From Micrococcaceae bacterium (GTDB lineage: Bacteria > Actinomycetota > Actinomycetes > Actinomycetales > Micrococcaceae): DNA of 56,939 nucleotides. Positions 1-56,939 of the stretch are shown here, piece after piece. The position numbers and the translations under genes are program-made. The number at the start of each line of letters is the position of its first letter. Position 1 is the stretch's first letter. The DNA lies in assembly GCA_025465475.1 (NCBI GenBank), contig JAODMR010000103.1, positions 1-56,939 on the forward strand, read 5' to 3'. Below the pieces are notes generated by a model. It did not search any database. It saw nothing but the letters and a program-made list of their open reading frames with translations, and was not told where the DNA came from.

Positions 1-278
1 TGTCGTACGACATTGACGCGGACAAGATGGTGCAGGTGCTGCGCATCGGCAAGGAAAAGCTCTCAGACAAGGGCACCCGTTCGGCCAAGAAACGCGTCGA
101 TCCGCTGCGGCGGCAGACCGGTGTGCCGCGGGCGGACATCCTGGCGCGCATGCAGGAAACCTTCGCCGGCCGGTACGGGGCACGTACCGGCTCGCTGACG
201 GCCGCGGAGCTGGCGGCGGCGGAAGAACGCGTCCGCACCAAGTTTGGCACCCCGGCCTGGCTCAACCGGGTTCCCTGA
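1..278 (+). CDS. Lipoate-protein ligase A family protein, C-terminal part (5' end outside window)
   Basis: Only about 91 C-terminal residues are present; the reading frame is open from the left edge and stops at TGA 276-278. The visible stretch is basic and helical, with KMVQVLRIGKEKLSDKG near the start and DPLRRQTGVPR in the middle. I recognise these as the tail of the actinobacterial lipoate/biotin A/B ligase family, which attaches lipoate to 2-oxoacid dehydrogenase subunits in the cytoplasm. The catalytic ligase core lies outside the window, so the call rests on remembered tail similarity only. It converges on pepN with six bases between the stops. Another basic C-terminal domain remains possible. 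Confidence 0.55.
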   Translation, partial: SYDIDADKMVQVLRIGKEKLSDKGTRSAKKRVDPLRRQTGVPRADILARMQETFAGRYGARTGSLTAAELAAAEERVRTKFGTPAWLNRVP

Positions 279-284
279 CGGCAC

Positions 285-2951
285 CTATCCGGCTGACGGA
301 ACGGGGGCCGCGGAACGGTTTGCATGCTGTGCCCGGAGCGCGCGCAGCAGATCGTCCGCCTCCTCCAGCAGGATTCGGCGCAGCCCGGCCGGAGCTCCCG
401 GATGGTCCTCCAGCCAGCGGTCGGTCCGAACCAGCACGGGGTGCTGCTCCGGTTCCTGGCCGGGCGATAGGTCAACTGTGCCGGGGTACAGACCCCGGAC
501 CAGCCTGCCGGCCATCTCGATACTCCGGTTGGCCCAAATCCCGGCAATGACGGCAAAGTACCGTTCCCGGTACCCTGTCCTCAGCCCAGGCGGGCCCAGG
601 CGGAAGCCCTCCAAGGTGGCGCTGAGCAGCTCGTTGGACAGGTCCGTGCCGTCCACCGCGTCCCGCCACGCAGCCGCCTTTCCTCCCGCATCGGGAATGG
701 CGGTTATCGCCGTGCGGTGGGCGGCCCGGGCCGCCGTGGACGGGTCCGCCGCCAACGCGGTGTCCAGCTCCTGCTGTCCGGCTCCGCCCGTCGCCGCCAG
801 CGCCTGCCAGAAGCGCCAGCGCAGGTCGGAGTCCAGCCGCAGCCCTGCAGGTTGGACAGTTCCGTCCAGCAGCCCGGCGAGCAGGTCGCGTGCTGCCGGC
901 GTGGAGCGACCCAGCAGGGCCAGCAGACGGGCCCAGACGAGTTGGACATCGGAGCCGGGCCGCGCGGCGCGCAGTCTGTCTGTCACCGCCCGCAGCAGGA
1001 CTCCGCGCAGGTTCTCCCGGGATTCCGCAGCGGCATACCGGTCGATGGCCACCGTGGCGTTGGTAAGCAGGGTCTGCAGAACACCCGGGTGCGCCTCTGC
1101 CGCGGCGAAGCGCACCACCGCCAAGACGTACTCCGCGGCAGGCAGCAACGCATCGCGGGTGGCGTTCCACAGGGCAGACCAGCACAGGGTCCGTGCCAAA
1201 GGGTCGGCCAGACGATCCAGGTGCGCCAGGACGGTGTGCTGGGACCGCGCGTCCAGCCGGACCTTGGCGTAGGTCAGGTCCCCGTCGTTGACCAGCAACA
1301 GATCCGGGGCGGGCTGGCCGGACAGGGCAGGCAGCGGCGTGGACGCTCCGCCGATGTCCGCCTCGACGCTGCTCCTGCGCACCAGCGCGCCGTCGGCCTG
1401 CAGGAAATACAGTCCGATCCGGAGCCGGTGATTCCGGAGCTCCTGCCGTCCCGTCCGGGGATCCAGGGCGTCCTGCCGCAGCGTCACCGCGGCCAGCGCG
1501 CCGTCGTGCACCTCCACCTCCGGTGTGAGCGTCGAGATGCCGGAGGTCTGCAGCCACTGCTGCGCCCATGGTCCCAGATCCCGCTTGGACGCTTCCGTCA
1601 ACACCTCCAGCAAATCGTGCAGGGAGGTGTTGCCGAAGGCATGCCTGCGGAAGTAGTTCCGTGCCCCTGTAATGAAGGCGTCGAAGCCGACATAGGCCAC
1701 CAGTTGCTTCAGCACGGAGGCACCCTTGGCATACGTGATGCCGTCGAAGTTTTGTTTGGCTGCCTCCAGGTCCTGAACGTCCGCCACAATGGGGTGGGTG
1801 GTGGGCAACTGGTCCTGCACATAGGCCCACGACTTGCGCCGGTTGGCGAACAGGACCCACGACTGCTCGCGCCATTCGGTGGCTTCAGCGACGCCCAGGT
1901 GGCCCATGTAATCCGCGAAGGATTCTTTCAGCCACAGGTCGTTCCACCACCGCATGGTGACGAGGTCCCCGAACCACATGTGCGCCATCTCGTGCAGCAG
2001 GGTGTTGGCCCGCTGCTGGTACTGGGTGTCGGTGGCACGGGAGGTGTACACGTAGCTTTCGGTGAAGGTGACCAAGCCGGGGTTTTCCATTGCCCCAAGG
2101 TTGTATTCCGGCACGAAGGCCTGGTCATACTTGCCGAACGGATAGGGGTAGTCGAACAGTCGGGTGAAGAACGCCAGGCCGGCCTTGGTCGTGGCGAAGA
2201 CCCGATCAGGGTCGAACGAGTCGGCGATCGAGGCCCGGCAGTAGGCTGCCAGGGGAACGACTGGTCCTTGCCCGGACTCCGGCTCCCACGCGTCTGTCCA
2301 GCTGGCGTACGGGCCGGCCAGGACTGAGGTGATGTAGGTGGAGATGCACTCGGTGGGGGTGAATTCCCACTGTCGGGAGCCCGCGTCCGACGGCATGGGC
2401 CCGGATCGTCGGACACCGGTGTTGGAGACCACCTGCCAGTCCTGCGGGGCGAGCACTGTGAAAGTGAAGGTGGCCTTCAGGTCCGGTTGCTCGAAGTTGG
2501 CGAACACGCGGCGGGCGTCAGCCGGTTCGTATTGCGTGTAGAGGTAGGTCTGGCCGTCCACCGGATCCTGGAAGCGGTGCAGTCCCTCTCCGGTGGTGGA
2601 ATACAGGGCGGTGGCCTCCACCGTGACGGTATTGCGGTCCTGCAGGTTGTGCAGCAGGATACGGGCGCCGTCCACCACGCTGTCGATCGGCTGTTCGCGG
2701 CCATTGAGGATCACGCTGTGCACCGGCCCGCCCAGGAAGTCCAGGAAGGTGCTGCTGCTGCCCGTCCTGGCAGCGTCAGTCACGGCAACGTCAGTCACGG
2801 CAGCGTCGAACGTGATGGTGCTGCGGGTGGAGAACCCCGGGACGGCGGGATTGCGGGCCTGCCTCAAATCCAGCAGGACGTCGTAGGCGGTGACGTTGAG
2901 AAGTGCTGCGCGGGCGGCTGCCTCGTCCCGCTGGAGGTTGACGTTGGACAC
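285..2951 (-). CDS. pepN: Aminopeptidase N (M1 family zinc metallopeptidase)
   Basis: Removes N-terminal residues from peptides in the cytoplasm and recycles amino acids. The 888-residue protein has the full M1 signature: the substrate-binding GAMEN motif near residues 284-289, then HEMAH at 319-323 followed by the third zinc ligand Glu342 in WLKESF, which is the HExxH-x18-E arrangement. The N-terminal beta domain precedes the catalytic core, and a long helical C-terminal domain (about residues 530-860) matches the ERAP1-like/PepN C-terminal region. The length is normal for actinobacterial PepN (about 850-890). The chosen start is a GTG with no clear Shine-Dalgarno; the protein begins SNVNLQRDEAAARA, which is how family members usually begin. 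There is no signal peptide. Confidence 0.95.
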   Translation of the reverse strand: MSNVNLQRDEAAARAALLNVTAYDVLLDLRQARNPAVPGFSTRSTITFDAAVTDVAVTDAARTGSSSTFLDFLGGPVHSVILNGREQPIDSVVDGARILLHNLQDRNTVTVEATALYSTTGEGLHRFQDPVDGQTYLYTQYEPADARRVFANFEQPDLKATFTFTVLAPQDWQVVSNTGVRRSGPMPSDAGSRQWEFTPTECISTYITSVLAGPYASWTDAWEPESGQGPVVPLAAYCRASIADSFDPDRVFATTKAGLAFFTRLFDYPYPFGKYDQAFVPEYNLGAMENPGLVTFTESYVYTSRATDTQYQQRANTLLHEMAHMWFGDLVTMRWWNDLWLKESFADYMGHLGVAEATEWREQSWVLFANRRKSWAYVQDQLPTTHPIVADVQDLEAAKQNFDGITYAKGASVLKQLVAYVGFDAFITGARNYFRRHAFGNTSLHDLLEVLTEASKRDLGPWAQQWLQTSGISTLTPEVEVHDGALAAVTLRQDALDPRTGRQELRNHRLRIGLYFLQADGALVRRSSVEADIGGASTPLPALSGQPAPDLLLVNDGDLTYAKVRLDARSQHTVLAHLDRLADPLARTLCWSALWNATRDALLPAAEYVLAVVRFAAAEAHPGVLQTLLTNATVAIDRYAAAESRENLRGVLLRAVTDRLRAARPGSDVQLVWARLLALLGRSTPAARDLLAGLLDGTVQPAGLRLDSDLRWRFWQALAATGGAGQQELDTALAADPSTAARAAHRTAITAIPDAGGKAAAWRDAVDGTDLSNELLSATLEGFRLGPPGLRTGYRERYFAVIAGIWANRSIEMAGRLVRGLYPGTVDLSPGQEPEQHPVLVRTDRWLEDHPGAPAGLRRILLEEADDLLRALRAQHANRSAAPVPSAG

Positions 2952-2983
2952 CCGGCTTATTCAACCACGTCCCCGCCGCCTTC

Positions 2984-4027
2984 CTAGTGCATCAGCAGGA
3001 CGGCGCCGTAGCCCAGCACCGCGATCAGCAGCCACGCGCACAGGGCCATCAGCATGGACCTTGCCCCGGTGTGCAGCAACCGGCCGATACGCACGGCGGA
3101 GCCCAGCCCGAACAAGGCCGCCCCCAGCAGCAGCTCCTGCATCAGGTCCCCGGTGGCGAGCACAGCCTGGGGCAGCCAGCCGGTGGTGCGGAGCAGCATC
3201 ATGGCCAGGAACCCGAGGACAAAGAGCGGCACCACCGGCGGCAAACGGCCAGGAGTTGCCCGCACATCAGTCCCCGTCGCATCGCTCCCCTGAGGGGTAC
3301 GGCGACGCTCCACCAGCCCGGCGACGGCCACCAGCGGCGCCAGCAGGAGCACCCTGGTCAGTTTGACGACGACGGCGGCGCTCAGTGCCACCGCCCCGGC
3401 GGTCTGGGCGGTGGCGACAACCTGGCCGACGTCGTGCACTGATGCCCCCACCCAGGAACCAAATTCTTCCGCGCTGAGATGAAGCGGATGCAACAGCAGC
3501 GGCAGGACCCCGATCGCCGTGGTTCCGCAAAGCGTCACCAGCGCGATCGGCAGCACGGTGTCCTGCTGCCTTGTGCCCCGCACGGCGGCCATGGCGCCGA
3601 TCGCGGAGGCGCCGCAGATCGAGAATCCGGTGGCGATCAGCAGCGGGGAATCGCCCGGCAGCCGGAAGGCCCGCCCCAACAGGTACGTCCCGGCGAAACT
3701 CACCACGACCACCGCGACAACCAGCCCGGCCGAGCGCCAGCCCAAGGCCACGACGTCTGCCAGGCTGAGCTTCAGGCCCAGCAGCACGATGCCGGCGCGC
3801 ATCAGATGTTTACCGCAAAACAGCAGGCCGGCCCGCAACCGGCCCTCCACGGCGGTGGCGGCTCCGGGCAGGTTGGCTGCCAAAATGCCGAGCACGACGG
3901 CGGCTGTCATGGCAGGCAGGAACGGCATCAGCGCGTGCAGGGCCAGGGCCAGGACGACGGCGAGGGCGCTGGCGATGATGCCCGGGGCCAGCCGCCGCGT
4001 ACGGCCCAAGGCGGAAGGAGTGGTCAC
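2984..4027 (-). CDS. YeiH/UPF0324 family putative sulfate exporter-like membrane protein
   Basis: A polytopic inner-membrane protein of about 347 residues. Roughly ten hydrophobic helices run through it, beginning with GIIASALAVVLALALHAL and ending with ALCAWLLIAVLGYGAVLLMH at the very C-terminus. The segments AAVVLGILAANLP and LLIATGFSICGASAIGAMAA are typical of the UPF0324/YeiH family, called a putative sulfate exporter in databases, although its true substrate is poorly established. The start is uncertain: GTG codons at 4027, 4045 and 4060 are all possible, and the frame is open back to a TTG at 4102. I chose 4027 because family members have a short N-terminus. The gene is divergent from the ATP-grasp operon and lies 32 bp upstream of pepN on the same strand. 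Confidence 0.85.
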   Translation of the reverse strand: MTTPSALGRTRRLAPGIIASALAVVLALALHALMPFLPAMTAAVVLGILAANLPGAATAVEGRLRAGLLFCGKHLMRAGIVLLGLKLSLADVVALGWRSAGLVVAVVVVSFAGTYLLGRAFRLPGDSPLLIATGFSICGASAIGAMAAVRGTRQQDTVLPIALVTLCGTTAIGVLPLLLHPLHLSAEEFGSWVGASVHDVGQVVATAQTAGAVALSAAVVVKLTRVLLLAPLVAVAGLVERRRTPQGSDATGTDVRATPGRLPPVVPLFVLGFLAMMLLRTTGWLPQAVLATGDLMQELLLGAALFGLGSAVRIGRLLHTGARSMLMALCAWLLIAVLGYGAVLLMH

Positions 4028-4122
4028 AGGTTCACTGTGCCGCACGGCGATACGTGACACCAAAACCCGCCACTGGACGCGCTGATAATGAATTAGAAAC
4101 AAAAAGGTGGCACGCTAAAGCC

Positions 4123-5682
4123 ATGTCTGACCTTTTCGAACAATATGCCGCTGCATCCGAACGCCGCGGCGCCTATGACGAGATGTTCGCTCCGGGGATG
4201 CAAACTCGGCGGTCCTATGGTCAGGTCGCCGGCGCGCTGGACGCGTTGAGCCTCTCCGATGTCACGGCCCGCGCCGACTCGATGGCACGCACGTTCCTGG
4301 ACCGGGGCGTCACCTTTGACTTCGCCGGCGAGGAGCGGCCCTTTCCGCTGGACATTGTTCCCCGGATCATTCCCGCCGATGAGTGGTCTTTGTTGGAGCG
4401 CGGTGTGCAGCAGCGGGTCCGAACGCTGGAGGCGTTCCTCAACGACGTTTACGACAAGATGGCAGTGGTCACCGACGGCGTTATTCCCCGCTCACTCATC
4501 ACCACCAGCGCGCACTTCCACCGCCAGGTGCATGGTTTCTCCCCGGCCGGCGGTGTACGCGTGCACGTCTCCGGCATCGACGTCATCCGCGACCAGGCCG
4601 GAACATTCCGGGTACTGGAAGACAACGTCCGCGTGCCCAGCGGGGTCAGCTACGTGCTGGAGAACCGTCGCGCCATGGCTAAGGGCCTGCCCGAAGCGTT
4701 CGGCCAACAAAGCATCCGGCCGGTGGAGGAGTACCCGCGCCGGCTGCTCTCGGCGCTGCGCAAGACCGCACCGGCCGGCGTCGACGATCCGACCGTCGTC
4801 GTCCTGACCCCCGGCGTTTTCAACAGCGCCTACTTCGAGCACACCCTGCTGGCCGGGCTGATGGGTGTGGAACTGGTCGAAGGCCGTGACCTCATCTGCC
4901 GCGGTAACCGGGTGTACATGCGCACCACTGCAGGCGAGCAGCGGGTGGACGTCATCTACAAACGCATCGACGACGAGTTCCTGGACCCGCTGCAGTTCCG
5001 ATCCGATTCAATGCTCGGCTGCCCCGGCCTGGTCAACGCGGCCCGCGCCGGCGGAGTCACCATCGCCAACGCCGTCGGCAACGGTGTCGCCGACGACAAG
5101 CTCGTCTACAGCTACCTGCCCGACCTGATGCGCTACTACCTGAACGAGGAGCCCATCCTGGCCAACGTGGACACATTCCGGTTGGAGGAGGACGAAGCCC
5201 GCGAACACGTCCTGGACCGGCTCGATGAACTGGTGGTCAAACCGGTCGACGGGTCCGGCGGCAAGGGCCTGGTGATTGGTCCGGACGCCAGCCGGGACGA
5301 GCTCAATGCCCTGCACAAGCGGATCGTGGCGGATCCCCGCGGCTGGATCGCCCAGCCCGTGCTGCAGCTGTCCACCGTACCCACCCTCTCCGGGGACCGG
5401 TTTGGACCCCGGCACGTGGACCTGCGGCCGTTCGCGGTCAACGACGGCGAGGATGTCTGGGTGCTTCCCGGCGGCCTGACGCGCGTGGCGCTCAAGGAAG
5501 GCTCGCTGATCGTGAACTCCAGCCAGGGCGGTGGTTCCAAGGACACCTGGGTGCTCGCGGATTCCCCGCAGGTGCCGGTGGAAAGGGCTCCCCGCCCATC
5601 CATCACGCTGCGTGAACAGGTGTCCGTGTGGCCGATTGAAAGCAACTGGCAGGACCGCCAGTCAGACCAGCAGCAGCAGTGA
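4123..5682 (+). CDS. Circularly permuted type 2 ATP-grasp protein
   Basis: A 519-residue cytoplasmic protein of the circularly permuted ATP-grasp family (formerly DUF404/407). It begins SDLFEQYAAASERRGAYDEMF, the usual start of the family. The glycine-rich nucleotide loop DGSGGKGLVIGP lies near residue 375 and the basic/acidic active-site segment RHVDLRPFAVNDGEDVWVLPGG follows. ATP-grasp enzymes join a carboxylate to an amine or thiol through an acyl phosphate; the substrate of this subfamily is not established, and a role in peptide ligation or tagging has been proposed from gene context. The start ATG is preceded by AAAGGTGG about 12 bases upstream; the frame extends further upstream but without a better start. 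It is the first gene of a three-gene operon; the next start is 30 bp after its stop. Confidence 0.93.
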   Translation: MSDLFEQYAAASERRGAYDEMFAPGMQTRRSYGQVAGALDALSLSDVTARADSMARTFLDRGVTFDFAGEERPFPLDIVPRIIPADEWSLLERGVQQRVRTLEAFLNDVYDKMAVVTDGVIPRSLITTSAHFHRQVHGFSPAGGVRVHVSGIDVIRDQAGTFRVLEDNVRVPSGVSYVLENRRAMAKGLPEAFGQQSIRPVEEYPRRLLSALRKTAPAGVDDPTVVVLTPGVFNSAYFEHTLLAGLMGVELVEGRDLICRGNRVYMRTTAGEQRVDVIYKRIDDEFLDPLQFRSDSMLGCPGLVNAARAGGVTIANAVGNGVADDKLVYSYLPDLMRYYLNEEPILANVDTFRLEEDEAREHVLDRLDELVVKPVDGSGGKGLVIGPDASRDELNALHKRIVADPRGWIAQPVLQLSTVPTLSGDRFGPRHVDLRPFAVNDGEDVWVLPGGLTRVALKEGSLIVNSSQGGGSKDTWVLADSPQVPVERAPRPSITLREQVSVWPIESNWQDRQSDQQQQ

Positions 5683-5712
5683 CTGTTCCCATCCTGAAGG
5701 AGACCCTGGACC

Positions 5713-6639
5713 ATGCTTAGCCGAATCGCCGAGTCCCTGTTCTGGATCGGCAGGTACGTGGAGCGGGCCGACGGCACCGCCCGTATCCTCGACGTGCACC
5801 TGGAACGACTTAACCACCTGCCACCGGCCGAACAGCGCAGCGTTGCGGTGGAACTGCTGGCCGTCATGGGCGGCCGCTCCACCGAAGAGTCCTTTGGCCT
5901 CAGCGAACTGCTGCACGCCCTGGCCTATGACAAAACCAGCCCCACCTCCATTGCCGGGTCGCTCGCCGCCGCCCGGGAGAATGCCCGCAGGGCGCGCGAG
6001 ACGGTGTCCTCCAGTCTCTGGGAGAGCCTGAATACCACGTATTACGGGCTTAATCAGCACCGCAAGGACGTCGTGGGAACGTACCGGTTCTGCACCTGGG
6101 TCCTGGAGCGTACCTCCATGGTCCGCGGCCTGGCCGACACCACGGTGAGCCACGATGAAAGCTGGCAGTTCCTGGTGCTTGGCCGGTCGTTGGAACGCGC
6201 CGACATGACCGCTCGCATGCTTTCCACCCGCGATGTGCACTCGACCGGAATGTCCTGGGTCAACATGCTGCGGTGTGCGGGCGCCTACGAATCATTCCTG
6301 CGGACCCGCCGTGCAGCGTTCGGCGACGAACACGCTGCCGAGTTCCTGCTGCTGGACAGGCTGTTTCCGCGGTCGATCGTTTACGCGCTGCGGGACGCCG
6401 ACGAGTGCCTGCAGACCCTGGACCCATCGGCACAGCGGGTCGGCTTCATCAACGACGCGCGCCGCATTGTCGGGCAGGCCCGGACCTTCCTGGAGTTCCA
6501 CCGGACCGACGACCTGATGGCGGAGCTGCCCGAACACATGGAGCGCGTCCAGAAGGCCGTGTCCCAGGCCTCTGACGCCATTTCCCGCCGATACTTCAAT
6601 CACGCCCCCGAGCTCGCTTGGGTAGGAGAGCTTTCATGA
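5713..6639 (+). CDS. Alpha-E domain-containing protein
   Basis: A 308-residue, almost wholly helical protein of the alpha-E family (DUF403). The N-terminus LSRIAESLFWIGRYVERADG is the family hallmark, and a second half repeats a similar pattern (SLERADMTARML near residue 160). It has no recognised enzymatic motif; family members nearly always accompany a circularly permuted ATP-grasp and a transglutaminase-like protein, as here, so a partner or scaffold role in that modification system is inferred. A Shine-Dalgarno GAAGGAG precedes the ATG. Its stop overlaps the next gene as ATGA, which implies translational coupling. Confidence 0.92.
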   Translation: MLSRIAESLFWIGRYVERADGTARILDVHLERLNHLPPAEQRSVAVELLAVMGGRSTEESFGLSELLHALAYDKTSPTSIAGSLAAARENARRARETVSSSLWESLNTTYYGLNQHRKDVVGTYRFCTWVLERTSMVRGLADTTVSHDESWQFLVLGRSLERADMTARMLSTRDVHSTGMSWVNMLRCAGAYESFLRTRRAAFGDEHAAEFLLLDRLFPRSIVYALRDADECLQTLDPSAQRVGFINDARRIVGQARTFLEFHRTDDLMAELPEHMERVQKAVSQASDAISRRYFNHAPELAWVGELS

Positions 6640-7487
6640 CCCGGTTGAGCATCGTCCATCGGACCGGCTACCGCTACAACGACGTCGTCACCCTGTCCTA
6701 CAACGAGGCCCGGATGACGCCCCTGACCGACGCCCAGCAGGTGGTGCTGGAGTCCTCCCTGAAGGTGTATCCGCAGAACGTGGCCATGTCCACCTACCGC
6801 GACTACTGGGGCACCAGGGTCAATGCCTTTGACATGCAGGCCCAGCACGACGTGCTGGAGGTGACTGCCACCAGCACCGTTGAAGTGCACCGGGCAGAGA
6901 CCCCGGCGGGTGGCGCTGCCGTTGTTGAATGGGAGGCCCTGCGATCCTTTGAGATCCAGGACCAGTTCAGTGACTGGCTGTCCCAGACACCCCTGAGCCA
7001 CACCGGCGACGAGGTCCAGGAGCTGGTGCATGCCGCCGCAGGCGGGCTGGACCCCAACGCGTCAGCGCTGGCCCTGTTCGAGTGGATGCGCGGCGAAATG
7101 GACTACGTGCCCGGGTTCACCGGTGTCCACACCAGCGCAGAGGAAGCGTGGCAGGAGCGCAAGGGCGTCTGCCAGGACCTGGCCCACCTGGCGATCGGAG
7201 GGCTGCGCGGCCTCGGCATTCCGGCCCGCTACGTCTCCGGCTACATCCATCCCCGCTCCAGCGCAGCTATTGGCGAAAAGGTGGCCGGGCAGTCGCACGC
7301 GTGGGTCGAGTGGTGGGACGGGCAGTGGCGCAGCTGGGACCCGACCAACCATAAGCCCGCCGGAGACTTTCACGTCTCGGTCGCCAGGGGGCGTGACTAC
7401 CGCGACGTGCCCCCGTTGAAGGGCATCCTCTCCGGCGGGGGTGGGTCGGCGCTGAACGTGCAGGTGGAGATCACCAGACTCGCCTGA
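6636..7487 (+). CDS. Transglutaminase-like cysteine protease family protein
   Basis: A 283-residue protein with an N-terminal beta domain (the bacterial transglutaminase-like N-terminal region, beginning TRLSIVHRTGYRYNDVVTLS) and a transglutaminase core. The catalytic triad is visible: Cys179 in KGVCQDLAHL, His221 in QSHAWVEWW and Asp235 in SWDPTNHK. Such proteins act as peptidases or transamidases on peptides; this subfamily sits with the ATP-grasp and alpha-E genes and could cleave or process the product of the ligase. It lacks a signal peptide, so it probably acts in the cytoplasm. The ATG overlaps the upstream stop by four bases. The longer reading frame from 6618 is rejected in favour of this coupled start. 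Confidence 0.93.
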   Translation: MTRLSIVHRTGYRYNDVVTLSYNEARMTPLTDAQQVVLESSLKVYPQNVAMSTYRDYWGTRVNAFDMQAQHDVLEVTATSTVEVHRAETPAGGAAVVEWEALRSFEIQDQFSDWLSQTPLSHTGDEVQELVHAAAGGLDPNASALALFEWMRGEMDYVPGFTGVHTSAEEAWQERKGVCQDLAHLAIGGLRGLGIPARYVSGYIHPRSSAAIGEKVAGQSHAWVEWWDGQWRSWDPTNHKPAGDFHVSVARGRDYRDVPPLKGILSGGGGSALNVQVEITRLA

Positions 7488-7490
7488 GCC

Positions 7491-8930
7491 TCACCAGGGG
7501 CTGGGCTTGTAGTCCTTGAGGAAGACACCGTACTGGTCCTCGCCGGCTTCGCCCATCACGATGGGGTCGTAGACACGGGCGGCCCCATCCACCAGATCCA
7601 GGGGCGCCTTGAAGCCCTCATCGGCCAACCGGACCTTGGTGTAGTGCGGCCGCTCGTCCGTGATCCAGCCGGTGTCCACGGCGGTCATCAGGATCCCGTC
7701 AACGTCGAGCATTTCCTTGGCGCTGGTGCGGGTCATCATGTTCAGGGCCGCTTTGGCCATGTTGGTGTGTGGGTGTCCCGGCCCCTTGTAGGCCCGCGAG
7801 AACTGACCCTCCATGGCGGAAACATTCACGATGTACTTCCGCCGGGCGGACGATCGGCGCATCGCGGGCCGCAGCCGGGATACCAGCAGGAACGGAGCCG
7901 TCACGTTGGCGAGCTGGACCTCCAGCATTTCCAGTGGATCCACCTGTTCCACCACCTGCGTCCAGCTGTTGATCGTGTCCAGGTCCGGAACCAGCCCGCC
8001 GGCGTCGATGGCGGTCCCGGCGGTGATCCGGTCCAGGGATGCCGAACCCATGGACAGGGCCAGGGCAGTCACTTCGTCGCCGGCCATCCGCGGGTGTTCC
8101 GTGATCTGGGCGGCCAGCGCCAACGGATGCTTGTCGTGGGCGTGCCCGAAGGTAATCAGCTCGGGCATCGGCCGATCGGTCGGAAGGGGTTCCAGTTCGG
8201 CGTCGACGAGCGGCTGGTAGGCGTTACCGGAACGGCGAACGGTCTGGGCGGCGTTATTGATCAGGATGTCCAGCGGTCCTGCCGCGTTGAGGGAATCTGT
8301 CAGCGCCAGCACCTGGGAAGGATCACGCAGGTCGATCCCCACGATGCGGAGCCGGTGCAGCCAGTCGGCGCTGTCCTCCATGGCCGCGAAGCGTCGGGCA
8401 GCGTCCTTGGGGAAACGGGTGGTGATGGTGGTGTGCGCGCCGTCCCGGAGCAACCGCAGCGCGATGTACATGCCGATTTTTGCCCGTCCACCGGTCAGCA
8501 GGGCCCGGCGGCCGGTCAGGTCCGTCCTGGCATCCCGCTTCGCGTGGCTGAACGCGGCGCACTCCGGGCACAGCTGATGATAAAACGCATCCACCTGCGT
8601 GTAGTGCTGTTTGCAGATGTAGCAGGGCCGGGACCGGATCAGGGTGCCGGCGCTGCGTCCCGTCGTCGAGGATGCCAGTTTGTTGCCCCGCGTCTCGTCG
8701 TCGATGCGGTCCGGGGCTGCCGTGGCGGTGAGGGACAGGACCGCCTGGTCGGCGTCGTTGATGGCGTCGCGCTTGACGGTGCGTCGGTGCCGTTTCACGG
8801 CTTTGAACATTTTTCCCGTCGCCTGGCGCACCCGGACGTAATCGGGGTGTTCCTCGTCGTAGACGTGGATGGCGTTAAGGACCTTCAGGCACGCCTGGAT
8901 CTCGTCGGGGGTCAGTTCGGGAACATTCAC
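7491..8930 (-). CDS. SDR family oxidoreductase with N-terminal four-cysteine region and altered active site
   Basis: A 479-residue protein. Residues 1-100 are helical and basic. A CxxC pair at 103/106 and a second at 121/124 (RPCYICKQHY and LCPEC) look like a zinc knuckle. From residue 140 there is a Rossmann fold: LLTGGRAKIGMYIA as the nucleotide loop and NNAAQ at 225-229. Near the expected catalytic tetrad the sequence reads SAMEG, then HTNMAKAALNMM, so the Tyr of the usual YxxxK appears to be Thr. I recall this architecture in a conserved, little-studied SDR group. The gene converges on the transglutaminase gene with three bases between them. Fold confidence is high; activity is unknown. 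Confidence 0.85.
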   Translation of the reverse strand: MNVPELTPDEIQACLKVLNAIHVYDEEHPDYVRVRQATGKMFKAVKRHRRTVKRDAINDADQAVLSLTATAAPDRIDDETRGNKLASSTTGRSAGTLIRSRPCYICKQHYTQVDAFYHQLCPECAAFSHAKRDARTDLTGRRALLTGGRAKIGMYIALRLLRDGAHTTITTRFPKDAARRFAAMEDSADWLHRLRIVGIDLRDPSQVLALTDSLNAAGPLDILINNAAQTVRRSGNAYQPLVDAELEPLPTDRPMPELITFGHAHDKHPLALAAQITEHPRMAGDEVTALALSMGSASLDRITAGTAIDAGGLVPDLDTINSWTQVVEQVDPLEMLEVQLANVTAPFLLVSRLRPAMRRSSARRKYIVNVSAMEGQFSRAYKGPGHPHTNMAKAALNMMTRTSAKEMLDVDGILMTAVDTGWITDERPHYTKVRLADEGFKAPLDLVDGAARVYDPIVMGEAGEDQYGVFLKDYKPSPW

Positions 8931-8961
8931 CCGGCAATTTTACCGCCAACCGCCCTGAGTC

Positions 8962-10368
8962 TTAGCCCGCCGTCGGCTGCGTCACCTCTTCCCGGTTCTG
9001 TACCACCTTGGCGATGCTGTCCCGGATCACGGGACTGTGATCCATGGCAGCCTGCACGGCCTGCGGCATGGTCCGGGACGCCTGGCGCGCCAGGGCGACT
9101 TCATGCTCGTCCGGTTGCGGAACGAGCTGGCCCTTGCTGAGCACCGTGATGCCCGAGTCCGTCACCTTGAAGCCGCGCCGGCGGTCCAGTTCGGCGTCGA
9201 GGCCGATGGTGGCCCAGGCGGGGACCTTGACGTTCTTGTCCAGGATGGCGCGGTGCACCACCGCTCCCTCGCCCACGGTGACCGAGTCCAGCAGTACCGA
9301 ATCTGCAACGCGGGCTCCGGTGCCGATGAACACATCGTTGGAGAGCACTGAATGCTCCACCACGCCGCCGGAAATCACCACGCCCGGGGCCACGATGCTA
9401 TCCAGGGCCGTGCCGATCATGTTGTGCGGACCGCGGACCATCTTGGCCGGCGGGGAAATGCTTTGCCGGGTGAAGATGGGCCATTCGGCGTTGTACAGAT
9501 TGAACACGGGCATCGGGGAGATCAGGTCCATGTGCGCGTCGTAGTAGGAGTCCATGGTGCCCACGTCACGCCAGTAGGTGCGGTCGCGTTCCGTGGCTCC
9601 CGGGATCTCGTTCGTCGTGAAGTCGTAGACGAAGGCCTCACCGCGGTCCACAAAGTAGGGGACAATGTCGCCGCCCATATCGTGCTTGGTGTCCAGCCGT
9701 TCGGCGTCTGCCTGCAGCGCTTCGAGCAGGGCGTCCGTGTTGAAGACGTAGTTGCCCATGGAGGCGAGGAACTGGCTGGGATCGGCAGCAAGGCCAGGCG
9801 TCGTCGCCGGCTTCTCCACGAAGGCGTCGATCTTGTGCGCGGACGCGCCGGGGTCGCCCGCGGGATCCACCTCAATCACACCGAACTGGTTGGCCATGGA
9901 CAGCGGCTGGCGGACCGCGGCGACCGTGGCTTTCGCTCCGGAGGCGATGTGGCTGTTGACCATCTGCTCGAAGTCCATGCGGTAGACATGGTCGGCACCG
10001 ACGACGACGACGATGTCCGGCTGGGCATCGTGAATCAGGTTCAGCGATTGGTAGATTGCGTTCGCGCTGCCGAGGAACCAGCTCTTGCCCACTCGCTGCT
10101 GGGCAGGCACAGACGCAATGTAGGAACCGAGCTGGATGGACATGCGCCAGGTCTCGGAGATGTGCCGGTCAAGGCTGTGCGACTTGTACTGGGTCAGGAC
10201 CACCACCTGCCGGTAGCCGGAGTTCACCAGGTTCGACAGTGCGAAGTCGATAAGGCGATAACTGCCCGCGAAGGGAACAGCGGGCTTGGCCCGGTCGGCG
10301 GTCAGCGGCATCAGCCGGTTTCCTTCGCCTCCAGCCAGCACAATTGCCAAAACCTTTTTGCCTGCCAT
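8962..10368 (-). CDS. glgC: Glucose-1-phosphate adenylyltransferase (ADP-glucose pyrophosphorylase)
   Basis: Makes ADP-glucose from ATP and glucose-1-phosphate, the committed step of bacterial glycogen synthesis. The 468-residue protein starts [32 protein letters not shown] when written in two parts: the nucleotidyltransferase signature [12 protein letters not shown] and the RAKPAVPF activator/substrate region. [20 protein letters not shown] and GADHVYRMD are also classic. The C-terminal half carries the left-handed beta-helix. The start ATG at 10368 has a strong GAGGTGG Shine-Dalgarno; the longer frame to 10434 is disfavoured. It is divergent from glgA across about 100 bp. The C-terminus is longer than the usual 405-430 residues, with about 60 extra residues ([19 protein letters not shown] and following). 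Confidence 0.95.
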
Positions 10369-10472
10369 GATCGCCACCTCGTACATCTTTGTCCACGCCG
10401 GAGATCCGGACCGGTATTTACCGGGTTTCTTCACACTAGATGAAATGTAACCATAGCGACTACCTTGTGATT

Positions 10473-11678
10473 GTGCGTATAGATATTGTGACCAAAGAAT
10501 TCCCGCCGGAGATCTATGGTGGGGCCGGTGTCCACGTGGCCGAGCTCGCCCGGGTGCTGGCCCCGCAGGTGGACCTTAGGGTACGGGCCTTCGGTGCGCC
10601 CCGACCCGAGGACTACCACGGCGCCGTCGTCAGCTCCTACTCCAGCCCGGAGGAGCTGTCAGGGGCCAATACGGCGGTTCAGACGCTGGGCACCGACCTG
10701 CGGATCGTGCCGGACATCGCCGGTTCAGACCTGGTCCACTCCCACACCTGGTACGCCAACATGGCCGGGCATCTGGCGTCCCTGCTGCACGGTATTCCGC
10801 ATGTGCTGAGCGCGCACAGCCTGGAACCGCTGCGCCCCTGGAAAGCGGAGCAGCTGGGCGGCGGCTACGCGCTGTCCTCCTGGGTGGAAAAGACCGCGTA
10901 TGAAGCGGCTGCCGCGATTATCGCCGTCTCCGAGGGGATGCGTCAGGATATTCTCCGCTGCTATCCCGAGGTGGATCCGGGGAAGGTTCGGGTGGTGCAT
11001 AACGGCATTGACGTGGAAATGTGGCAGCCAGACCACGACGCCGAAGCCGTCCGTGCGCTGGGCATTGACCCGGACCGTCCGAGCGTCGTCTGGGTTGGCC
11101 GGGTGACGCGGCAGAAGGGCGTGCCGTATCTGCTGAAGGCCGCCGCCCTGCTACCGCCGGAGGTCCAGCTGGTGCTCTGTGCCGGTGCGGCCGACACTCC
11201 GGAGCTCGGGGCGGAGGTGAACGCCCTCATCGACGGGTTGAAGGAGCAGCGCGACGGGGTGGTCGTGATTGAGCGGATGCTGCCCCGCAACGAGCTGATC
11301 CAGGTCCTCAGCGCCGCCACGGTCTTTGCCTGCCCGTCCATTTACGAACCCCTCGGCATCGTCAACCTTGAGGCGATGGCCTGCGGTGCGGCGGTCGTGG
11401 CCAGCGCCACCGGTGGTATCCCAGAGGTCGTGGACCACGGTGTGACCGGCCTGTTGGTGCCGCTCGAGCAGATCTCCGACGGCACCGGAACGCCACTTGA
11501 CCCGGACCGTTTCATCCGCGAATTCGCTGAGGCCCTGACGTCCGTGGTCAGCGACCCGGACCGGGCCAGGACCATGGGGGAGCAGGGACGCCTCCGCGCC
11601 CAGGAACACTTCTCCTGGGACTCCATCGCCAAAACCACCCTGGACGTCTACACCTCAGTCCTCGGGACCAAGGAGTAA
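10473..11678 (+). CDS. glgA: Glycogen synthase, actinobacterial GT4 type
   Basis: Transfers glucose from ADP-glucose to a growing glucan (actinobacterial members can also form maltose-1-phosphate and are called GlgM). The 401-residue protein begins [20 protein letters not shown] in the usual way; the GGAGVH loop binds the sugar nucleotide. The GT-B C-terminal domain shows [15 protein letters not shown] and the E-x7-E-like segment [20 protein letters not shown] chose GTG 10473 because it gives the family N-terminus; no Shine-Dalgarno is visible and a leaderless mRNA is possible. GTG 10467 is the alternative. It faces glgC, so the shared spacer must hold both promoters. REP-like repeats start nine bases after its stop. 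Confidence 0.92.
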
Positions 11679-11686
11679 CCCGTCCC

Positions 11687-12053
11687 GCTGATCGAGCCTG
11701 TTCGGTGATCGAGCCTGTCGGGTGATCGAGCCTGTCCAGATCCGCCCCCGCTGATCGAGCCCGTCGAGATCCGGCCCCCGGTGATCGACCCTGTCGAGAT
11801 CCGGCGACGGGTGGTCTCGACAGGCTCGACCAACGACGCGGTGATCGAGCTTGTCGAGATCCGGCGACGGGTGGTCTCGACAGGCTCGACCAACGGTGGT
11901 GCGGTGATCGAGCCTGTCGAGATCCGGCGACGGTTGGTCTCGACAGGCTCGACCAACGACAGGCTCGACCAACGACGCGGTGATCGAGCTTGTCGAGATC
12001 CGGGGACGGGTGGTCTCGACAGGCTCGACCAACGACAGGCTCGACCAACGACG
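11687..12053 (+). repeat. Cluster of REP/BIME-like inverted repeats
   Basis: At least eight related units head to tail. Four full units begin at 11781, 11841, 11904 and 11980. Each has a left arm GTGATCGAGCCTGTCGAGAT, a short GC-rich loop, and a right arm GGTCTCGACAGGCTCGACCA that is nearly complementary to it, giving a hairpin of about 20 bp. Four incomplete left-arm units occupy 11687-11780, and partial right arms (ACAGGCTCGACCAACG) are duplicated near 11955 and 12035. The left arm alternates between GAGCCTG and GAGCTTG. The array fills the space between convergent glgA and the acyl-CoA dehydrogenase gene and is likely to act as a transcription barrier or mRNA stabiliser. I see no other copy in the window and no adjacent RAYT transposase. 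Confidence 0.9.
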
Positions 12054-12087
12054 GCGACGGGGTGGACGAGAGAAGGGAGCGGGCGGG

Positions 12088-14223
12088 TTAGGCGTGCGTG
12101 GAGGACTTGCGCTTGGGGGTGGTCTTTTTGCCCTGGCCCTTGTGCGTTGAGCCGTGGGCCGCTTTTAGCAGCAGCACCTTCTCATCGATCGCCGCGTCGC
12201 CGCTGGCCCGCAGCTTCCGGGCGTAATCCCTGGCCTCGTCCTGGCGGTTCCGTTCGGCCCCGCTGGCAATGGACGCCCGCAGATGTGCGTCCGTGTAGCC
12301 GAACGCGTCCACCAGGTCCAGGGCGTGGGGGCGGAGTTTGGTGAGCAGCCGGTTGATGTAGGGACCCACCGTACGGGCCCGCTGCATGGAAATCCGGCCG
12401 TTCATCAGGTACCAGGACAGGTGCTTCTCAATCAGGGTCAAGCCGAACAGGTCCCGGAGCCAGGTAAGAACCTGCTTGGTGCCCGCGTCCTCGATGCCGG
12501 CCAGCCCTTCCGTGAACGCTTCCCACTGCAGCAGTTCAGCGTGGGCCTGCGCCGCCTCAATCAGCTCATGCTGGTGCTCGTTGAAGACGGCAGCGGCCTT
12601 CGCCTGCGGCAGCTTCGCCGCACCCTTCAGAGAACCGGCCACCTCAGCGACCATCGCCTGAACGCACTCGGTCAGCAGGGAACGCTGACCTTCCTCGTTC
12701 CGCAGGGCTATCGCCGATTTATGGGCGGAGCCGCTGTCAGCCATGAACTGGGCCACCTGCCGAAGCCCGGTCCGGTGCAGGGTCAGATCGGCGGCCTGGC
12801 TGACGGCGAAGCGTGCCAGCACACCAAAGTCGAGGTCACGGAATTCCTTGCCGTAGTCGGCGAGGAGCCGCTTGGCCACCAGTTGCAGCAGCACGGTGTT
12901 GTCACCCTCGAACGTGGCATAAACATCAAGGTCAGCCCGAAGGGACGTGAACCTGTTCTCCGTCAGGAACCCGGCTCAGCCGCAGTCCTCCAGGCACTCA
13001 TGCAGGGTGTCCAGGGCGTGCCAGGTCGACAGGGATTTCAACGCAGCAGCCAGCGTCTCAAGGTCCTGCCGGTCGGCGTCCGTGTCGTGGGCGCCGGAGA
13101 AGACGTCGTCGAACTTTTCCAGCAACTGCTCGTGCGCGAAATTGGCGGCGTAGGTGGTTGCCAGGCGGGGAAGGAGCCGACGCTGGTGTCGCTGGTAGTC
13201 CAGCAGAACCTCTTCGTCGGTATCCGAGGCCGCATTGAACTGCCGACGCTCCGAGGCGTACTGGATGGCGATCTTCAGGGCCACCTTGCTGGCGGCGACG
13301 GCAGCGCCGTCCAGCGAAACACGTCCCTGCACCAGGGTCCCGAGCATGGTGAAGAAACGGCGGCCGGGGCTTGCAATGGGGGAGCTGTAGCTGCCATCAG
13401 GCTCGACGTCGCCGTACCGGTTGAGCAGGTTCCTGCGGGGGACGCGGACGGCGGTGAAATGCAGCCGTCCGTTGTCGATGCCGTTCAGGCCGCCCTTCAG
13501 ACCATCATCCTCACCTCCGATGCCCGGCAGGAAAGCCTTGGTGACGGGATCGCGCAGCTCGACGTAGAACGCGTGGACGCCGTGGTTGACACCCTTGGTC
13601 ACCAGTTGGGCAAAGACGACGGCGGCCAGCCCGTCCACTGCCGCGTTCCCGATGTAGTCCTTCCAGGCAGCCCTGAACGGCGTGTTCAGGACGAATTCCT
13701 CAGTGGCCGCGTCATAGGTGGCGGTGGTGGCGATGGAGGCGACGTCGGAGCCGTGTCCGGTCTCCGTCATGGCGAAGCAGCCGGGGATTTCAAGGCTCAT
13801 AATGCCTGGCAGCCATTTGTCATGATGCGTTTCGGTGCCCAGGTGCATCACTGCGGAACCGAAAAGTCCCCACTGCACACCGGCCTTGATCTGCAGGGAC
13901 GGGTCCGCTGTCACCAGCTCCTGGAACCCAGCGACATTGCCGCCGTGGTCATCAGACCCTCCGAGTCTGGTGGGAAAGGCCCGGTGGACGGCCTTGTTCT
14001 CCACCAGGTACGTCATCTGGCCGAACGCCCGCCGCCGATGCTCGGCGGATCCAAGCCCTTCAACCTTGTGCACCTCCGGCCGGCTTGCCAGCTCCCGCGC
14101 CTGCCGCCGAACGTCTGCCCACTTTCCCAGCAGCGCCTGCTCCAGGGCGGGCACGTCAACGCGGGCAGGCTTGGCTGACGGGGCTTGCTTGCGTGTTCCG
14201 GTGGGGGAGGAAAGGGCGGTCAT
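12088..14223 (-). pseudogene. Acyl-CoA dehydrogenase/oxidase-like gene interrupted by an in-frame TGA
   Basis: A 711-codon frame encodes a long acyl-CoA dehydrogenase resembling acyl-CoA oxidases, which oxidises acyl-CoA to trans-2-enoyl-CoA with FAD. The first part contains FAMTETGHGSDVASIATTA (FAD/substrate loop), then GRRFFTMLGTLVQGRVSLDGAA and YASERRQF. Codon 416 (12976-12978) is TGA. It falls inside the conserved segment ECLEDCG-stop-AGFLTENRF, where homologues have CGGAGF, so one GGA to TGA change explains it. Downstream, in the same frame, the C-terminal domain continues intact for 295 codons (NTVLLQLVAKRLLADY). The start ATG has AAGGAA upstream. Options are a recent pseudogene, a sequencing error or UGA readthrough. 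It lies 109 bp after the TetR gene on the same strand. Confidence 0.88.
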
Positions 14224-14332
14224 CAAATGTTCCTTCGACTGGTGGGATTGCTTGCCGTTTTGCCGGTGGCATTACTCGGGACTTGCTTGTAGGCACTGCT
14301 CGGGGCACTGCCTGTAGGAATGGCTGGGGCGT

Positions 14333-15064
14333 TTACGGGGTGGATGGCACCTGTGGCGGTAAGGGCGACGGCGCCTGAGCCACCGGGTGCGACGCTGGCG
14401 GGGCGTCGACGGGTCGGGGCAGTTCGGCGCTGATCCCGAGGAACAGCCAGTTGGTGATCTGTTCCGCCATCTCGGTGGCCCGCGGCTTGGAAGGTGAGGC
14501 GGGCGTCGACAGCCACAGTTCGCCGGCGGTGCGCACCAGGCCAATGGCAGCTGTGGGCCAATAACTGACCAGCGGCCCACTGTCCTGACGCAAATGAATG
14601 CGCATGGGGTCGGCAATCATGCCAATGACGTCGTCGAAAAAGTCGCCCAACGCCCCGCCCTCGGTGGTGGGGCCGGCGTCGACCGGGGCCTGGGTCACAA
14701 AGGCGTACACGTTGGGCGACGTCTCGGCCATCTCCAGATAAGCGGCCACCATATGCAGGAGACCCTGTCGGGGTGAGCTGGCTGTCTTGGCTGCCTCATG
14801 GATGCGGCGCTGCATTTGACCGAGAACAACGTCCCCGACGGCGCGCTGCAGGCCCGCCTTGTCGTTGAAGTAGCGGTAGAACACCGATTTGGAGGTGCCC
14901 GCGAAGGCAGAGATCTCCTCCATGGAGGAGTCCGGCCCGAGCTGGTGGACGGCCCTGCGGGCGTCCTTGATCAGCTGCCGGCGGCGCTCATCGCGGTGGG
15001 AATCCCAGCGGGCCGAGCGGCCATCAACGGCAGGTAGGGCGGGCCGGGCGGGAGCGGTGTTCAC
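14333..15064 (-). CDS. TetR family transcriptional regulator
   Basis: A 243-residue DNA-binding repressor. After an Ala/Pro-rich leader, the TetR helix-turn-helix spans about residues 25-70: RRAVHQLGPDSSMEEISAFA then TSKSVFYRYFNDKAGLQRAV, which includes the recognition helix. The ligand-binding domain follows. The start GTG at 15064 is chosen because upstream codons run through the intergenic region shared with the divergent thiolase operon; no Shine-Dalgarno is visible, so the transcript may be leaderless. By position it probably controls the acyl-CoA dehydrogenase gene behind it and the thiolase-FabG-MaoC operon opposite, in the manner of FadR/PsrA-like TetR regulators that sense acyl-CoA. 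Ligand unknown. Confidence 0.88.
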   Translation of the reverse strand: MNTAPARPALPAVDGRSARWDSHRDERRRQLIKDARRAVHQLGPDSSMEEISAFAGTSKSVFYRYFNDKAGLQRAVGDVVLGQMQRRIHEAAKTASSPRQGLLHMVAAYLEMAETSPNVYAFVTQAPVDAGPTTEGGALGDFFDDVIGMIADPMRIHLRQDSGPLVSYWPTAAIGLVRTAGELWLSTPASPSKPRATEMAEQITNWLFLGISAELPRPVDAPPASHPVAQAPSPLPPQVPSTP

Positions 15065-15065
15065 G

Positions 15066-15085
15066 GTACTGAGCGTATCAGGTAC
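15066..15085. promoter_or_regulatory. Possible TetR operator (imperfect palindrome)
   Basis: Between the divergent TetR and thiolase starts lies TACTGA, a five-base spacer GCGTA, then TCAGGTA. The arms are complementary apart from one bulged base. The site abuts the TetR start codon and sits 42 bases upstream of the thiolase start, which is where an autoregulatory operator would be expected. It is a single occurrence and the palindrome is imperfect, so the call is tentative. Confidence 0.35.
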
Positions 15086-15126
15086 GCTGGGTAGCAGTAA
15101 CCGCCGAACCGCAAGGAGTTCGCACC

Positions 15127-16545
15127 ATGGCACCATCCGCATCGTCCCCGTCCAGCGCCACCCCCTCCAGCGTCACCCCGTCCAGCGCCGTCCCCTCGGA
15201 TACCGACGATCGGACGGCCAGCGCCACTTCCGCCCCGGCCGGGCCAGCAGCGCCGCGTGACGCAGTCATCATCGGTGGTAATCGCATCCCCTTCGCCCGC
15301 TCCGGTGGCGCCTACACCAAGGCTTCCAACCTGGACATGCTGACGGCAGCCCTCGACGGGCTGGTGGCCCGTTTCGGTCTGCAGAACGAGCGCATCGGGG
15401 AGGTCGCTGCCGGCGCCGTGCTGAAGCACTCACGCGACTTTAACCTGACCAGGGAAGCCGTCCTGGGTTCGGCGCTCTCGGCGGAAACACCCGCCTACGA
15501 TGTCCAGCAGGCGTGCGCCACCGGGCTGGAAACCGTGCTGGGCCTGGCGAACAAGATCAAGCTGGGCCAGATCGAATCTGCTATTGCCGGAGGAGTGGAT
15601 ACTGCCTCGGATGCTCCCATCGCGGTCAGTGAGGGGCTTCGCTCGGCCCTGCTGGATCTTGGCCGTGCCAAGACCACGATGCAGAAACTGACCATCCTGT
15701 CCCGGCTTCGGCCCAAGGACCTGGCACCAAACGCCCCTGGTACCGGAGAGCCACGCACGGGGCTGTCCATGGGGGAGCATCAGGCCCTCACGACGGCCCA
15801 GTGGAACATCAGCCGGGCCGCCCAGGACGAACTGGCGCTCGCCAGCCACCAGAATCTGGCCGCCGCCTACGACCGGGGCTTCTTTGACGATCTGGTCACG
15901 CCCTACCGCGGCCTGGTGCGTGATGCGAATCTGCGGCCGGACACTTCGCTGGAGAAGCTGGCCAAGCTCAAGCCCGTCTTTGGACGCAGCCTTGAGGCGG
16001 AGGCGACGATGACTGCAGGCAACTCCACCCCTCTGACCGACGGCGCGGCAACGGTGTTGCTCGGCTCCGAGGCGTGGGCGCGGCAGCACGACTTGCCGAT
16101 CCTCGCGGCCGTCATTGACGGGGAGGCCGCGGCGGTCGACTTTGTGCACGGCAAGGACGGTCTGCTCATGGCTCCCGTGTTTGCCGTCCCGCGATTGCTC
16201 GCCAGACACAACCTGACTTTGGCGGATCTGGACTTCGTCGAGATCCACGAGGCCTTCGCGGGCACCGTGCTGAGCACCTTGGCCGCCTGGGAAGATGAGG
16301 AATTTGGCAAGGAGCGCCTGGGCCTGGATGGCGCCTTCGGTTCCATCGACCGCAGCAGGCTGAACGTGAACGGCTCCTCGCTGGCCGCCGGGCACCCGTT
16401 CGCGGCGACCGGCGGGCGGATTGTTGCTTCCCTGGCCAAGATGCTGCATGAGAAGGGCTCGGTGCAGGGCCGGCCCGCCCGTGGATTGATCTCCGTTTGC
16501 GCTGCCGGCGGTCAGGGCGTCGTCGCAATCCTGGAAGCGAGGTAG
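15127..16545 (+). CDS. Acetyl-CoA C-acyltransferase (thiolase, FadI/FadA2-like)
   Basis: Cleaves 3-oxoacyl-CoA with CoA to give acetyl-CoA and a shortened acyl-CoA, or runs in reverse. Of its 472 residues the first 43 are a low-complexity Ser/Ala/Pro/Thr leader not normal for thiolases; the core starts at PRDAVIIGGNRIPFARSGG. Nucleophile Cys130 is in QQACATGLE, the HEAF motif in EIHEAFAG, GHPFAATG near the C-terminus and the second catalytic Cys in CAAGGQG. The ATG is preceded by AAGGAG. It leads an operon with fabG-like and maoC-like genes and is divergent from the TetR gene. It corresponds in context to mycobacterial FadA2 (Rv0243). Confidence 0.92.
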   Translation: MAPSASSPSSATPSSVTPSSAVPSDTDDRTASATSAPAGPAAPRDAVIIGGNRIPFARSGGAYTKASNLDMLTAALDGLVARFGLQNERIGEVAAGAVLKHSRDFNLTREAVLGSALSAETPAYDVQQACATGLETVLGLANKIKLGQIESAIAGGVDTASDAPIAVSEGLRSALLDLGRAKTTMQKLTILSRLRPKDLAPNAPGTGEPRTGLSMGEHQALTTAQWNISRAAQDELALASHQNLAAAYDRGFFDDLVTPYRGLVRDANLRPDTSLEKLAKLKPVFGRSLEAEATMTAGNSTPLTDGAATVLLGSEAWARQHDLPILAAVIDGEAAAVDFVHGKDGLLMAPVFAVPRLLARHNLTLADLDFVEIHEAFAGTVLSTLAAWEDEEFGKERLGLDGAFGSIDRSRLNVNGSSLAAGHPFAATGGRIVASLAKMLHEKGSVQGRPARGLISVCAAGGQGVVAILEAR

Positions 16546-16547
16546 GC

Positions 16548-17900
16548 GTGGGCGTTCCAAGCGAAGACGCGTACACCCGCTTTGTCAGCGCCGGCTTCGG
16601 CCGTGATCTCGCCAAGAGGCTTGGCCTGCCGCAACCGGCGGTGCTGCGCCGTTATTCTCCCCACCAGCCCCTATTGACCGGGCCGGTGCTGGTCCTGGGA
16701 TTTTCCCAGCAGGCCGACGCCGTCGCCTCCGCGCTGCTGGACTGGGACCTTGACGTGCGCCGGCATGCCACGCCCAAGGAGAAGTTGGGTGCCATGGTGC
16801 TGGTGCTCGACGACCTCAGCCATCCTTCTGATCTCGCCGGCCCGGTCCTGGCGGCCGGTGCGTCCCTGCGCGACCTGGCGGCCAGCGGCCGGGTCGTGAC
16901 GGTGGCCCGGGATGCCGCGGAGGCGTCGGATCCGGCGGCGGCCGCGGCCCGCGCCGGCGTCGAGGGCATGCTGCGGTCACTGGCCAAGGAGCTGCGCGCC
17001 GGGGCGACGGGCAACGGGATCATTTTGCACGGAGAGGTGGACCCGTCCTCGGCCTCCGCCCTGGGTGCCCTGCGGTTCCTGCTGTCCGCCCGGTCGGCAT
17101 TTGTCGATGGCCAGTTCCTGTCCGTGAGCATTCCGGAGGCGGTCCTGCCGGAGGACTGGGAGAGGCCACTTGCCGGCAGGGTCGCTGTGGTAACCGGCGC
17201 AGCCCGTGGTATTGGTGCCTCCATCGCCCGAACACTGCACCGTGATGGGGCCAGGGTCATCGTGGTGGATGTTCCAGCCGCGGGCGAGCAGCTGGCCCGG
17301 GTGGCCAACGAGCTTTCCGGCACCGCACTCCAAGTGGACATCACCGCTGAGAATGCCGGCGACCGCATCCTGGAGCACGCCGGCCAACGCTACGGCAGGC
17401 TCGACATTGTCGTCCATAACGCCGGGATCACCCGGGACAAACTGCTGGCCAACATGGACCCCGTGCGGTGGAACTCGGTCATCGCGGTCAATATTGCAGC
17501 TCAACTGCGCATGAACGAGGCCTTCCTGACCTCTGAACTGTTCACCGACAGGCCCCGCATCGTGTCGGTGGCCTCCACCAGTGGGATCGCCGGCAATCGG
17601 GGCCAAACCAATTACGCCACTTCCAAGGCCGGCGTCATCGGCCTGGTGGGCGCCACAGCCCGGTTGCTGGAACCCCGCGGGGGCACCATCAACGCCGTCG
17701 CCCCCGGCTTTATCGAGACCGACATGACAGCACGCATGCCCTTCGCCACCCGGGAAGTGGCGCGCCGGTTGAACAGCCTGCAGCAGGGTGGCAGGCCCGA
17801 GGACGTCGCCGAAACAGTGGCTTTCCTGGCCAGCGGCGGAGCGGCGGGCATCACGGGCCGCACTGTGCGCGTCTGCGGCCAGAACCTGGTGGGCAAATGA
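16548..17900 (+). CDS. High-molecular-weight 3-oxoacyl-ACP/CoA reductase (FabG4-like)
   Basis: Reduces 3-oxoacyl thioesters to 3-hydroxyacyl thioesters. At 450 residues it is about 200 longer than ordinary FabG. The N-terminal half (residues 1-205) is a degenerate, flavodoxin-like Rossmann domain (PVLVLGFSQQADAVASALL). The C-terminal half is a true SDR: VTGAARGIGASIAR near residue 215, NNAG-type HNAG, and the Ser-Tyr-Lys active site in VASTSGIAG and NYATSKAG. This is the FabG4 (Rv0242c) layout, whose members prefer NADH. The GTG start lies two bases after the thiolase stop with GAGG inside the previous gene. Its stop overlaps the next gene in ATGA. Confidence 0.93.
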   Translation: MGVPSEDAYTRFVSAGFGRDLAKRLGLPQPAVLRRYSPHQPLLTGPVLVLGFSQQADAVASALLDWDLDVRRHATPKEKLGAMVLVLDDLSHPSDLAGPVLAAGASLRDLAASGRVVTVARDAAEASDPAAAAARAGVEGMLRSLAKELRAGATGNGIILHGEVDPSSASALGALRFLLSARSAFVDGQFLSVSIPEAVLPEDWERPLAGRVAVVTGAARGIGASIARTLHRDGARVIVVDVPAAGEQLARVANELSGTALQVDITAENAGDRILEHAGQRYGRLDIVVHNAGITRDKLLANMDPVRWNSVIAVNIAAQLRMNEAFLTSELFTDRPRIVSVASTSGIAGNRGQTNYATSKAGVIGLVGATARLLEPRGGTINAVAPGFIETDMTARMPFATREVARRLNSLQQGGRPEDVAETVAFLASGGAAGITGRTVRVCGQNLVGK

Positions 17901-18820
17901 GCGTTACGCAGCCGGAGCTGCTGCCCGAACTGCCCTCGCTGTCCAAGCTTTACCTGAACGCCGCCGGGATGGCTGCCAAGAACCGGTTGCTGGGATCCGA
18001 CCGGGGGCCCGGCCTTCCCGAGTACAGCGCGCAGGTGAACCACGTGGTGGCCGGCCTGCCTCGCCTTACGGCATACCAGCACCTGCTGGGGAACACTGCC
18101 CGCGATGTCATGCCGGCCGGCTTCGTGCACACGCTGGCATTTCCCGTTGCCATGCAGGTGATGGTTCGTGAGGACTTCCCGTTGCCGTTGCTGGGTATGA
18201 TCCACCTGCGGAACCGGGTCGAGTCCTTTACGCCCATCCACTACTCCCAACCCCTCACGATTCGGTCGTGGGCACGGGATCTGGCGGGGCACCGGGCAGG
18301 AACGCAGGTGGACCTGGTCGTGGAGGTTCGCGCCGACAGCGGGGACGACGTGCTGTGGCGCGGAGTTTCGTCGTATCTGGCCAAGGGGGTCTACCTGCCG
18401 GGAGTCGATCGTCCCGCCCCGGCGTCCATGCCCGAGGATTTCAATGCTCCGGAGCCCACCGCCCTGTGGCGGTTGGGCGTGGACACCGGGCGACAATATG
18501 CAGCCGTGTCCGGGGACTTCAATCCGATCCACCTCAGCGCACTCTCGGCCAAAGCCCTTGGCATGCGGCGCTCCATCGCGCACGGGATGTTCCTGGCGTC
18601 CCGGGCTCTTGCGGAGGTTCGGTCACCCGAGCCCGACGCCTTCGAGTGGTCGGTGTCCTTCGATGCCCCCGTCTACCTGCCCGCCAGTGTCGCAGTACGG
18701 ATCGTTGACGACCGGGACGCCGACGGCGGGTGGCACGGGTCGGGTTATCTCGGCTGGAACCGCAGCACCGGCCGGCGACACTTCAGCGGCCGGGTGGCAC
18801 CGCTTTCCGAGGGGCCCTGA
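17897..18820 (+). CDS. MaoC family dehydratase (HtdX-like)
   Basis: Probable (R)-3-hydroxyacyl thioester dehydratase of 307 residues with two hot-dog domains. The second domain carries the hydratase-2 catalytic motif: YAAVSGDFNPIHLSALSAKA, containing the Asp and His separated by four residues, followed by GMRRSIAHGMF. The first domain is degenerate, as in HtdX. It completes thiolase, reductase and dehydratase activities in one operon; with the acyl-CoA dehydrogenase it would supply a full beta-oxidation-like or reverse cycle. The ATGA overlap with the reductase suggests coupled translation. The same gene content is known in M. tuberculosis (Rv0241c-Rv0244c). Confidence 0.9.
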   Translation: MSVTQPELLPELPSLSKLYLNAAGMAAKNRLLGSDRGPGLPEYSAQVNHVVAGLPRLTAYQHLLGNTARDVMPAGFVHTLAFPVAMQVMVREDFPLPLLGMIHLRNRVESFTPIHYSQPLTIRSWARDLAGHRAGTQVDLVVEVRADSGDDVLWRGVSSYLAKGVYLPGVDRPAPASMPEDFNAPEPTALWRLGVDTGRQYAAVSGDFNPIHLSALSAKALGMRRSIAHGMFLASRALAEVRSPEPDAFEWSVSFDAPVYLPASVAVRIVDDRDADGGWHGSGYLGWNRSTGRRHFSGRVAPLSEGP

Positions 18821-18929
18821 ACCGGGGGCCGCAGCTTTCGGTGAGCTGTGAGACCGGCCGCGGGGCCGTTATCGTCGTCCGGCCTTCCTGGTGCAGCCGG
18901 TCCCGGGCCGGCGCCGTAAGCTGATCCAC

Positions 18930-20177
18930 ATGCCACAGACCGACGCTGCCGTTGCTTTCCCACTGACGCTGGACTACGCCGAAACCCTGGACGCGGCCGA
19001 TCCGCTGGCGGAGCATCGGGGCGCGTTCCTGGGCGCCGATGACCCGGACGTCGTCGCCTACCTTGACGGCAACTCCCTGGGCCGTCCGCTCGCGGCCAGC
19101 GCCGACCGGATCGCCGATTTCGTGCGTCAGCAGTGGGGCGGTCGACTGATTCGCGGCTGGGATGAGGGCTGGCTCGCGCTGCCCCAGGCCATCGGCGACG
19201 AGCTTGGGGCCGTGGCCCTGGGCGCATCGCCGGGGCAGGTCACCATTGGGGACTCGACCACCGTGCTGCTCTACAAACTGTGCAGGGCAGCGGTCGCAGC
19301 CAGGCCGGACCGCACCGAGATCGTGCTCGACGCCGACAATTTCCCCACCGACAGGTTTGTCCTGGAGGGCATCGCCAAGGAATGCGGGCTCGCCCTGCGC
19401 TGGATCCGATCCGCCCACGACGGCGGAGTGACGGACGCTGAATTGGCCCACGTCGTCGGACCGCAAACAGCGCTGGTGGTGCTCAGCCACGTTGCCTACC
19501 GGTCGGGTTATCTCGCGGACGCGGCAGCCCTGACCCGAACCGCCCACCGTGCCGGAGCCCTGATTCTCTGGGACCTGTGCCACTCCGTGGGGGTGGTGCC
19601 GGTGGAACTGGACGCCTGGGACGTGGACCTGGCCGTCGGATGCAGCTACAAGTACCTCAACGGAGGACCCGGCTCGCCGGCGTTCGCCTACGTACGACAG
19701 GAGCACTTCGGAATCCTGCAGCAACCCATCCAGGGCTGGCTGGGAAGTGCTGACCCATTTGGCATGGGGGAAAGCTATGAGGGCGCGGCAGGAATCCGCG
19801 GCTTCACCAGTGGCACCCCGCCGATCGTCGGCATGCTCGCCATGCAGGACATGATCGCCCTTGTGCGGCAGGTGGGACTTGGCACGGTGCGCGCCAAGTC
19901 AGTGGCGCTGACCGAATTCGCTACCGGACTTTGCGACGGGCTGCTGGCCGGGTACGGCGTGCGTATGGCGTCGCCTCGCGACGCTGAACGCCGCGGCGGG
20001 CACATCACCATCGATCATCCGTCCTTCCGGGACGTTACCGCCGAGCTGTGGCGCCGGGGTGTCATTCCGGACTTCCGCAATCCTGACGGTATTCGGCTGG
20101 GACTCTCACCGCTGTCCACGAGCTTCACCGAGGTGTGGCGCGGCGTTGACGCCATCAGGGACTGCCTGGACAGGTGA
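18930..20177 (+). CDS. kynU: Kynureninase
   Basis: PLP enzyme that hydrolyses kynurenine to anthranilate and alanine in tryptophan breakdown. The 415-residue protein has the kynureninase motifs YLDGNSLGRP near the N-terminus, GDSTTVLLYKL (PLP phosphate region), ILWDLCHSVGVVPVELD (Asp binding the PLP nitrogen) and SYKYLNGGPGSPAF with the PLP-bound Lys. No other kyn gene is next to it. ATG 18930 gives the normal N-terminus; the frame is open 39 bases further to a GTG at 18891. The Shine-Dalgarno is weak. The gene is about 110 bp after the maoC stop and may have its own promoter. Confidence 0.94.
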   Translation: MPQTDAAVAFPLTLDYAETLDAADPLAEHRGAFLGADDPDVVAYLDGNSLGRPLAASADRIADFVRQQWGGRLIRGWDEGWLALPQAIGDELGAVALGASPGQVTIGDSTTVLLYKLCRAAVAARPDRTEIVLDADNFPTDRFVLEGIAKECGLALRWIRSAHDGGVTDAELAHVVGPQTALVVLSHVAYRSGYLADAAALTRTAHRAGALILWDLCHSVGVVPVELDAWDVDLAVGCSYKYLNGGPGSPAFAYVRQEHFGILQQPIQGWLGSADPFGMGESYEGAAGIRGFTSGTPPIVGMLAMQDMIALVRQVGLGTVRAKSVALTEFATGLCDGLLAGYGVRMASPRDAERRGGHITIDHPSFRDVTAELWRRGVIPDFRNPDGIRLGLSPLSTSFTEVWRGVDAIRDCLDR

Positions 20178-20197
20178 GCGGACCTGTGCCGTTTGCC

Positions 20198-20227
20198 TTG
20201 GCCGCCCACAACAGGCACCGCTAGGAT
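20198..20227 (+). promoter_or_regulatory. Putative sigma-70-type promoter for the PRC-barrel gene
   Basis: TTGGCC (20198-20203) and TAGGAT (20222-20227) are separated by 18 bases, a reasonable housekeeping promoter for an actinobacterium. It would start transcription about 85 bases before the PRC-barrel ATG. The leader then holds three near copies of GCACAGTCACA (about 20262-20305), whose purpose is unclear. Confidence 0.4.
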
Positions 20228-20318
20228 TTTGCCAGGCCGGCACCGCTCTTCTGCGGCCGCCAACGCAGTCACATAGCGCACAGTCACACAAGGCACAGTC
20301 ACAGGCAGGAGCTACACC

Positions 20319-20666
20319 ATGGCAACAGGTCCGGACGAAGAACTGAACAGGCCCGATCTTCAGGAACTGCACAGCCTGCAGGACGCGACCGTGTGGGACG
20401 TCGACGGCGAAAAGCTGGGCAAAGTCTCCCAAGTGCACCTGGACGCAACCGGCAAACCCGTATGGATCACGGTGCCGCTGGGCCTGCTGGAGTCCCGCGA
20501 GAAGTTCGTCTCGCTGCGGGGAGCCCGGATGGCGGAGGGGTCACTGGTGCCGGACGTGCATGTCGCGTTCTCGCGGGATCGGATCAAGGGCACCCCTGAC
20601 ATGCCCACGGACGGGAACCTCAGTGAGGCCCAGGTAGCGCTCTTGAACGACCACTACAGCGCCTGA
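20319..20666 (+). CDS. PRC-barrel domain-containing protein
   Basis: A 115-residue cytoplasmic protein. Residues 12-75 form a PRC-barrel: DLQELHSLQDATVWDVDGEKLGKVSQVHLD followed by strands WITVPLG and EKFVSLRGARM, shown here in parts. PRC-barrels occur in the photosynthetic reaction centre H subunit and RimM and in many small actinobacterial proteins linked to stress. The acidic C-terminal tail ends LSEAQVALLNDHYSA. The ATG has AGGAGC eight bases upstream. It is monocistronic, convergent on the antiporter gene. A specific function is not known. Confidence 0.82.
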   Translation: MATGPDEELNRPDLQELHSLQDATVWDVDGEKLGKVSQVHLDATGKPVWITVPLGLLESREKFVSLRGARMAEGSLVPDVHVAFSRDRIKGTPDMPTDGNLSEAQVALLNDHYSA

Positions 20667-20776
20667 CCGGTCCGGTGGGCTGCGCCGGTCACCGTTTGCC
20701 GCTGACCGTCCCGGCCGGGCCTGCCGCTGAGCATGAGGTGGGGTGCGCCGACGGGCGCCGCGTCAGGGCCTGCCGC

Positions 20777-22507
20777 TCAGTGTTCCCCGGTGCGGGTCCG
20801 CAGCCGGGTTTCCTCAAGGTCGAGCACCTGCTGGGCCTGGACAATGATGCGGGAGGGATACTTCCCTTCGGAGCGGGCCGCAAGCAGCGCCTGCCGTTCC
20901 CGGTCCACAACTGCCAGCCGCAACTGCCGGTACTGACGGTGGGGTGACGCGGCCGCCGAGGCCGGCGTCGCCCGTGCGCGCTCCCACGCCACCTCACTGC
21001 GCAGGTACGTGTCCCGCCGCACCCGCTCCAGGACGTCCTGGTCCACGTGCGCCCCGGCGCCGAGTACCTCGTCCGGAGTGTCCAGCACATTCAGCCCTGC
21101 GGTGATGATTTCCTCCAGCAGGGCCGCGGCTTCCTGCCGGTCGGCCGCCGCATCAATACCGCGGATACCAAGTGCCTGGATCAGGCGGGGGAGCGTGCTG
21201 CCCTGCAGCAACAGCGTCACGATCGCCACGGTGAAGGCAATCAGGATCAGCTGCTCGCGGTAGGGCACCGATTCGGGGAGGGACTGTGCCGCGGCCAGGG
21301 TCACCACCCCGCGCATACCGGACCAGGACAGCACGATTCCGCCGCGCCAACCGAAGCCCTCACGCCGTTCCTGTTCCAGGTCCGCCCGTCGCCGGTCGTA
21401 GATGCGCTGCAGCAGGCGCTGTCGGCGCTGTTGCCGCGGATCCTTGGACGACAATTCCTTCAGCTTTCCCAGCCGGAGCCGGAACAGCATGGTCTTATGC
21501 TCCGCGCGGCGGGCACGGCGACGCATCAGGAAGATCAGCGGGAAGATCCAGGCGAAGCGGAGCACAATCAGGGCAGCCGCGGCCAGCAGGCCAATCAGGA
21601 CTGACTCGCCCACGGTCAGCAGCGAGGCATCGATGTTCTCGACCAGACTGCGGATTTCCAGCCCCATCAGCAGGAACACGGCGCTCTCCAACAGGAACTG
21701 GACGGTGCGCCAGTTAACGCTGTCACTGATCCGGGCCCGCGCGTCGAAGGACTGTGAGCCCTGATGGCCCGTGTAGATACCGGCGACGACGACGGCCAGC
21801 ACTCCCGAGGCGTGCAGCTCCTCAGCGGGTAGGAACGCGATGAACGGCACGACGAAGGACAGGGCAGTGTCCAGCACAGGGTCATCCAGGCGCGCCCGGA
21901 CGGCGACCGTCACGATGCCCACCAGGAATCCGATGATGACGGCGACGACCACCGCGTACACGAAGCTGCCGACGCCTGACCAGATTGATGACATTCCGCC
22001 GGCGGCTGCCGCGACGGCGGTGCGCAGCAGGACCAGTGCGGTGGCGTCGTTGACCAGTCCCTCGCCTTCCAGCACCGTCAACAGGCGTGGCGGCAGCCCC
22101 AGCCGCTTGCCGATGGAGGTGGCGGCGACCGCGTCGGGTGGGCTGATGACGGCACCGAGTGCGACCGCCGCCGCGAAGTTCAGGTCCGGCAGCAGGGCGT
22201 ACAACAGAAAACCGGTGGCAAAGGCGGACACAAGCACCAGGACGACGGAGAGGCTGGTGATGGGTCCGAGGTTGCGGCGGAAATCCACCACCGGCACTTT
22301 GATGGCTGCCGCGTACAGCAGCGGCGGCAGCACACCCGCGAGGATCCATTCGTGCGGCACCGTGAAGACCGGCACTCCCGGGGCGTAGGACAAGACCAGT
22401 CCCACCACCACCAGGATCAGCGGTGCGGCCACGCCCAGGCGTGCGGCGAACTTTTCCACTGCCACAATGATGACCACAGCAATGACACCGACCACCGCAA
22501 GTTCCAT
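20777..22507 (-). CDS. Na+/H+ antiporter, CPA1 family (NhaP-like)
   Basis: A 576-residue membrane protein exchanging Na+ (or K+) for protons. About twelve transmembrane helices fill residues 1-400. Motifs ISPPDAVAATSIGKRLG and EGEGLVNDATALVLLR are the ion-binding core of CPA1 antiporters, with the paired acidic residues. A loop (RRARRAEHKTMLFRLRLGKL) and a soluble, helical, charged C-terminal tail of about 120 residues follow. ATG 22507 (MELAVVGVIAVVI) is preferred to the TTG at 22540; the Shine-Dalgarno is weak for either. It ends convergent with the PRC-barrel gene and is divergent from the GH15 fusion gene. Confidence 0.92.
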   Translation of the reverse strand: MELAVVGVIAVVIIVAVEKFAARLGVAAPLILVVVGLVLSYAPGVPVFTVPHEWILAGVLPPLLYAAAIKVPVVDFRRNLGPITSLSVVLVLVSAFATGFLLYALLPDLNFAAAVALGAVISPPDAVAATSIGKRLGLPPRLLTVLEGEGLVNDATALVLLRTAVAAAAGGMSSIWSGVGSFVYAVVVAVIIGFLVGIVTVAVRARLDDPVLDTALSFVVPFIAFLPAEELHASGVLAVVVAGIYTGHQGSQSFDARARISDSVNWRTVQFLLESAVFLLMGLEIRSLVENIDASLLTVGESVLIGLLAAAALIVLRFAWIFPLIFLMRRRARRAEHKTMLFRLRLGKLKELSSKDPRQQRRQRLLQRIYDRRRADLEQERREGFGWRGGIVLSWSGMRGVVTLAAAQSLPESVPYREQLILIAFTVAIVTLLLQGSTLPRLIQALGIRGIDAAADRQEAAALLEEIITAGLNVLDTPDEVLGAGAHVDQDVLERVRRDTYLRSEVAWERARATPASAAASPHRQYRQLRLAVVDRERQALLAARSEGKYPSRIIVQAQQVLDLEETRLRTRTGEH

Positions 22508-22695
22508 CCAATTGACTCTACCGGCAGCGGTCGGCGACAACCGACTGAGCTCCGGGCTGGGAACTTAACGTCTGGGCAACAATGTCCGCCCGTGATGGAA
22601 ACACAGCCCCGCAACACTGATTGGTGGGAGCCGGACCCTGATGTGCTCGGGGTGGGGTTCCTGCCGTCCACCGCTGCTCCTGCCCGAAGGTGCCC

Positions 22696-25344
22696 ATGCC
22701 GACTCCGCTGAACCAAAGCATCGCCGACGCCGTCCTGCTCAACCGGTCACTGCCGCTGAACGTGCTGCACCCCTATGTCCAGGGCGCCGGAACCGCCAAT
22801 GACGGGTTCTCGCCCCGGCTGCTCACCGAATTGCGCCTGTTGGCCCGTACGCCGAACCTGCTGGTCGCGTGCAACTACGGTGGCACCCTGTGCGAGGCGG
22901 AGGGAGTGTCCACCGAGATCCTCCCCCGGGGCGGAGCGTCCGTGGCGTTGCGTGCGCTGGCCGCATTGCCCAACACCCATGCAGCCGTTATTTCCGGGCG
23001 GTCCTTGCGGGACCTGGCGTCCGTGTCGCGGCTGCCGGCTGAAATCCACCTGGTGGGCTCGCACGGCGCGGAAGGGGACATGCTCTTCGCCCATGGACTG
23101 GAACTGCACACCGAAGCGGTCCTGCAGCAGGCGGGGCGCATTCTGGAGGAGGCCGTGGGGGCCGAACGCGGCATCACCATCGAGCGCAAGCCGGTGGCCG
23201 TGGCCGTGCACACCCGGTTCGCTCCGCCGGAGGTCGTGGAACGGGTGAAGGCGCGTGCCCGGGCCGTTGCCGATGAACACGGCATGTACTTCCTTGAGGA
23301 CCGGTCAGTGCTGGACCTGTCCATGGTGGAACCATCCAAGGGCCTGGCACTGGAGCGGCTGCGCTCCCAGCTGGGCGCCGGGGCAGCACTGTACGCGGGG
23401 GACGCCAGCAGCGACGAGTACGCGTTGCGGACCCTCCGCGGACCGGACCTAGGCATCTGGGTCGGCGACGGGGCAGGGGCGGCAGAGCACCATGTCCGCG
23501 ACCCCGAGGCTTTCGCCCGGGTCCTGGCCATTCTTTTTGAACTGCGCCGATCGTGGCTTTTCGGTGAGGACGCAGTGGGCCTGGAACGGCACACCCTGCT
23601 TGGCAACGGGGCGTCCACCGCGCTGCTGACGCCCGACGCGACGGTCTGCTGGATGAGCCATCCGTTGCCGGACTCCGGATCCCTGTTTGCGCATCTGCTG
23701 GGCGGCGATGCGGCAGGGCACTTCAGCATCGAGCCTGTAAAGGTGTCCCAGGTGCTGGGGCAACGCTACGTCGACAACACCATGTTGGTGGAGACCCGGT
23801 GGGCGGAGGTCACCGTCACCGACTACCTGGAACCGTCTCCGGAGGGAATCACAACGCTGGTGCGCACGCTGAACGGTTCGGGCGACGCGCGGATCACGTT
23901 CGCTCCCCGCCCCGACTACGCCAATGCCCCGTTTGCCATGGAACGGCGCGGCGAGGCCGTGCACGTCGTCGGCACCTCTGACCCCATCCAGCTCTGGGCG
24001 CCCGGCGTGGACTTCACCCTGACCTCCGACGGGCGGCATGCGACGGCGACAGCCGTGGTGGCCCTGCAGGACGGGCCGATCGTGCTGACCCTGCGCTGCG
24101 GTGACACTGAGTCTTTCACTCCCGACCCGGACCAGGAACCGCTGCGGCGGGCCGTCCTCATCGCCGCCACGCGCGGTTGGACCCAGTCCCTTGACATTCC
24201 GGGGGTCAAACCCTCCCTGGTTGCACGTTCCGCCCTGACCCTGCGCGCCATGGTGCACGAACCCACCGGCGGCGTGCTTGCCGCGCCGACAACTTCCCTG
24301 CCCGAGGGCATTGGCGGCACGCGCAACTGGGATTACCGGTACTGCTGGCTGCGGGACGGCTCGATGACCGTCCGAGCCCTCGTTGACCTCGGTTCCACCG
24401 CTGAAGCCGAGGGGTTCCTCGCCTGGCTGACCCGAATCCTGGCCAATTCTCCCGGCCCCGAGTGGCTCCACCCGCTGTATTCCGTCTCCGGTGCGCCTAT
24501 GTCCTCGGAGGCCTCCGTGGAAAACCTGCCCGGTTACGCCGGTTCCCGGCCGGTACGGATTGGAAACGCTGCTGACCACCAGGTTCAACTGGACGTTTTT
24601 GGGCCCATCACGGAGCTCATCGACACCCTCAGCCAACGCCGCAGCGCCCTCAGCGACAGCGAGTGGTCGCTGGTCCAGCAGATGGCCGCCGCCGTCGTCG
24701 CCCGCTGGCATGAGCCGGACCACGGGATCTGGGAAGCGCGCAGGCCGCCCCGGCATCACGTCTACACCAAGGTCATGTGCTGGGTAACCCTGGACCGTGC
24801 CCTCCGCATCGCAGGCCGGCACGGTCGCACGCCCGACTCCGGATGGGCCGCCCTGGCTGAAACCATTCGTTCCGAGGTCCTAACGGAAGGCTGGAGCCAA
24901 GCCGCCACCTCCTACACGGTCGCCTACGACAGTGACGACCTGGACGCCGCGGTCCTGCATGTGGGCCTGTCCGGCCTGTTGGATGTTGCCGATCCCCGGT
25001 TCCACGCGACGGTGGCAGCAGTGGAGCGCGAGCTGCGCGCCGGGCCCACGGTGTTCCGCTACCACTACGACGACGGCCTGCCGGGCCTGGAGGGCGGCTT
25101 CCACATCTGCACCACCTGGCTGATCGAGGCCTACCTCGCGGTGGGCCGGTATGACGACGCCGAGAAGCTGTTCAGCCAGCTGGTCAGCCTGATGGGTCCG
25201 ACGGGACTGTTGCCTGAAGAGTACGATCCGGCCACGGAGAGGCACCTGGGCAACCATCCCCAGGCTTACTCGCACCTGGGCTTCATCCGCTGCGCGCAAC
25301 TGCTGCACAATCGTGTCCGGGCCGACGCCGTGGTGAGCGCCTGA
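22696..25344 (+). CDS. GH15 glucanase/trehalase-like enzyme fused to a degenerate trehalose-phosphatase domain
   Basis: An 882-residue fusion. Residues about 35-275 align with trehalose-6-phosphate phosphatase (OtsB, HAD fold): ISGRSLRDLASVSRLPAEIH, LVGSHGAEGDM, the Lys motif VEPSKGLALERL and YAGDASSDEYAL. However, motif I reads ACNYGGT (residues 58-64) in place of DxDGT, so both catalytic aspartates are missing, and GDD of motif IV is GDA. Residues about 290-875 are a GH15 (alpha/alpha)6 domain: WMSHPLPDSGSLFAHLLGG, NWDYRYCWLRDGSMTVRAL near 540, and LLPEEYDP with the likely catalytic Glu. GH15 enzymes hydrolyse trehalose or alpha-glucans. ATG 22696 has AAGG five bases upstream. The phosphatase part is probably regulatory or structural. 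Confidence 0.9.
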   Translation: MPTPLNQSIADAVLLNRSLPLNVLHPYVQGAGTANDGFSPRLLTELRLLARTPNLLVACNYGGTLCEAEGVSTEILPRGGASVALRALAALPNTHAAVISGRSLRDLASVSRLPAEIHLVGSHGAEGDMLFAHGLELHTEAVLQQAGRILEEAVGAERGITIERKPVAVAVHTRFAPPEVVERVKARARAVADEHGMYFLEDRSVLDLSMVEPSKGLALERLRSQLGAGAALYAGDASSDEYALRTLRGPDLGIWVGDGAGAAEHHVRDPEAFARVLAILFELRRSWLFGEDAVGLERHTLLGNGASTALLTPDATVCWMSHPLPDSGSLFAHLLGGDAAGHFSIEPVKVSQVLGQRYVDNTMLVETRWAEVTVTDYLEPSPEGITTLVRTLNGSGDARITFAPRPDYANAPFAMERRGEAVHVVGTSDPIQLWAPGVDFTLTSDGRHATATAVVALQDGPIVLTLRCGDTESFTPDPDQEPLRRAVLIAATRGWTQSLDIPGVKPSLVARSALTLRAMVHEPTGGVLAAPTTSLPEGIGGTRNWDYRYCWLRDGSMTVRALVDLGSTAEAEGFLAWLTRILANSPGPEWLHPLYSVSGAPMSSEASVENLPGYAGSRPVRIGNAADHQVQLDVFGPITELIDTLSQRRSALSDSEWSLVQQMAAAVVARWHEPDHGIWEARRPPRHHVYTKVMCWVTLDRALRIAGRHGRTPDSGWAALAETIRSEVLTEGWSQAATSYTVAYDSDDLDAAVLHVGLSGLLDVADPRFHATVAAVERELRAGPTVFRYHYDDGLPGLEGGFHICTTWLIEAYLAVGRYDDAEKLFSQLVSLMGPTGLLPEEYDPATERHLGNHPQAYSHLGFIRCAQLLHNRVRADAVVSA

Positions 25345-25353
25345 CCGGCTTCC

Positions 25354-26016
25354 CTACCCTCTGGGAGCGCTGTAGCGGTGCTCGGGCCGGCCGGTGCTGC
25401 CATACCGAAGATGGATTTCGACGGCGCCCTCGTCCGCGAGCGCCGACAGGTACCGTTGGGCGGTGGCCCGGGAAATGCCCACTGCCTGCGCCACCTCCAC
25501 CGCCGATTGCTGCATGCCCGGCCGCAGGGCTTCCAGCACCGCTGTTTCAGTAACTGATCGGGCCTTTGCGGGAGTTGCCACGGTTGCGCCATGCAGGGCG
25601 TTCAGCGCCCGGTCGACGGCGTCCTGGCTCAGGTTTTGCTGGTCCGCCAACAGCCGGCGATAACGGGCGTAGGACCGCAGCTGCCGGGTCAGCTGGTCGG
25701 CGGTGAACGGCTTGATCAGATACCCCAGCGCGCCGCGGCGGATGGCCTTGCGGACCGAGCGGGCGTCGGCGGCCGCGGTGAGCATCATGACGTCCACGTC
25801 CACGCTGCGCAGCAGTTCCAGGCCCAACGCGTCCGGCAGGTACACATCCAGCAGGATGAGGTCGGGTTCGTCGCTGTGCACCACCCGCAACGCCTGCTCG
25901 GCGGTCCCTACCGGGGTCATGGCGGTGAATCCCGGGACCGCCGCTACAAAGCCGGCGTGCAGGCGGCCCACGTGAAAGTCGTCGTCGACAATCAGGACTC
26001 TTAGGTCTTCGGTCAC
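25354..26016 (-). CDS. CitB/DcuR-type response regulator
   Basis: A 220-residue response regulator. The receiver domain has acidic residues DDD at 11-13, the phosphoacceptor Asp57 in LILLDVYLP and Lys102 in GYLIKPF. The output domain is a winged helix (EVAQAVGISRATAQRYLSAL), as in CitB/DpiA/DcuR regulators, which switch on C4-dicarboxylate or citrate uptake genes. The GTG start overlaps the stop of the sensor-kinase gene in GTGA, so the pair is translationally coupled. The frame extends upstream to 26067 but that would overlap the kinase far more. The likely target is the divergent CitMHS gene. Confidence 0.92.
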   Translation of the reverse strand: MTEDLRVLIVDDDFHVGRLHAGFVAAVPGFTAMTPVGTAEQALRVVHSDEPDLILLDVYLPDALGLELLRSVDVDVMMLTAAADARSVRKAIRRGALGYLIKPFTADQLTRQLRSYARYRRLLADQQNLSQDAVDRALNALHGATVATPAKARSVTETAVLEALRPGMQQSAVEVAQAVGISRATAQRYLSALADEGAVEIHLRYGSTGRPEHRYSAPRG

Positions 26017-27896
26017 CGTTCCTCCATCATTTCCCGTGCCGCCATCGTTCCGGGCAGGCGCGCGCAAAAAACAGCGCCGGGCCCGCCCGGACGGCCGGGA
26101 TCGGCCACCCAGACCTCACCGCCGCGCCGACGGGCCAGCTGCCGGCTCAAGGGCAAACCAAAGCCGTGTCCGTGGATGTCCGGCAGCACCAGGGCGGGCT
26201 GGGCGGACCATTCGGTTCCCGGCGTCGCCGCCGCTGCTGCCGTCGAAAATCCCTCGGCGAAGATCTCTTCCGCCAGTCCAGCAGCTCCGGCGCCGGCAGC
26301 GGCACCGTCGGCTGGAGTACCACCGGCGGCACCGCCGGCAACACCGCCGTCGGCAGCAGCTCCGTCGGCCCGGGCGAGTCCGTTCCCGGAGTCGGCCACC
26401 ACCATGTGCAGGACACCGTCCGTTGGTTCGTCCAGCAGTTCCACTTCCACCCAGCGCTCGCCGGCCGAACCGTGCACGGCGGCGCGGACCGCGTTATCGA
26501 TCAGGTTGCCGAGCACCGTCGTCACATCCTGCGGCTCGACGACCTGCCCGCGCAGGGACGTTTCGGGTCCCAAGCGCAGGTTCACGCCACGCTCGGCGGC
26601 CTCCACGCTTTTGGCACCGATGAAGGCCTGCAGGTAGGGGTCCTGGAGCAGTTCCGCCTGCTCCAGCGGATAGTTCAGGGGTCCGGTGGACATCACCGCC
26701 CCGACATAGGCCCTTGCCTCGTCATACTCACCCATGGTCAGCAGGCCGGAGACCGTGTGCAGCCGGTTGGCGAACTCGTGCCGTTGCGCGCGCAGGGCGG
26801 TGCTCAAGGCCCCGACGGCGTCCAGTTGGCGTGTCAGGGACTGCAGCTCCGTCCGGTCCCGCAGCATCACCACCCACCCCAGCCGGGGACCGCTGCGGCG
26901 TTCGGTCTCCTCGTCCAGGATTTTTCGGCCCAGCCGCCGCCTGGGCTGGACGGCCCGGGCAGTGAGAATCAGGACCCTGCTGCCGACGACCTGCTCCACG
27001 GCGGGGGACTCGGGCGTCGCGAGCTCCAGCAGGCCCGCCAGGGCGACCGGCAGGGGAGCCTTCCCCAAGTCGAGACCAACCACGTCGACACCGGCCGGCA
27101 GGTCCAGCAGCCGTCGGGCTTCCCGATTGAACACGGTGATCCTTCGCTCGGCCGAGACACCGATGACGCCATCGTCCACGCCGCGCAGCACCGCCTCCTG
27201 ATCCTGGGCCTGGGCGGCGATTTCCTCCGGTTCCAGGCCCAGCGTCAGCCGGCGGAGCCGGCGACCCAACAGCACGGAGGCGATGGCGCCCAGGCCCAGT
27301 GCCGCGGCGGCGGTGAGGACCACGGGCAGGATGCTGATGCCCAGGGTGTCCAGGATGCCGGCGCTGGAATAGCCCACGCTGACCTCACCCACAACCGTTG
27401 ATGCGCCGGGCGCGAAGACCGGAACCTTGGCTCGCGCGGAGCGGCCCAGCGTACCTTGCTCCGAACTGGTCACCTCGGTCCCGGCAAGCGGCCCGCTCGG
27501 GTCGGTGCTGACCCGCTGTCCCAGCAACTGCAGGTTGGGATGAGCCAGCCGAAGTCCGGCATCATCGGTGACGACAACGAACAGGGACCCGGTGCGACGG
27601 CGTACTTCCTCAGCGAACTGCTGGAGGGGACCGCCTGCCAGCAGGGCGGGTGTCAGCTGCTCAGGCGGCGCCTCCGCCAGCCCGCTCACCTGTGTACGCA
27701 CCTCGGGGGCCGCCGCCACGGAACGCGCTACGGCCAGGGCCTGCTCCTGCGCTTCAGTGCCCAGCCGCTCATAGGTGAGCCAGCCGAAGACCGCCGCGGA
27801 GAGCAGAACGACGACGGCCACCACGGCCAACTGCAGGGCCAGCATGCGACCGGAGAAGCCAATCCTGATTCGGCCTGCCCGGCGGTGCGGCATCAT
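26013..27896 (-). CDS. CitA/DcuS-type sensor histidine kinase
   Basis: A 627-residue membrane sensor. A first transmembrane helix (about 17-42) is followed by an extracytoplasmic Cache-like domain of about 130 residues and a second helix (ISILPVVLTAAAALGLGAIA), then a PAS domain (VDDGVIGVSAERRITVFNRE), a His box QRHEFANRLHTVSGLL near residue 370 and an HATPase with N box GNLIDNAVRAA. This is the CitA/DcuS plan for sensing citrate or dicarboxylates outside the cell. Between the D-x-G box (VADSGNGLA) and the HGHGFGL box lies an Ala/Gly-rich stretch of about 40 residues not usual for the family. AGGAAGGG precedes paired ATGs at 27896 and 27893. It is divergent from the citrate transporter. Confidence 0.93.
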   Translation of the reverse strand: MMPHRRAGRIRIGFSGRMLALQLAVVAVVVLLSAAVFGWLTYERLGTEAQEQALAVARSVAAAPEVRTQVSGLAEAPPEQLTPALLAGGPLQQFAEEVRRRTGSLFVVVTDDAGLRLAHPNLQLLGQRVSTDPSGPLAGTEVTSSEQGTLGRSARAKVPVFAPGASTVVGEVSVGYSSAGILDTLGISILPVVLTAAAALGLGAIASVLLGRRLRRLTLGLEPEEIAAQAQDQEAVLRGVDDGVIGVSAERRITVFNREARRLLDLPAGVDVVGLDLGKAPLPVALAGLLELATPESPAVEQVVGSRVLILTARAVQPRRRLGRKILDEETERRSGPRLGWVVMLRDRTELQSLTRQLDAVGALSTALRAQRHEFANRLHTVSGLLTMGEYDEARAYVGAVMSTGPLNYPLEQAELLQDPYLQAFIGAKSVEAAERGVNLRLGPETSLRGQVVEPQDVTTVLGNLIDNAVRAAVHGSAGERWVEVELLDEPTDGVLHMVVADSGNGLARADGAAADGGVAGGAAGGTPADGAAAGAGAAGLAEEIFAEGFSTAAAAATPGTEWSAQPALVLPDIHGHGFGLPLSRQLARRRGGEVWVADPGRPGGPGAVFCARLPGTMAAREMMEER

Positions 27897-28036
27897 TTCC
27901 CTTCCTGATCTAAATGAGCAAAACGTGCGCAACAAGCAGTATGCACCTCAACCGGGCGAAAGGCCCACCCGTGATCTGGGCCACTATACGGTTTGTTACG
28001 CCGGTCACAACGATGGGCCGCCAGTTAGGAGCAGTA

Positions 28037-29506
28037 ATGCTAATTGTCCTCGGATTCGCCATGATCGCCGCGTTCATGGCGTTGATCATGACCAAGAAAC
28101 TCACGCCGGTGCTGGCGCTCATCCTGGTCCCCACCATTTTCGGTCTGTTCGCCGGAGCTGGCCTGGGCATCGGCGATATGGTCCTTGACTCCATGAAGAG
28201 CCTCACCTCGACGGCCGCGCTGCTGATGTTCGCCATCATCTTCTTCGGTCTGATGATCGACGTCGGCCTGTTTGACCCGCTGGTCAAGTTCATTCTCCGG
28301 ATCCTCGGCAATGACCCGGCCAAGGTGGTTCTTGGAACCGCCGTCCTGGCCGCCGTGGTGTCGCTCGACGGGGATGGGTCCACCACCTTCATCCTGACGA
28401 CGGCGGCCATGCTGCCGATCTACCTGCGTCTGGGCCTCAGCCCCGTCATCCTGACCTGCGTGGCCGGCCTGGCCAATGGCACCATGAACATTGTGCCCTG
28501 GGGCGGTCCGACGGCCCGCGCCGCAGCGGCGCTGAAGGTTTCCCCCTCGGAGGTCTTCGTTCCAATGCTGCCGTCCCTGGCCGCTGGCATGATCATCGTC
28601 ATGGTTTTCGCCTGGACCCTGGGTCTGCAGGAGCGCAAGCGCCTGGCGATCGCCAACCCGGAAGCCGGACGCACCGGCACGTGGGGTGGCGGAACCGTCT
28701 TCGGTGGTGCAGTGACCCGCGCTGCAGGCAACGGATCAACCCGCTCAACCACTGGCGGCACGAGCCACACCTCCGGCGGAGTGGCCTTGCGGGAGCGTCC
28801 GACGATGACGGAGGGCGGCGGATTGCCGGCTTCACCGGCGACTTCGATGCTGGCAGGTTCCGCGCTCGACCCGAACCGTGCCACCCTGCGCCCCCGGTTG
28901 TTCTGGTTCAACCTCGCCCTGACCATCGCGGTCATGGTCCTGCTGGTGATGGACCTTATGCCGCTCGCTTACGTCTTCATGGTCGGGGCAGCCATTGCCC
29001 TGGTCGTGAACTTCCCCCGCATGAAGGAGCAGGCCGCCCAATTGGTTGCCCACGCCCCCAGCGTCGTGGCCGTCGTTGCCATGGTCCTGGCGGCCGGCGT
29101 GCTCACCGGCGTCCTCAACGGCACCGGCATGGTTGATGCGATGTCGCAGTGGCTGGTCAACATCATTCCCACCTCCATGGGACCGTTCCTGGCCGTCATC
29201 ACCGGCCTGCTCAGCATCCCGATGACGTTCTTCATGAGCAACGATGCCTTCTACTTTGGGGTCCTTCCCGTGCTGAGCGAAACCGCAAGCCACTACGGAA
29301 TCGGTGCTGCGGAAATGGCGCGGGCGTCCATCGCCGGACAACCCGTCCACATGCAGAGCCCCCTGGTGCCCGCGATTCTGCTGCTCGTTTCGCTGGCCAA
29401 CGTGGATCTGGGCGACCATCACAAGAAGGTGCTCTGGCGTGCCCTGGTCGTCGCTTTGGTGATGCTCGGTGTCGGCATCGGGGTCGGTGCCATTCCCTGG
29501 GGCTGA
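28037..29506 (+). CDS. CitMHS family citrate-metal symporter
   Basis: A 489-residue transporter of the CitMHS family, which takes up citrate complexed with Mg2+ or Ca2+ together with protons. About twelve transmembrane helices are visible; VSLDGDGSTTFILTTAAMLP and ANGTMNIVPWGGPTARAA are diagnostic of the family, and the second half has FFMSNDAFYFGVLPVL and GQPVHMQSPLVPAILLL. A cytoplasmic loop rich in Gly, Ser and Thr (about residues 210-285) separates the halves. ATG 28037 is chosen for its AGGAG six bases upstream; the frame runs open from 27914. It is divergent from the CitA-like sensor gene and very likely under its control. A terminator follows at 29724-29765. Confidence 0.93.
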   Translation: MLIVLGFAMIAAFMALIMTKKLTPVLALILVPTIFGLFAGAGLGIGDMVLDSMKSLTSTAALLMFAIIFFGLMIDVGLFDPLVKFILRILGNDPAKVVLGTAVLAAVVSLDGDGSTTFILTTAAMLPIYLRLGLSPVILTCVAGLANGTMNIVPWGGPTARAAAALKVSPSEVFVPMLPSLAAGMIIVMVFAWTLGLQERKRLAIANPEAGRTGTWGGGTVFGGAVTRAAGNGSTRSTTGGTSHTSGGVALRERPTMTEGGGLPASPATSMLAGSALDPNRATLRPRLFWFNLALTIAVMVLLVMDLMPLAYVFMVGAAIALVVNFPRMKEQAAQLVAHAPSVVAVVAMVLAAGVLTGVLNGTGMVDAMSQWLVNIIPTSMGPFLAVITGLLSIPMTFFMSNDAFYFGVLPVLSETASHYGIGAAEMARASIAGQPVHMQSPLVPAILLLVSLANVDLGDHHKKVLWRALVVALVMLGVGIGVGAIPWG

Positions 29507-29594
29507 CCCACGGAGTCGGCTGCGGGCCCGCCTCACGCATAAGCGAGAGCCCGATTTCGCTTCTAGCGGATCGTTTGGTCTAATGGTCGTTAGA

Positions 29595-29675
29595 CAAGCA
29601 GTGCGCCGAAGCGCTGCAGAAGGTGGGCGCCGGTTCAGCCGGCGCCCACCTTCTGCATTCCCGGCGCTGCTTGTC
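29595..29675 (+). other. Long imperfect hairpin downstream of the citrate transporter
   Basis: An 18-bp perfect stem, left arm 29616-29633 (GCAGAAGGTGGGCGCCGG) and right arm 29639-29656, closes a five-base loop TTCAG. Outside it, CAAGCAGTGCGCCG (29595-29608) and CGGCGCTGCTTG (29664-29675) are complementary with a two-base bulge, so the whole 81 bases can fold into one hairpin. There is no T run after it. It lies about 90 bp after the transporter stop and just ahead of the T-tailed terminator at 29724. Confidence 0.7.
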
Positions 29676-29723
29676 GGTCTCGCAGTAAAGCATTGCGGGT
29701 CGCCTGCGGGCGGCGCGCGGCGC

Positions 29724-29765
29724 GGGCGGGAATGCCCGCTGGGGGACATTCCCGCCCCATTTTTT
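29724..29765 (+). terminator. Intrinsic terminator after the CitMHS gene
   Basis: An 11-bp perfect stem (29724-29734, GGGCGGGAATG, with 29747-29757) and a 12-base loop are followed by a run of six T (29760-29765). The orientation ends transcription from the citrate transporter before it runs into convergent recQ. Confidence 0.85.
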
Positions 29766-29802
29766 GCCCGCAGCCTAGTACCGTGGTTCAGGCTGCCCGG
29801 CG

Positions 29803-31440
29803 CTAAGCGGAGGCGGCCACCGTGGTGAGCAGATCATGTTCGATGACTGCGCTGCGGGAGAGGGTTTTGTAGCCCTCCTGCTCAAACAGCACCACCATGT
29901 GGTCTCCCTCATGGCTCATCACCACTCCGGGCCCCCATTCGCGGTGCCGCACACCGCTTTGCACAGGGAAGCCGCCATCCTCGCCGTCGGCGGAGGTTGC
30001 GGTCCTGCCGCTGCGGCAATTGTCACAGGAGCCGCACGGTTCGGGCAGGGATTCGCCGAAGTAGCGCAGCAGGTAGTCCCGCCGGCAACCATCCGTTTCG
30101 GCGTAGCCGCGCATCATCTCGATCCGGGAATGCTCCATGCGGACCCTGGCTTCCGCCTCGTCCACGGCCCGCTGCACCCCCTGCTCCACGTCAAAACGCT
30201 TGTAGGGCCGGACGCCTTTCCGGCTGACTCCCAGGACTCCGGCACCTTCCAGGAGGTTCACGGTGCTGGTCACAGCCCGGGCCGACAGCTTGACCGCGGC
30301 CTTCAGGTCTTTCAACGACATGGGTTTGTCGCAGTTGTTCAAGGCCGCGAGGACCGTCCGGAGGTCTTCCGGCCGCGCGTGACGGGTGCCGAAGAACGTC
30401 CGCAGTCCAACGTCTTCGCTCCGATAATGCAGGACGACGTCGGTGCGCTCACCGTCCCGCCCACCGCGTCCAATCTCCTGGTAGTAGCTGTCCAGCGAGT
30501 CTGGAATGTCTGCGTGGACGACGAACCGGACGTCAGGTTTGTCGATCCCCATACCGAATGCGGTGGTGGCCACCACGACGTCGGTGTTCCCCGCCAGGAA
30601 ATCTTCATGTGCCCTTTCACGGTTCCGGACTGCCAGGCCGGCGTGATAGGGAAGGGCACGGATTCCGCGTTCGACCAGTGCGGCGGCGTACTCTTCCGTC
30701 GACTTACGGGTGGAGACATACAGCAGTCCCGGCTTGGGCAGTTCGGTCACCTGATCCAGGACGGCCTGCTGTTTCCGCGACTCCGCCTCGTGCCGCTGGA
30801 CGGAGAGTTCAAGGTTGGGACGATCGAAGCCCTCAGCCAGGACGAGGGGCTCCTTCAGCTTGAGCCGTTCAATGATCTCGTCGCGGACTGGAGAGGAAGC
30901 CGTCGCCGTCAACGCCACAATTGTTGGCCCGCCCAAGGCCTCTCGTACGGTGTCCAAGCGGAGATAGTCGGGGCGGAAATCGTGGCCCCAGGAGGAGATG
31001 CAGTGGGCTTCGTCGATGACCAGGAGAGCCGGGCCTGCCTGCGCCACCCGGGATGCAACCTCGTCCTTGGCCAGCTGCTCGGGGGTAAGGAACAGGAATT
31101 TCACCTGGCCGGTGTCCAGCAGCTCCCAGTTCTCTTCCTGTTCACGTTCCGAAGACGTGGAGTTGATGGCCACGGCACGGGTTTTCTCGCCCAGCGCATT
31201 CAGGTCCTGCATCTGATCGTTCTGCAGGGCTATCAGCGGTGACACCACTACCGCCGGGCCCTCCAGCTGGACGGCCGCCAATTGATAGATCGCAGATTTG
31301 CCATGTCCGGTCGGCATGACGGCAAGGACATCACGACCTTGCAGGGCTGCCCTCACGGCTTCCAGTTGGCCGGGCCGAAATTCCTCCCAACCGAAGTAGC
31401 TGCTGGCTGTGCGCTCCAGCTCGGCCTGGTCAAATTCCAC
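29803..31440 (-). CDS. recQ: RecQ family ATP-dependent DNA helicase
   Basis: A 545-residue 3'-5' DNA helicase for recombination and repair. Walker A MPTGHGKS is at 42-49, VVVSPLIALQNDQM follows, the DEAH box is in VIDEAHCISSWGHDFRPDYL, and the second RecA domain has STRKSTEEYAAAL and IGRGGRDG. The zinc-binding subdomain is present: CRRDYLLRYFGESL with CGSCDNC. There is no HRDC domain; instead the tail contains REWGPGVVMSHEGDHMVVLF, a small beta domain found at the end of many actinobacterial RecQ proteins. Length is normal for this short type. It stands alone between two terminator-like hairpins. Confidence 0.94.
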   Translation of the reverse strand: MEFDQAELERTASSYFGWEEFRPGQLEAVRAALQGRDVLAVMPTGHGKSAIYQLAAVQLEGPAVVVSPLIALQNDQMQDLNALGEKTRAVAINSTSSEREQEENWELLDTGQVKFLFLTPEQLAKDEVASRVAQAGPALLVIDEAHCISSWGHDFRPDYLRLDTVREALGGPTIVALTATASSPVRDEIIERLKLKEPLVLAEGFDRPNLELSVQRHEAESRKQQAVLDQVTELPKPGLLYVSTRKSTEEYAAALVERGIRALPYHAGLAVRNRERAHEDFLAGNTDVVVATTAFGMGIDKPDVRFVVHADIPDSLDSYYQEIGRGGRDGERTDVVLHYRSEDVGLRTFFGTRHARPEDLRTVLAALNNCDKPMSLKDLKAAVKLSARAVTSTVNLLEGAGVLGVSRKGVRPYKRFDVEQGVQRAVDEAEARVRMEHSRIEMMRGYAETDGCRRDYLLRYFGESLPEPCGSCDNCRSGRTATSADGEDGGFPVQSGVRHREWGPGVVMSHEGDHMVVLFEQEGYKTLSRSAVIEHDLLTTVAASA

Positions 31441-31537
31441 TGCGCCTCCGAATAATCAGCATGCTTCCTATTATGCCTGAGGAATATCCGCGGACAGCTT
31501 GCAGGGGTTCGGCGAAGGTTCCCGCGCTGGGCTTAAC

Positions 31538-31575
31538 GCAAAGAAGGACGGGAGTTGCCTCCCGTCCTTCTTTGC
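31538..31575 (-). terminator. Terminator-like hairpin after the first cold-shock gene
   Basis: A 17-bp perfect inverted repeat (31538-31554, GCAAAGAAGGACGGGAG, with 31559-31575) and a four-base loop lie 30 bases past the cspA stop on its strand. The last stem bases are T-rich but no long T run follows. It probably ends the cold-shock mRNA and stabilises its 3' end. Confidence 0.7.
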
Positions 31576-31605
31576 CGGACCAATCAGGTCCGGGGTGTCA
31601 CAAAA

Positions 31606-31809
31606 TCAGGCAACCTGGATGTTGACAGCCTGGGGGCCCTTGGGGCCCTGCTCGGTCTCGACGGTCACGACCTGGTTCTCTTCGAGGGAGCGGTAGCCAC
31701 CAGCGTTGATCGCGGAGTAGTGAGCGAAGACATCGGCGCTGCCGTCTTCGGGGGCGATGAAGCCGAAGCCCTTTTCGGAGTTAAACCATTTGACGGTACC
31801 TGTAGCCAT
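31606..31809 (-). CDS. cspA: Cold-shock protein, CspA family
   Basis: A 67-residue single OB-fold protein that binds RNA and single-stranded DNA and melts mRNA structure. It has the family start [17 protein letters not shown] with RNP1 (KGFGFI) and RNP2 (VFAHY) and the ending [20 protein letters not shown] lies ten bases before the ATG. A small GC hairpin (about 31834-31850) sits in the leader just upstream of the ribosome site. A second copy is at 40690. Confidence 0.96.
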
Positions 31810-32161
31810 TTTATTTCTTCCTTCTGTAATCGAGATCTGCCCCGACTGCCGGGGCGACTCAGTTGCGGCGCTTCGTTTTCCGCTTTTACAGAAAAAGCGA
31901 CGGCCCGTTTGGGTTCCGCCGCTTGAAATACAAATGCGTAACACTACAACTGACTTCAGTCTACACGGATCCCGAATGGAACCTAATCGGGCGGCGGAGC
32001 AGGTGCTGGCCTGGCAGCTGACGGTTCCCGTTGGCTGACAACGTTCCGGGGAGAACGGGCGTGATTCTTGGTGCTTTCCCTGCACGTTTCCGCCCTGTCG
32101 GGAGCCGCTGGCACGCTCGCCTTGACAGGGCCGGTGCCAGCGGACCTACCGTTGAATTGCC
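31810..32161. other. Intergenic region between divergent cspA and lipase-maturation-factor gene
   Basis: About 350 bases hold the 5' leader and promoter of cspA on the minus strand and the promoter of the LMF-like gene on the plus strand. The cspA leader has the hairpin GCCCCGGCAGTCGGGGC close to its Shine-Dalgarno, and an A/T-richer stretch at about 31920-31970 is the likely cspA promoter area. I could not fix -35 and -10 boxes or find another gene here. Confidence 0.5.
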
Positions 32162-33589
32162 ATGGAATGGTTTGACGCGGACGGCTACTACTTCGCTCGG
32201 CAGGTGCTGCAGCGGGGGGTGGCAGGCGTCTACCTTCTGGGTTTCGCAGTGGTCCTCACCCAGTTCCGTGCGTTGTTGGGGGAGCGCGGGCTGTTGCCGG
32301 TGCCGGCGTTCCTGGCGAGGGCTTCCTGGCGTGATGCCCCCTCGCTTTTCCATTGGCGATACTCGGACCGTTTGCTGCTGGGCGTGGCCTGGACCGGCGT
32401 CGCCGTGGCGCTCTCCCTGGTGCTTGGGCTGCCACAGGCGGGCCCGCCGTGGGTACCGCTGTTGGCGTTCCTGCTGCTGTGGTTCCTGTATTTGTCCATC
32501 GTGAACGTGGGGCAGATTTTCTACGGGTTCGGCTGGGAGTCCCTGCTGCTGGAGGCTGGGTTTCTTGCCGCCTTCCTGGGCTCGGACCAGGTTCCTCCGC
32601 CGGTGACTGTGCTTTTCCTTTTCCGTTGGCTGCTGTTCCGGCTCGAGTTTGGCGCGGGAATGATCAAGATTCGGGGAGACAGCGTTTGGCGGGACCTGAC
32701 GGCACTGTATTACCACCACGAAACGCAACCGATGCCCAACCCTGCGAGTTGGTGGTTCCACCACCTTCCAAAGCCCTTGCACCGGTTGGAGGTGTTGGGA
32801 AACCACATCACCCAACTGGTGGTGCCGTTCCTCCTCTTCGCGCCGCAGCCGGTGTCCACTGTTGCCGCTCTGATAGTCGTGGTGACGCAGGGCTGGCTGG
32901 TGCTGTCCGGCAACTTCGCGTGGCTGAACGTGCTGACCATGCTGCTGGCCTTTTCCGCCCTCGATGACCGGGCGGTCCAGGTGCTGCTGCCCGGGGTCAG
33001 CTTCGCTCCGGGTGCGGTCGGAAAGTCCCCGCTCGCCTGGATTATTCCGGTCCTGGCCGCCACCGCGCTGATGGTCTACCTCAGCTACTGGCCACTGCGG
33101 AATTTGGTCTCCCGGAGGCAGTTGATGAATGCCGGCTTCAACCGCTGGCATTTGGCAAATGCCTACGGCGCCTTCGGGTCGATCACGCGGCGTCGGTATG
33201 AGGTGGTTCTCGAAGGAACCCGTGAAGAGGTGCCCGCTCCGGATACGCAGTGGCTGGAGTACGAATTCAAGGGCAAGCCGGGGGACCCGCGGCGCATGCC
33301 ACGGCAGTTCGCTCCCTGGCACCTGCGGCTGGACTGGATGATGTGGTTCCTTGCGTTCGGTTCGCCCCGCGAGCGCTGGTTCCAATCGCTGGTGATACAC
33401 CTGCTGCAGGCCGATCCGGCCGTACTGCGGCTGCTCCGCCGTGACCCGTTCGACGGTGACAGGCCCCGCTGGGTGCGTGCCAGGTACTACGACTATCGGT
33501 TCTCATCCCGAAGCGAGCGTCGGGATTCAGGACAATGGTGGACGCGCGAGCCCGTTACCGACTTCCTGCGGCCAGTGTCGCTGCGCTGA
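32162..33589 (+). CDS. Lipase maturation factor family protein
   Basis: A 475-residue polytopic membrane protein related to vertebrate lipase maturation factor 1. Around eight hydrophobic helices occur, with the family motifs NVGQIFYGFGWESLLLEAGF, FRWLLFRLEFGAGMIKIRGD, WRDLTALYYHHETQPMPNP and NFAWLNVLTMLLAF, then a soluble C-terminal domain ending with PRWVRARYYDYRFSSR. In animals the factor folds lipases in the ER; the bacterial role is unknown, and no secreted lipase is adjacent (the nearest is the SGNH hydrolase 4 kb away). The start ATG begins EWFDADGYYFARQ as in homologues; no strong Shine-Dalgarno is visible. A minus-strand small ORF overlaps its last 35 bases. Confidence 0.9.
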   Translation: MEWFDADGYYFARQVLQRGVAGVYLLGFAVVLTQFRALLGERGLLPVPAFLARASWRDAPSLFHWRYSDRLLLGVAWTGVAVALSLVLGLPQAGPPWVPLLAFLLLWFLYLSIVNVGQIFYGFGWESLLLEAGFLAAFLGSDQVPPPVTVLFLFRWLLFRLEFGAGMIKIRGDSVWRDLTALYYHHETQPMPNPASWWFHHLPKPLHRLEVLGNHITQLVVPFLLFAPQPVSTVAALIVVVTQGWLVLSGNFAWLNVLTMLLAFSALDDRAVQVLLPGVSFAPGAVGKSPLAWIIPVLAATALMVYLSYWPLRNLVSRRQLMNAGFNRWHLANAYGAFGSITRRRYEVVLEGTREEVPAPDTQWLEYEFKGKPGDPRRMPRQFAPWHLRLDWMMWFLAFGSPRERWFQSLVIHLLQADPAVLRLLRRDPFDGDRPRWVRARYYDYRFSSRSERRDSGQWWTREPVTDFLRPVSLR

Positions 33590-33716
33590 CGCGCTGCCAG
33601 GGCTGTTCATCCAGTTCCACCAGCAGTTCGTCGATGGACAGTTGTCCGTCCAGTTCCTGGTGCAGCAAGGGCGACCCGTTCGACGCTGCACCGCCAGGGG
33701 TGGAAGTACTGTCCAT
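33555..33716 (-). CDS. Small hypothetical protein (53 residues)
   Basis: An ATG-initiated frame of 54 codons ending in TAA, antisense to the last 35 bases of the LMF-like gene. The product has an acidic helical middle (LLHQELDGQLSIDELLVELD) and a short tail PWQRVSAATLAAGSR. Codon choice is GC-rich at third positions, like real genes here. It lies 55 bases downstream of the DUF6308 gene on the same strand, after an 8-bp hairpin (33735-33755). AAGG abuts the start codon, so a ribosome site is poor and leaderless or coupled translation would be needed. I do not recognise a family. Confidence 0.45.
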   Translation of the reverse strand: MDSTSTPGGAASNGSPLLHQELDGQLSIDELLVELDEQPWQRVSAATLAAGSR

Positions 33717-33771
33717 CCTTGGAGCCTATTGCACCCTCCGCGCTGGCCGCGGAGGAACACACCGCCGGCAG

Positions 33772-34452
33772 CTACTTTGCGGCGAGCGTAGCCAGCCGAC
33801 GTTTGCGCTCATACATCCACAGGACCACGTCCAGGATCCGCAGCCGGGAGATGGAATGCGGGATGCGTGCCTGCTCCTGTACGGAGTCCAGCGTCGCCAG
33901 CAGTTGATACGTCGGATCGCGCAGCAGGCTGTGCCATTGGTCCCATTGGGTCTGCGACCCGCCAAGGGCTACCGCCTGATCCACGATGGGGTCGTAGATG
34001 GGGATGAGCGCCGGACGTTTGCGCGCCAGAATCTTACTGGTTGCCGTTGGCCCCAGGTCCCAGGGAAAGCTGCCGTGACCTCGCAGCAAATCCCACAGCC
34101 GGTGCGCCGCACTCTCTGGGCCCAGAACGGCGTCCAGGTCGTCTTCGGCAACACTTTCCAGCTCCACATCGGCGGGCACCTGTTCCAGCAGGGCGCTGAT
34201 TTCCCCGGCGAAGGTGTCCAGCAGCCCGATGGCGGCGTCGGCTGAAATCTGGACCTTCAGGAAGCTGACCGCCAGCAGGTCGTCGGCCGACAACCTGTTT
34301 TCGGTGCCCTGGGCGTTTCCGCCACCGGCCCAGGTGTCGTAGTAGCTGCCCGGCCGGCGTTGCCCGTTCTTGACGGTTTCCGTGTAGTAGTCCCGCAGCA
34401 GGGACGCCGCGGCGCCGGCACGGTCCGCAGACAGGATGTCAGGTAGTTTCAT
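33772..34452 (-). CDS. DUF6308 family protein
   Basis: A 226-residue cytoplasmic protein of unknown function. It starts KLPDILSADRAGAAASLLRD and includes YYDTWAGGG, ENRLSADDLLAVSFLKVQI and, near the C-terminus, TATSKILARKRPALIPIYDP and LRILDVVLWMYERKR, all features I associate with DUF6308 proteins of soil actinobacteria. The mixture of helices with the KLxARKRPxLIPIxDP motif resembles a DNA-glycosylase-like or toxin-linked fold, but no activity has been shown that I know of. GAGGAG lies seven bases before ATG 34452; the extended frame to 34476 is not needed. It follows the YdjM-like gene on the same strand. Confidence 0.82.
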   Translation of the reverse strand: MKLPDILSADRAGAAASLLRDYYTETVKNGQRRPGSYYDTWAGGGNAQGTENRLSADDLLAVSFLKVQISADAAIGLLDTFAGEISALLEQVPADVELESVAEDDLDAVLGPESAAHRLWDLLRGHGSFPWDLGPTATSKILARKRPALIPIYDPIVDQAVALGGSQTQWDQWHSLLRDPTYQLLATLDSVQEQARIPHSISRLRILDVVLWMYERKRRLATLAAK

Positions 34453-34519
34453 GTCGACTCCTCGTGGTTCCGCCACCGGCGTGGCCGGCGCACTGTTCCG
34501 TCGTCCACACTCTAGCCTG

Positions 34520-35350
34520 CTAGGCCAAGGCCGCCAGCCCTACTCCAGCCAGCGTGCCGCCGACCACCACGAGGGCGTAAGCGCCCACCGGAATCAACAG
34601 CAACCACTCCCGCAGCGATCCCGCATGTCCAAGCAGCGGCACGGCGACGAAGCCATTTGACCGCCAGACCTGGCGCAGCAGGGGGACCCGGCGCAGTCGG
34701 CGCGGGGGACGGAGGACCAGGGGCCACAGCAGGTTGCAGCCCTCGATCGTTAGCAAATCTCCAACAATATGCACCACGACGCCAATGCCGACCGCCAAGG
34801 GAAACCAGCCCCGCTCGTCCGGTGCACACAGCGCAATGAACACCGCCACTACCACGCCTACCGCCCACGGGAACTTGCGCATGGAATCCGGAATGGCCTT
34901 GAGCGCCTTGGCGGCAAAGGCCACCAACAGAATGGATACCAGTCCTGCGCCAGGAAAAACTGTGCCGAACCCGGGCGTGTCGATTGTCCACAGGCCGGCG
35001 AGCCAGGCGGCAGCTATAAAGGCAAGCACACCGAGGATCGAGTGGGTGCCGTGTCTGTGACCGCCGGACGCGCGACCCAATCCGGAACACAGCGCGTTGG
35101 ACAGCGGCGGCAATGAGTGGGCGATGGTGGAGCTGTGGTGGTCCGCATCAGGCAGCATGGCTGCGCCTGCAGTTACCAGAGCGCCGGTCACCACACCGAT
35201 GGGGCTGACAGGCAGCAACCCGAGACCAAGGCCGACGTGCGCCGGGATGGCCGGGAGGACCGCGTGCAGGGCCCCGCAATCGACGTCAAAGCGGGTTGCC
35301 AAAGCCACCCAGGCCGCGGCGCCACAGGCTGCGTGGTTCGCTCCCATCAT
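34520..35350 (-). CDS. Membrane-bound metal-dependent hydrolase (YdjM/DUF457 family)
   Basis: A 276-residue polytopic membrane protein. Conserved metal-binding-like residues occur in GANHAACG near the N-terminus, LPDADHHSSTIAHSLPP, GGHRHGTHSILG and VVHIVGDLLT; these His/Asp sets define the YdjM/DUF457 family, named metal-dependent hydrolases (the E. coli member is SOS-regulated). About six transmembrane helices are present. Two ATGs (35350, 35347) follow AAAGGA; the GTG at 35377 is an alternative. Its substrate is unknown. A perfect 16-base direct repeat with an 18-base period (35455-35488) lies upstream. Confidence 0.85.
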   Translation of the reverse strand: MMGANHAACGAAAWVALATRFDVDCGALHAVLPAIPAHVGLGLGLLPVSPIGVVTGALVTAGAAMLPDADHHSSTIAHSLPPLSNALCSGLGRASGGHRHGTHSILGVLAFIAAAWLAGLWTIDTPGFGTVFPGAGLVSILLVAFAAKALKAIPDSMRKFPWAVGVVVAVFIALCAPDERGWFPLAVGIGVVVHIVGDLLTIEGCNLLWPLVLRPPRRLRRVPLLRQVWRSNGFVAVPLLGHAGSLREWLLLIPVGAYALVVVGGTLAGVGLAALA

Positions 35351-35594
35351 CGCGGTGGGTGTCCTTTCTATGCCCACCGGCCGAGCGCGGGGTGGCGGCC
35401 GGAGGGCGAGGTTGGGTTCAAAGCCTCGACCCTAACAGGGCGGGCACCGCTCCACGGACCGCGCACGACACGCGGACCGCGCACGACAACGGCGCCGGAA
35501 TTGGCGCTCGCATGGGATTTGAGCCCGGTCCGGCTGTGAGCAACATCTCGGCCCGCTCACAGCCTTTACGGCCTCCGGTGCCGCGTGCTGCTCC

Positions 35595-35600
35595 CATAAT
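35595..35600 (+). promoter_or_regulatory. -10 element CATAAT for a leaderless small-membrane-protein gene
   Basis: CATAAT is followed by exactly six bases (AAGGAG) and then the GTG start, placing transcription start at or next to the initiation codon. The identical spacing recurs at the paralogue (36685-36690). No good -35 is seen, which is common in actinobacteria. AAGGAG itself touches the start codon and is too close to act as a normal Shine-Dalgarno. Confidence 0.6.
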
Positions 35601-35606
35601 AAGGAG

Positions 35607-35873
35607 GTGCTTGAACTCCTGAGACCAGCCCTGCGACGCATCGAATCGTCGCCCTACCGACCCTACTATCCGGCACTTACAGTCCTCGTCAGCGTTGCGC
35701 TGTTCTGGGCCGTCGGTAACCTGGGCGGATTGGCGCTGCTGCACGACGCCAGGTCCCCGGTAGTGACGTTGGCCTGGCTGTACCTGATGCTGTTCCTGAT
35801 TGTGTGTTCAGCGGTCGCCGCTGCGGTGGCCGTTCTTGACGTCGTCCGCAGAATCCGTAACCGCCACTCCTAG
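35607..35873 (+). CDS. Small membrane protein, paralogue A (88 residues)
   Basis: Begins LELLRPALRRIESSPYRPYY and has two hydrophobic segments, about residues 24-44 (LTVLVSVALFWAVGNLGGLA) and 53-78 (LAWLYLMLFLIVCSAVAAAV), ending in a basic tail. It is closely related to the protein at 36697: the stretches SSPYRP, PALTVL, VALFWAVG, LGGLA, LHDARSP and FLIVCS are shared. I recognise no named family. GTG is the only suitable start and is probably leaderless. Its TAG stop and the TAG stop of the convergent PAS-ANTAR gene share the palindrome CTAG. Confidence 0.72.
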   Translation: MLELLRPALRRIESSPYRPYYPALTVLVSVALFWAVGNLGGLALLHDARSPVVTLAWLYLMLFLIVCSAVAAAVAVLDVVRRIRNRHS

Positions 35874-36544
35874 GATTTTCCTGCCGCCGCTACGGCCAGT
35901 TCTCCGCCACCGGCCGTGCCGCCGTCGACCCGGGACGGCGGAAAGAACAGTTCGATTGCGGTGCGCATTCCACGACTGGACACGGTGGACATGAAGTCGT
36001 CGACAACCTCGTTCAGCCGCCGATTACTGACGCTGCTCAACCGAACCAGGATTTCGAAGGCAGTGTCTGCGTTCGTGGTGAAGTGCGCCATCAGGACGCC
36101 CTTGGCCTGTTCGATGCTGGCGCGGTGTAGGGCCGACTGAGCCACAGCTTCGTTGGCCACGGTCCGGCTTTCCTTGTCGAAGACGAGGGTGAGGTCCGTG
36201 ATGACGCCGCGGATTGTCCGGTCGCCCCGGTCGGTCGAGGTCTCCACCACGCTCAGCACCCGGTGTTCACGACCTGCTGCGTCAACGATGGTGTGGTAAT
36301 TCGTGTATCTGCCGCCGTGCGCGGTGAGCTGCGCCCAACGTGTCTTGGTGGCTTCACGGTCGGCCCCGTGAACGTGTGCCAGGCCAAGTTCCAGGGTGGG
36401 AACAACCTCGCCCCGCTCGTAGCCGTGGATACGAAAAAGCTCATCGGACCAGGTGAAGGCATTGGTCCGGGGGTCGTACTCAAAAGTGCCCGAGGGGCAG
36501 TCCAGCAGCCGCTGAAACGTCAGGTTGGTGTCGCCGGATGGCAC
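35870..36544 (-). CDS. PAS and ANTAR domain-containing protein
   Basis: A 224-residue sensor-regulator. A PAS_3-type domain (about residues 15-115: YDPRTNAFTWSDELFRIHGY, then GVITDLTLVFD) is joined to an ANTAR domain (about 140-200: ASIEQAKGVLMAHF, then FEILVRLSSVSNRRLNEVVD). ANTAR domains bind paired-hexaloop RNA hairpins and act as antiterminators; the PAS domain would sense a small molecule or light/redox signal. The GTG start has GAGGAA nine bases upstream. It sits between two paralogous small membrane protein genes on the opposite strand and is convergent with the first. I could not find a matching dual-hairpin target nearby. Confidence 0.92.
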   Translation of the reverse strand: MPSGDTNLTFQRLLDCPSGTFEYDPRTNAFTWSDELFRIHGYERGEVVPTLELGLAHVHGADREATKTRWAQLTAHGGRYTNYHTIVDAAGREHRVLSVVETSTDRGDRTIRGVITDLTLVFDKESRTVANEAVAQSALHRASIEQAKGVLMAHFTTNADTAFEILVRLSSVSNRRLNEVVDDFMSTVSSRGMRTAIELFFPPSRVDGGTAGGGELAVAAAGKS

Positions 36545-36684
36545 AGTGCTTCCTCAATACATGCCCGGACTGCCGCACTTTGCTCGACGACTGTCTCCCA
36601 GTAGCAAGAACTATAAGGCATGCGGTAAGCGAGGACACCAATTCACATTCGTCACACCTGCACCATAAGTGGTCGCCTGCATCG

Positions 36685-36690
36685 CATAAT
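36685..36690 (+). promoter_or_regulatory. -10 element CATAAT for the second small-membrane-protein gene
   Basis: Same hexamer and same six-base spacing (GTAGGG) before GTG 36697 as at the paralogue. Divergent from the PAS-ANTAR start at 36544, so the spacer of about 150 bases may be shared control DNA. Confidence 0.6.
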
Positions 36691-36696
36691 GTAGGG

Positions 36697-37176
36697 GTGC
36701 TGCCACTTCTTCGTTCCGCCGGTCGACGTCTCGAATCCTCGCCCTACCGACCTCTTTTTCCTGCGCTCACGGTGCTGTTCTGCGTTGCCTTGTTTTGGGC
36801 CGTAGGCAGCCTGGGTGGACTGGCTTTTCTCCATGACGCCAGGTCCCCCCTGGTGACCCTGGCCTGGCTGTACTTCATGCTTTTCCTCATTGTCTGTTCC
36901 GTCGTTGCCGGGGCCTTTGCCGCCGCAGACCTTGCGCGCCAGCTGCGCTTAGTTCGTGCCGCGGCGCGCACATCGACGCCGGTGGTGAAACCCGAGGATT
37001 CCAGTGTCTCGCCGGGTAGGGACGCCCCGGCCGGCTCAGCCCCCTCGGCGGGTTCCGACGCCGCCGACTCCCTGGGATCCGCATCCGGTGCTGGTCCCAC
37101 GAAAGCTGGTCGCGGCCCGCTCGACCCGCACACCGGAACCGTTTCGGCCGTCCGGAAGTCCAAGCAGGCCGCATAG
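36697..37176 (+). CDS. Small membrane protein, paralogue B with Ala/Pro/Ser-rich tail (159 residues)
   Basis: Residues 1-80 repeat the two-helix protein at 35607 almost residue for residue (LLRSAGRRLESSPYRP, VALFWAVGSLGGLAFLHDAR, FMLFLIVCSVVAGAF). A tail of about 75 residues, rich in Ala, Ser, Gly and Pro (SPGRDAPAGSAPSAGSDAAD), is added and ends with basic residues RKSKQAA. The GTG start follows the CATAAT promoter by six bases and seems leaderless; upstream in-frame codons (from 36538) overlap the divergent PAS-ANTAR start and are rejected. The protein family is not one I can name. A 13-bp hairpin follows the stop. Confidence 0.7.
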   Translation: MLPLLRSAGRRLESSPYRPLFPALTVLFCVALFWAVGSLGGLAFLHDARSPLVTLAWLYFMLFLIVCSVVAGAFAAADLARQLRLVRAAARTSTPVVKPEDSSVSPGRDAPAGSAPSAGSDAADSLGSASGAGPTKAGRGPLDPHTGTVSAVRKSKQAA

Positions 37177-37180
37177 GCAA

Positions 37181-37219
37181 ACGTGGCTCCCACGGCGCTT
37201 GCTGCTGTGGGAGCCACGT
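37181..37219 (+). terminator. Terminator-like hairpin between convergent genes
   Basis: A 13-bp perfect stem (37181-37193, ACGTGGCTCCCAC, with 37207-37219) with a 13-base loop lies between the stops of paralogue B and the SGNH hydrolase. There is no T run, so it may work with Rho or as a bidirectional block. Confidence 0.55.
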
Positions 37220-37250
37220 CACGTCCCTTGGAGGTCACCGCGCTGCGTTG

Positions 37251-38162
37251 CTAGGCCGCGTCCTGGTCCTGGTAGGAGTGGTGCTGCCCGCATTGCTGCC
37301 GCAGCGCCTGCAGGTCGACAGCCTGAGTGATGGCGGCAAAATAGCCGAAGCGGTAGCCTGACCCGTTCGGATGGAAACTGGCCGGTCCACCCAGGGTTAG
37401 CCAGGACTGTGTGGTACCGAGTGCGTGGTCCCTGAATTCCTTAGTCACATCGACGTAGATAGCCCGGCCGTCCGCCCGATGTACAGCATGTTTGATGACA
37501 CGGTTCAATTCGTCAGTGAGCTCGTTGATTGTCCGGACCACATTTTTGGGGATGGGGATGACGGTTTCACTCACGGAACGGTCAAGAAGCCGAGGATAGC
37601 CTGTAACGACCACTGTGGCATTTGGTGCGGCCGTTGTAATCGAGCTGATTGTTGCCGTCAACGACTCCACGAACGCGGCAGAATCGAGTCTCTGCCCGAT
37701 CGCGCTAAGGGCCGCCGCACACTCCGGCGGGGTCGTGAAACAAGCGCCCAGCGTCTCGATCGCCTTAATGTCATTGCCCCCGACGGTGAGGGTGACGAGG
37801 TCGGCAAGTCGCAATTGGTTCAGGGCGGAGGCTATCTGCTCGTCAACGTCAATAGTCCCCGCAGCCGGATTGGAGGTGCTCGCTCCAGGGGTTGTGCGAT
37901 TTGCTGTCAGGGCGACCCCCGCAACCGCGTCGAGCAGGGCAGGATAGGATTCGGTTTCATGGTCGGCGCCGACGCCGAAGGCGTAGGAATCACCCAACGC
38001 GACGTAGCGGATGACATTGTCGGAGCGGTGCGCTCCGGAGACCGTGTCCGCCGAAGCCGGCGCCGAGACGAACACGGTTGAAGCTGCTGTCAGCAGCGCC
38101 AGTAGCACAGTGAGGCGGGCTGTTTGCCTTCCAGGTAACGGTTTGACGGTCATCATGGCCAT
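37251..38162 (-). CDS. Secreted SGNH/GDSL hydrolase family protein
   Basis: A 303-residue exported esterase/lipase-like protein. A Sec signal peptide (basic GRQTAR, hydrophobic LTVLLALLTAASTVFV, cleavage after APASA at about 38) leads to block I YVALGDSYAFGVGA with nucleophile Ser59, block III VTLTVGGNDIKA, and block V ASFHPNGSGYRFGY with the catalytic His. Two cysteines near 140 and 150 may form a disulphide. ATG 38162 is chosen with AGGA eight bases before it; ATGs at 38153 and 38156 are alternatives. It would act outside the cell on lipid or acetylated polysaccharide esters; the natural substrate is unknown. Confidence 0.9.
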   Translation of the reverse strand: MAMMTVKPLPGRQTARLTVLLALLTAASTVFVSAPASADTVSGAHRSDNVIRYVALGDSYAFGVGADHETESYPALLDAVAGVALTANRTTPGASTSNPAAGTIDVDEQIASALNQLRLADLVTLTVGGNDIKAIETLGACFTTPPECAAALSAIGQRLDSAAFVESLTATISSITTAAPNATVVVTGYPRLLDRSVSETVIPIPKNVVRTINELTDELNRVIKHAVHRADGRAIYVDVTKEFRDHALGTTQSWLTLGGPASFHPNGSGYRFGYFAAITQAVDLQALRQQCGQHHSYQDQDAA

Positions 38163-38226
38163 CAAGGTAGTCCTAACGGCCCGATCCGAAAAGGCTCTGC
38201 CGGAACCAACTTCCCGAAATGTCGCC

Positions 38227-38874
38227 CTAGTCGTCGGCCTGCGGTTCCGGCCACTGGTCGTCGACTTCGGTATCCTCGCCGTCCTCGTCGTCGTCGACGA
38301 GCCAGGTCGACCAGTCGGAGTAGGCCATCACATCATCTTCAACCACCATAAAGCCAAAGTTTTCCCAGTACGTGCGCTGGGCATCGAGCGGGTCGGTATC
38401 CGTACCAGCACCGGAGGTCTCCTCTGCGCCCAACCCCAGGGTTGCCTTCAGAACGGTGAGCCGGACAGCACGTCCAACGGTCTCCAGCAGGGCGTTGACG
38501 ACATGGTGCCCAAGGGCCTGTCCGCGATAGTCCTGTTCGACTGTCAAGGCGGTGACAACCAGGAGGTCGCCGCCGTCGGCGTACATGCCCAGATCCCTCA
38601 TCAGGTCCGGCTGGGCGGAGAGCACCACCTGGATCTCATCGAGATTCTCCACCGTCAGATCAAGGGCCGCGTCCAGGTCGATCAGTCCGGCGTCCGGAAT
38701 GAGGTACGCCGTTGCGGAGGCGACCGTCGGCGTGGGCGTTCCACCGTCGGGTGTCAACGCTACGTTCACCTCCCAGCGCAGGGGGTAGTTTCGGAACTCC
38801 TGCAATGGTGAGGGAACGCCCCGGTAGCGCAGCCGGTAGTCGTAAGTCAGGTCCGTAGGCTCAACGGCGATCAT
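38227..38874 (-). CDS. GNAT-like N-acetyltransferase domain protein
   Basis: A 215-residue protein. A GNAT core is suggested by VVTALTVEQDYRGQALGHHV, which matches the acetyl-CoA-binding Q/RxxGxG/A loop, and by the closing strand YWENFGFMVVEDD. The C-terminal tail is strongly acidic (DDDEDGEDTEVDD). The substrate is not predictable. It has no Shine-Dalgarno; instead TAGACT lies seven bases before the ATG, so translation is probably leaderless. It lies between the lipid kinase and SGNH hydrolase genes on the same strand. Confidence 0.75.
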   Translation of the reverse strand: MIAVEPTDLTYDYRLRYRGVPSPLQEFRNYPLRWEVNVALTPDGGTPTPTVASATAYLIPDAGLIDLDAALDLTVENLDEIQVVLSAQPDLMRDLGMYADGGDLLVVTALTVEQDYRGQALGHHVVNALLETVGRAVRLTVLKATLGLGAEETSGAGTDTDPLDAQRTYWENFGFMVVEDDVMAYSDWSTWLVDDDEDGEDTEVDDQWPEPQADD

Positions 38875-38881
38875 GGTGGAA

Positions 38882-38887
38882 AGTCTA
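38882..38887 (-). promoter_or_regulatory. Putative -10 element TAGACT upstream of the GNAT-like gene
   Basis: On the minus strand TAGACT precedes the ATG by seven bases, with TGGTTA 17 bases further upstream as a weak -35. The spacer holds GGCCGGCACCGGCC, a small stem. The arrangement implies a leaderless mRNA. Confidence 0.4.
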
Positions 38888-38943
38888 GGCCGGTGCCGGC
38901 CCCGTAACCATGGATCGGGCTATGCCTGTGGTGCGGCTATTCC

Positions 38944-39843
38944 TCAGCCAAGGGTGGACAGAGCGCCAGGCGCAGATTCGATGCGAAAGCGTGTCCGTGC
39001 CGGCAGCGACTTCACCTCGCCGTCCATTTGATAGGGAATGGGCTTGACAGTGGTGAACTCGTAATTGCGCACGCTCGGCTGGTCTCCTAGCCCTTTCGTG
39101 GCGGCGCGGATAGCGAGCAGGAGGATGCGCCACTTGGCCACGTGCGGAAAGACGATGACCTCAAACATCCCGTCGGCGGCCTCGTTGCCCGCCTCGCTGA
39201 GGGTGGCGTATTTGGCCATTTCGGCGATGTTGGCGAACAGCATGCTGTCGAACCTACGCCGTCGGCCATCGGTTGTCAGAATTTCGAAGGGCCGGAACTT
39301 GGAGAACGTTTTAATAACGGACACCATCTCCTTGAGGGCTCCTTTACTGCCCTTTTCCAAATCGATGGCCATCACAGGTGTCAGGCCGAATCCGACGTAG
39401 GAGTGTGCGTAGGAAATGTCGCTGTCTTCGCCTTCACCGACGGTGACCCGCAGCAGGTCAATCTGTCGCACATCGCCCTCCGCGATGGCCTCGGCGAGGG
39501 GTTTGGTGGCAGTTGTGCGGCGATGGTCATTGGCGTTGCCCGCTCCCATGACAGCGCTGACGGCTGACCGGTTTTCGCTCTGCATTACGCCGTTGATCAC
39601 CTCGTTGTAGCCGCCATCACCGCTGACGGAAACCACCAGCGCCTTGGTGGTGCGCTGCGCCGCTTCCCGGGCCAGCGTTATGGCATGCCCTGCGTGCTCC
39701 GTGGGAACCAGTCGGAGTTCGGGACTGTAGCTCAGGATTTCCGTCAGCCGGTCGTGCAGGGTGCGGGCCATCTCAGGGGCTTCACCGGTGCTGTTGGGGT
39801 TGAAGATGATGTCGATCGCGTCGAACGTGTGCCGGGAATCCAT
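38944..39843 (-). CDS. Diacylglycerol kinase catalytic-domain lipid kinase
   Basis: A 299-residue protein of the DAGK/YegS/LCB5 family, which phosphorylates lipid hydroxyls at the inner face of the membrane. The fold begins DAIDIIFNPNSTG, and the nucleotide motif reads SGDGGYNEVING at residues 74-85, where most members have GGDGTxNEV; thus the usual Thr is Gly. AGNANDH follows. The C-terminal beta domain (YATLSEAGNEAADGMFEVIV, PIPYQMDGEV) is complete. ATG 39843 has CGGAG eight bases before it. The upstream frame to 39888 is not supported. Alternative: a NAD-kinase-like protein, less likely. Confidence 0.9.
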   Translation of the reverse strand: MDSRHTFDAIDIIFNPNSTGEAPEMARTLHDRLTEILSYSPELRLVPTEHAGHAITLAREAAQRTTKALVVSVSGDGGYNEVINGVMQSENRSAVSAVMGAGNANDHRRTTATKPLAEAIAEGDVRQIDLLRVTVGEGEDSDISYAHSYVGFGLTPVMAIDLEKGSKGALKEMVSVIKTFSKFRPFEILTTDGRRRRFDSMLFANIAEMAKYATLSEAGNEAADGMFEVIVFPHVAKWRILLLAIRAATKGLGDQPSVRNYEFTTVKPIPYQMDGEVKSLPARTRFRIESAPGALSTLG

Positions 39844-39976
39844 GGTGTGCTCCGTGCTGTTGCAGGACGTGGACCAGAAGGGTCCCAAAAGTCCATGCTA
39901 GGCGCTACGAGCGTCCCGCCGGTCATCGAGGGGTCAGCGGTGCGGTTGACCCGGGGGCGGCACGTCGCGAGCACCG

Positions 39977-40022
39977 GGGGCTCATCTGTTGGTGGCGCCA
40001 ATGCCGCCGACAGGTGAGCCCC
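39977..40022 (-). terminator. Hairpin downstream of the cupin gene
   Basis: An imperfect stem of about 18 bp joins GGGGCTCATCTGTTGGTGG (39977-39995) with its partner at 40004-40022 over an eight-base loop. It lies 17 bases past the cupin stop on the minus strand. No T run follows. Confidence 0.5.
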
Positions 40023-40038
40023 TGCTGGTGTTTGCCTG

Positions 40039-40413
40039 TCAGGAAGGCTTCGCGTAGCTCGCGGCGCTCATGAACTCCAACCCGACAAAGGCTTCATCGC
40101 CCTCGACCCGGGCTTGGTGGCCCGGCGGAATGGAGTACGCTTCACCGGCGCGGATTGTTGCGCTGCTGCCGTCTTCCATCTCGACGTTGAGCGTCCCCGC
40201 CACGCAATAGCCCAAATGGTTGTTTTGGCAGCTGTCCGTGTGAACCACCGGTTTGATCGACTCCGACCAACTCCAACCGGGTTCGAACGTGAAGCGGCCC
40301 AAGGTGTTGTCGCTGACCGAAACGATGTCCACCTCAGTTTTTGGCGGACGACGCTTCTCTTCCGGGTTGTCGAATGATTTGTTTTCCAATTTCTGCACAA
40401 CAGTTGTAAGCAT
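40039..40413 (-). CDS. Cupin domain-containing protein
   Basis: A 124-residue single-cupin protein. Motif 1 is VHTDSCQNNHLGYCVAGTLNVEME and motif 2 is IRAGEAYSIPPGHQARVEGD, quoted as family features; His and Cys residues there could bind a metal. It resembles small cupins that bind ligands or act as anti-oxidant or regulatory proteins. ATG has CGAGGAG eight bases upstream. A short translated-looking ORF with a strong Shine-Dalgarno lies in its leader (40487-40537). Confidence 0.85.
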   Translation of the reverse strand: MLTTVVQKLENKSFDNPEEKRRPPKTEVDIVSVSDNTLGRFTFEPGWSWSESIKPVVHTDSCQNNHLGYCVAGTLNVEMEDGSSATIRAGEAYSIPPGHQARVEGDEAFVGLEFMSAASYAKPS

Positions 40414-40486
40414 TGCTTACTCCTCGAAGCGGAATTTCCTCTGGATTCTCCGGCTGCGGCTGGCGCCGGGACCGGAGGGGTCGTCC

Positions 40487-40537
40487 CTACGGGACGAAGG
40501 GTGCCATAGTCCGGGAACCGGAGTCTGTAACAAGCAT
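40487..40537 (-). CDS. Possible 16-residue leader peptide upstream of the cupin gene
   Basis: ATG at 40537 follows a near-perfect Shine-Dalgarno AAGGAGG with a six-base spacer, stronger than most real genes here. The frame reads MLVTDSGSRTMAPFVP and stops at TAG. A hairpin (CGTCCCGTAGGGACG) overlaps the stop codon. The layout is that of a regulatory leader peptide for the cupin gene, or of the relic start of a lost gene. Confidence 0.3.
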   Translation of the reverse strand: MLVTDSGSRTMAPFVP

Positions 40538-40634
40538 CAGGGTCCTCCTTGGCTCCTGCCCTGTCCAGAGGGGCTTTGAGGACGGATGGCATTCCGTCGG
40601 ATCAGCCATCATGGCCCGCGCGGTGCCGGGGCAC

Positions 40635-40688
40635 AAAAAAAAGAGCCGGTCCGGCCGCTGAAGCAACGGGCCGGACCGGCGCTTTTTT
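40635..40688 (-). terminator. Bidirectional intrinsic terminator after the second cold-shock gene
   Basis: A 12-bp perfect stem (GCCGGTCCGGCC at 40645-40656, pairing with 40669-40680) has a 12-base loop. On the minus strand it ends in a T run of eight; on the plus strand in a T run of six. It therefore ends the cold-shock transcript and could block plus-strand transcription as well. Confidence 0.9.
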
Positions 40689-40689
40689 G

Positions 40690-40893
40690 TTAGATGGGGC
40701 GGATGTCCTGCGCCTGGGGGCCCTTTTGGCCCTGGCCAACCTCGAATTCGACCTTCTGGTTTTCCTCGAGGGACCGGTAACCGCCACCGGAGATTGCGGA
40801 GAAGTGAGCGAAAAGATCCGCACCTCCGTCATCGGGCGTGATGAAGCCGAAGCCTTTTTCGGCGTTGAACCATTTGACCGTGCCTGTTGCCAT
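40690..40893 (-). CDS. Cold-shock protein, CspA family (second copy)
   Basis: A 67-residue OB-fold protein starting [17 protein letters not shown] with RNP1 (KGFGFI) and RNP2 (LFAHF) and ending [12 protein letters not shown]. It differs from the copy at 31606 at about a third of positions, mostly in the second half. AAGGAACAAGG precedes the ATG. The stop is two bases before its strong terminator stem, giving a compact mRNA. Probably a constitutive or differently timed RNA chaperone. Confidence 0.95.
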
Positions 40894-41073
40894 GACCTTG
40901 TTCCTTCTGGGCGTCTTCGCGTCGCCACTTTCCAGCGCCGTTCCCGACATCCTGTCGATAGGCTATGTGCACTCACGGTGTCAGGCAACAGATGACGCCA
41001 TGTGATTCCCAGGCGTTCCATATTCAGTCCGACGCCATTTCCCGTCTGGCCTGACGGTGGGCAGGTCTGGACG

Positions 41074-41466
41074 TTAGTACCAAAACTCATCCGCTTTGGC
41101 CGTATTGTCCAGATGTTCGCGGGCTTCGATGACCTTGCCGTCCTGGACCGTGAAAACAGTAGCCGCGCGCATCTCAAGAGCCTTGCCGTCCCGCTCGCCG
41201 TAATTGGTCTGTATTGCCACCACATGCTCACCGCCACCGACCACGTCGTGGAGGTCGACTTTCACAGTTCCGCCAGAGAGCGTGAACAGCTCTCCAAAGT
41301 GGGCAATCACAGCGTCGGGTCCCATCTTGGGGCCGGACAAGCGACCCGTTCCGGCAACGTGCCAGACGATGTTGTCCGCAAGCAGTCCCTTCAGTGTTTC
41401 CATGTCGCCTGTGCCGAAGGCTTCATAGCCCCGCCGCACCAGTTCAACGTTTTCCTTACGTCCCAT
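41074..41466 (-). CDS. SnoaL/NTF2-like protein (ketosteroid-isomerase-related)
   Basis: A 130-residue alpha+beta cone-fold protein: GRKENVELVRRGYEAFGTGD, then LLADNIVWHVAGTGRLSG, HFGELFTLSGG and FTVQDGKVIEAREHLDNTAK. This is the NTF2-like/SnoaL pattern seen in stress and catabolic enzymes whose substrates are usually unknown. ATG 41466 has GAGG seven bases upstream; the ATG at 41472 is too close to that site. It stands alone, divergent from the nuclease gene. Confidence 0.85.
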   Translation of the reverse strand: MGRKENVELVRRGYEAFGTGDMETLKGLLADNIVWHVAGTGRLSGPKMGPDAVIAHFGELFTLSGGTVKVDLHDVVGGGEHVVAIQTNYGERDGKALEMRAATVFTVQDGKVIEAREHLDNTAKADEFWY

Positions 41467-41674
41467 GTCCATGCCTCGCCGTCGTCATTGTCGGATCCGG
41501 GAACGGTGCAAGGCTATGCCGATCCTGGCTGCATGTCGACGGCGCTTTTTCGACGCCCGCCCGCCACCGGAGGGCGGGCCGACGGCGACCGTCACCGGCG
41601 GCCTAAATGATTGCCGTCGTAAACCACGTTTCGTTAGGGTGGGCCGTACAGGTCACGACTTTATTGGGGGAATA

Positions 41675-42772
41675 GTGGACTTTGCTGAACGCCTAATTGC
41701 TTTGGCTGCGAAGGTGCGGCAGCAGCGGGCTCAAATCGAAACCGAGGAAGCTACCAAGAACGCCTTCGTGATGCCTTTCATCTCGACGATTCTGGGTTAT
41801 GACGTTTTTAACCCCCTTGAGGTGGTGCCGGAGTTCACCGCCGACGTGGGCGTCAAAAAAGGCGAGAAGATCGACTACGCAATCATGCACAGCGGAACAG
41901 TTCAGATACTCATCGAATGCAAAAAGTCCAAGGAACCCCTGCGCATTGAGCACGCGTCGCAGTTGTACCGGTACTTTGCCGTGACGAACGCCCGAATAGC
42001 GATACTCACCAACGGCGAGGTCTACCAGTTTTTCACCGATCTGGACGCGCCAAACCGGATGGACGCTAAGCCATTCCTGGTTCTGGACCTGAACGAAGTT
42101 GACGAAACCCTTATCCCGGAGCTGCAGAAGCTGAGCAAAGACGTCTTTGACCTGGACTCGATCATCAGCGCCGCCGGAGAGTTGAAGTACATCGGGCAGA
42201 TCAAGCGAACCATCGCAGCTCAGTTCAAGGAGCCCGAGGACGACTGGATCAAGTTCTTCACCAGCAGGGTTTACGAAGGTGCGTACACCCAGAAGGTCCG
42301 TGAGCAATTCAGGGGCCTTGTCACAAAGGCGACCAAGCAGTTCCTTAACGAGCAGGTTAATGAGCGACTTAAGACAGCACTCGGAGCACCCAACTACCCG
42401 ATGCCGGCGGATACTGTGGTTGCAACGGCGGTCACCAGCGCTCCCGTTGTCGAGGACGACCTGGCTGAGACGGGAATCGAGACGACCTTGGAAGAGCTGG
42501 AGGGTTACCAGATAGTGCGGGCCATCGTGTGCAGCGAAGTCAAACCCGCCCGTGTCGTGCAGCGGGACGCGAAGTCCTACTTTGCAGTGCTTCTGGACGA
42601 CAATAATCGCAAGCCAATTGCCCGCCTTCATTTCAACCGTGGCCAGAAGTACCTTGGCCTCTTCGATGAAAGCAAAACGGAGCGGCGAATTCCTATCACT
42701 GCGCTCGATGAAATCTACGAGCATGCAGAGAGCCTTCGTGCCAGCGTCAGGAGTTATTTGGGGGCAGCTTAG
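41675..42772 (+). CDS. Orphan type I restriction enzyme HsdR N-terminal-like nuclease
   Basis: A 365-residue protein. Residues 1-140 match the HSDR_N domain: EEATKNAFVMPFISTILGYD, then the PD-(D/E)xK active site with Asp67 in KIDYAIM, Glu81 and Lys83 in LIECKKSK, and a supporting Gln/Tyr helix HASQLYRYF. The middle holds helical DWIKFFTSRVYEGAYT and the C-terminal domain ends RIPITALDEIYEHAESLRAS. No helicase motor follows and no hsdM or hsdS is near, so it is not a standard type I system. It may be a stand-alone defence or repair nuclease. The GTG start has GGGGG about six bases upstream; the longer frame from 41465 lacks a site. Confidence 0.85.
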   Translation: MDFAERLIALAAKVRQQRAQIETEEATKNAFVMPFISTILGYDVFNPLEVVPEFTADVGVKKGEKIDYAIMHSGTVQILIECKKSKEPLRIEHASQLYRYFAVTNARIAILTNGEVYQFFTDLDAPNRMDAKPFLVLDLNEVDETLIPELQKLSKDVFDLDSIISAAGELKYIGQIKRTIAAQFKEPEDDWIKFFTSRVYEGAYTQKVREQFRGLVTKATKQFLNEQVNERLKTALGAPNYPMPADTVVATAVTSAPVVEDDLAETGIETTLEELEGYQIVRAIVCSEVKPARVVQRDAKSYFAVLLDDNNRKPIARLHFNRGQKYLGLFDESKTERRIPITALDEIYEHAESLRASVRSYLGAA

Positions 42773-42798
42773 AGCCGGCGATGGAAAAGCTGTCGCGT

Positions 42799-43386
42799 TC
42801 AGCCCCGGGTGGATGCGGTCAGTGGCTGCAAAAGGGCATTTTGTAATGCTGGGGTGAGTGCGGGGGGAACGTCGACGTCGACGTTGAGTGACTGAAGGAC
42901 CCTGCTGAAGAAATTTCGCAGGCCTGCCGCGAGGGAGATCTCCAGAATCTCATGATCGGTGAACCCGAAATCCCGCAGGCGCCCGGCATCGTCGTCGGTC
43001 ATTGCAGCCGAATTCCTACTGACCTTTTCGGCGAACTCCATCATTGCCACCTCGGCGGGGGAAAGTTCTGCATTCCGGTAGTCAAGGGCAATCCTGATCA
43101 GGCTTGGCTCGTCAATATATCTCAGGGTTTTGGCCCCGTGCGCCAGCCGGCAATGTTTGGAACCGATTCCCAATGCGGCAGCAAGCGTCACGAGTTCGTA
43201 TCGACGCTTGTCCATGGGGCCAGAAACGGCCTTGACCAGGGCCTCCCATGCCCTAAACGCCTCTGGGTGCAAGGCCATGACCTTCGTGTGGCTGGTGACG
43301 TAACCGACGTCGAGGATGTCCTCAGCGTAAAAGGCAGCAGTTTCGCCGGTCGCCTGGTTCTCAGGGACAGTTCGGATGACAGCCAT
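42799..43386 (-). CDS. Carboxymuconolactone decarboxylase/peroxidase-related protein
   Basis: A 195-residue helical AhpD-fold protein: YVTSHTKVMALHPEAFRAWE, then LAAALGIGSKHCRLAHGAKT, and a second helical half with FGFTDHEILEISLAAGLRNF. The redox motif of AhpD is CxxCxxxH; here the first Cys is Ser (SKHCRLAHG), so classical disulphide peroxidase chemistry is unlikely. Similar one-Cys proteins are annotated as peroxidase-related or CMD-family. GGAGAG lies before ATG 43386. It is divergent from the GH3 gene. Confidence 0.85.
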   Translation of the reverse strand: MAVIRTVPENQATGETAAFYAEDILDVGYVTSHTKVMALHPEAFRAWEALVKAVSGPMDKRRYELVTLAAALGIGSKHCRLAHGAKTLRYIDEPSLIRIALDYRNAELSPAEVAMMEFAEKVSRNSAAMTDDDAGRLRDFGFTDHEILEISLAAGLRNFFSRVLQSLNVDVDVPPALTPALQNALLQPLTASTRG

Positions 43387-43609
43387 TGTTCTCTCCGTCG
43401 GTGTGCTACCGGTCATCCTCCTCCCGGGGCGCTTGAAAGTACACTCGTCCCGGCGGGCAGGGCGTCGCGTTCCGGCAAGGTTGTCCCACTACCCCTTCAA
43501 CGCTGAAACGTGCGCAGTTAGACTACGTCGAAACCTCCTGATTGCTCCGTGGGTTCCCGTCGATCCTGGCTCGGCAGCCTGCGTTCCCGAAAGGCAAAGT
43601 GATGTCCGA

Positions 43610-46168
43610 ATGACCCAAAACACCGGAGAGTGGGCAGCGCCCGGCTCCCACCTGAAGGACTACGCACCGCTCACCGCGGTTCTTCCGCTCGAGGAGAAAG
43701 TGCGGTTGCTCACGGGTGAGACGGCCTTCACGCTCCCTGGGAACGAGCGGATCGGCCTGGCTCCGCTCGCCTTTTCTGACGGGCCTACGGGAGTGCGCGG
43801 CCTGAAGTTCATCGGCGGTGACGCCGTCGCGCTTTTCCCCAACGCGACGCTTATCGCCGGCTCCTGGGACGACTCGGTGGCGCAGGAGGTGGGCCGGATG
43901 CTTTCCGAAGAGGCGCACCGCCAAAGCATTCATGTGGTCCTCGGCCCAACCATCAACCTGCATCGTTCACCGCTCGGGGGACGCTTGTTCGAGGCCTATT
44001 CTGAGGACCCCTACCTCACCGGCAGGACCGCGGCGGCGTACGTGCGCGGCATGCAGGCTAACGGCACTGCCGCATGCCTAAAACACCTCGTCGCCAATGA
44101 GTCCGAGACGCTGCGCAACTTCATGGACTCCCGGGTAAGTGAGACGGCCCTGCGGGAGGTCTACCTCCTGCCCTTCCAGATTGCCGTCGAGGACGCATCC
44201 GTATGGTCGATGATGGCCGCGTACAACGACGTCAACGGAGTGGCAGCGACGGAGCAGGACCACGTCCAGAACGGCATCGTCAAGGGCGAATGGGGCTGGG
44301 ACGGGCTCATCATGAGCGACTGGTTCGCCACGAAACGCACCGTGGCGTCCGCCAACGGTGGCCTGGACTTGGTCATGCCGGGGCCGGAGGGTCCGTGGGG
44401 TGAGCTGCTGGTGGCAGCGGTGCGTCGCGGTGACGTTGCCGAAGGTGTCGTTGACGACCACCTGGCCCGGCTCCTGCTCCTTGCCGAGCGCACGGGCGGC
44501 TTGCACCGGGACGCCACATTTAGCGACGGCGACGGCGGCCGGTTCCAGGCAGACACGCCGGCCCCGGAGTCCCCGCAGCGCAAGGAGCAGCTGCGCCGGA
44601 TCGCGGCGCGGGGCATGGTCCTGGTCAAGAACGCCGGTGGCGTGCTGCCGTTGCCGGGCGAGGGCACCATCGCGCTCATCGGCCGTCACGCCGTCGAGAC
44701 CCAGGACATGGGCGGCGGCTCGGCCAGGGTCAACGCTCCGTACCATTCAACGGTTGCAGAGGGTTTAACCGGGCGACTGGGAGAGCGCATTTCGGTGGTC
44801 GACGGCGTGAGCGTGCGTAATCATCCGATTCCAGCGGACCCCGGCTTTGTGTCGGACCCGGTGACCGGTGCACCGGGCATGCGGGTGACATACTTCAACG
44901 CCGAGGGTGGCGACATCGCCAGTCGTTCCGAGCCCGGCACCGCAATCACGATTGGCTGGGACGATGACCTCGCTGAACCGCCCGCCGCAGTCGTTTTGAC
45001 CGCGGTCCTCGCAAACGACGCCGGTCGCGTCCGCCTCGGTGGAATCGGCGCCGGCCGGTGGACGATAACGACCGATGCTGAAATCCGAATTTCCTCGGAG
45101 CTTGGGTTCGCGGGCTTCGATCCGGGCGAGGCGATGATCCGCCCTCCGGCGTTCGCCGGGCCCGTGGATCTTCCGTCAGGGGCAACGGTAACGGCTCGCC
45201 TTGAACTCAATCCGGTGGACTGGCGCGCTGTCCTCAAGGCCCACCCCGTCGTTCAGATTGCGGACGAAGCGCATCTGCTTGGCATGGCCGGATTTGGCAC
45301 CGTGGGCCTGGTCGCTGAAACCCTTGGCCGCTCGGATGACGAGGCGATCGAGGACGCCGTGGTCGCGGCGCGTAAGTCAGGGACCGCCGTCGTCGTCGTC
45401 GGACTCACGGAGGAGGATGAGACGGAAGGCTCGGACAAGGCCACGCTCACCCTCCCCGGCCGGCAGGACGAACTGGTCCGCCGGGTCGCGGCGGCGGCGG
45501 AGCGGACCGTCGTCGTCATCAACGCGGCAACACCGGTGCTCATGCCGTGGCTCGCCGAGGTTGATGCCGTGCTGATCGTCGGCCTGCCCGGGCAGGAAGG
45601 GGGCCGGGCGATTGCCGATGTCCTGGTCGGGGACACCGAGCCCACCGGTCGGCTTGTCACCACCTACCCCTCTGCCGACGGCGCAGCCCCCGGTTGGAAC
45701 GTCACTCCCGGTGACGACCTCGCCCTGGAGTACACCGACGGGACGGCAATCGGCTACCGCGGCTACCAGGCCGGCCACGCCCCCGCACCGCTGTTCTGGT
45801 TCGGACACGGTCTTGGATACGGATCCTGGGAGTACGGTGCAGTGGAGCTCGCGAGAGCCTCCGACGGCGCGGCGAGGCTTGATGCCCCGACTCTCGACGT
45901 TGACATCACCAACACGTCGTCCCGTCCCTCCCGCGAGACAGTGCAGGTGTACTTCGCGCCAGCAGAGGAGGGTCAACCCGTGCGGCTGGCCGGCTACTCG
46001 GGCGTCGAGGTGGCACCGGGGGACACGGTGACGGTCAGAGTTCCCTGTGACCCCCGGCTCTTCCGTCGCTGGGACGAAACGGCGAATTCCTGGACAGCGC
46101 TGACGGGAGGTCAACTCCTCGTGGCTCGAGGGCTCGGCGATGTGCGCTCACGGTTGCCACGCTCCTAA
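43610..46168 (+). CDS. Beta-glucosidase-like glycoside hydrolase family 3 protein with PA14 domain
   Basis: An 852-residue cytoplasmic enzyme (no signal peptide). The GH3 N-terminal barrel has LAFSDGPTGVRG, VLGPTINLHRSPLGGRLFEA, CLKHLVANESE and the nucleophile Asp237 in LIMSDWFATKR. The beta-sandwich domain includes RGMVLVKNAGGVLPLPGEG. A PA14 domain (about residues 420-560: PGMRVTYFNAEGG) is inserted, as in KglA/BglX-like enzymes, and a fibronectin III-like domain closes the protein (TSSRPSRETVQVYF). It would hydrolyse oligosaccharides with beta-glucosidic or related bonds. ATG 43610 is the best start; the open frame runs further upstream but with no ribosome site. It is divergent from the CMD gene and no transporter is adjacent. 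Confidence 0.92.
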   Translation: MTQNTGEWAAPGSHLKDYAPLTAVLPLEEKVRLLTGETAFTLPGNERIGLAPLAFSDGPTGVRGLKFIGGDAVALFPNATLIAGSWDDSVAQEVGRMLSEEAHRQSIHVVLGPTINLHRSPLGGRLFEAYSEDPYLTGRTAAAYVRGMQANGTAACLKHLVANESETLRNFMDSRVSETALREVYLLPFQIAVEDASVWSMMAAYNDVNGVAATEQDHVQNGIVKGEWGWDGLIMSDWFATKRTVASANGGLDLVMPGPEGPWGELLVAAVRRGDVAEGVVDDHLARLLLLAERTGGLHRDATFSDGDGGRFQADTPAPESPQRKEQLRRIAARGMVLVKNAGGVLPLPGEGTIALIGRHAVETQDMGGGSARVNAPYHSTVAEGLTGRLGERISVVDGVSVRNHPIPADPGFVSDPVTGAPGMRVTYFNAEGGDIASRSEPGTAITIGWDDDLAEPPAAVVLTAVLANDAGRVRLGGIGAGRWTITTDAEIRISSELGFAGFDPGEAMIRPPAFAGPVDLPSGATVTARLELNPVDWRAVLKAHPVVQIADEAHLLGMAGFGTVGLVAETLGRSDDEAIEDAVVAARKSGTAVVVVGLTEEDETEGSDKATLTLPGRQDELVRRVAAAAERTVVVINAATPVLMPWLAEVDAVLIVGLPGQEGGRAIADVLVGDTEPTGRLVTTYPSADGAAPGWNVTPGDDLALEYTDGTAIGYRGYQAGHAPAPLFWFGHGLGYGSWEYGAVELARASDGAARLDAPTLDVDITNTSSRPSRETVQVYFAPAEEGQPVRLAGYSGVEVAPGDTVTVRVPCDPRLFRRWDETANSWTALTGGQLLVARGLGDVRSRLPRS

Positions 46169-46212
46169 GCCTTGAGCCCGCGTGAAAGCATGCTGTGTGC
46201 TTGGATTTCCCC

Positions 46213-46878
46213 ATGACGACGTGGATACGGCATCACCGCTATCTCTTCCTGGTGATTGGCGCCCTTGTCGAGGGCCTGATGGTTTTCTCCTTCAGGCTTT
46301 TGTTGGGCGACGAGGCGGAGAATGCCGGCCCAAATGCGCTTTTCGGGTCAGTAATGCTGCTCGTTGTGGGATTCCTTGTTCTTCACAGCCAGAACATGGT
46401 GCGGGAAAAAGCAAAGGAACAGGGATTGGTACGGTGCTACTTTCGCCGACCCGATGCTATTCCCGGCTCGCTAAGTAACCTCTGGAATACCGGCTACGCC
46501 CGGCTCAGCGGGGGTCAGATTCAGTTGCAGACCGGACTCGAGAGCGGGCTGGACCCTTCAGTGAAGGTGACGACCCTTCCCGTTCTCGGTGCGGCTGGTG
46601 AGCGCCACAAACCGGACCGCCGGGGCATCCAAAAGCGCATGATTCAGCCGTATGGCCTGCAGGCGCTGGTCCTCGAGACCCCGGAGGGGGCACTGGAGGT
46701 GGCTGCCTATCCCGAGATCCTCGACCAGGTGGACGAGATCGTCCTGCGGCGCGTTCATCGCGCCGACCTCAAGGATCTGGGCTTCCGGAAGGGCGGCGAG
46801 GATGGGGGGAGTGGGTGGACAGAACGACCCGGGAGGTGCCCTCCGCAAGGAGGTCTTTCAGGACCGCCAGCAGGCTAA
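46213..46878 (+). CDS. Hypothetical membrane protein (two N-terminal helices)
   Basis: A 221-residue protein with two transmembrane segments, about residues 10-32 (YLFLVIGALVEGLMVFSF) and 42-60 (ALFGSVMLLVVGFLVLHS), then a soluble domain of 150 residues (YFRRPDAIPGSLSNLWNTGY) and a Gly/Pro-rich tail. I recognise no family. The start is uncertain: ATG 46213 lies 18 bases after a GTG at 46195, and neither has a good Shine-Dalgarno. It begins 44 bp after the GH3 stop and might be co-transcribed with it. Confidence 0.65.
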   Translation: MTTWIRHHRYLFLVIGALVEGLMVFSFRLLLGDEAENAGPNALFGSVMLLVVGFLVLHSQNMVREKAKEQGLVRCYFRRPDAIPGSLSNLWNTGYARLSGGQIQLQTGLESGLDPSVKVTTLPVLGAAGERHKPDRRGIQKRMIQPYGLQALVLETPEGALEVAAYPEILDQVDEIVLRRVHRADLKDLGFRKGGEDGGSGWTERPGRCPPQGGLSGPPAG

Positions 46879-47002
46879 GGCATCCTCGAAAAGACAACGC
46901 AGATGTAGTGGTGGGGTGCCATGGCACATTCTTGCAGGCTCCCCCTCTGGCCGCCCTCGTTCCCGCCGGACCGAATCTGCTGCCGCTCGCACGGATGAAC
47001 CC

Positions 47003-47626
47003 TCAAGCGGGCAGTTGCGCTGCGACCGAGGCAAGCAGTACGGAGACCTTGATGCCTCCGATGACGATGGCGGCAACAATGATGCCGATCGTGACCCAGA
47101 CCGGAGCCAGCCCGCGTCCAGGTGCGGCTTGGCGAACGATCACGGAGCGGCCAATCACGTAGGCTTCCCGGCTCAGGAAAACCCAGGCCCAGTGAAATGG
47201 ACGTACGACGCCGTCCCGGCGTAGCTTCTCCCAGTCCAGGTACGCCATCAGCGCGGAAATCCCGAAGATGAGGAAGGCGGCGCCGACCAGGAGTATGTAG
47301 GGCAGGGTGAAAATCGATGACGGATCGACAGTCTGCCTGTTCCGGACGGTGCGCATCCGAATGACGGGATTCCAGGACACCAGGAGGATCAGCGGGATGA
47401 TGGGCAGTGTGGCGATCAGCCAGATAAAGGGGTTGTAGACAGGAGTGCTCTCGCTGATGGTCGGGCGAGGTCCCAGTGGCCCTACGGGGCGGGGGCCGCT
47501 CAGTTGCCCTGTCCACGCGGTCCCGTCCCACCACTGGAAGCGGCCTGATCCCGCAGGATCGGGGTACCAGCCGGGTCCAGGGGTTGGCACCGGGCCGGGT
47601 GCCGTACCGCCGGGCGGGAGAGTCAT
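47003..47626 (-). CDS. DUF2510 domain-containing membrane protein
   Basis: A 207-residue protein. A Pro/Gly-rich N-terminus leads to a DUF2510 motif, PGWYPDPAGSGRFQWWDGTA (about residues 18-40), a cytoplasmic WW-like module common in actinobacterial membrane proteins. Three or more transmembrane helices follow (PFIWLIATLPIIPLILLVSW, FTLPYILLVGAAFLIFGISA, VWVTIGIIVAAIVIGGIKVS). ATG has AGGAGGTG six bases before it. The function is unknown; DUF2510 proteins are often linked to secretion or protein-protein contact. It is convergent with the preceding membrane protein. Confidence 0.85.
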   Translation of the reverse strand: MTLPPGGTAPGPVPTPGPGWYPDPAGSGRFQWWDGTAWTGQLSGPRPVGPLGPRPTISESTPVYNPFIWLIATLPIIPLILLVSWNPVIRMRTVRNRQTVDPSSIFTLPYILLVGAAFLIFGISALMAYLDWEKLRRDGVVRPFHWAWVFLSREAYVIGRSVIVRQAAPGRGLAPVWVTIGIIVAAIVIGGIKVSVLLASVAAQLPA

Positions 47627-47963
47627 GCTGCACCTCCTGAAGGGGCTCCTGAAGATGAGCCTACATCCGTCGGGTTCGGCCCGCGAGGAGGGCTTTCCGG
47701 CCAGTGGCACCGATAGGACATGGCGACATTGGTCAGGCGGGACGGTCAGAAACGTGCCCCGTTTTCGCGTTCCACCGCTGAAGACCGGGTGGCGGGATCG
47801 GCCCCGGCGGCGCTGGGACTATACCGCCGGGGCACTATCGCCGACATTAGGGGGTCTCAGGTCCTGGTCTGGCTCGCCGTACCGGGTGTCTCACGTCCGG
47901 GGCTTCTTCGAGGATAGCGAATGCCCCCGTGATTCTTCTGGTCGTTACCTGTGCAGGAGGCAC
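47627..47963. other. Intergenic region with no recognised gene
   Basis: About 340 bases between the DUF2510 start and the end of the SnoaL pair. It must hold the DUF2510 promoter and leader. No frame has convincing codon use, a ribosome site or recognisable similarity; one AGGAGG at 47953 precedes ATG-TGA and is not a gene. It may contain decayed coding sequence. Confidence 0.4.
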
Positions 47964-48368
47964 CTATGTGATGGAACTGACCGTGTCGGCGTGGCGATGT
48001 GCTACTTTCCAATGCCCATCCTCACGGCGATATATCTGGGTGGCGCGCAGGGTAAAGGTGCGAGGCTCACCGTCCACCGAGACGGAAATATGCTCCAATC
48101 CGGCAGTGTAGGCCAGGTGTTCCGTCACGTCGTACACCTGCAGCTCGAAATTGTAGGACGTGCAGTCGGAAAAACTTTGTCCAAGTGCGGTGAAGAGTTC
48201 GTCCAACTGTTGGGGGCCATAGGCGCTGCGCCAGGCCCCCAGGACGCTCACCGGTTCGTGGCCCGACCAGATGCGGCGGCGAGGCTCGGGGTCGCCGTTG
48301 TGCAATGCCAATTCCGCCTCGTAAAGCTCCGATCGTACCCACGCCAGGAAATCCTCACGCCGAGCCAT
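47964..48368 (-). CDS. SnoaL/NTF2-like protein
   Basis: A 134-residue NTF2-like protein: ARREDFLAWVRSELYEAELA, GHEPVSVLGAW, YGPQQLDELFTALG, then TLRATQIYRREDGHWKVAHR and HADTVSS. The last strand pattern (R-EDGxWKVAHRHxD) is typical of DUF4440/SnoaL_3 proteins. It lies 12 bp after the stop of another SnoaL-like gene on the same strand, with a GAGGTG in the gap, so the two are an operon. The biochemical role is unknown. Confidence 0.85.
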   Translation of the reverse strand: MARREDFLAWVRSELYEAELALHNGDPEPRRRIWSGHEPVSVLGAWRSAYGPQQLDELFTALGQSFSDCTSYNFELQVYDVTEHLAYTAGLEHISVSVDGEPRTFTLRATQIYRREDGHWKVAHRHADTVSSIT

Positions 48369-48380
48369 CAGGGCTGCACC

Positions 48381-48824
48381 TCATGCCTTGCCATTGTCAG
48401 TGGGGCCCGGTTCAAGGCGGGCTCCCATCCCGGTGAGCGCTCCGTAGATGTCCGGCACCCCCCACCATTCGACTGCGAGGCCGCCATCGAAGCGGAGGAT
48501 GTGAATGGATGCAATTTCAACCATCTTGCCGGTGGCGGGTATCCCCAGAAATGGCCCGGTGTGCGTCCCCCGCCATATCAGCCGGCCCACGATCTTGTCG
48601 CCCTCTACCACGGTGTCCTCGATGCTTCCGGAGAAGTCGGACAAACCTGCGTGGAACCCCCGCATCCATAGGACGATTCCGGCTAGGCCCGGAAGCTGGC
48701 CGGGGCCCGCGGAGCGGTCGATGATGTCAGGGCTCATCACTCGGGCCAGCGCATCCTCGTCATTGGCGGCGACGGCCGCGATGAGCCGGCCATACGCCTG
48801 CCGCAGGTCATCCTTGTGACCCAT
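48381..48824 (-). CDS. SnoaL-like ester cyclase family protein
   Basis: A 147-residue NTF2-like protein with the ester-cyclase/SnoaL pattern: GRLIAAVAANDEDALARVMS, GLAGIVLWMRGFHAGLSDFS, VEGDKIVGRLIWRGTHTGPF, IPATGKMVEIASIHILRFDG and VEWWGVPD. Polyketide cyclases have this layout, but unrelated substrates are common. ATG 48824 follows GGAGGAGGAACC, a very strong ribosome site; the frame upstream to 48902 is not used. It is first in a two-gene operon. Confidence 0.88.
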   Translation of the reverse strand: MGHKDDLRQAYGRLIAAVAANDEDALARVMSPDIIDRSAGPGQLPGLAGIVLWMRGFHAGLSDFSGSIEDTVVEGDKIVGRLIWRGTHTGPFLGIPATGKMVEIASIHILRFDGGLAVEWWGVPDIYGALTGMGARLEPGPTDNGKA

Positions 48825-49120
48825 GGTTCCTCCTCCATCGGGTATCCGGCAGCCGCATCGGCTTCCAGGACACAGTGTGGGCGCCCCCACCGGCTCAGAC
48901 AAGGGCAGCTTTCAGATAGGAGACGCCCAACCCCTGAAGGAGTTTCGCCTACGAGCGTGATCCGTCGGATCAGCCGCGGTTCACCTGCCCGGCAGCCGGT
49001 CCGTGTTCCCTGTGAGAAAAAAATTGTTTCCCAATGCTCTTTTCCGTGCTTTTCCGATCGGTTACCCTTTGTCGCAGTGTGAGACGCATCGCACGTGTTC
49101 ATAATTACAAGGGAGTAATC
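48825..49120. other. Divergent regulatory region upstream of the alpha-galactoside operon
   Basis: Nearly 300 bases separate the ester-cyclase and binding-protein starts. Toward the operon, CATAAT (49100-49105) lies 15 bases before the ATG, with TGTGAG at 49078 as a weak -35. An A/T-rich stretch at about 49010-49065 may hold regulator sites, likely for the operon's own DeoR protein. I did not find a clear palindromic operator. Confidence 0.45.
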
Positions 49121-50437
49121 ATGACAGCTCATGAAAGTGCCTTCGCGTCCGCGAAAGCCGACTTCAACCGCCGCACCCTGCTGAAATCCCTCGGCATCGG
49201 CGTCGTCGGGATTGCCGGGATTCCGTTGCTGGCCGCGTGCACCGGCGGAAGCGAACCGGCGGCCAGCGGGTCCTCGTCCAAGTCTCTGACCTTTGGATCC
49301 AGCGCCTCCGATGCGGTGCCCAAAAACGCCTACCAGGCCGTGACTGACGCGTTTACCAAGAAGGAGGGCGTCACGGTCAGCACCAACGTCGTTCCGCATA
49401 ACGACTTTCAGAATAAGATCAACAGCTACCTCCAGGGCAGCCCGGATGACGCGTTTACGTGGTTCGCTGGATACCGGATGCGCTACTACGCCGACAAGGG
49501 GCTTGTTGCTCCCATTGACGATGTCTGGGAAAAGATTGGCGCCAATTACTCCGACGCCATGAAGAAGGCCTCCACGGGTGACGACGGCAAGATGTATTTC
49601 GTGCCGAACTACAACTATCCGTGGGGTTTCTTCTACCGCAAGAGCCTGTGGGCTGAGAAGGGGTACGCGGTACCGAAGACCTTTGACGAACTCACCGCGC
49701 TCGCCACCAAGATGAAGGCGGACGGGATCATTCCCATCGAGTTCGCCGACAAGGACGGCTGGCCGGCAATGGGGACGTTCGACTACATCAACATGAGGCT
49801 CAACGGGTACCAGTTCCACTTGGATCTGTGCGCCCACAAGGAGAGTTGGGACCAGAAAAAGGTCACTGATGTGTTCGAAACGTGGAAGGCCCTGCTCCCG
49901 TTCCAGAATCCGAACGCGCTGGGAATGACCTGGCAGGACTCGGCACAGAGCTTGGGTGCAAAGAAGTCAGGCATGTATCTGCTCGGATCCTTTGTCACAC
50001 AACAGTTCACCGACCCGGCCGTGCTGGATGATGTCGACTTCTTCCCGTTCCCTGAGATCGCCATGGAAGGCACTGACGCCGTGGAGGCGCCGATCGATGG
50101 CCTCATGCTTTCGAAGAAGGGTGGCACAAACCAGGCGGCCAAGGACTTCCTGGCCTACATGGGGACGGCGGAGGGGCAGGCCGTGTACGCCGCGGTGGAT
50201 GCTTCCAACATCCCTGCAGCCAAGGGCTCTGATCTGTCGAAGTTCACTCCGTTGAACAAAAAGTGTGCCGACACCATCGCCAACGCAAAGAGCATCAGCC
50301 AGTTCTTCGACCGCGACGCCCTTCCCGCCATGGCAAACAACGTGATGATTCCCGCCCTGCAAAGCTTCATCAAGGACGGCAGCGTCGACGTAAAAAACCT
50401 CGAATCACAGGCCAAGGCGCTCTACGCCGCCCAGTGA
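49121..50437 (+). CDS. Tat-exported lipoprotein, sugar ABC transporter substrate-binding protein
   Basis: A 438-residue family 1 extracellular binding protein. The N-terminus carries a twin-arginine motif (FNRRTLLKSLGIG, RR at 17-18), a hydrophobic run and the lipobox LLAAC with Cys40 for lipid attachment, so it is probably exported folded and anchored outside the membrane. The mature part has the SBP pattern: SYLQGSPDDAFTWFAGYRMR, NYNYPWGFFYRKSLWAEKGY and VEAPIDGLMLSKKGG. It should deliver an alpha-galactoside such as raffinose or melibiose, judged from the GH36 gene in the operon. GGGAG precedes the ATG. Confidence 0.92.
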   Translation: MTAHESAFASAKADFNRRTLLKSLGIGVVGIAGIPLLAACTGGSEPAASGSSSKSLTFGSSASDAVPKNAYQAVTDAFTKKEGVTVSTNVVPHNDFQNKINSYLQGSPDDAFTWFAGYRMRYYADKGLVAPIDDVWEKIGANYSDAMKKASTGDDGKMYFVPNYNYPWGFFYRKSLWAEKGYAVPKTFDELTALATKMKADGIIPIEFADKDGWPAMGTFDYINMRLNGYQFHLDLCAHKESWDQKKVTDVFETWKALLPFQNPNALGMTWQDSAQSLGAKKSGMYLLGSFVTQQFTDPAVLDDVDFFPFPEIAMEGTDAVEAPIDGLMLSKKGGTNQAAKDFLAYMGTAEGQAVYAAVDASNIPAAKGSDLSKFTPLNKKCADTIANAKSISQFFDRDALPAMANNVMIPALQSFIKDGSVDVKNLESQAKALYAAQ

Positions 50438-50471
50438 CGGTGGACGAGCACGGGAAACACGAGGCGTCATC

Positions 50472-51425
50472 ATGAGCGCGTCCACGTCTGCGCCGGCTAC
50501 CGGTACCGGAGTGAAGACTCCGGTACCGGGCCGGCGGGTCCGCCGGCTCTCTGGCCGGGACAAGCTGGTTCTCGGAATCATGGTGGCTGTCCCCACCCTG
50601 ATTCAACTGGTCCTCATTTGGATCCCCACGCTGCTTTCCATTGGGCTGTCATTCACCCGCTGGAACGGCCTGGACCTCTCCGACATCAAACCTGCCGGAA
50701 CCGCCAACTACGAATACGTTGCACAGGATTACCCGCCGTTCTGGCCGGCCATCCAGCACAATGTCCTGTGGTTGGTCTTCCTGGCCGTCATCGCGACTCC
50801 GCTGGGCCTCCTTCTGGCCGTGTTGCTGGATCAACAGATACGCGGATCAAAGATTTACCAAAGTGTGTTTTTCACCCCGGTCATGCTCTCGCTGGCCCTG
50901 ATCGGCATCATTTGGCAGCTGTTCTACAACCGGGACAGCGGCCTGCTGAATTTCCTGCTTGGCACTGCCGGCAAGCCAACTGCGGTCGACTGGTTTGGCG
51001 ATGCATCGGTCAACATTTGGGCCGCCCTGTTCGCGGCGACCTGGCGCCACGCCGGATACGTCATGATCCTTTATCTTGCCGGGCTCAAGGGCGTGGACCC
51101 CGCGCTCAAGGAAGCGGCCGCCCTGGACGGCGCTAACGCCACGCAGACATTTTTCCGGGTGGTGTTTCCCGCCATGCGCCCGATCAACATCGTGATCATC
51201 GTCATCACCTTGATCGAATCGCTCCGGGCGTTCGACATTGTCTACGTCATCAACCGCGGCACCAACGGGTTGGAATTGATCAGCGCCTTGGTCATTCAGA
51301 ACCTCGTCGGCGAAGGTCAGGTCATCGGCGTCGGGTCCGCCCTCGCCGTTATCCTACTGGTCATCTCACTGGTGCCGATCACCTGGTACCTCTCCCGCGC
51401 GTTCAAGAAAGGAGCTGAGGAATGA
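50472..51425 (+). CDS. Sugar ABC transporter permease (MalF-like)
   Basis: A 317-residue inner-membrane permease with six transmembrane helices after a polar N-terminus of about 25 residues. The ATPase-docking EAA loop reads KEAAALDGANATQTFFRVVF in the second half. With the following permease it forms the channel; the ATP-binding subunit is absent from the operon, as usual for actinobacterial carbohydrate systems that share one MsiK-type ATPase. The gap from the binding-protein stop is 34 bp. Its stop overlaps the next start in ATGA. Confidence 0.93.
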   Translation: MSASTSAPATGTGVKTPVPGRRVRRLSGRDKLVLGIMVAVPTLIQLVLIWIPTLLSIGLSFTRWNGLDLSDIKPAGTANYEYVAQDYPPFWPAIQHNVLWLVFLAVIATPLGLLLAVLLDQQIRGSKIYQSVFFTPVMLSLALIGIIWQLFYNRDSGLLNFLLGTAGKPTAVDWFGDASVNIWAALFAATWRHAGYVMILYLAGLKGVDPALKEAAALDGANATQTFFRVVFPAMRPINIVIIVITLIESLRAFDIVYVINRGTNGLELISALVIQNLVGEGQVIGVGSALAVILLVISLVPITWYLSRAFKKGAEE

Positions 51426-52333
51426 GCACGTCGCTCAGCACCAGGCCTGCCGGAAGCAATGCCGCCGAGACCGGCAGCCGCCGGGGCAAGCGCCACTACG
51501 GCACCCACATATTCCTGGCGGTCATGGCCGTAATCTGGCTAATTCCGCTGCTGTGGACGTTGTTCACCGCTCTGCGCCCGAAGGCAGACACAGACAAGTA
51601 CGGCTATTTCAGCCTGCAGGGCAGCTTCAGCTTCGACAATTTCGTTCAAGCCTGGAACCAGGGCGGGTTCTCCAAGTACTTCTGGAATTCGGTACTGATA
51701 ACCGTCCCATCTGTGATCCTGACCCTCTTCCTCGCCTCACTGATGGCCTTCGCCGTCAGCCGGTTCAGTTGGAGGTTCAACGTCACCTTGCTGATCATGT
51801 TCACCGCGGGCAACTTGCTTCCGCCCCAGGTCCTGGCTGCGCCCCTGTTTGAAATGTTCAAGCATATCCAGCTGCCCTACGCGTTCAGCGACTCGGGGAA
51901 CCTGCTCAACACCTACGTCAGCGTGATCGCGGTCGATACGGCTTTCCAGATCGGCTTCTGCACCTTCGTGCTCTCCAACTATATGAAGGCGCTTTCACCC
52001 GACCTCACAGAGGCGGCCTTGGTGGACGGGGCAGGAGTGTGGACCCAGTACTGGTCCATCATCCTGCCGTTGTGCCGTCCAGCGCTGGCGGCCATGGCCA
52101 CCCTGGAAGTCATCTTCATCTACAACGACTTTTTCTGGCCGTTGCTGTTCATTCAAAGCGGGGACAGGCTTCCGCTGACCACGGCAATCAATAACCTGCA
52201 GGGCAACTTCCTGTCCAACTACAACCTCATTGCCGCGGGAGCGATGATCACCGCCATTCCGGCCCTGCTCATCTACGTTGCGCTGCAGCGGCACTTCGTG
52301 GCAGGCCTGACGCTCGGCTCCAGCAAGGGTTAG
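51422..52333 (+). CDS. Sugar ABC transporter permease (MalG-like)
   Basis: A 303-residue partner permease. Helices include HIFLAVMAVIWLIPLLWTLF and MLITVPSVILTLFLASLMAF-like segments; the EAA loop reads TEAALVDGAGVWTQYWSIIL. The C-terminus ends RHFVAGLTLGSSKG, the typical MalG tail. ATG overlaps the upstream stop by four bases, coupling the two permeases. Four bases after its stop the DeoR gene begins. Confidence 0.93.
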   Translation: MSTSLSTRPAGSNAAETGSRRGKRHYGTHIFLAVMAVIWLIPLLWTLFTALRPKADTDKYGYFSLQGSFSFDNFVQAWNQGGFSKYFWNSVLITVPSVILTLFLASLMAFAVSRFSWRFNVTLLIMFTAGNLLPPQVLAAPLFEMFKHIQLPYAFSDSGNLLNTYVSVIAVDTAFQIGFCTFVLSNYMKALSPDLTEAALVDGAGVWTQYWSIILPLCRPALAAMATLEVIFIYNDFFWPLLFIQSGDRLPLTTAINNLQGNFLSNYNLIAAGAMITAIPALLIYVALQRHFVAGLTLGSSKG

Positions 52334-52337
52334 TGGC

Positions 52338-53126
52338 ATGCTGGCAGCAGAACGCCATTCAGCCATCGTCGCTGCTGTGCAGCGGGAACGGATTGTCAGG
52401 GTCTCGGACCTGGCGCGGTCCCTTGGCGTCTCGCTCATGACGGTGCGCCGCGACATCGACGCGCTGGACGACGTCGGCCTGCTTGAAAGGATCCATGGCG
52501 GCGCCAAGCTGCCGGGGGGCTCGGGCACCGAGGAGCCGGGGTTCGAACTGAAATCGGCCCGGGCAGAGGAGGAAAAGAGGGCAATAGCGAGCGAGGCCCT
52601 CACCCTTGTGCACGAGGGCATGGCCGTGGGCCTGGGCGCCGGAACCACCACCTGGACCTTGGCACAGCTGCTCAGCACCGGTCCCAAGGTGACCGTAGTG
52701 ACCAATTCGGTGCGGGTGGCAGGAGTGTTCTACGCGGCCGGCAGTTCCTCGACCGTAATCCTCACAGGCGGGGAGCGTACCCCGTCGGATGCCCTGGTCG
52801 GCCCGATCGCGACCGGCTCCCTGGCCAAGCTGCACCTGGACCTGTTGTTCCTCGGGGTTCACGGCATGGATTCCGATGCGGGATTCACCACGCCCAACCT
52901 GCTCGAAGCCGAAATGGACCGCGCATTCATTGCCGCCGCCCGCAAAGTCGTGGTACTCGCGGACCATACCAAGTGGGGGACTTTGGGCATCAGCACCATC
53001 GCCAAGCTGGAGGAAGCTGACGAGGTCATCAGCGACGAGCGCCTGGGCGTTGAAGCACAGCGCGCCCTTCGGGAGAAGGCGGGACGGTTGCGCCTGGCCC
53101 CGTGCGCCCCGAAGGCTTCGGCCTAG
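52338..53126 (+). CDS. DeoR/GlpR family transcriptional regulator
   Basis: A 262-residue repressor. The N-terminal helix-turn-helix is RIVRVSDLARSLGVSLMTVR followed by RDIDALDDVGLLERIHGGA. The C-terminal sugar-phosphate-binding domain has VGLGAGTTTWTLAQLL, VVTNSVRVA, LTGGER and LFLGVHGMDSDAGFTTPN. DeoR regulators release DNA when they bind a sugar phosphate. Placed between permease and alpha-galactosidase genes, it probably controls its own operon. The start is four bases after the previous stop. Confidence 0.93.
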   Translation: MLAAERHSAIVAAVQRERIVRVSDLARSLGVSLMTVRRDIDALDDVGLLERIHGGAKLPGGSGTEEPGFELKSARAEEEKRAIASEALTLVHEGMAVGLGAGTTTWTLAQLLSTGPKVTVVTNSVRVAGVFYAAGSSSTVILTGGERTPSDALVGPIATGSLAKLHLDLLFLGVHGMDSDAGFTTPNLLEAEMDRAFIAAARKVVVLADHTKWGTLGISTIAKLEEADEVISDERLGVEAQRALREKAGRLRLAPCAPKASA

Positions 53127-53224
53127 ATGAACGGCCATTCGAAACACTGCGGCGCATCCGAACAACCGCATCCGAACAACACTGCCCGGTCCGCGGAAGC
53201 GGCGGAAAACAACCAGGAGAAAAT

Positions 53225-55336
53225 GTGGACCCCTTGTACCTGCGGGCCGCCGGGCGCAGCCTGCTGATAGACCTCACCTCCGCGGAGCCCTCAGTGTTGC
53301 ATTGGGGTGCGGATCTCGGTGACGACCTGCCCGATCCCGCCATCCTGCAGCCACCGGTGCCCCGCTCCTCCCTGGACCGCCCCGTCCCACTGGGACTGGT
53401 GCCCCAGGCGTCCTCCGGATGGCGGGGACGGCCGGGTTTGAAGGGTAGCCGGAACGGCCGGGACTTCTCCGCCGCCCTGCGCCTGGAGTCGGTCGACCAG
53501 ACAGAGCCGGGCACCGCCGTCGTTACCCAGCACGATGCCGGAACCCGGCTGCGCCTTCGAACCGAATTGCTGCTCGACGACGGCGGGCTGCTTCAGGTGC
53601 GCCATGAGTTGACCAACGACGGCGGTGACTACCAGTTGCATAACCTGGAGGTGATGCTTCCGGTCGGGCCCGCGGCGAGCGAGCTGCTGGACCTCACCGG
53701 GCGGTGGTGCCGGGAGAACCATCCACAGCGGCGGCCGCTGCAGCAGGGTAGCTGGGTACGCTCCGGCAGGCACGGCCGGACCGGGCATGACTCCTCGTTG
53801 GTGTTGGCGGCCGGGTCCCAAGCCTTCACCAACCGCAGCGGGGAGATCTGGGCCGTCCATCTGGGCTGGAGCGGGGACCACGAGGCATTCGCGGACACCC
53901 TCACCGACGGCAGAACTGTGCTGGGCGCCGGAGAATTGCTCGGTTCCGGCGAGATTGTCCTGAAGGAGGGGGAGTCCTACCGCACGCCGTGGCTCTTTGC
54001 TGCCTACTCCGACCGCGGCCTGGACGGCCTCACCGAGTCCTTCTACGACTGGTTCAGGGCGCGCCCAAACCACCCAAAGTCACCGCGGCCCGTGGTGTTG
54101 AACACCTGGGAGGCCGTTTACTTCGACCACAACCTGGAAACGCTCACCGAGCTGGCGCAATCCGGGGCTGAACTAGGGGTGGAGAGGTTCGTCTTGGACG
54201 ACGGGTGGTTCCGCGGCCGTCGGAATGACACCAAGGGCCTCGGGGACTGGTACGTCGATGAGGACATCTGGCCGGACGGGTTGACTCCGCTGATTGACGA
54301 GGTGACGGGCAGGGGGATGGAATTCGGGCTCTGGGTGGAACCAGAGATGGTCAATGAGGACTCAGACATCATCCGCAAACATCCTGACTGGATCGCCGGT
54401 CCCGCCCGCACGGACGGCTCCATCCGCATCCCCGAACGGTGGCGCTCGCAGCAGGTGATCGACCTGGCCAACGAGGAGGCATGGACCTACATCTACACGC
54501 GGTTGGACGCCCTTTTGAGCGACAACGCCATCAGCTATCTCAAATGGGACCAGAACCGCGACCTCCTGGAGACCGGCCATGGAGGGCAACCGTCGGTGCA
54601 CGCCCAGACCGAAGCGGCGTACCGGCTCTTCGACGCACTGAAGGCGGCACACCCTGGAGTGGAAATCGAAAGCTGCTCCTCGGGCGGGGCGCGCGTGGAC
54701 CTGGGCATCCTGCAAAGGACCGACCGGATCTGGACGTCAGATTGCAACGACGCCCTGGAGCGGCAAACGATCCAGCGGTGGACGGAACTCGTCATCCCAC
54801 CCGAACTTGTCGGCGCGCACGTCGGTCCCACAACGGCCCACACCACCCATCGCACACACAGCCTGTCCTTCCGCGCGCTCACAGCCCTTTTCGGACACTT
54901 CGGCATGGAGTGGGATGTCCGCGCCGCGTCGGGCGCCGAGCGGGAGGACCTGAAGCAGGTGATCAGCCTTTACAAGCAGTACCGCACGCTGATCCACAGC
55001 GGGGACGCGATCAACGGAGACCATCCGGATCCCGCATTCAGCCTCCGCGGCATCGCCTCACGTGATCGTGCGGAAGCGCTCTTCACTCTGGCAGCCCTAA
55101 CGACGTCATTCCGTGAGATGCCGGGCCGGATCCAGCTACCCGGCTTGGATCCGAAGGCCCGCTACCGGGCTGAAGTTCTTTATCCCTCGGCTCCGGAAAC
55201 CTACAACCAGTCTGCTCCACCGGCGTGGATCGATTCCGGCGCGGAGGCGAGCGGGCTGTTCCTGGGTGTAGTCGGCCTGCCTATGCCTGTCCTGAACCCG
55301 GAGCAGGCCATCCTGCTCCGCGTGTCGGCACTCTGA
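53225..55336 (+). CDS. Alpha-galactosidase (GH36)
   Basis: A 703-residue cytoplasmic enzyme that removes terminal alpha-galactose from melibiose, raffinose and related sugars. The beta-sandwich N-terminal domain starts DPLYLRAAGRSLLIDLTSAE. The barrel has NTWEAVYFDHN, ERFVLDDGWFRGRRND, the nucleophile Asp442 in YLKWDQNRDL, ESCSSGGARVDLG and the acid/base Asp506 in IWTSDCNDALER. The length suits bacterial GH36 (about 700-730). The GTG start is preceded by CAGGAGAAAAT; the frame extends upstream over the DeoR end, which I reject. It completes uptake and cleavage in one operon. Confidence 0.94.
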   Translation: MDPLYLRAAGRSLLIDLTSAEPSVLHWGADLGDDLPDPAILQPPVPRSSLDRPVPLGLVPQASSGWRGRPGLKGSRNGRDFSAALRLESVDQTEPGTAVVTQHDAGTRLRLRTELLLDDGGLLQVRHELTNDGGDYQLHNLEVMLPVGPAASELLDLTGRWCRENHPQRRPLQQGSWVRSGRHGRTGHDSSLVLAAGSQAFTNRSGEIWAVHLGWSGDHEAFADTLTDGRTVLGAGELLGSGEIVLKEGESYRTPWLFAAYSDRGLDGLTESFYDWFRARPNHPKSPRPVVLNTWEAVYFDHNLETLTELAQSGAELGVERFVLDDGWFRGRRNDTKGLGDWYVDEDIWPDGLTPLIDEVTGRGMEFGLWVEPEMVNEDSDIIRKHPDWIAGPARTDGSIRIPERWRSQQVIDLANEEAWTYIYTRLDALLSDNAISYLKWDQNRDLLETGHGGQPSVHAQTEAAYRLFDALKAAHPGVEIESCSSGGARVDLGILQRTDRIWTSDCNDALERQTIQRWTELVIPPELVGAHVGPTTAHTTHRTHSLSFRALTALFGHFGMEWDVRAASGAEREDLKQVISLYKQYRTLIHSGDAINGDHPDPAFSLRGIASRDRAEALFTLAALTTSFREMPGRIQLPGLDPKARYRAEVLYPSAPETYNQSAPPAWIDSGAEASGLFLGVVGLPMPVLNPEQAILLRVSAL

Positions 55337-55399
55337 GGCATCTTCTCACCGGGCGGCCTCCTCGGAAGGGTTGTCCACCGATACCTCATACGCGGCCAG

Positions 55400-55717
55400 C
55401 TAGCGCCGCTTGCCGTTCCTGCCTTCCGCGAGTCGGTGCGACTCCGCCAGGAGTTCCCCTAGTTCTTCCAGGTCAATGCGGTCCAGCCGGACCAGTACCA
55501 ACAGCGGGGAACGGTCGTGATGGACTGTCCAAAAGAAGCATTCCGGGTTCGTTGCGGCCAAGGCTTCCCGCTCCTCGGTTTTGACGGTCAGCACGCCTTC
55601 TTCCCAAAGGCGCGCCACCATGGTTGCGGCAAACCATGCGGGCCGGCCCCAACTCAGCCGTTCCGTCACGCCGGGCAGCGCCAAGGCGGCCTGGCGAACG
55701 TCGTCTTCGGTGGCCAT
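55400..55717 (-). CDS. MmcQ/YjbR family DNA-binding-like protein
   Basis: A 105-residue protein of the YjbR/CyaY-like fold: TEDDVRQAALALPGVTERLS, then WGRPAWFAATMVARL, FFWTVHHDRSPLLVLV and LDRIDLEELGELL. Family members are small, widespread, and named DNA-binding on weak grounds. The ATG begins just before the gluconate-permease remnant on the other strand. Its convergent neighbour is the alpha-galactosidase gene. Confidence 0.87.
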   Translation of the reverse strand: MATEDDVRQAALALPGVTERLSWGRPAWFAATMVARLWEEGVLTVKTEEREALAATNPECFFWTVHHDRSPLLVLVRLDRIDLEELGELLAESHRLAEGRNGKRR

Positions 55718-55740
55718 GCATCACTGTGGCATTCGCTGTA

Positions 55741-55905
55741 GAACCTGGCAAGGCAAAACCTGGCATCACAGGGTTCGTGCTGGCCGCGGGCCTCTTCCAC
55801 GTGGACCTCGGCTGGATCATACTTATGGGCCTTATCTGCGGCATCCCCGCCTGGTTCGCCTCCGGGATTTTGTGGGGCACCTGGATCAGCCAGCGGGTCA
55901 TGGTC
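55741..55905 (+). pseudogene. Internal remnant of a gluconate:H+ symporter (GntP family) gene
   Basis: A 55-codon stretch reads EPGKAKPGITGFVLAAGL, then FHVDLGWIILMGLICGIPAW and FASGILWGTWISQRV. It aligns in my memory with the HPGPTA...MGKTLLYGTILAIPTVILAGP segment in the middle of GntP permeases. Neither the N-terminal 130 residues nor the C-terminal half is nearby, and the frame runs into unrelated sequence and a stop at 55951. It appears to be a deletion relic beside a YjbR-like gene. Confidence 0.5.
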
Positions 55906-56126
55906 AATCGGTCAGCCATCGTGTTGGCCGGAGCCTGGTTACTGGTTGACTAAAAGACGTAGCGGGGCAGGAGCCGTCGCGTGGGCAGGACTTCTGCAGC
56001 TCTTTTGGACCCTTCAATGCGTTGCGATTGGAAAATCCCGTGAGGCATTGACTGCTGTTCGCCACGGGTCCTACTCTCTGGAAAGCGGCGCCTTCCACAC
56101 CGCTGGTGCTACATCGGGAGGCAGAC
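55906..56126. other. Intergenic DNA after the permease remnant
   Basis: With the remnant this makes a gap of about 400 bases between the YjbR-like start and the DUF3303-like start. No intact frame with a ribosome site is visible; it should contain the promoter of the following small gene and perhaps more decayed permease sequence. Confidence 0.4.
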
Positions 56127-56411
56127 ATGAGAATGATGGCGCGCATCTCCAACCCCACCGTGCGGGGTAATGAGGCGGTTTCCGATGGAACGAATGCCCG
56201 TCTGATCCAGGAAATGGTGCAGCGCTGGCAACCTGAGGCTATGTACTTCGGGGTGATTGACGGCCGCCGGGGCGCCTATGTTGTTTTCGACCTGAAGGAC
56301 GCTTCGGACATTCCGGCATTCTGTGAACCTCTCTATCAGGGGCTTGATGCTGAAGTCGATATTTTTCCCGTGATGATTGCTGAGGACCTGCAGAAGGGCC
56401 TTGGGGGATAA
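56127..56411 (+). CDS. Small DUF3303-like protein
   Basis: A 94-residue protein: RMMARISNPTVRGNEAVSDG, then RLIQEMVQRWQPEAMYFGVI, RRGAYVVFDLKDASDIPAFC, EPLYQGLDAEVDIFPVMIAE and DLQKGLGG. It resembles short bacterial proteins of a dimeric alpha/beta-barrel type that are misnamed pantothenate synthetase or DUF3303. GGGAGG lies seven bases before the ATG at 56127; the frame to 56106 is not needed. No function is established. A spacer of 275 bases with a perfect 14-bp palindrome (56502-56515) follows. Confidence 0.75.
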   Translation: MRMMARISNPTVRGNEAVSDGTNARLIQEMVQRWQPEAMYFGVIDGRRGAYVVFDLKDASDIPAFCEPLYQGLDAEVDIFPVMIAEDLQKGLGG

Positions 56412-56686
56412 GCGTTAATAAGGTGCCGGAAGGACCGTCGATGGGCGAAACAGGCCCTGTCCGGGAGGCATCGGAGGGCCTACCGGCCCTGTAAGGAGCG
56501 CAGCCGGCGCCGGCTTCCGCCTGCGGACCATTCGAACTTGTGCCTCCACACTCCGTCGGGCAGCCTCCCAGCTACCACCCCTTGCCCCGAGTGGAACGAA
56601 AAGCCATGCTAGGCAAGGACTACCCGATACACCTATCATATTTCCTATACGATCTTAGTCTTGTTCTACCCACCTTGGAGTCAAAA

Positions 56687-56939
56687 ATGACTGACGCATC
56701 ATACGAGTTCACCCGGGACGGCTGGCCCATTGCCACGTGCCTGCACGGCATCCCATCCGCCGACAGGGACGGAACTGCCTTTCACGACGCGGGCACGAAG
56801 GTCTGGGAGGATGCATTTGCCCAGGTCGCAGAGGTGGGATTTTCCCTTGCCGAGCTGGCTGACAGCCACGTCCGTCCCGCTGATCTTGAGCCGACGCGGC
56901 GCGATGAATTCCTGGCCATCGCCGCGGCGCATGGCGTAC
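56687..56939 (+). CDS. Sugar-phosphate isomerase/epimerase family protein, N-terminal part (3' end outside window)
   Basis: An open frame from ATG 56687 runs to the right edge, 84 residues. It begins TDASYEFTRDGWPIATCLHG and continues WEDAFAQVAEVGFSLAELAD and VRPADLEPTRRDEFLAIAAA, the first strands and helices of an AP-endonuclease-2/xylose-isomerase-like TIM barrel as found in IolE/YcjR-like proteins. A Shine-Dalgarno GGAG lies eight bases upstream, and an A/T-rich stretch (TATACGAT at 56646-56653) is a likely promoter. The metal ligands lie beyond the window, so activity cannot be judged. Confidence 0.75.
   Translation, partial: MTDASYEFTRDGWPIATCLHGIPSADRDGTAFHDAGTKVWEDAFAQVAEVGFSLAELADSHVRPADLEPTRRDEFLAIAAAHGV

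Follow-up and report, generated by a model that had tools for sequence, protein, structure and literature searches.

A gene in a contig of a Micrococcaceae bacterium (JAODMR010000103.1; the whole stretch of 56,939 nucleotides is called the window below) encodes a trehalose-6-phosphate phosphatase (TPP)-like domain without the catalytic aspartates of its family, fused to a TREH_N and a GH15 domain. This dead version is a conserved lineage and no one-off, and both its changed motif I and most of its pocket are under purifying selection. The loss of catalytic residues from a pocket that is mostly kept suggests that the domain is now a switch or scaffold and no longer an enzyme. Judging from sequence, and with slightly less than even confidence, we read it as a dead phosphatase that was retained because it binds a ligand and thereby regulates the GH15 hydrolase, with trehalose-6-phosphate (T6P) as the signal that it probably senses.

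The Fusion Gene and Its Domains

The open reading frame was confirmed as real and starts with GTG; the initial annotation had begun it at 22696, where an in-frame ATG does exist, but this codon lies two codons 3′ of the GTG (Table 1). In Pfam, the TPP family PF02358 covers residues 63–249 and passed its gathering score (E 3.1e-16; 59.7 bits against a cut-off of 27), PF19291 (TREH_N) and PF00723 (GH15) follow with E-values of 1.6e-83 and 2.5e-59, and no GT20 domain was found in the protein. With the OtsB equivalog model TIGR00685 the protein scored 67.5 bits, narrowly below the cut-off of 68.05, an intact fusion (L005) scoring 131.4.

Table 1. Features of the fusion gene; coordinates are those of the window.
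Feature	Residues	Coordinates	Strand	Basis or remark
Pseudo-TPP/TREH_N/GH15 fusion gene	884 aa	22690..25344	+	GTG start; alternative in-frame ATG at 22696
HAD-type TPP-like domain with cap	36–296	22795..23577	+	Pfam; AlphaFold2 model; PDB fold match to TPPs
Degenerate motif I ACNYGGT (D62N, D64G)	60–66	22867..22887	+	Motif alignment; 66 relatives; parsimony counts
Motif II SGR, kept	102–104	22993..23001	+	Motif alignment
GSHGAE, kept	123–128	23056..23073	+	Motif alignment
Cap region	131–215	23080..23334	+	E165, K167, H174, R176 and D209 align with conserved TPP cap positions
Motif III Lys, kept	217	23338..23340	+	Motif alignment; parsimony counts
Motif IV GDASSDE (D239A; D238 and D242 kept)	237–243	23398..23418	+	Motif alignment
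TREH_N domain	284–488	23539..24153	+	Pfam
GH15 catalytic domain	507–869	24208..25296	+	Pfam; presumed catalytic E682 and E843 kept, assigned by motif

Because the fold search with the full model spanned residues 296–879 only, the TPP-like domain was modeled separately with AlphaFold2, giving a pLDDT of 91.1. The six top solved-structure matches of this model are all TPPs (Z 24.1–26.6; for 6upb, Z 26.6, rmsd 2.3 and 235 residues aligned), and the predicted HAD core and cap are thus of TPP type, in agreement with the initial annotation that the fold is retained. The model also matches 5hus, a trehalose synthase regulatory protein of C. albicans, with Z 19.2, rmsd 3.0 and 233 residues aligned.

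In the GH15 half, E682 and E843 are presumably the general acid and base, placed by motif against E179 and E400 of the A. niger enzyme; the matched ranges agree within one residue for E682, and both glutamates are kept in all 66 with-cap members of the dead lineage. The best NCBIfam matches of the fusion are TreH1 (348.8 against a cut-off of 820) and TreH2 (295 against 1000), models that are archaeal by name and whose equivalog cut-offs are both missed; the hydrolase half appears to be of the GH15 trehalase type, with a putative specificity. The FGP of QLDVFGP was considered as the site of a lost catalytic Glu and ruled out, since the motif puts the general acid at E682 and FGP is common to nearly all members shown.

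Loss of the Phosphatase Motifs

The motif I Asp is the nucleophile of HAD phosphatases. In the fusion protein the DxDGT that holds nucleophile and acid/base is absent and ACNYGGT stands in its place, and alignment with intact fusions confirmed the earlier observation that both aspartates are lost. The SGR, GSHGAE and Lys motifs described as retained were likewise located, and S102 and K217, the phosphate-binding residues of motifs II and III, occur in all 66 with-cap relatives. Motif IV does not match GDDxTDE; the GDA noted for GDD holds, with the refinement that D238 and D242 are present in 66/66 of these relatives and D239 in 0/66. The Mg ligands of motif IV in the Brugia malayi TPP are reported as Asp424 and Asp428 (PMC4081830); by motif spacing D238 and D242 are their likely counterparts, and therefore the lost Asp239 would be neither of those two.

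No other Asp takes the nucleophile site, there being none in residues 53–73 of the fusion protein, and as position 69 is Asp in just 36% of the 66 relatives, it offers no conserved substitute. Sequencing error or chance is ruled out because ACNYGGT is shared by all 66 with-cap members found, the present protein included, and by 23/23 cap-less relatives of one genus (g85). Replacement of either motif I Asp in the B. malayi TPP is reported to leave no detectable activity (PMC4081830), and by analogy the phosphatase chemistry of the fused domain should be lost, as initially proposed.

Lineages and Conservation

Intact TPP motifs were present in 91 of 175 aligned fusions, a count made after removal of L002, which is a piece of the gene in the window itself, and of L175–L178, four loci that were repeats. 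Such motifs are the state of the same architecture in most other lineages sampled; most of the 91 come from Actinobacteria, and a few have the name of another phylum in their record title. Two of them (L063 and L064) are truncated and were excluded from the tree and from the conservation set of 89. From the 594 confirmed candidates of one search for relatives the best 80 were taken, and the genome samples overlap, with 13/43 matches left unclassified in one and 1/31 in another. In genus g85, 21 members of which stand outside the 175, the tree and the parsimony counts, the cap is deleted and Lys217 lost in 23/23 and GSHG has become GSNG in 19/23; ACNYGGT, the core SGR and GD are kept in all. 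A Nocardiopsis/Glycomyces-type lineage has also lost the cap and kept the HAD core on GH15 (15/15; DYDGA, GGGxGEE), and four related GH15 proteins (L058, L062, L070, L073) have no TPP-like domain at all. Tree support was 0.89 for the whole dead clade and a weak 0.54 for the with-cap lineage without the two g85 sequences.

Across the 66 with-cap members, motif I shows zero amino-acid changes and many synonymous ones. Parsimony on a tree built from the TREH_N/GH15 part gave, for the 66-tip subtree, amino-acid/codon changes of 0/14 at N62, 0/8 at G64, 0/16 at A239, 0/9 at K217 and 0/8 at K167, against TPP-domain means of 4.09 and 17.87 per site; the TPP domain as a whole evolves faster than GH15, which has 2.56 amino-acid changes per site. 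In the 89 intact fusions 59 positions reach a conservation of 95% or more, and 48 of these are kept at that level in the 66; the only fixed TPP-domain differences between the two sets are D62N, D64G, G204D and D239A. The cap positions 165, 167, 174, 176 and 209 changed 4 times in total, where the average single site of the cap changed 6.5 times (p 0.002 by permutation); K167, H174, R176 and K217 are present in 64–66 of the 66 while the rest of the cap is fast-changing, and E165 is V or M in 11/66.

Second Phosphatases and Genomic Context

Among 30 hand-picked genomes, all 13 with a dead fused TPP encode a second PF02358 protein, each with DxDG and GDD, whereas a second TPP was found in 7 of the 17 intact-fusion genomes and the fusion was the only TPP found in the other 10; Fisher's test on this hand-picked sample gave p 0.001, a value that ignores phylogeny (two losses). 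For intact fusions, 88 loci have 1.4 kb or more of upstream sequence, and otsA lies directly upstream in 36 of them, compared with 0 of 34 loci in the dead lineage. A trehalose gene neighborhood was looked for in the window and rejected: the six neighbors scanned are a Na+/H+ exchanger, a response regulator, a sensor kinase, a CitMHS transporter, RecQ and kynureninase. Nor was synteny conserved: nine window neighbors had no homologue at E 1e-20 in L003, L004 and L047 (~6 kb per side), and the short sequences flanking seven further loci of the dead lineage contained none either. A promoter scan gave no match.

Regulator or Scaffold?

The dead lineage probably goes back to a functional TPP-GH15 fusion, commonly beside otsA. 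In the Micrococcales lineage a separate OtsB would have left the fused domain free to lose D62, D64 and D239, that is, the nucleophile, the acid/base and one motif IV Asp. The motif II Ser, the motif III Lys, two presumed motif IV Mg ligands and most of the cap positions that align with sugar contacts of TPPs have been retained. Phosphatase mutants with the nucleophile changed to Asn can bind substrate without cleaving it, and the domain may in the same manner bind T6P or a similar sugar phosphate. Its ligand-bound state could then gate the attached hydrolase, for instance by restraining trehalose hydrolysis during trehalose synthesis. A more specific version, possible though rather unlikely in our estimate, is a T6P-gated trehalase: with Asn for the nucleophile Asp and Gly for the acid/base Asp, its phosphatase half would have evolved into a trap for its substrate, report synthesis by OtsA and switch GH15 off or on, avoiding a futile cycle; substrate occupancy may be used likewise in intact fusions already.

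The main rival makes the HAD core a folding, interface or oligomer module for GH15, with the ligand irrelevant and the ACNYGGT loop kept for packing, and we hold it to be a serious but not a probable explanation. It would account for the two lineages that lost the cap and still have the core, and for a motif I that is invariant in g85 even though Lys217 is lost there; indeed, because the cap-less g85 proteins still have ACNYGGT, SGR and GD, conservation of the core motifs alone needs no sugar-phosphate binding. A pure scaffold, however, leaves the conservation of K167, H174, R176 and K217 beside an otherwise fast-changing cap unexplained, and the related GH15 proteins without the domain also stand against it. 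The conservation of the pocket favors a sensor, whose ligand may differ from T6P since G204D is fixed in the cap. Against the regulator reading also weigh the variation at E165, the faster evolution of the TPP domain than of GH15 and the trehalase scores below their cut-offs. The initial interpretation is partly supported: the predicted fold is kept and catalysis should be lost, and the changed motif I is under purifying selection; between sensor and structural module, the evidence points both ways.

Improbable in our view is a docking subunit, by which the pseudo-TPP would bind OtsA or OtsB and recruit the hydrolase to a trehalose complex, as in the case of fungal TPP-like subunits. The otsA genes beside intact fusions, two open frames (L221 and L222) that join TPS, TPP, TREH_N and GH15, and the match to 5hus speak for it, but the dead-lineage loci show no linkage to otsA and the conservation was traced in the pocket. 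A decaying remnant, lost neutrally once OtsB made it redundant, is disfavored and very unlikely: in the genomes sampled the loss is confined to those with a second TPP, and relatives show cap deletions and whole-domain losses, yet N62, G64, G65, T66 and A239 carry no amino-acid change and many synonymous ones in the 66 sequences. We give least credence of all to a residual or altered catalysis by another mechanism, for which the kept Ser102, Lys217 and putative Mg-ligand positions could be cited, as the nucleophile whose replacement was reported to abolish detectable activity in B. malayi (PMC4081830) is gone and no conserved substitute Asp was found beside motif I.

Significance and Comparison with Known Systems

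If the sensor reading is true, it would be a bacterial readout of T6P by a dead phosphatase that controls a trehalase in cis, and one way in which bacteria stop trehalose synthesis and hydrolysis from canceling out. Versions with an intact domain, with a dead domain that has or lacks the cap, and with no domain at all form a natural experiment for comparison, and dead-lineage members are at risk of annotation as EC 3.1.3.12. In an Arthrobacter CAZyme table a 2,628-bp entry under GH15 is named trehalose-6-phosphate phosphatase (PMC8171050); this entry, judged without its sequence, is probably such a fusion. Neither a TPP-GH15 fusion nor a bacterial pseudo-TPP sensor was found among the matches listed from titles and abstract beginnings of open-licence PMC articles, nor in passages of PMC7688234 and PMC5527307; prior publication is possible.

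With OtsB (PF02358; TIGR00685) the protein shares the HAD core and cap, SGR, GSHGxE, the motif III Lys and the GD of motif IV, and it differs in having neither the motif I Asp pair nor the second Asp of GDD, in being joined to GH15 and in missing TIGR00685. The 91 intact fusions have the same domain order at about 39–58% identity, and the GH15 motif glutamates are common to the aligned members that reach them; the differences are their DxDGT and GDD, the frequent otsA upstream and their standing as the only TPP found in 10 of the 17 genomes sampled. TREH_N and GH15 are also common to the archaeal trehalases TreH1 and TreH2, below whose equivalog cut-offs the fusion scores, and to the mycobacterial trehalase, and none of these is known to carry a TPP domain. 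In OtsB1 (Rv2006) of M. tuberculosis the partner domain is GH65, not GH15 as here. This protein of 1327 aa is described as a TPP homologue without TPP activity and of unknown function (PMC11046441), and in both cases the homologue lies inside a much larger protein. The fungal Tsl1/Tps3, in which a TPP fold is reported in a regulatory or structural role (PMC3634074), resemble the predicted fold of the present domain, as the 5hus match indicates, but they are eukaryotic and have a TPS-like half and no glycoside hydrolase attached, whereas the fusion described here joins its pseudo-TPP to GH15 without GT20.

The Fusion and Its Altered Phosphatase Domain

The initial annotation started the gene at 22696, and an ATG does lie there in frame, but the open reading frame begins two codons earlier, at a GTG. 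Its reading of the motifs was correct: ACNYGGT replaces the DxDGT of trehalose-6-phosphate phosphatases (TPP, OtsB), motif IV reads GDA, and SGR, GSHGAE and Lys217 are retained. Alignment with other GH15 fusions confirmed the alteration of motifs I and IV, and ACNYGGT is common to a whole clade of such “dead” domains.

Features of the fusion, its neighbours and its relatives
Feature	Position or locus	Strand	Remark
Pseudo-TPP/TREH_N/GH15 fusion ORF	22690-25344	+	884 aa
Trehalose-phosphatase domain	residues 63-249		Pfam
TREH_N domain	residues 284-488		Pfam
GH15 domain	residues 507-869		Pfam
Motif I, ACNYGGT	residues 60-66		DxDGT in TPPs at same place
Motif IV, GDASSDE	residues 237-243		motif alignment
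Response regulator plus cache-domain histidine kinase; CitMHS-type transporter divergent from them	window 25354-29506		probable citrate or dicarboxylate uptake system
TPS+TPP+TREH_N+GH15 single open frame	L221:52-4005		1318 aa
TPS+TPP+TREH_N+GH15 single open frame	L222:13-4029		1339 aa
Cap-less DYDGA/GGGxGEE lineage (Nocardiopsis, Glycomyces, class relatives)	L046, L048, L050, L057, L060, L065, L211-L219		cap and motif IV lost
Cap-less dead fusions of genus g85	L179, L180, L224-L244		23/23 with ACNYGGT, without cap and Lys217

In the Brugia malayi TPP, Asp213 is described as nucleophile and Mg ligand, Asp215 as acid/base with Mg bound via its main chain, Asp424 and Asp428 as the Mg ligands of motif IV, and Thr253 and Lys398 as presumably holding the phosphate; replacement of Asp213 or Asp215 is reported to leave zero detectable activity (PMC4081830). 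We infer that these residues correspond, in the same order, to N62, G64, D238, D242, S102 and K217 of the fusion, so that the nucleophile and acid/base would be gone, with two Mg ligands left in place along with the residues that hold the phosphate. Alignments place E165, K167, H174, R176 and D209 opposite E123, K125, H132, R134 and E167 of the S. typhimurium TPP, where we take E123, K125 and E167 to be sugar contacts.

As the initial annotation supposed, the TPP fold is retained as far as prediction tells. Modelled alone (AlphaFold2, 63 sequences, pLDDT 91.1), the domain has only TPPs as its top solved matches, namely 6upb (Z 26.6, rmsd 2.3, 235 aligned), 6qj6 (26.1, 2.4, 237), 5dxi (25.5, 3.1, 246), 5dx9 (25.1, 3.2, 249), 1u02 (24.5, 2.7, 224) and 5gvx (24.1, 3.5, 246), and it also matches the C. 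albicans trehalose synthase regulatory protein 5hus (19.2, 3.0, 233). In the model of the whole fusion (43-sequence alignment, pLDDT 86.7), residues 296-879 resemble the solved GH15 enzymes 1lf6 and 1ug9 (Z 37.6 and 36.8; rmsd 3.3 and 526 aligned for both).

This attached hydrolase is likely a trehalase, because of its TREH_N domain, TreH1 as top NCBIfam match and the linkage of relatives to otsA, the gene of trehalose-6-phosphate (T6P) synthase (TPS); its score against the archaeal TreH1 model is 348.8, below the cut-off of 820. Three further GH15 proteins are encoded in the same genome (L245, L246 and L247, on contigs C30, C102 and C140), and since two score like the fusion (358, 365; the third 258), several trehalase-like enzymes may be present in it.

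Distribution and Repeated Loss of Phosphatase Motifs

At least 594 relatives were confirmed in a scan of one genome per species (84,980 species), the best 80 of which were retained. Among the genomes in three overlapping samples, 63 of 395 from the same family (representing 6 of 32 genera), 43 of 396 from the order and 31 of 394 from the class carried the fusion. It was not found in G001-G004, four genomes from the genus to which the window belongs, and the nearest relative found (79%) lies in G172 of another genus, g8, in which G011 is without it. Transfer or repeated loss likely explains this patchiness.

Of the 175 aligned fusions, 91 are intact (DxDGT, Lys, GDD and the cap, residues 131-215 here), 66 are dead and have a cap, 2 are dead and lack it, 15 lack the cap and read DYDGA and GGGxGEE, and one (L036) has DGC in place of DGT. 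In g85, 23 of 57 genomes carry the cap-less dead form, those two included in the count. In a tree built on the TREH_N/GH15 part, all 68 dead sequences fall into a single clade (support 0.89) whose sister is a group of 21 intact fusions (1.0), probably Brevibacterium because all carry ATDYDGT as in the named loci L023 and L049, and the 15 DYDGA sequences form their own clade (1.0) nested in intact fusions (0.94). Given these placements, the intact fusion is likely ancestral and the phosphatase motifs appear to have been lost at least two separate times, the DYDGA lineage having lost its cap and motif IV apart from the window's lineage. Domain-free GH15 proteins also nest in the fusions, three (L058, L062, L070) next to intact L041 (0.95) and L073 next to the DYDGA clade (0.28 for its exact position).

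Among 30 hand-picked fusion genomes, all with OtsA, a second TPP (PF02358) was found in 13 of 13 with a dead domain, each with DxDG and GDD, versus 7 of 17 whose fused domain is intact; for the remaining 10, no TPP apart from the fusion was found. Within this sample, every genome whose fusion has lost its TPP motifs therefore encodes a further TPP. The window's own genome has otsA and otsB together on contig C100. Where at least 1.4 kb of upstream sequence was available, otsA lay immediately upstream at 36 of 88 intact loci and at none of 34 dead-with-cap or 6 cap-less DYDGA loci. Two relatives, L221 and L222, chain the domains for T6P synthesis, dephosphorylation and hydrolysis in one polypeptide. 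Often the sole TPP found, otsA-linked or joined to TPS in one frame, the intact fusion is plausibly the working OtsB of many Actinobacteria. Extra TPP domains in G784 and G1081 sit within open frames 1387-1457 aa long, which may be OtsB1-like; M. tuberculosis OtsB1 (Rv2006) is described as a large TPP homologue that shows no TPP activity and whose function is unknown (PMC11046441).

Regulator or Scaffold?

On the 66-tip subtree of dead-with-cap fusions, residues 59-67 underwent zero amino-acid changes with codon changes present (N62 14, G64 8, G65 26), and the same holds for A239 (0 amino-acid/16 codon changes), K217 (0/9) and K167 (0/8). N62 is encoded by AAC in 47 and AAT in 19, and G64 by all four Gly codons. 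Mean amino-acid changes per site were 4.09 for TPP, 3.64 for TREH_N, 2.56 for GH15 and 5.0 for the N-terminal linker. Compared with 89 intact fusions, 48 of the 59 positions conserved there at ≥95% are kept in ≥95% of these 66, and the only fixed differences are D62N, D64G, G204D and D239A in the TPP domain and R723A in TREH_N/GH15. Amino-acid change is rapid in the cap (6.5 per site), while positions 165, 167, 174, 176 and 209 within it total 4 changes (permutation p 0.002). Replacements at E165 (11/66), H174 (2/66), R176 (1/66) and H125 (1/66) count against a frozen pocket.

Three catalytic acids replaced and most of the pocket frozen is the pattern that would be expected of a non-catalytic ligand-binding domain, for which T6P or a near sugar phosphate would be the natural ligand and control of the attached hydrolase the output. 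Between the sensor and the structural module that the initial annotation proposed, we tentatively favour such a ligand-binding regulator, at slightly below even confidence. Trehalase control has precedent in Actinobacteria, as the M. smegmatis activity is reported to be ATP-sensitive (PMC5371599). That the domain is a scaffold is a somewhat less probable reading. It is favoured by g85, the strongest case against a universal sensor, where ACNYGGT, SGR and motif IV's GD are kept without cap or Lys217; either a scaffold role alone is left there, or packing maintains the core motifs in all dead fusions.

Whether regulator or scaffold, the dead-domain fusion is real, conserved and more orderly than a sequence-only reading could show. 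Among the open-licence PMC papers listed, no title or abstract opening dealt with a TPP-GH15 fusion; an Arthrobacter genome table lists a 2,628-bp GH15 entry named trehalose-6-phosphate phosphatase (PMC8171050). Yeast TPSP-type subunits are described as having regulatory and structural roles and plant class II proteins as catalytically inactive (PMC3634074). Regulatory or structural pseudo-TPPs are a kind already known, of which the fusion described here is a new variant.
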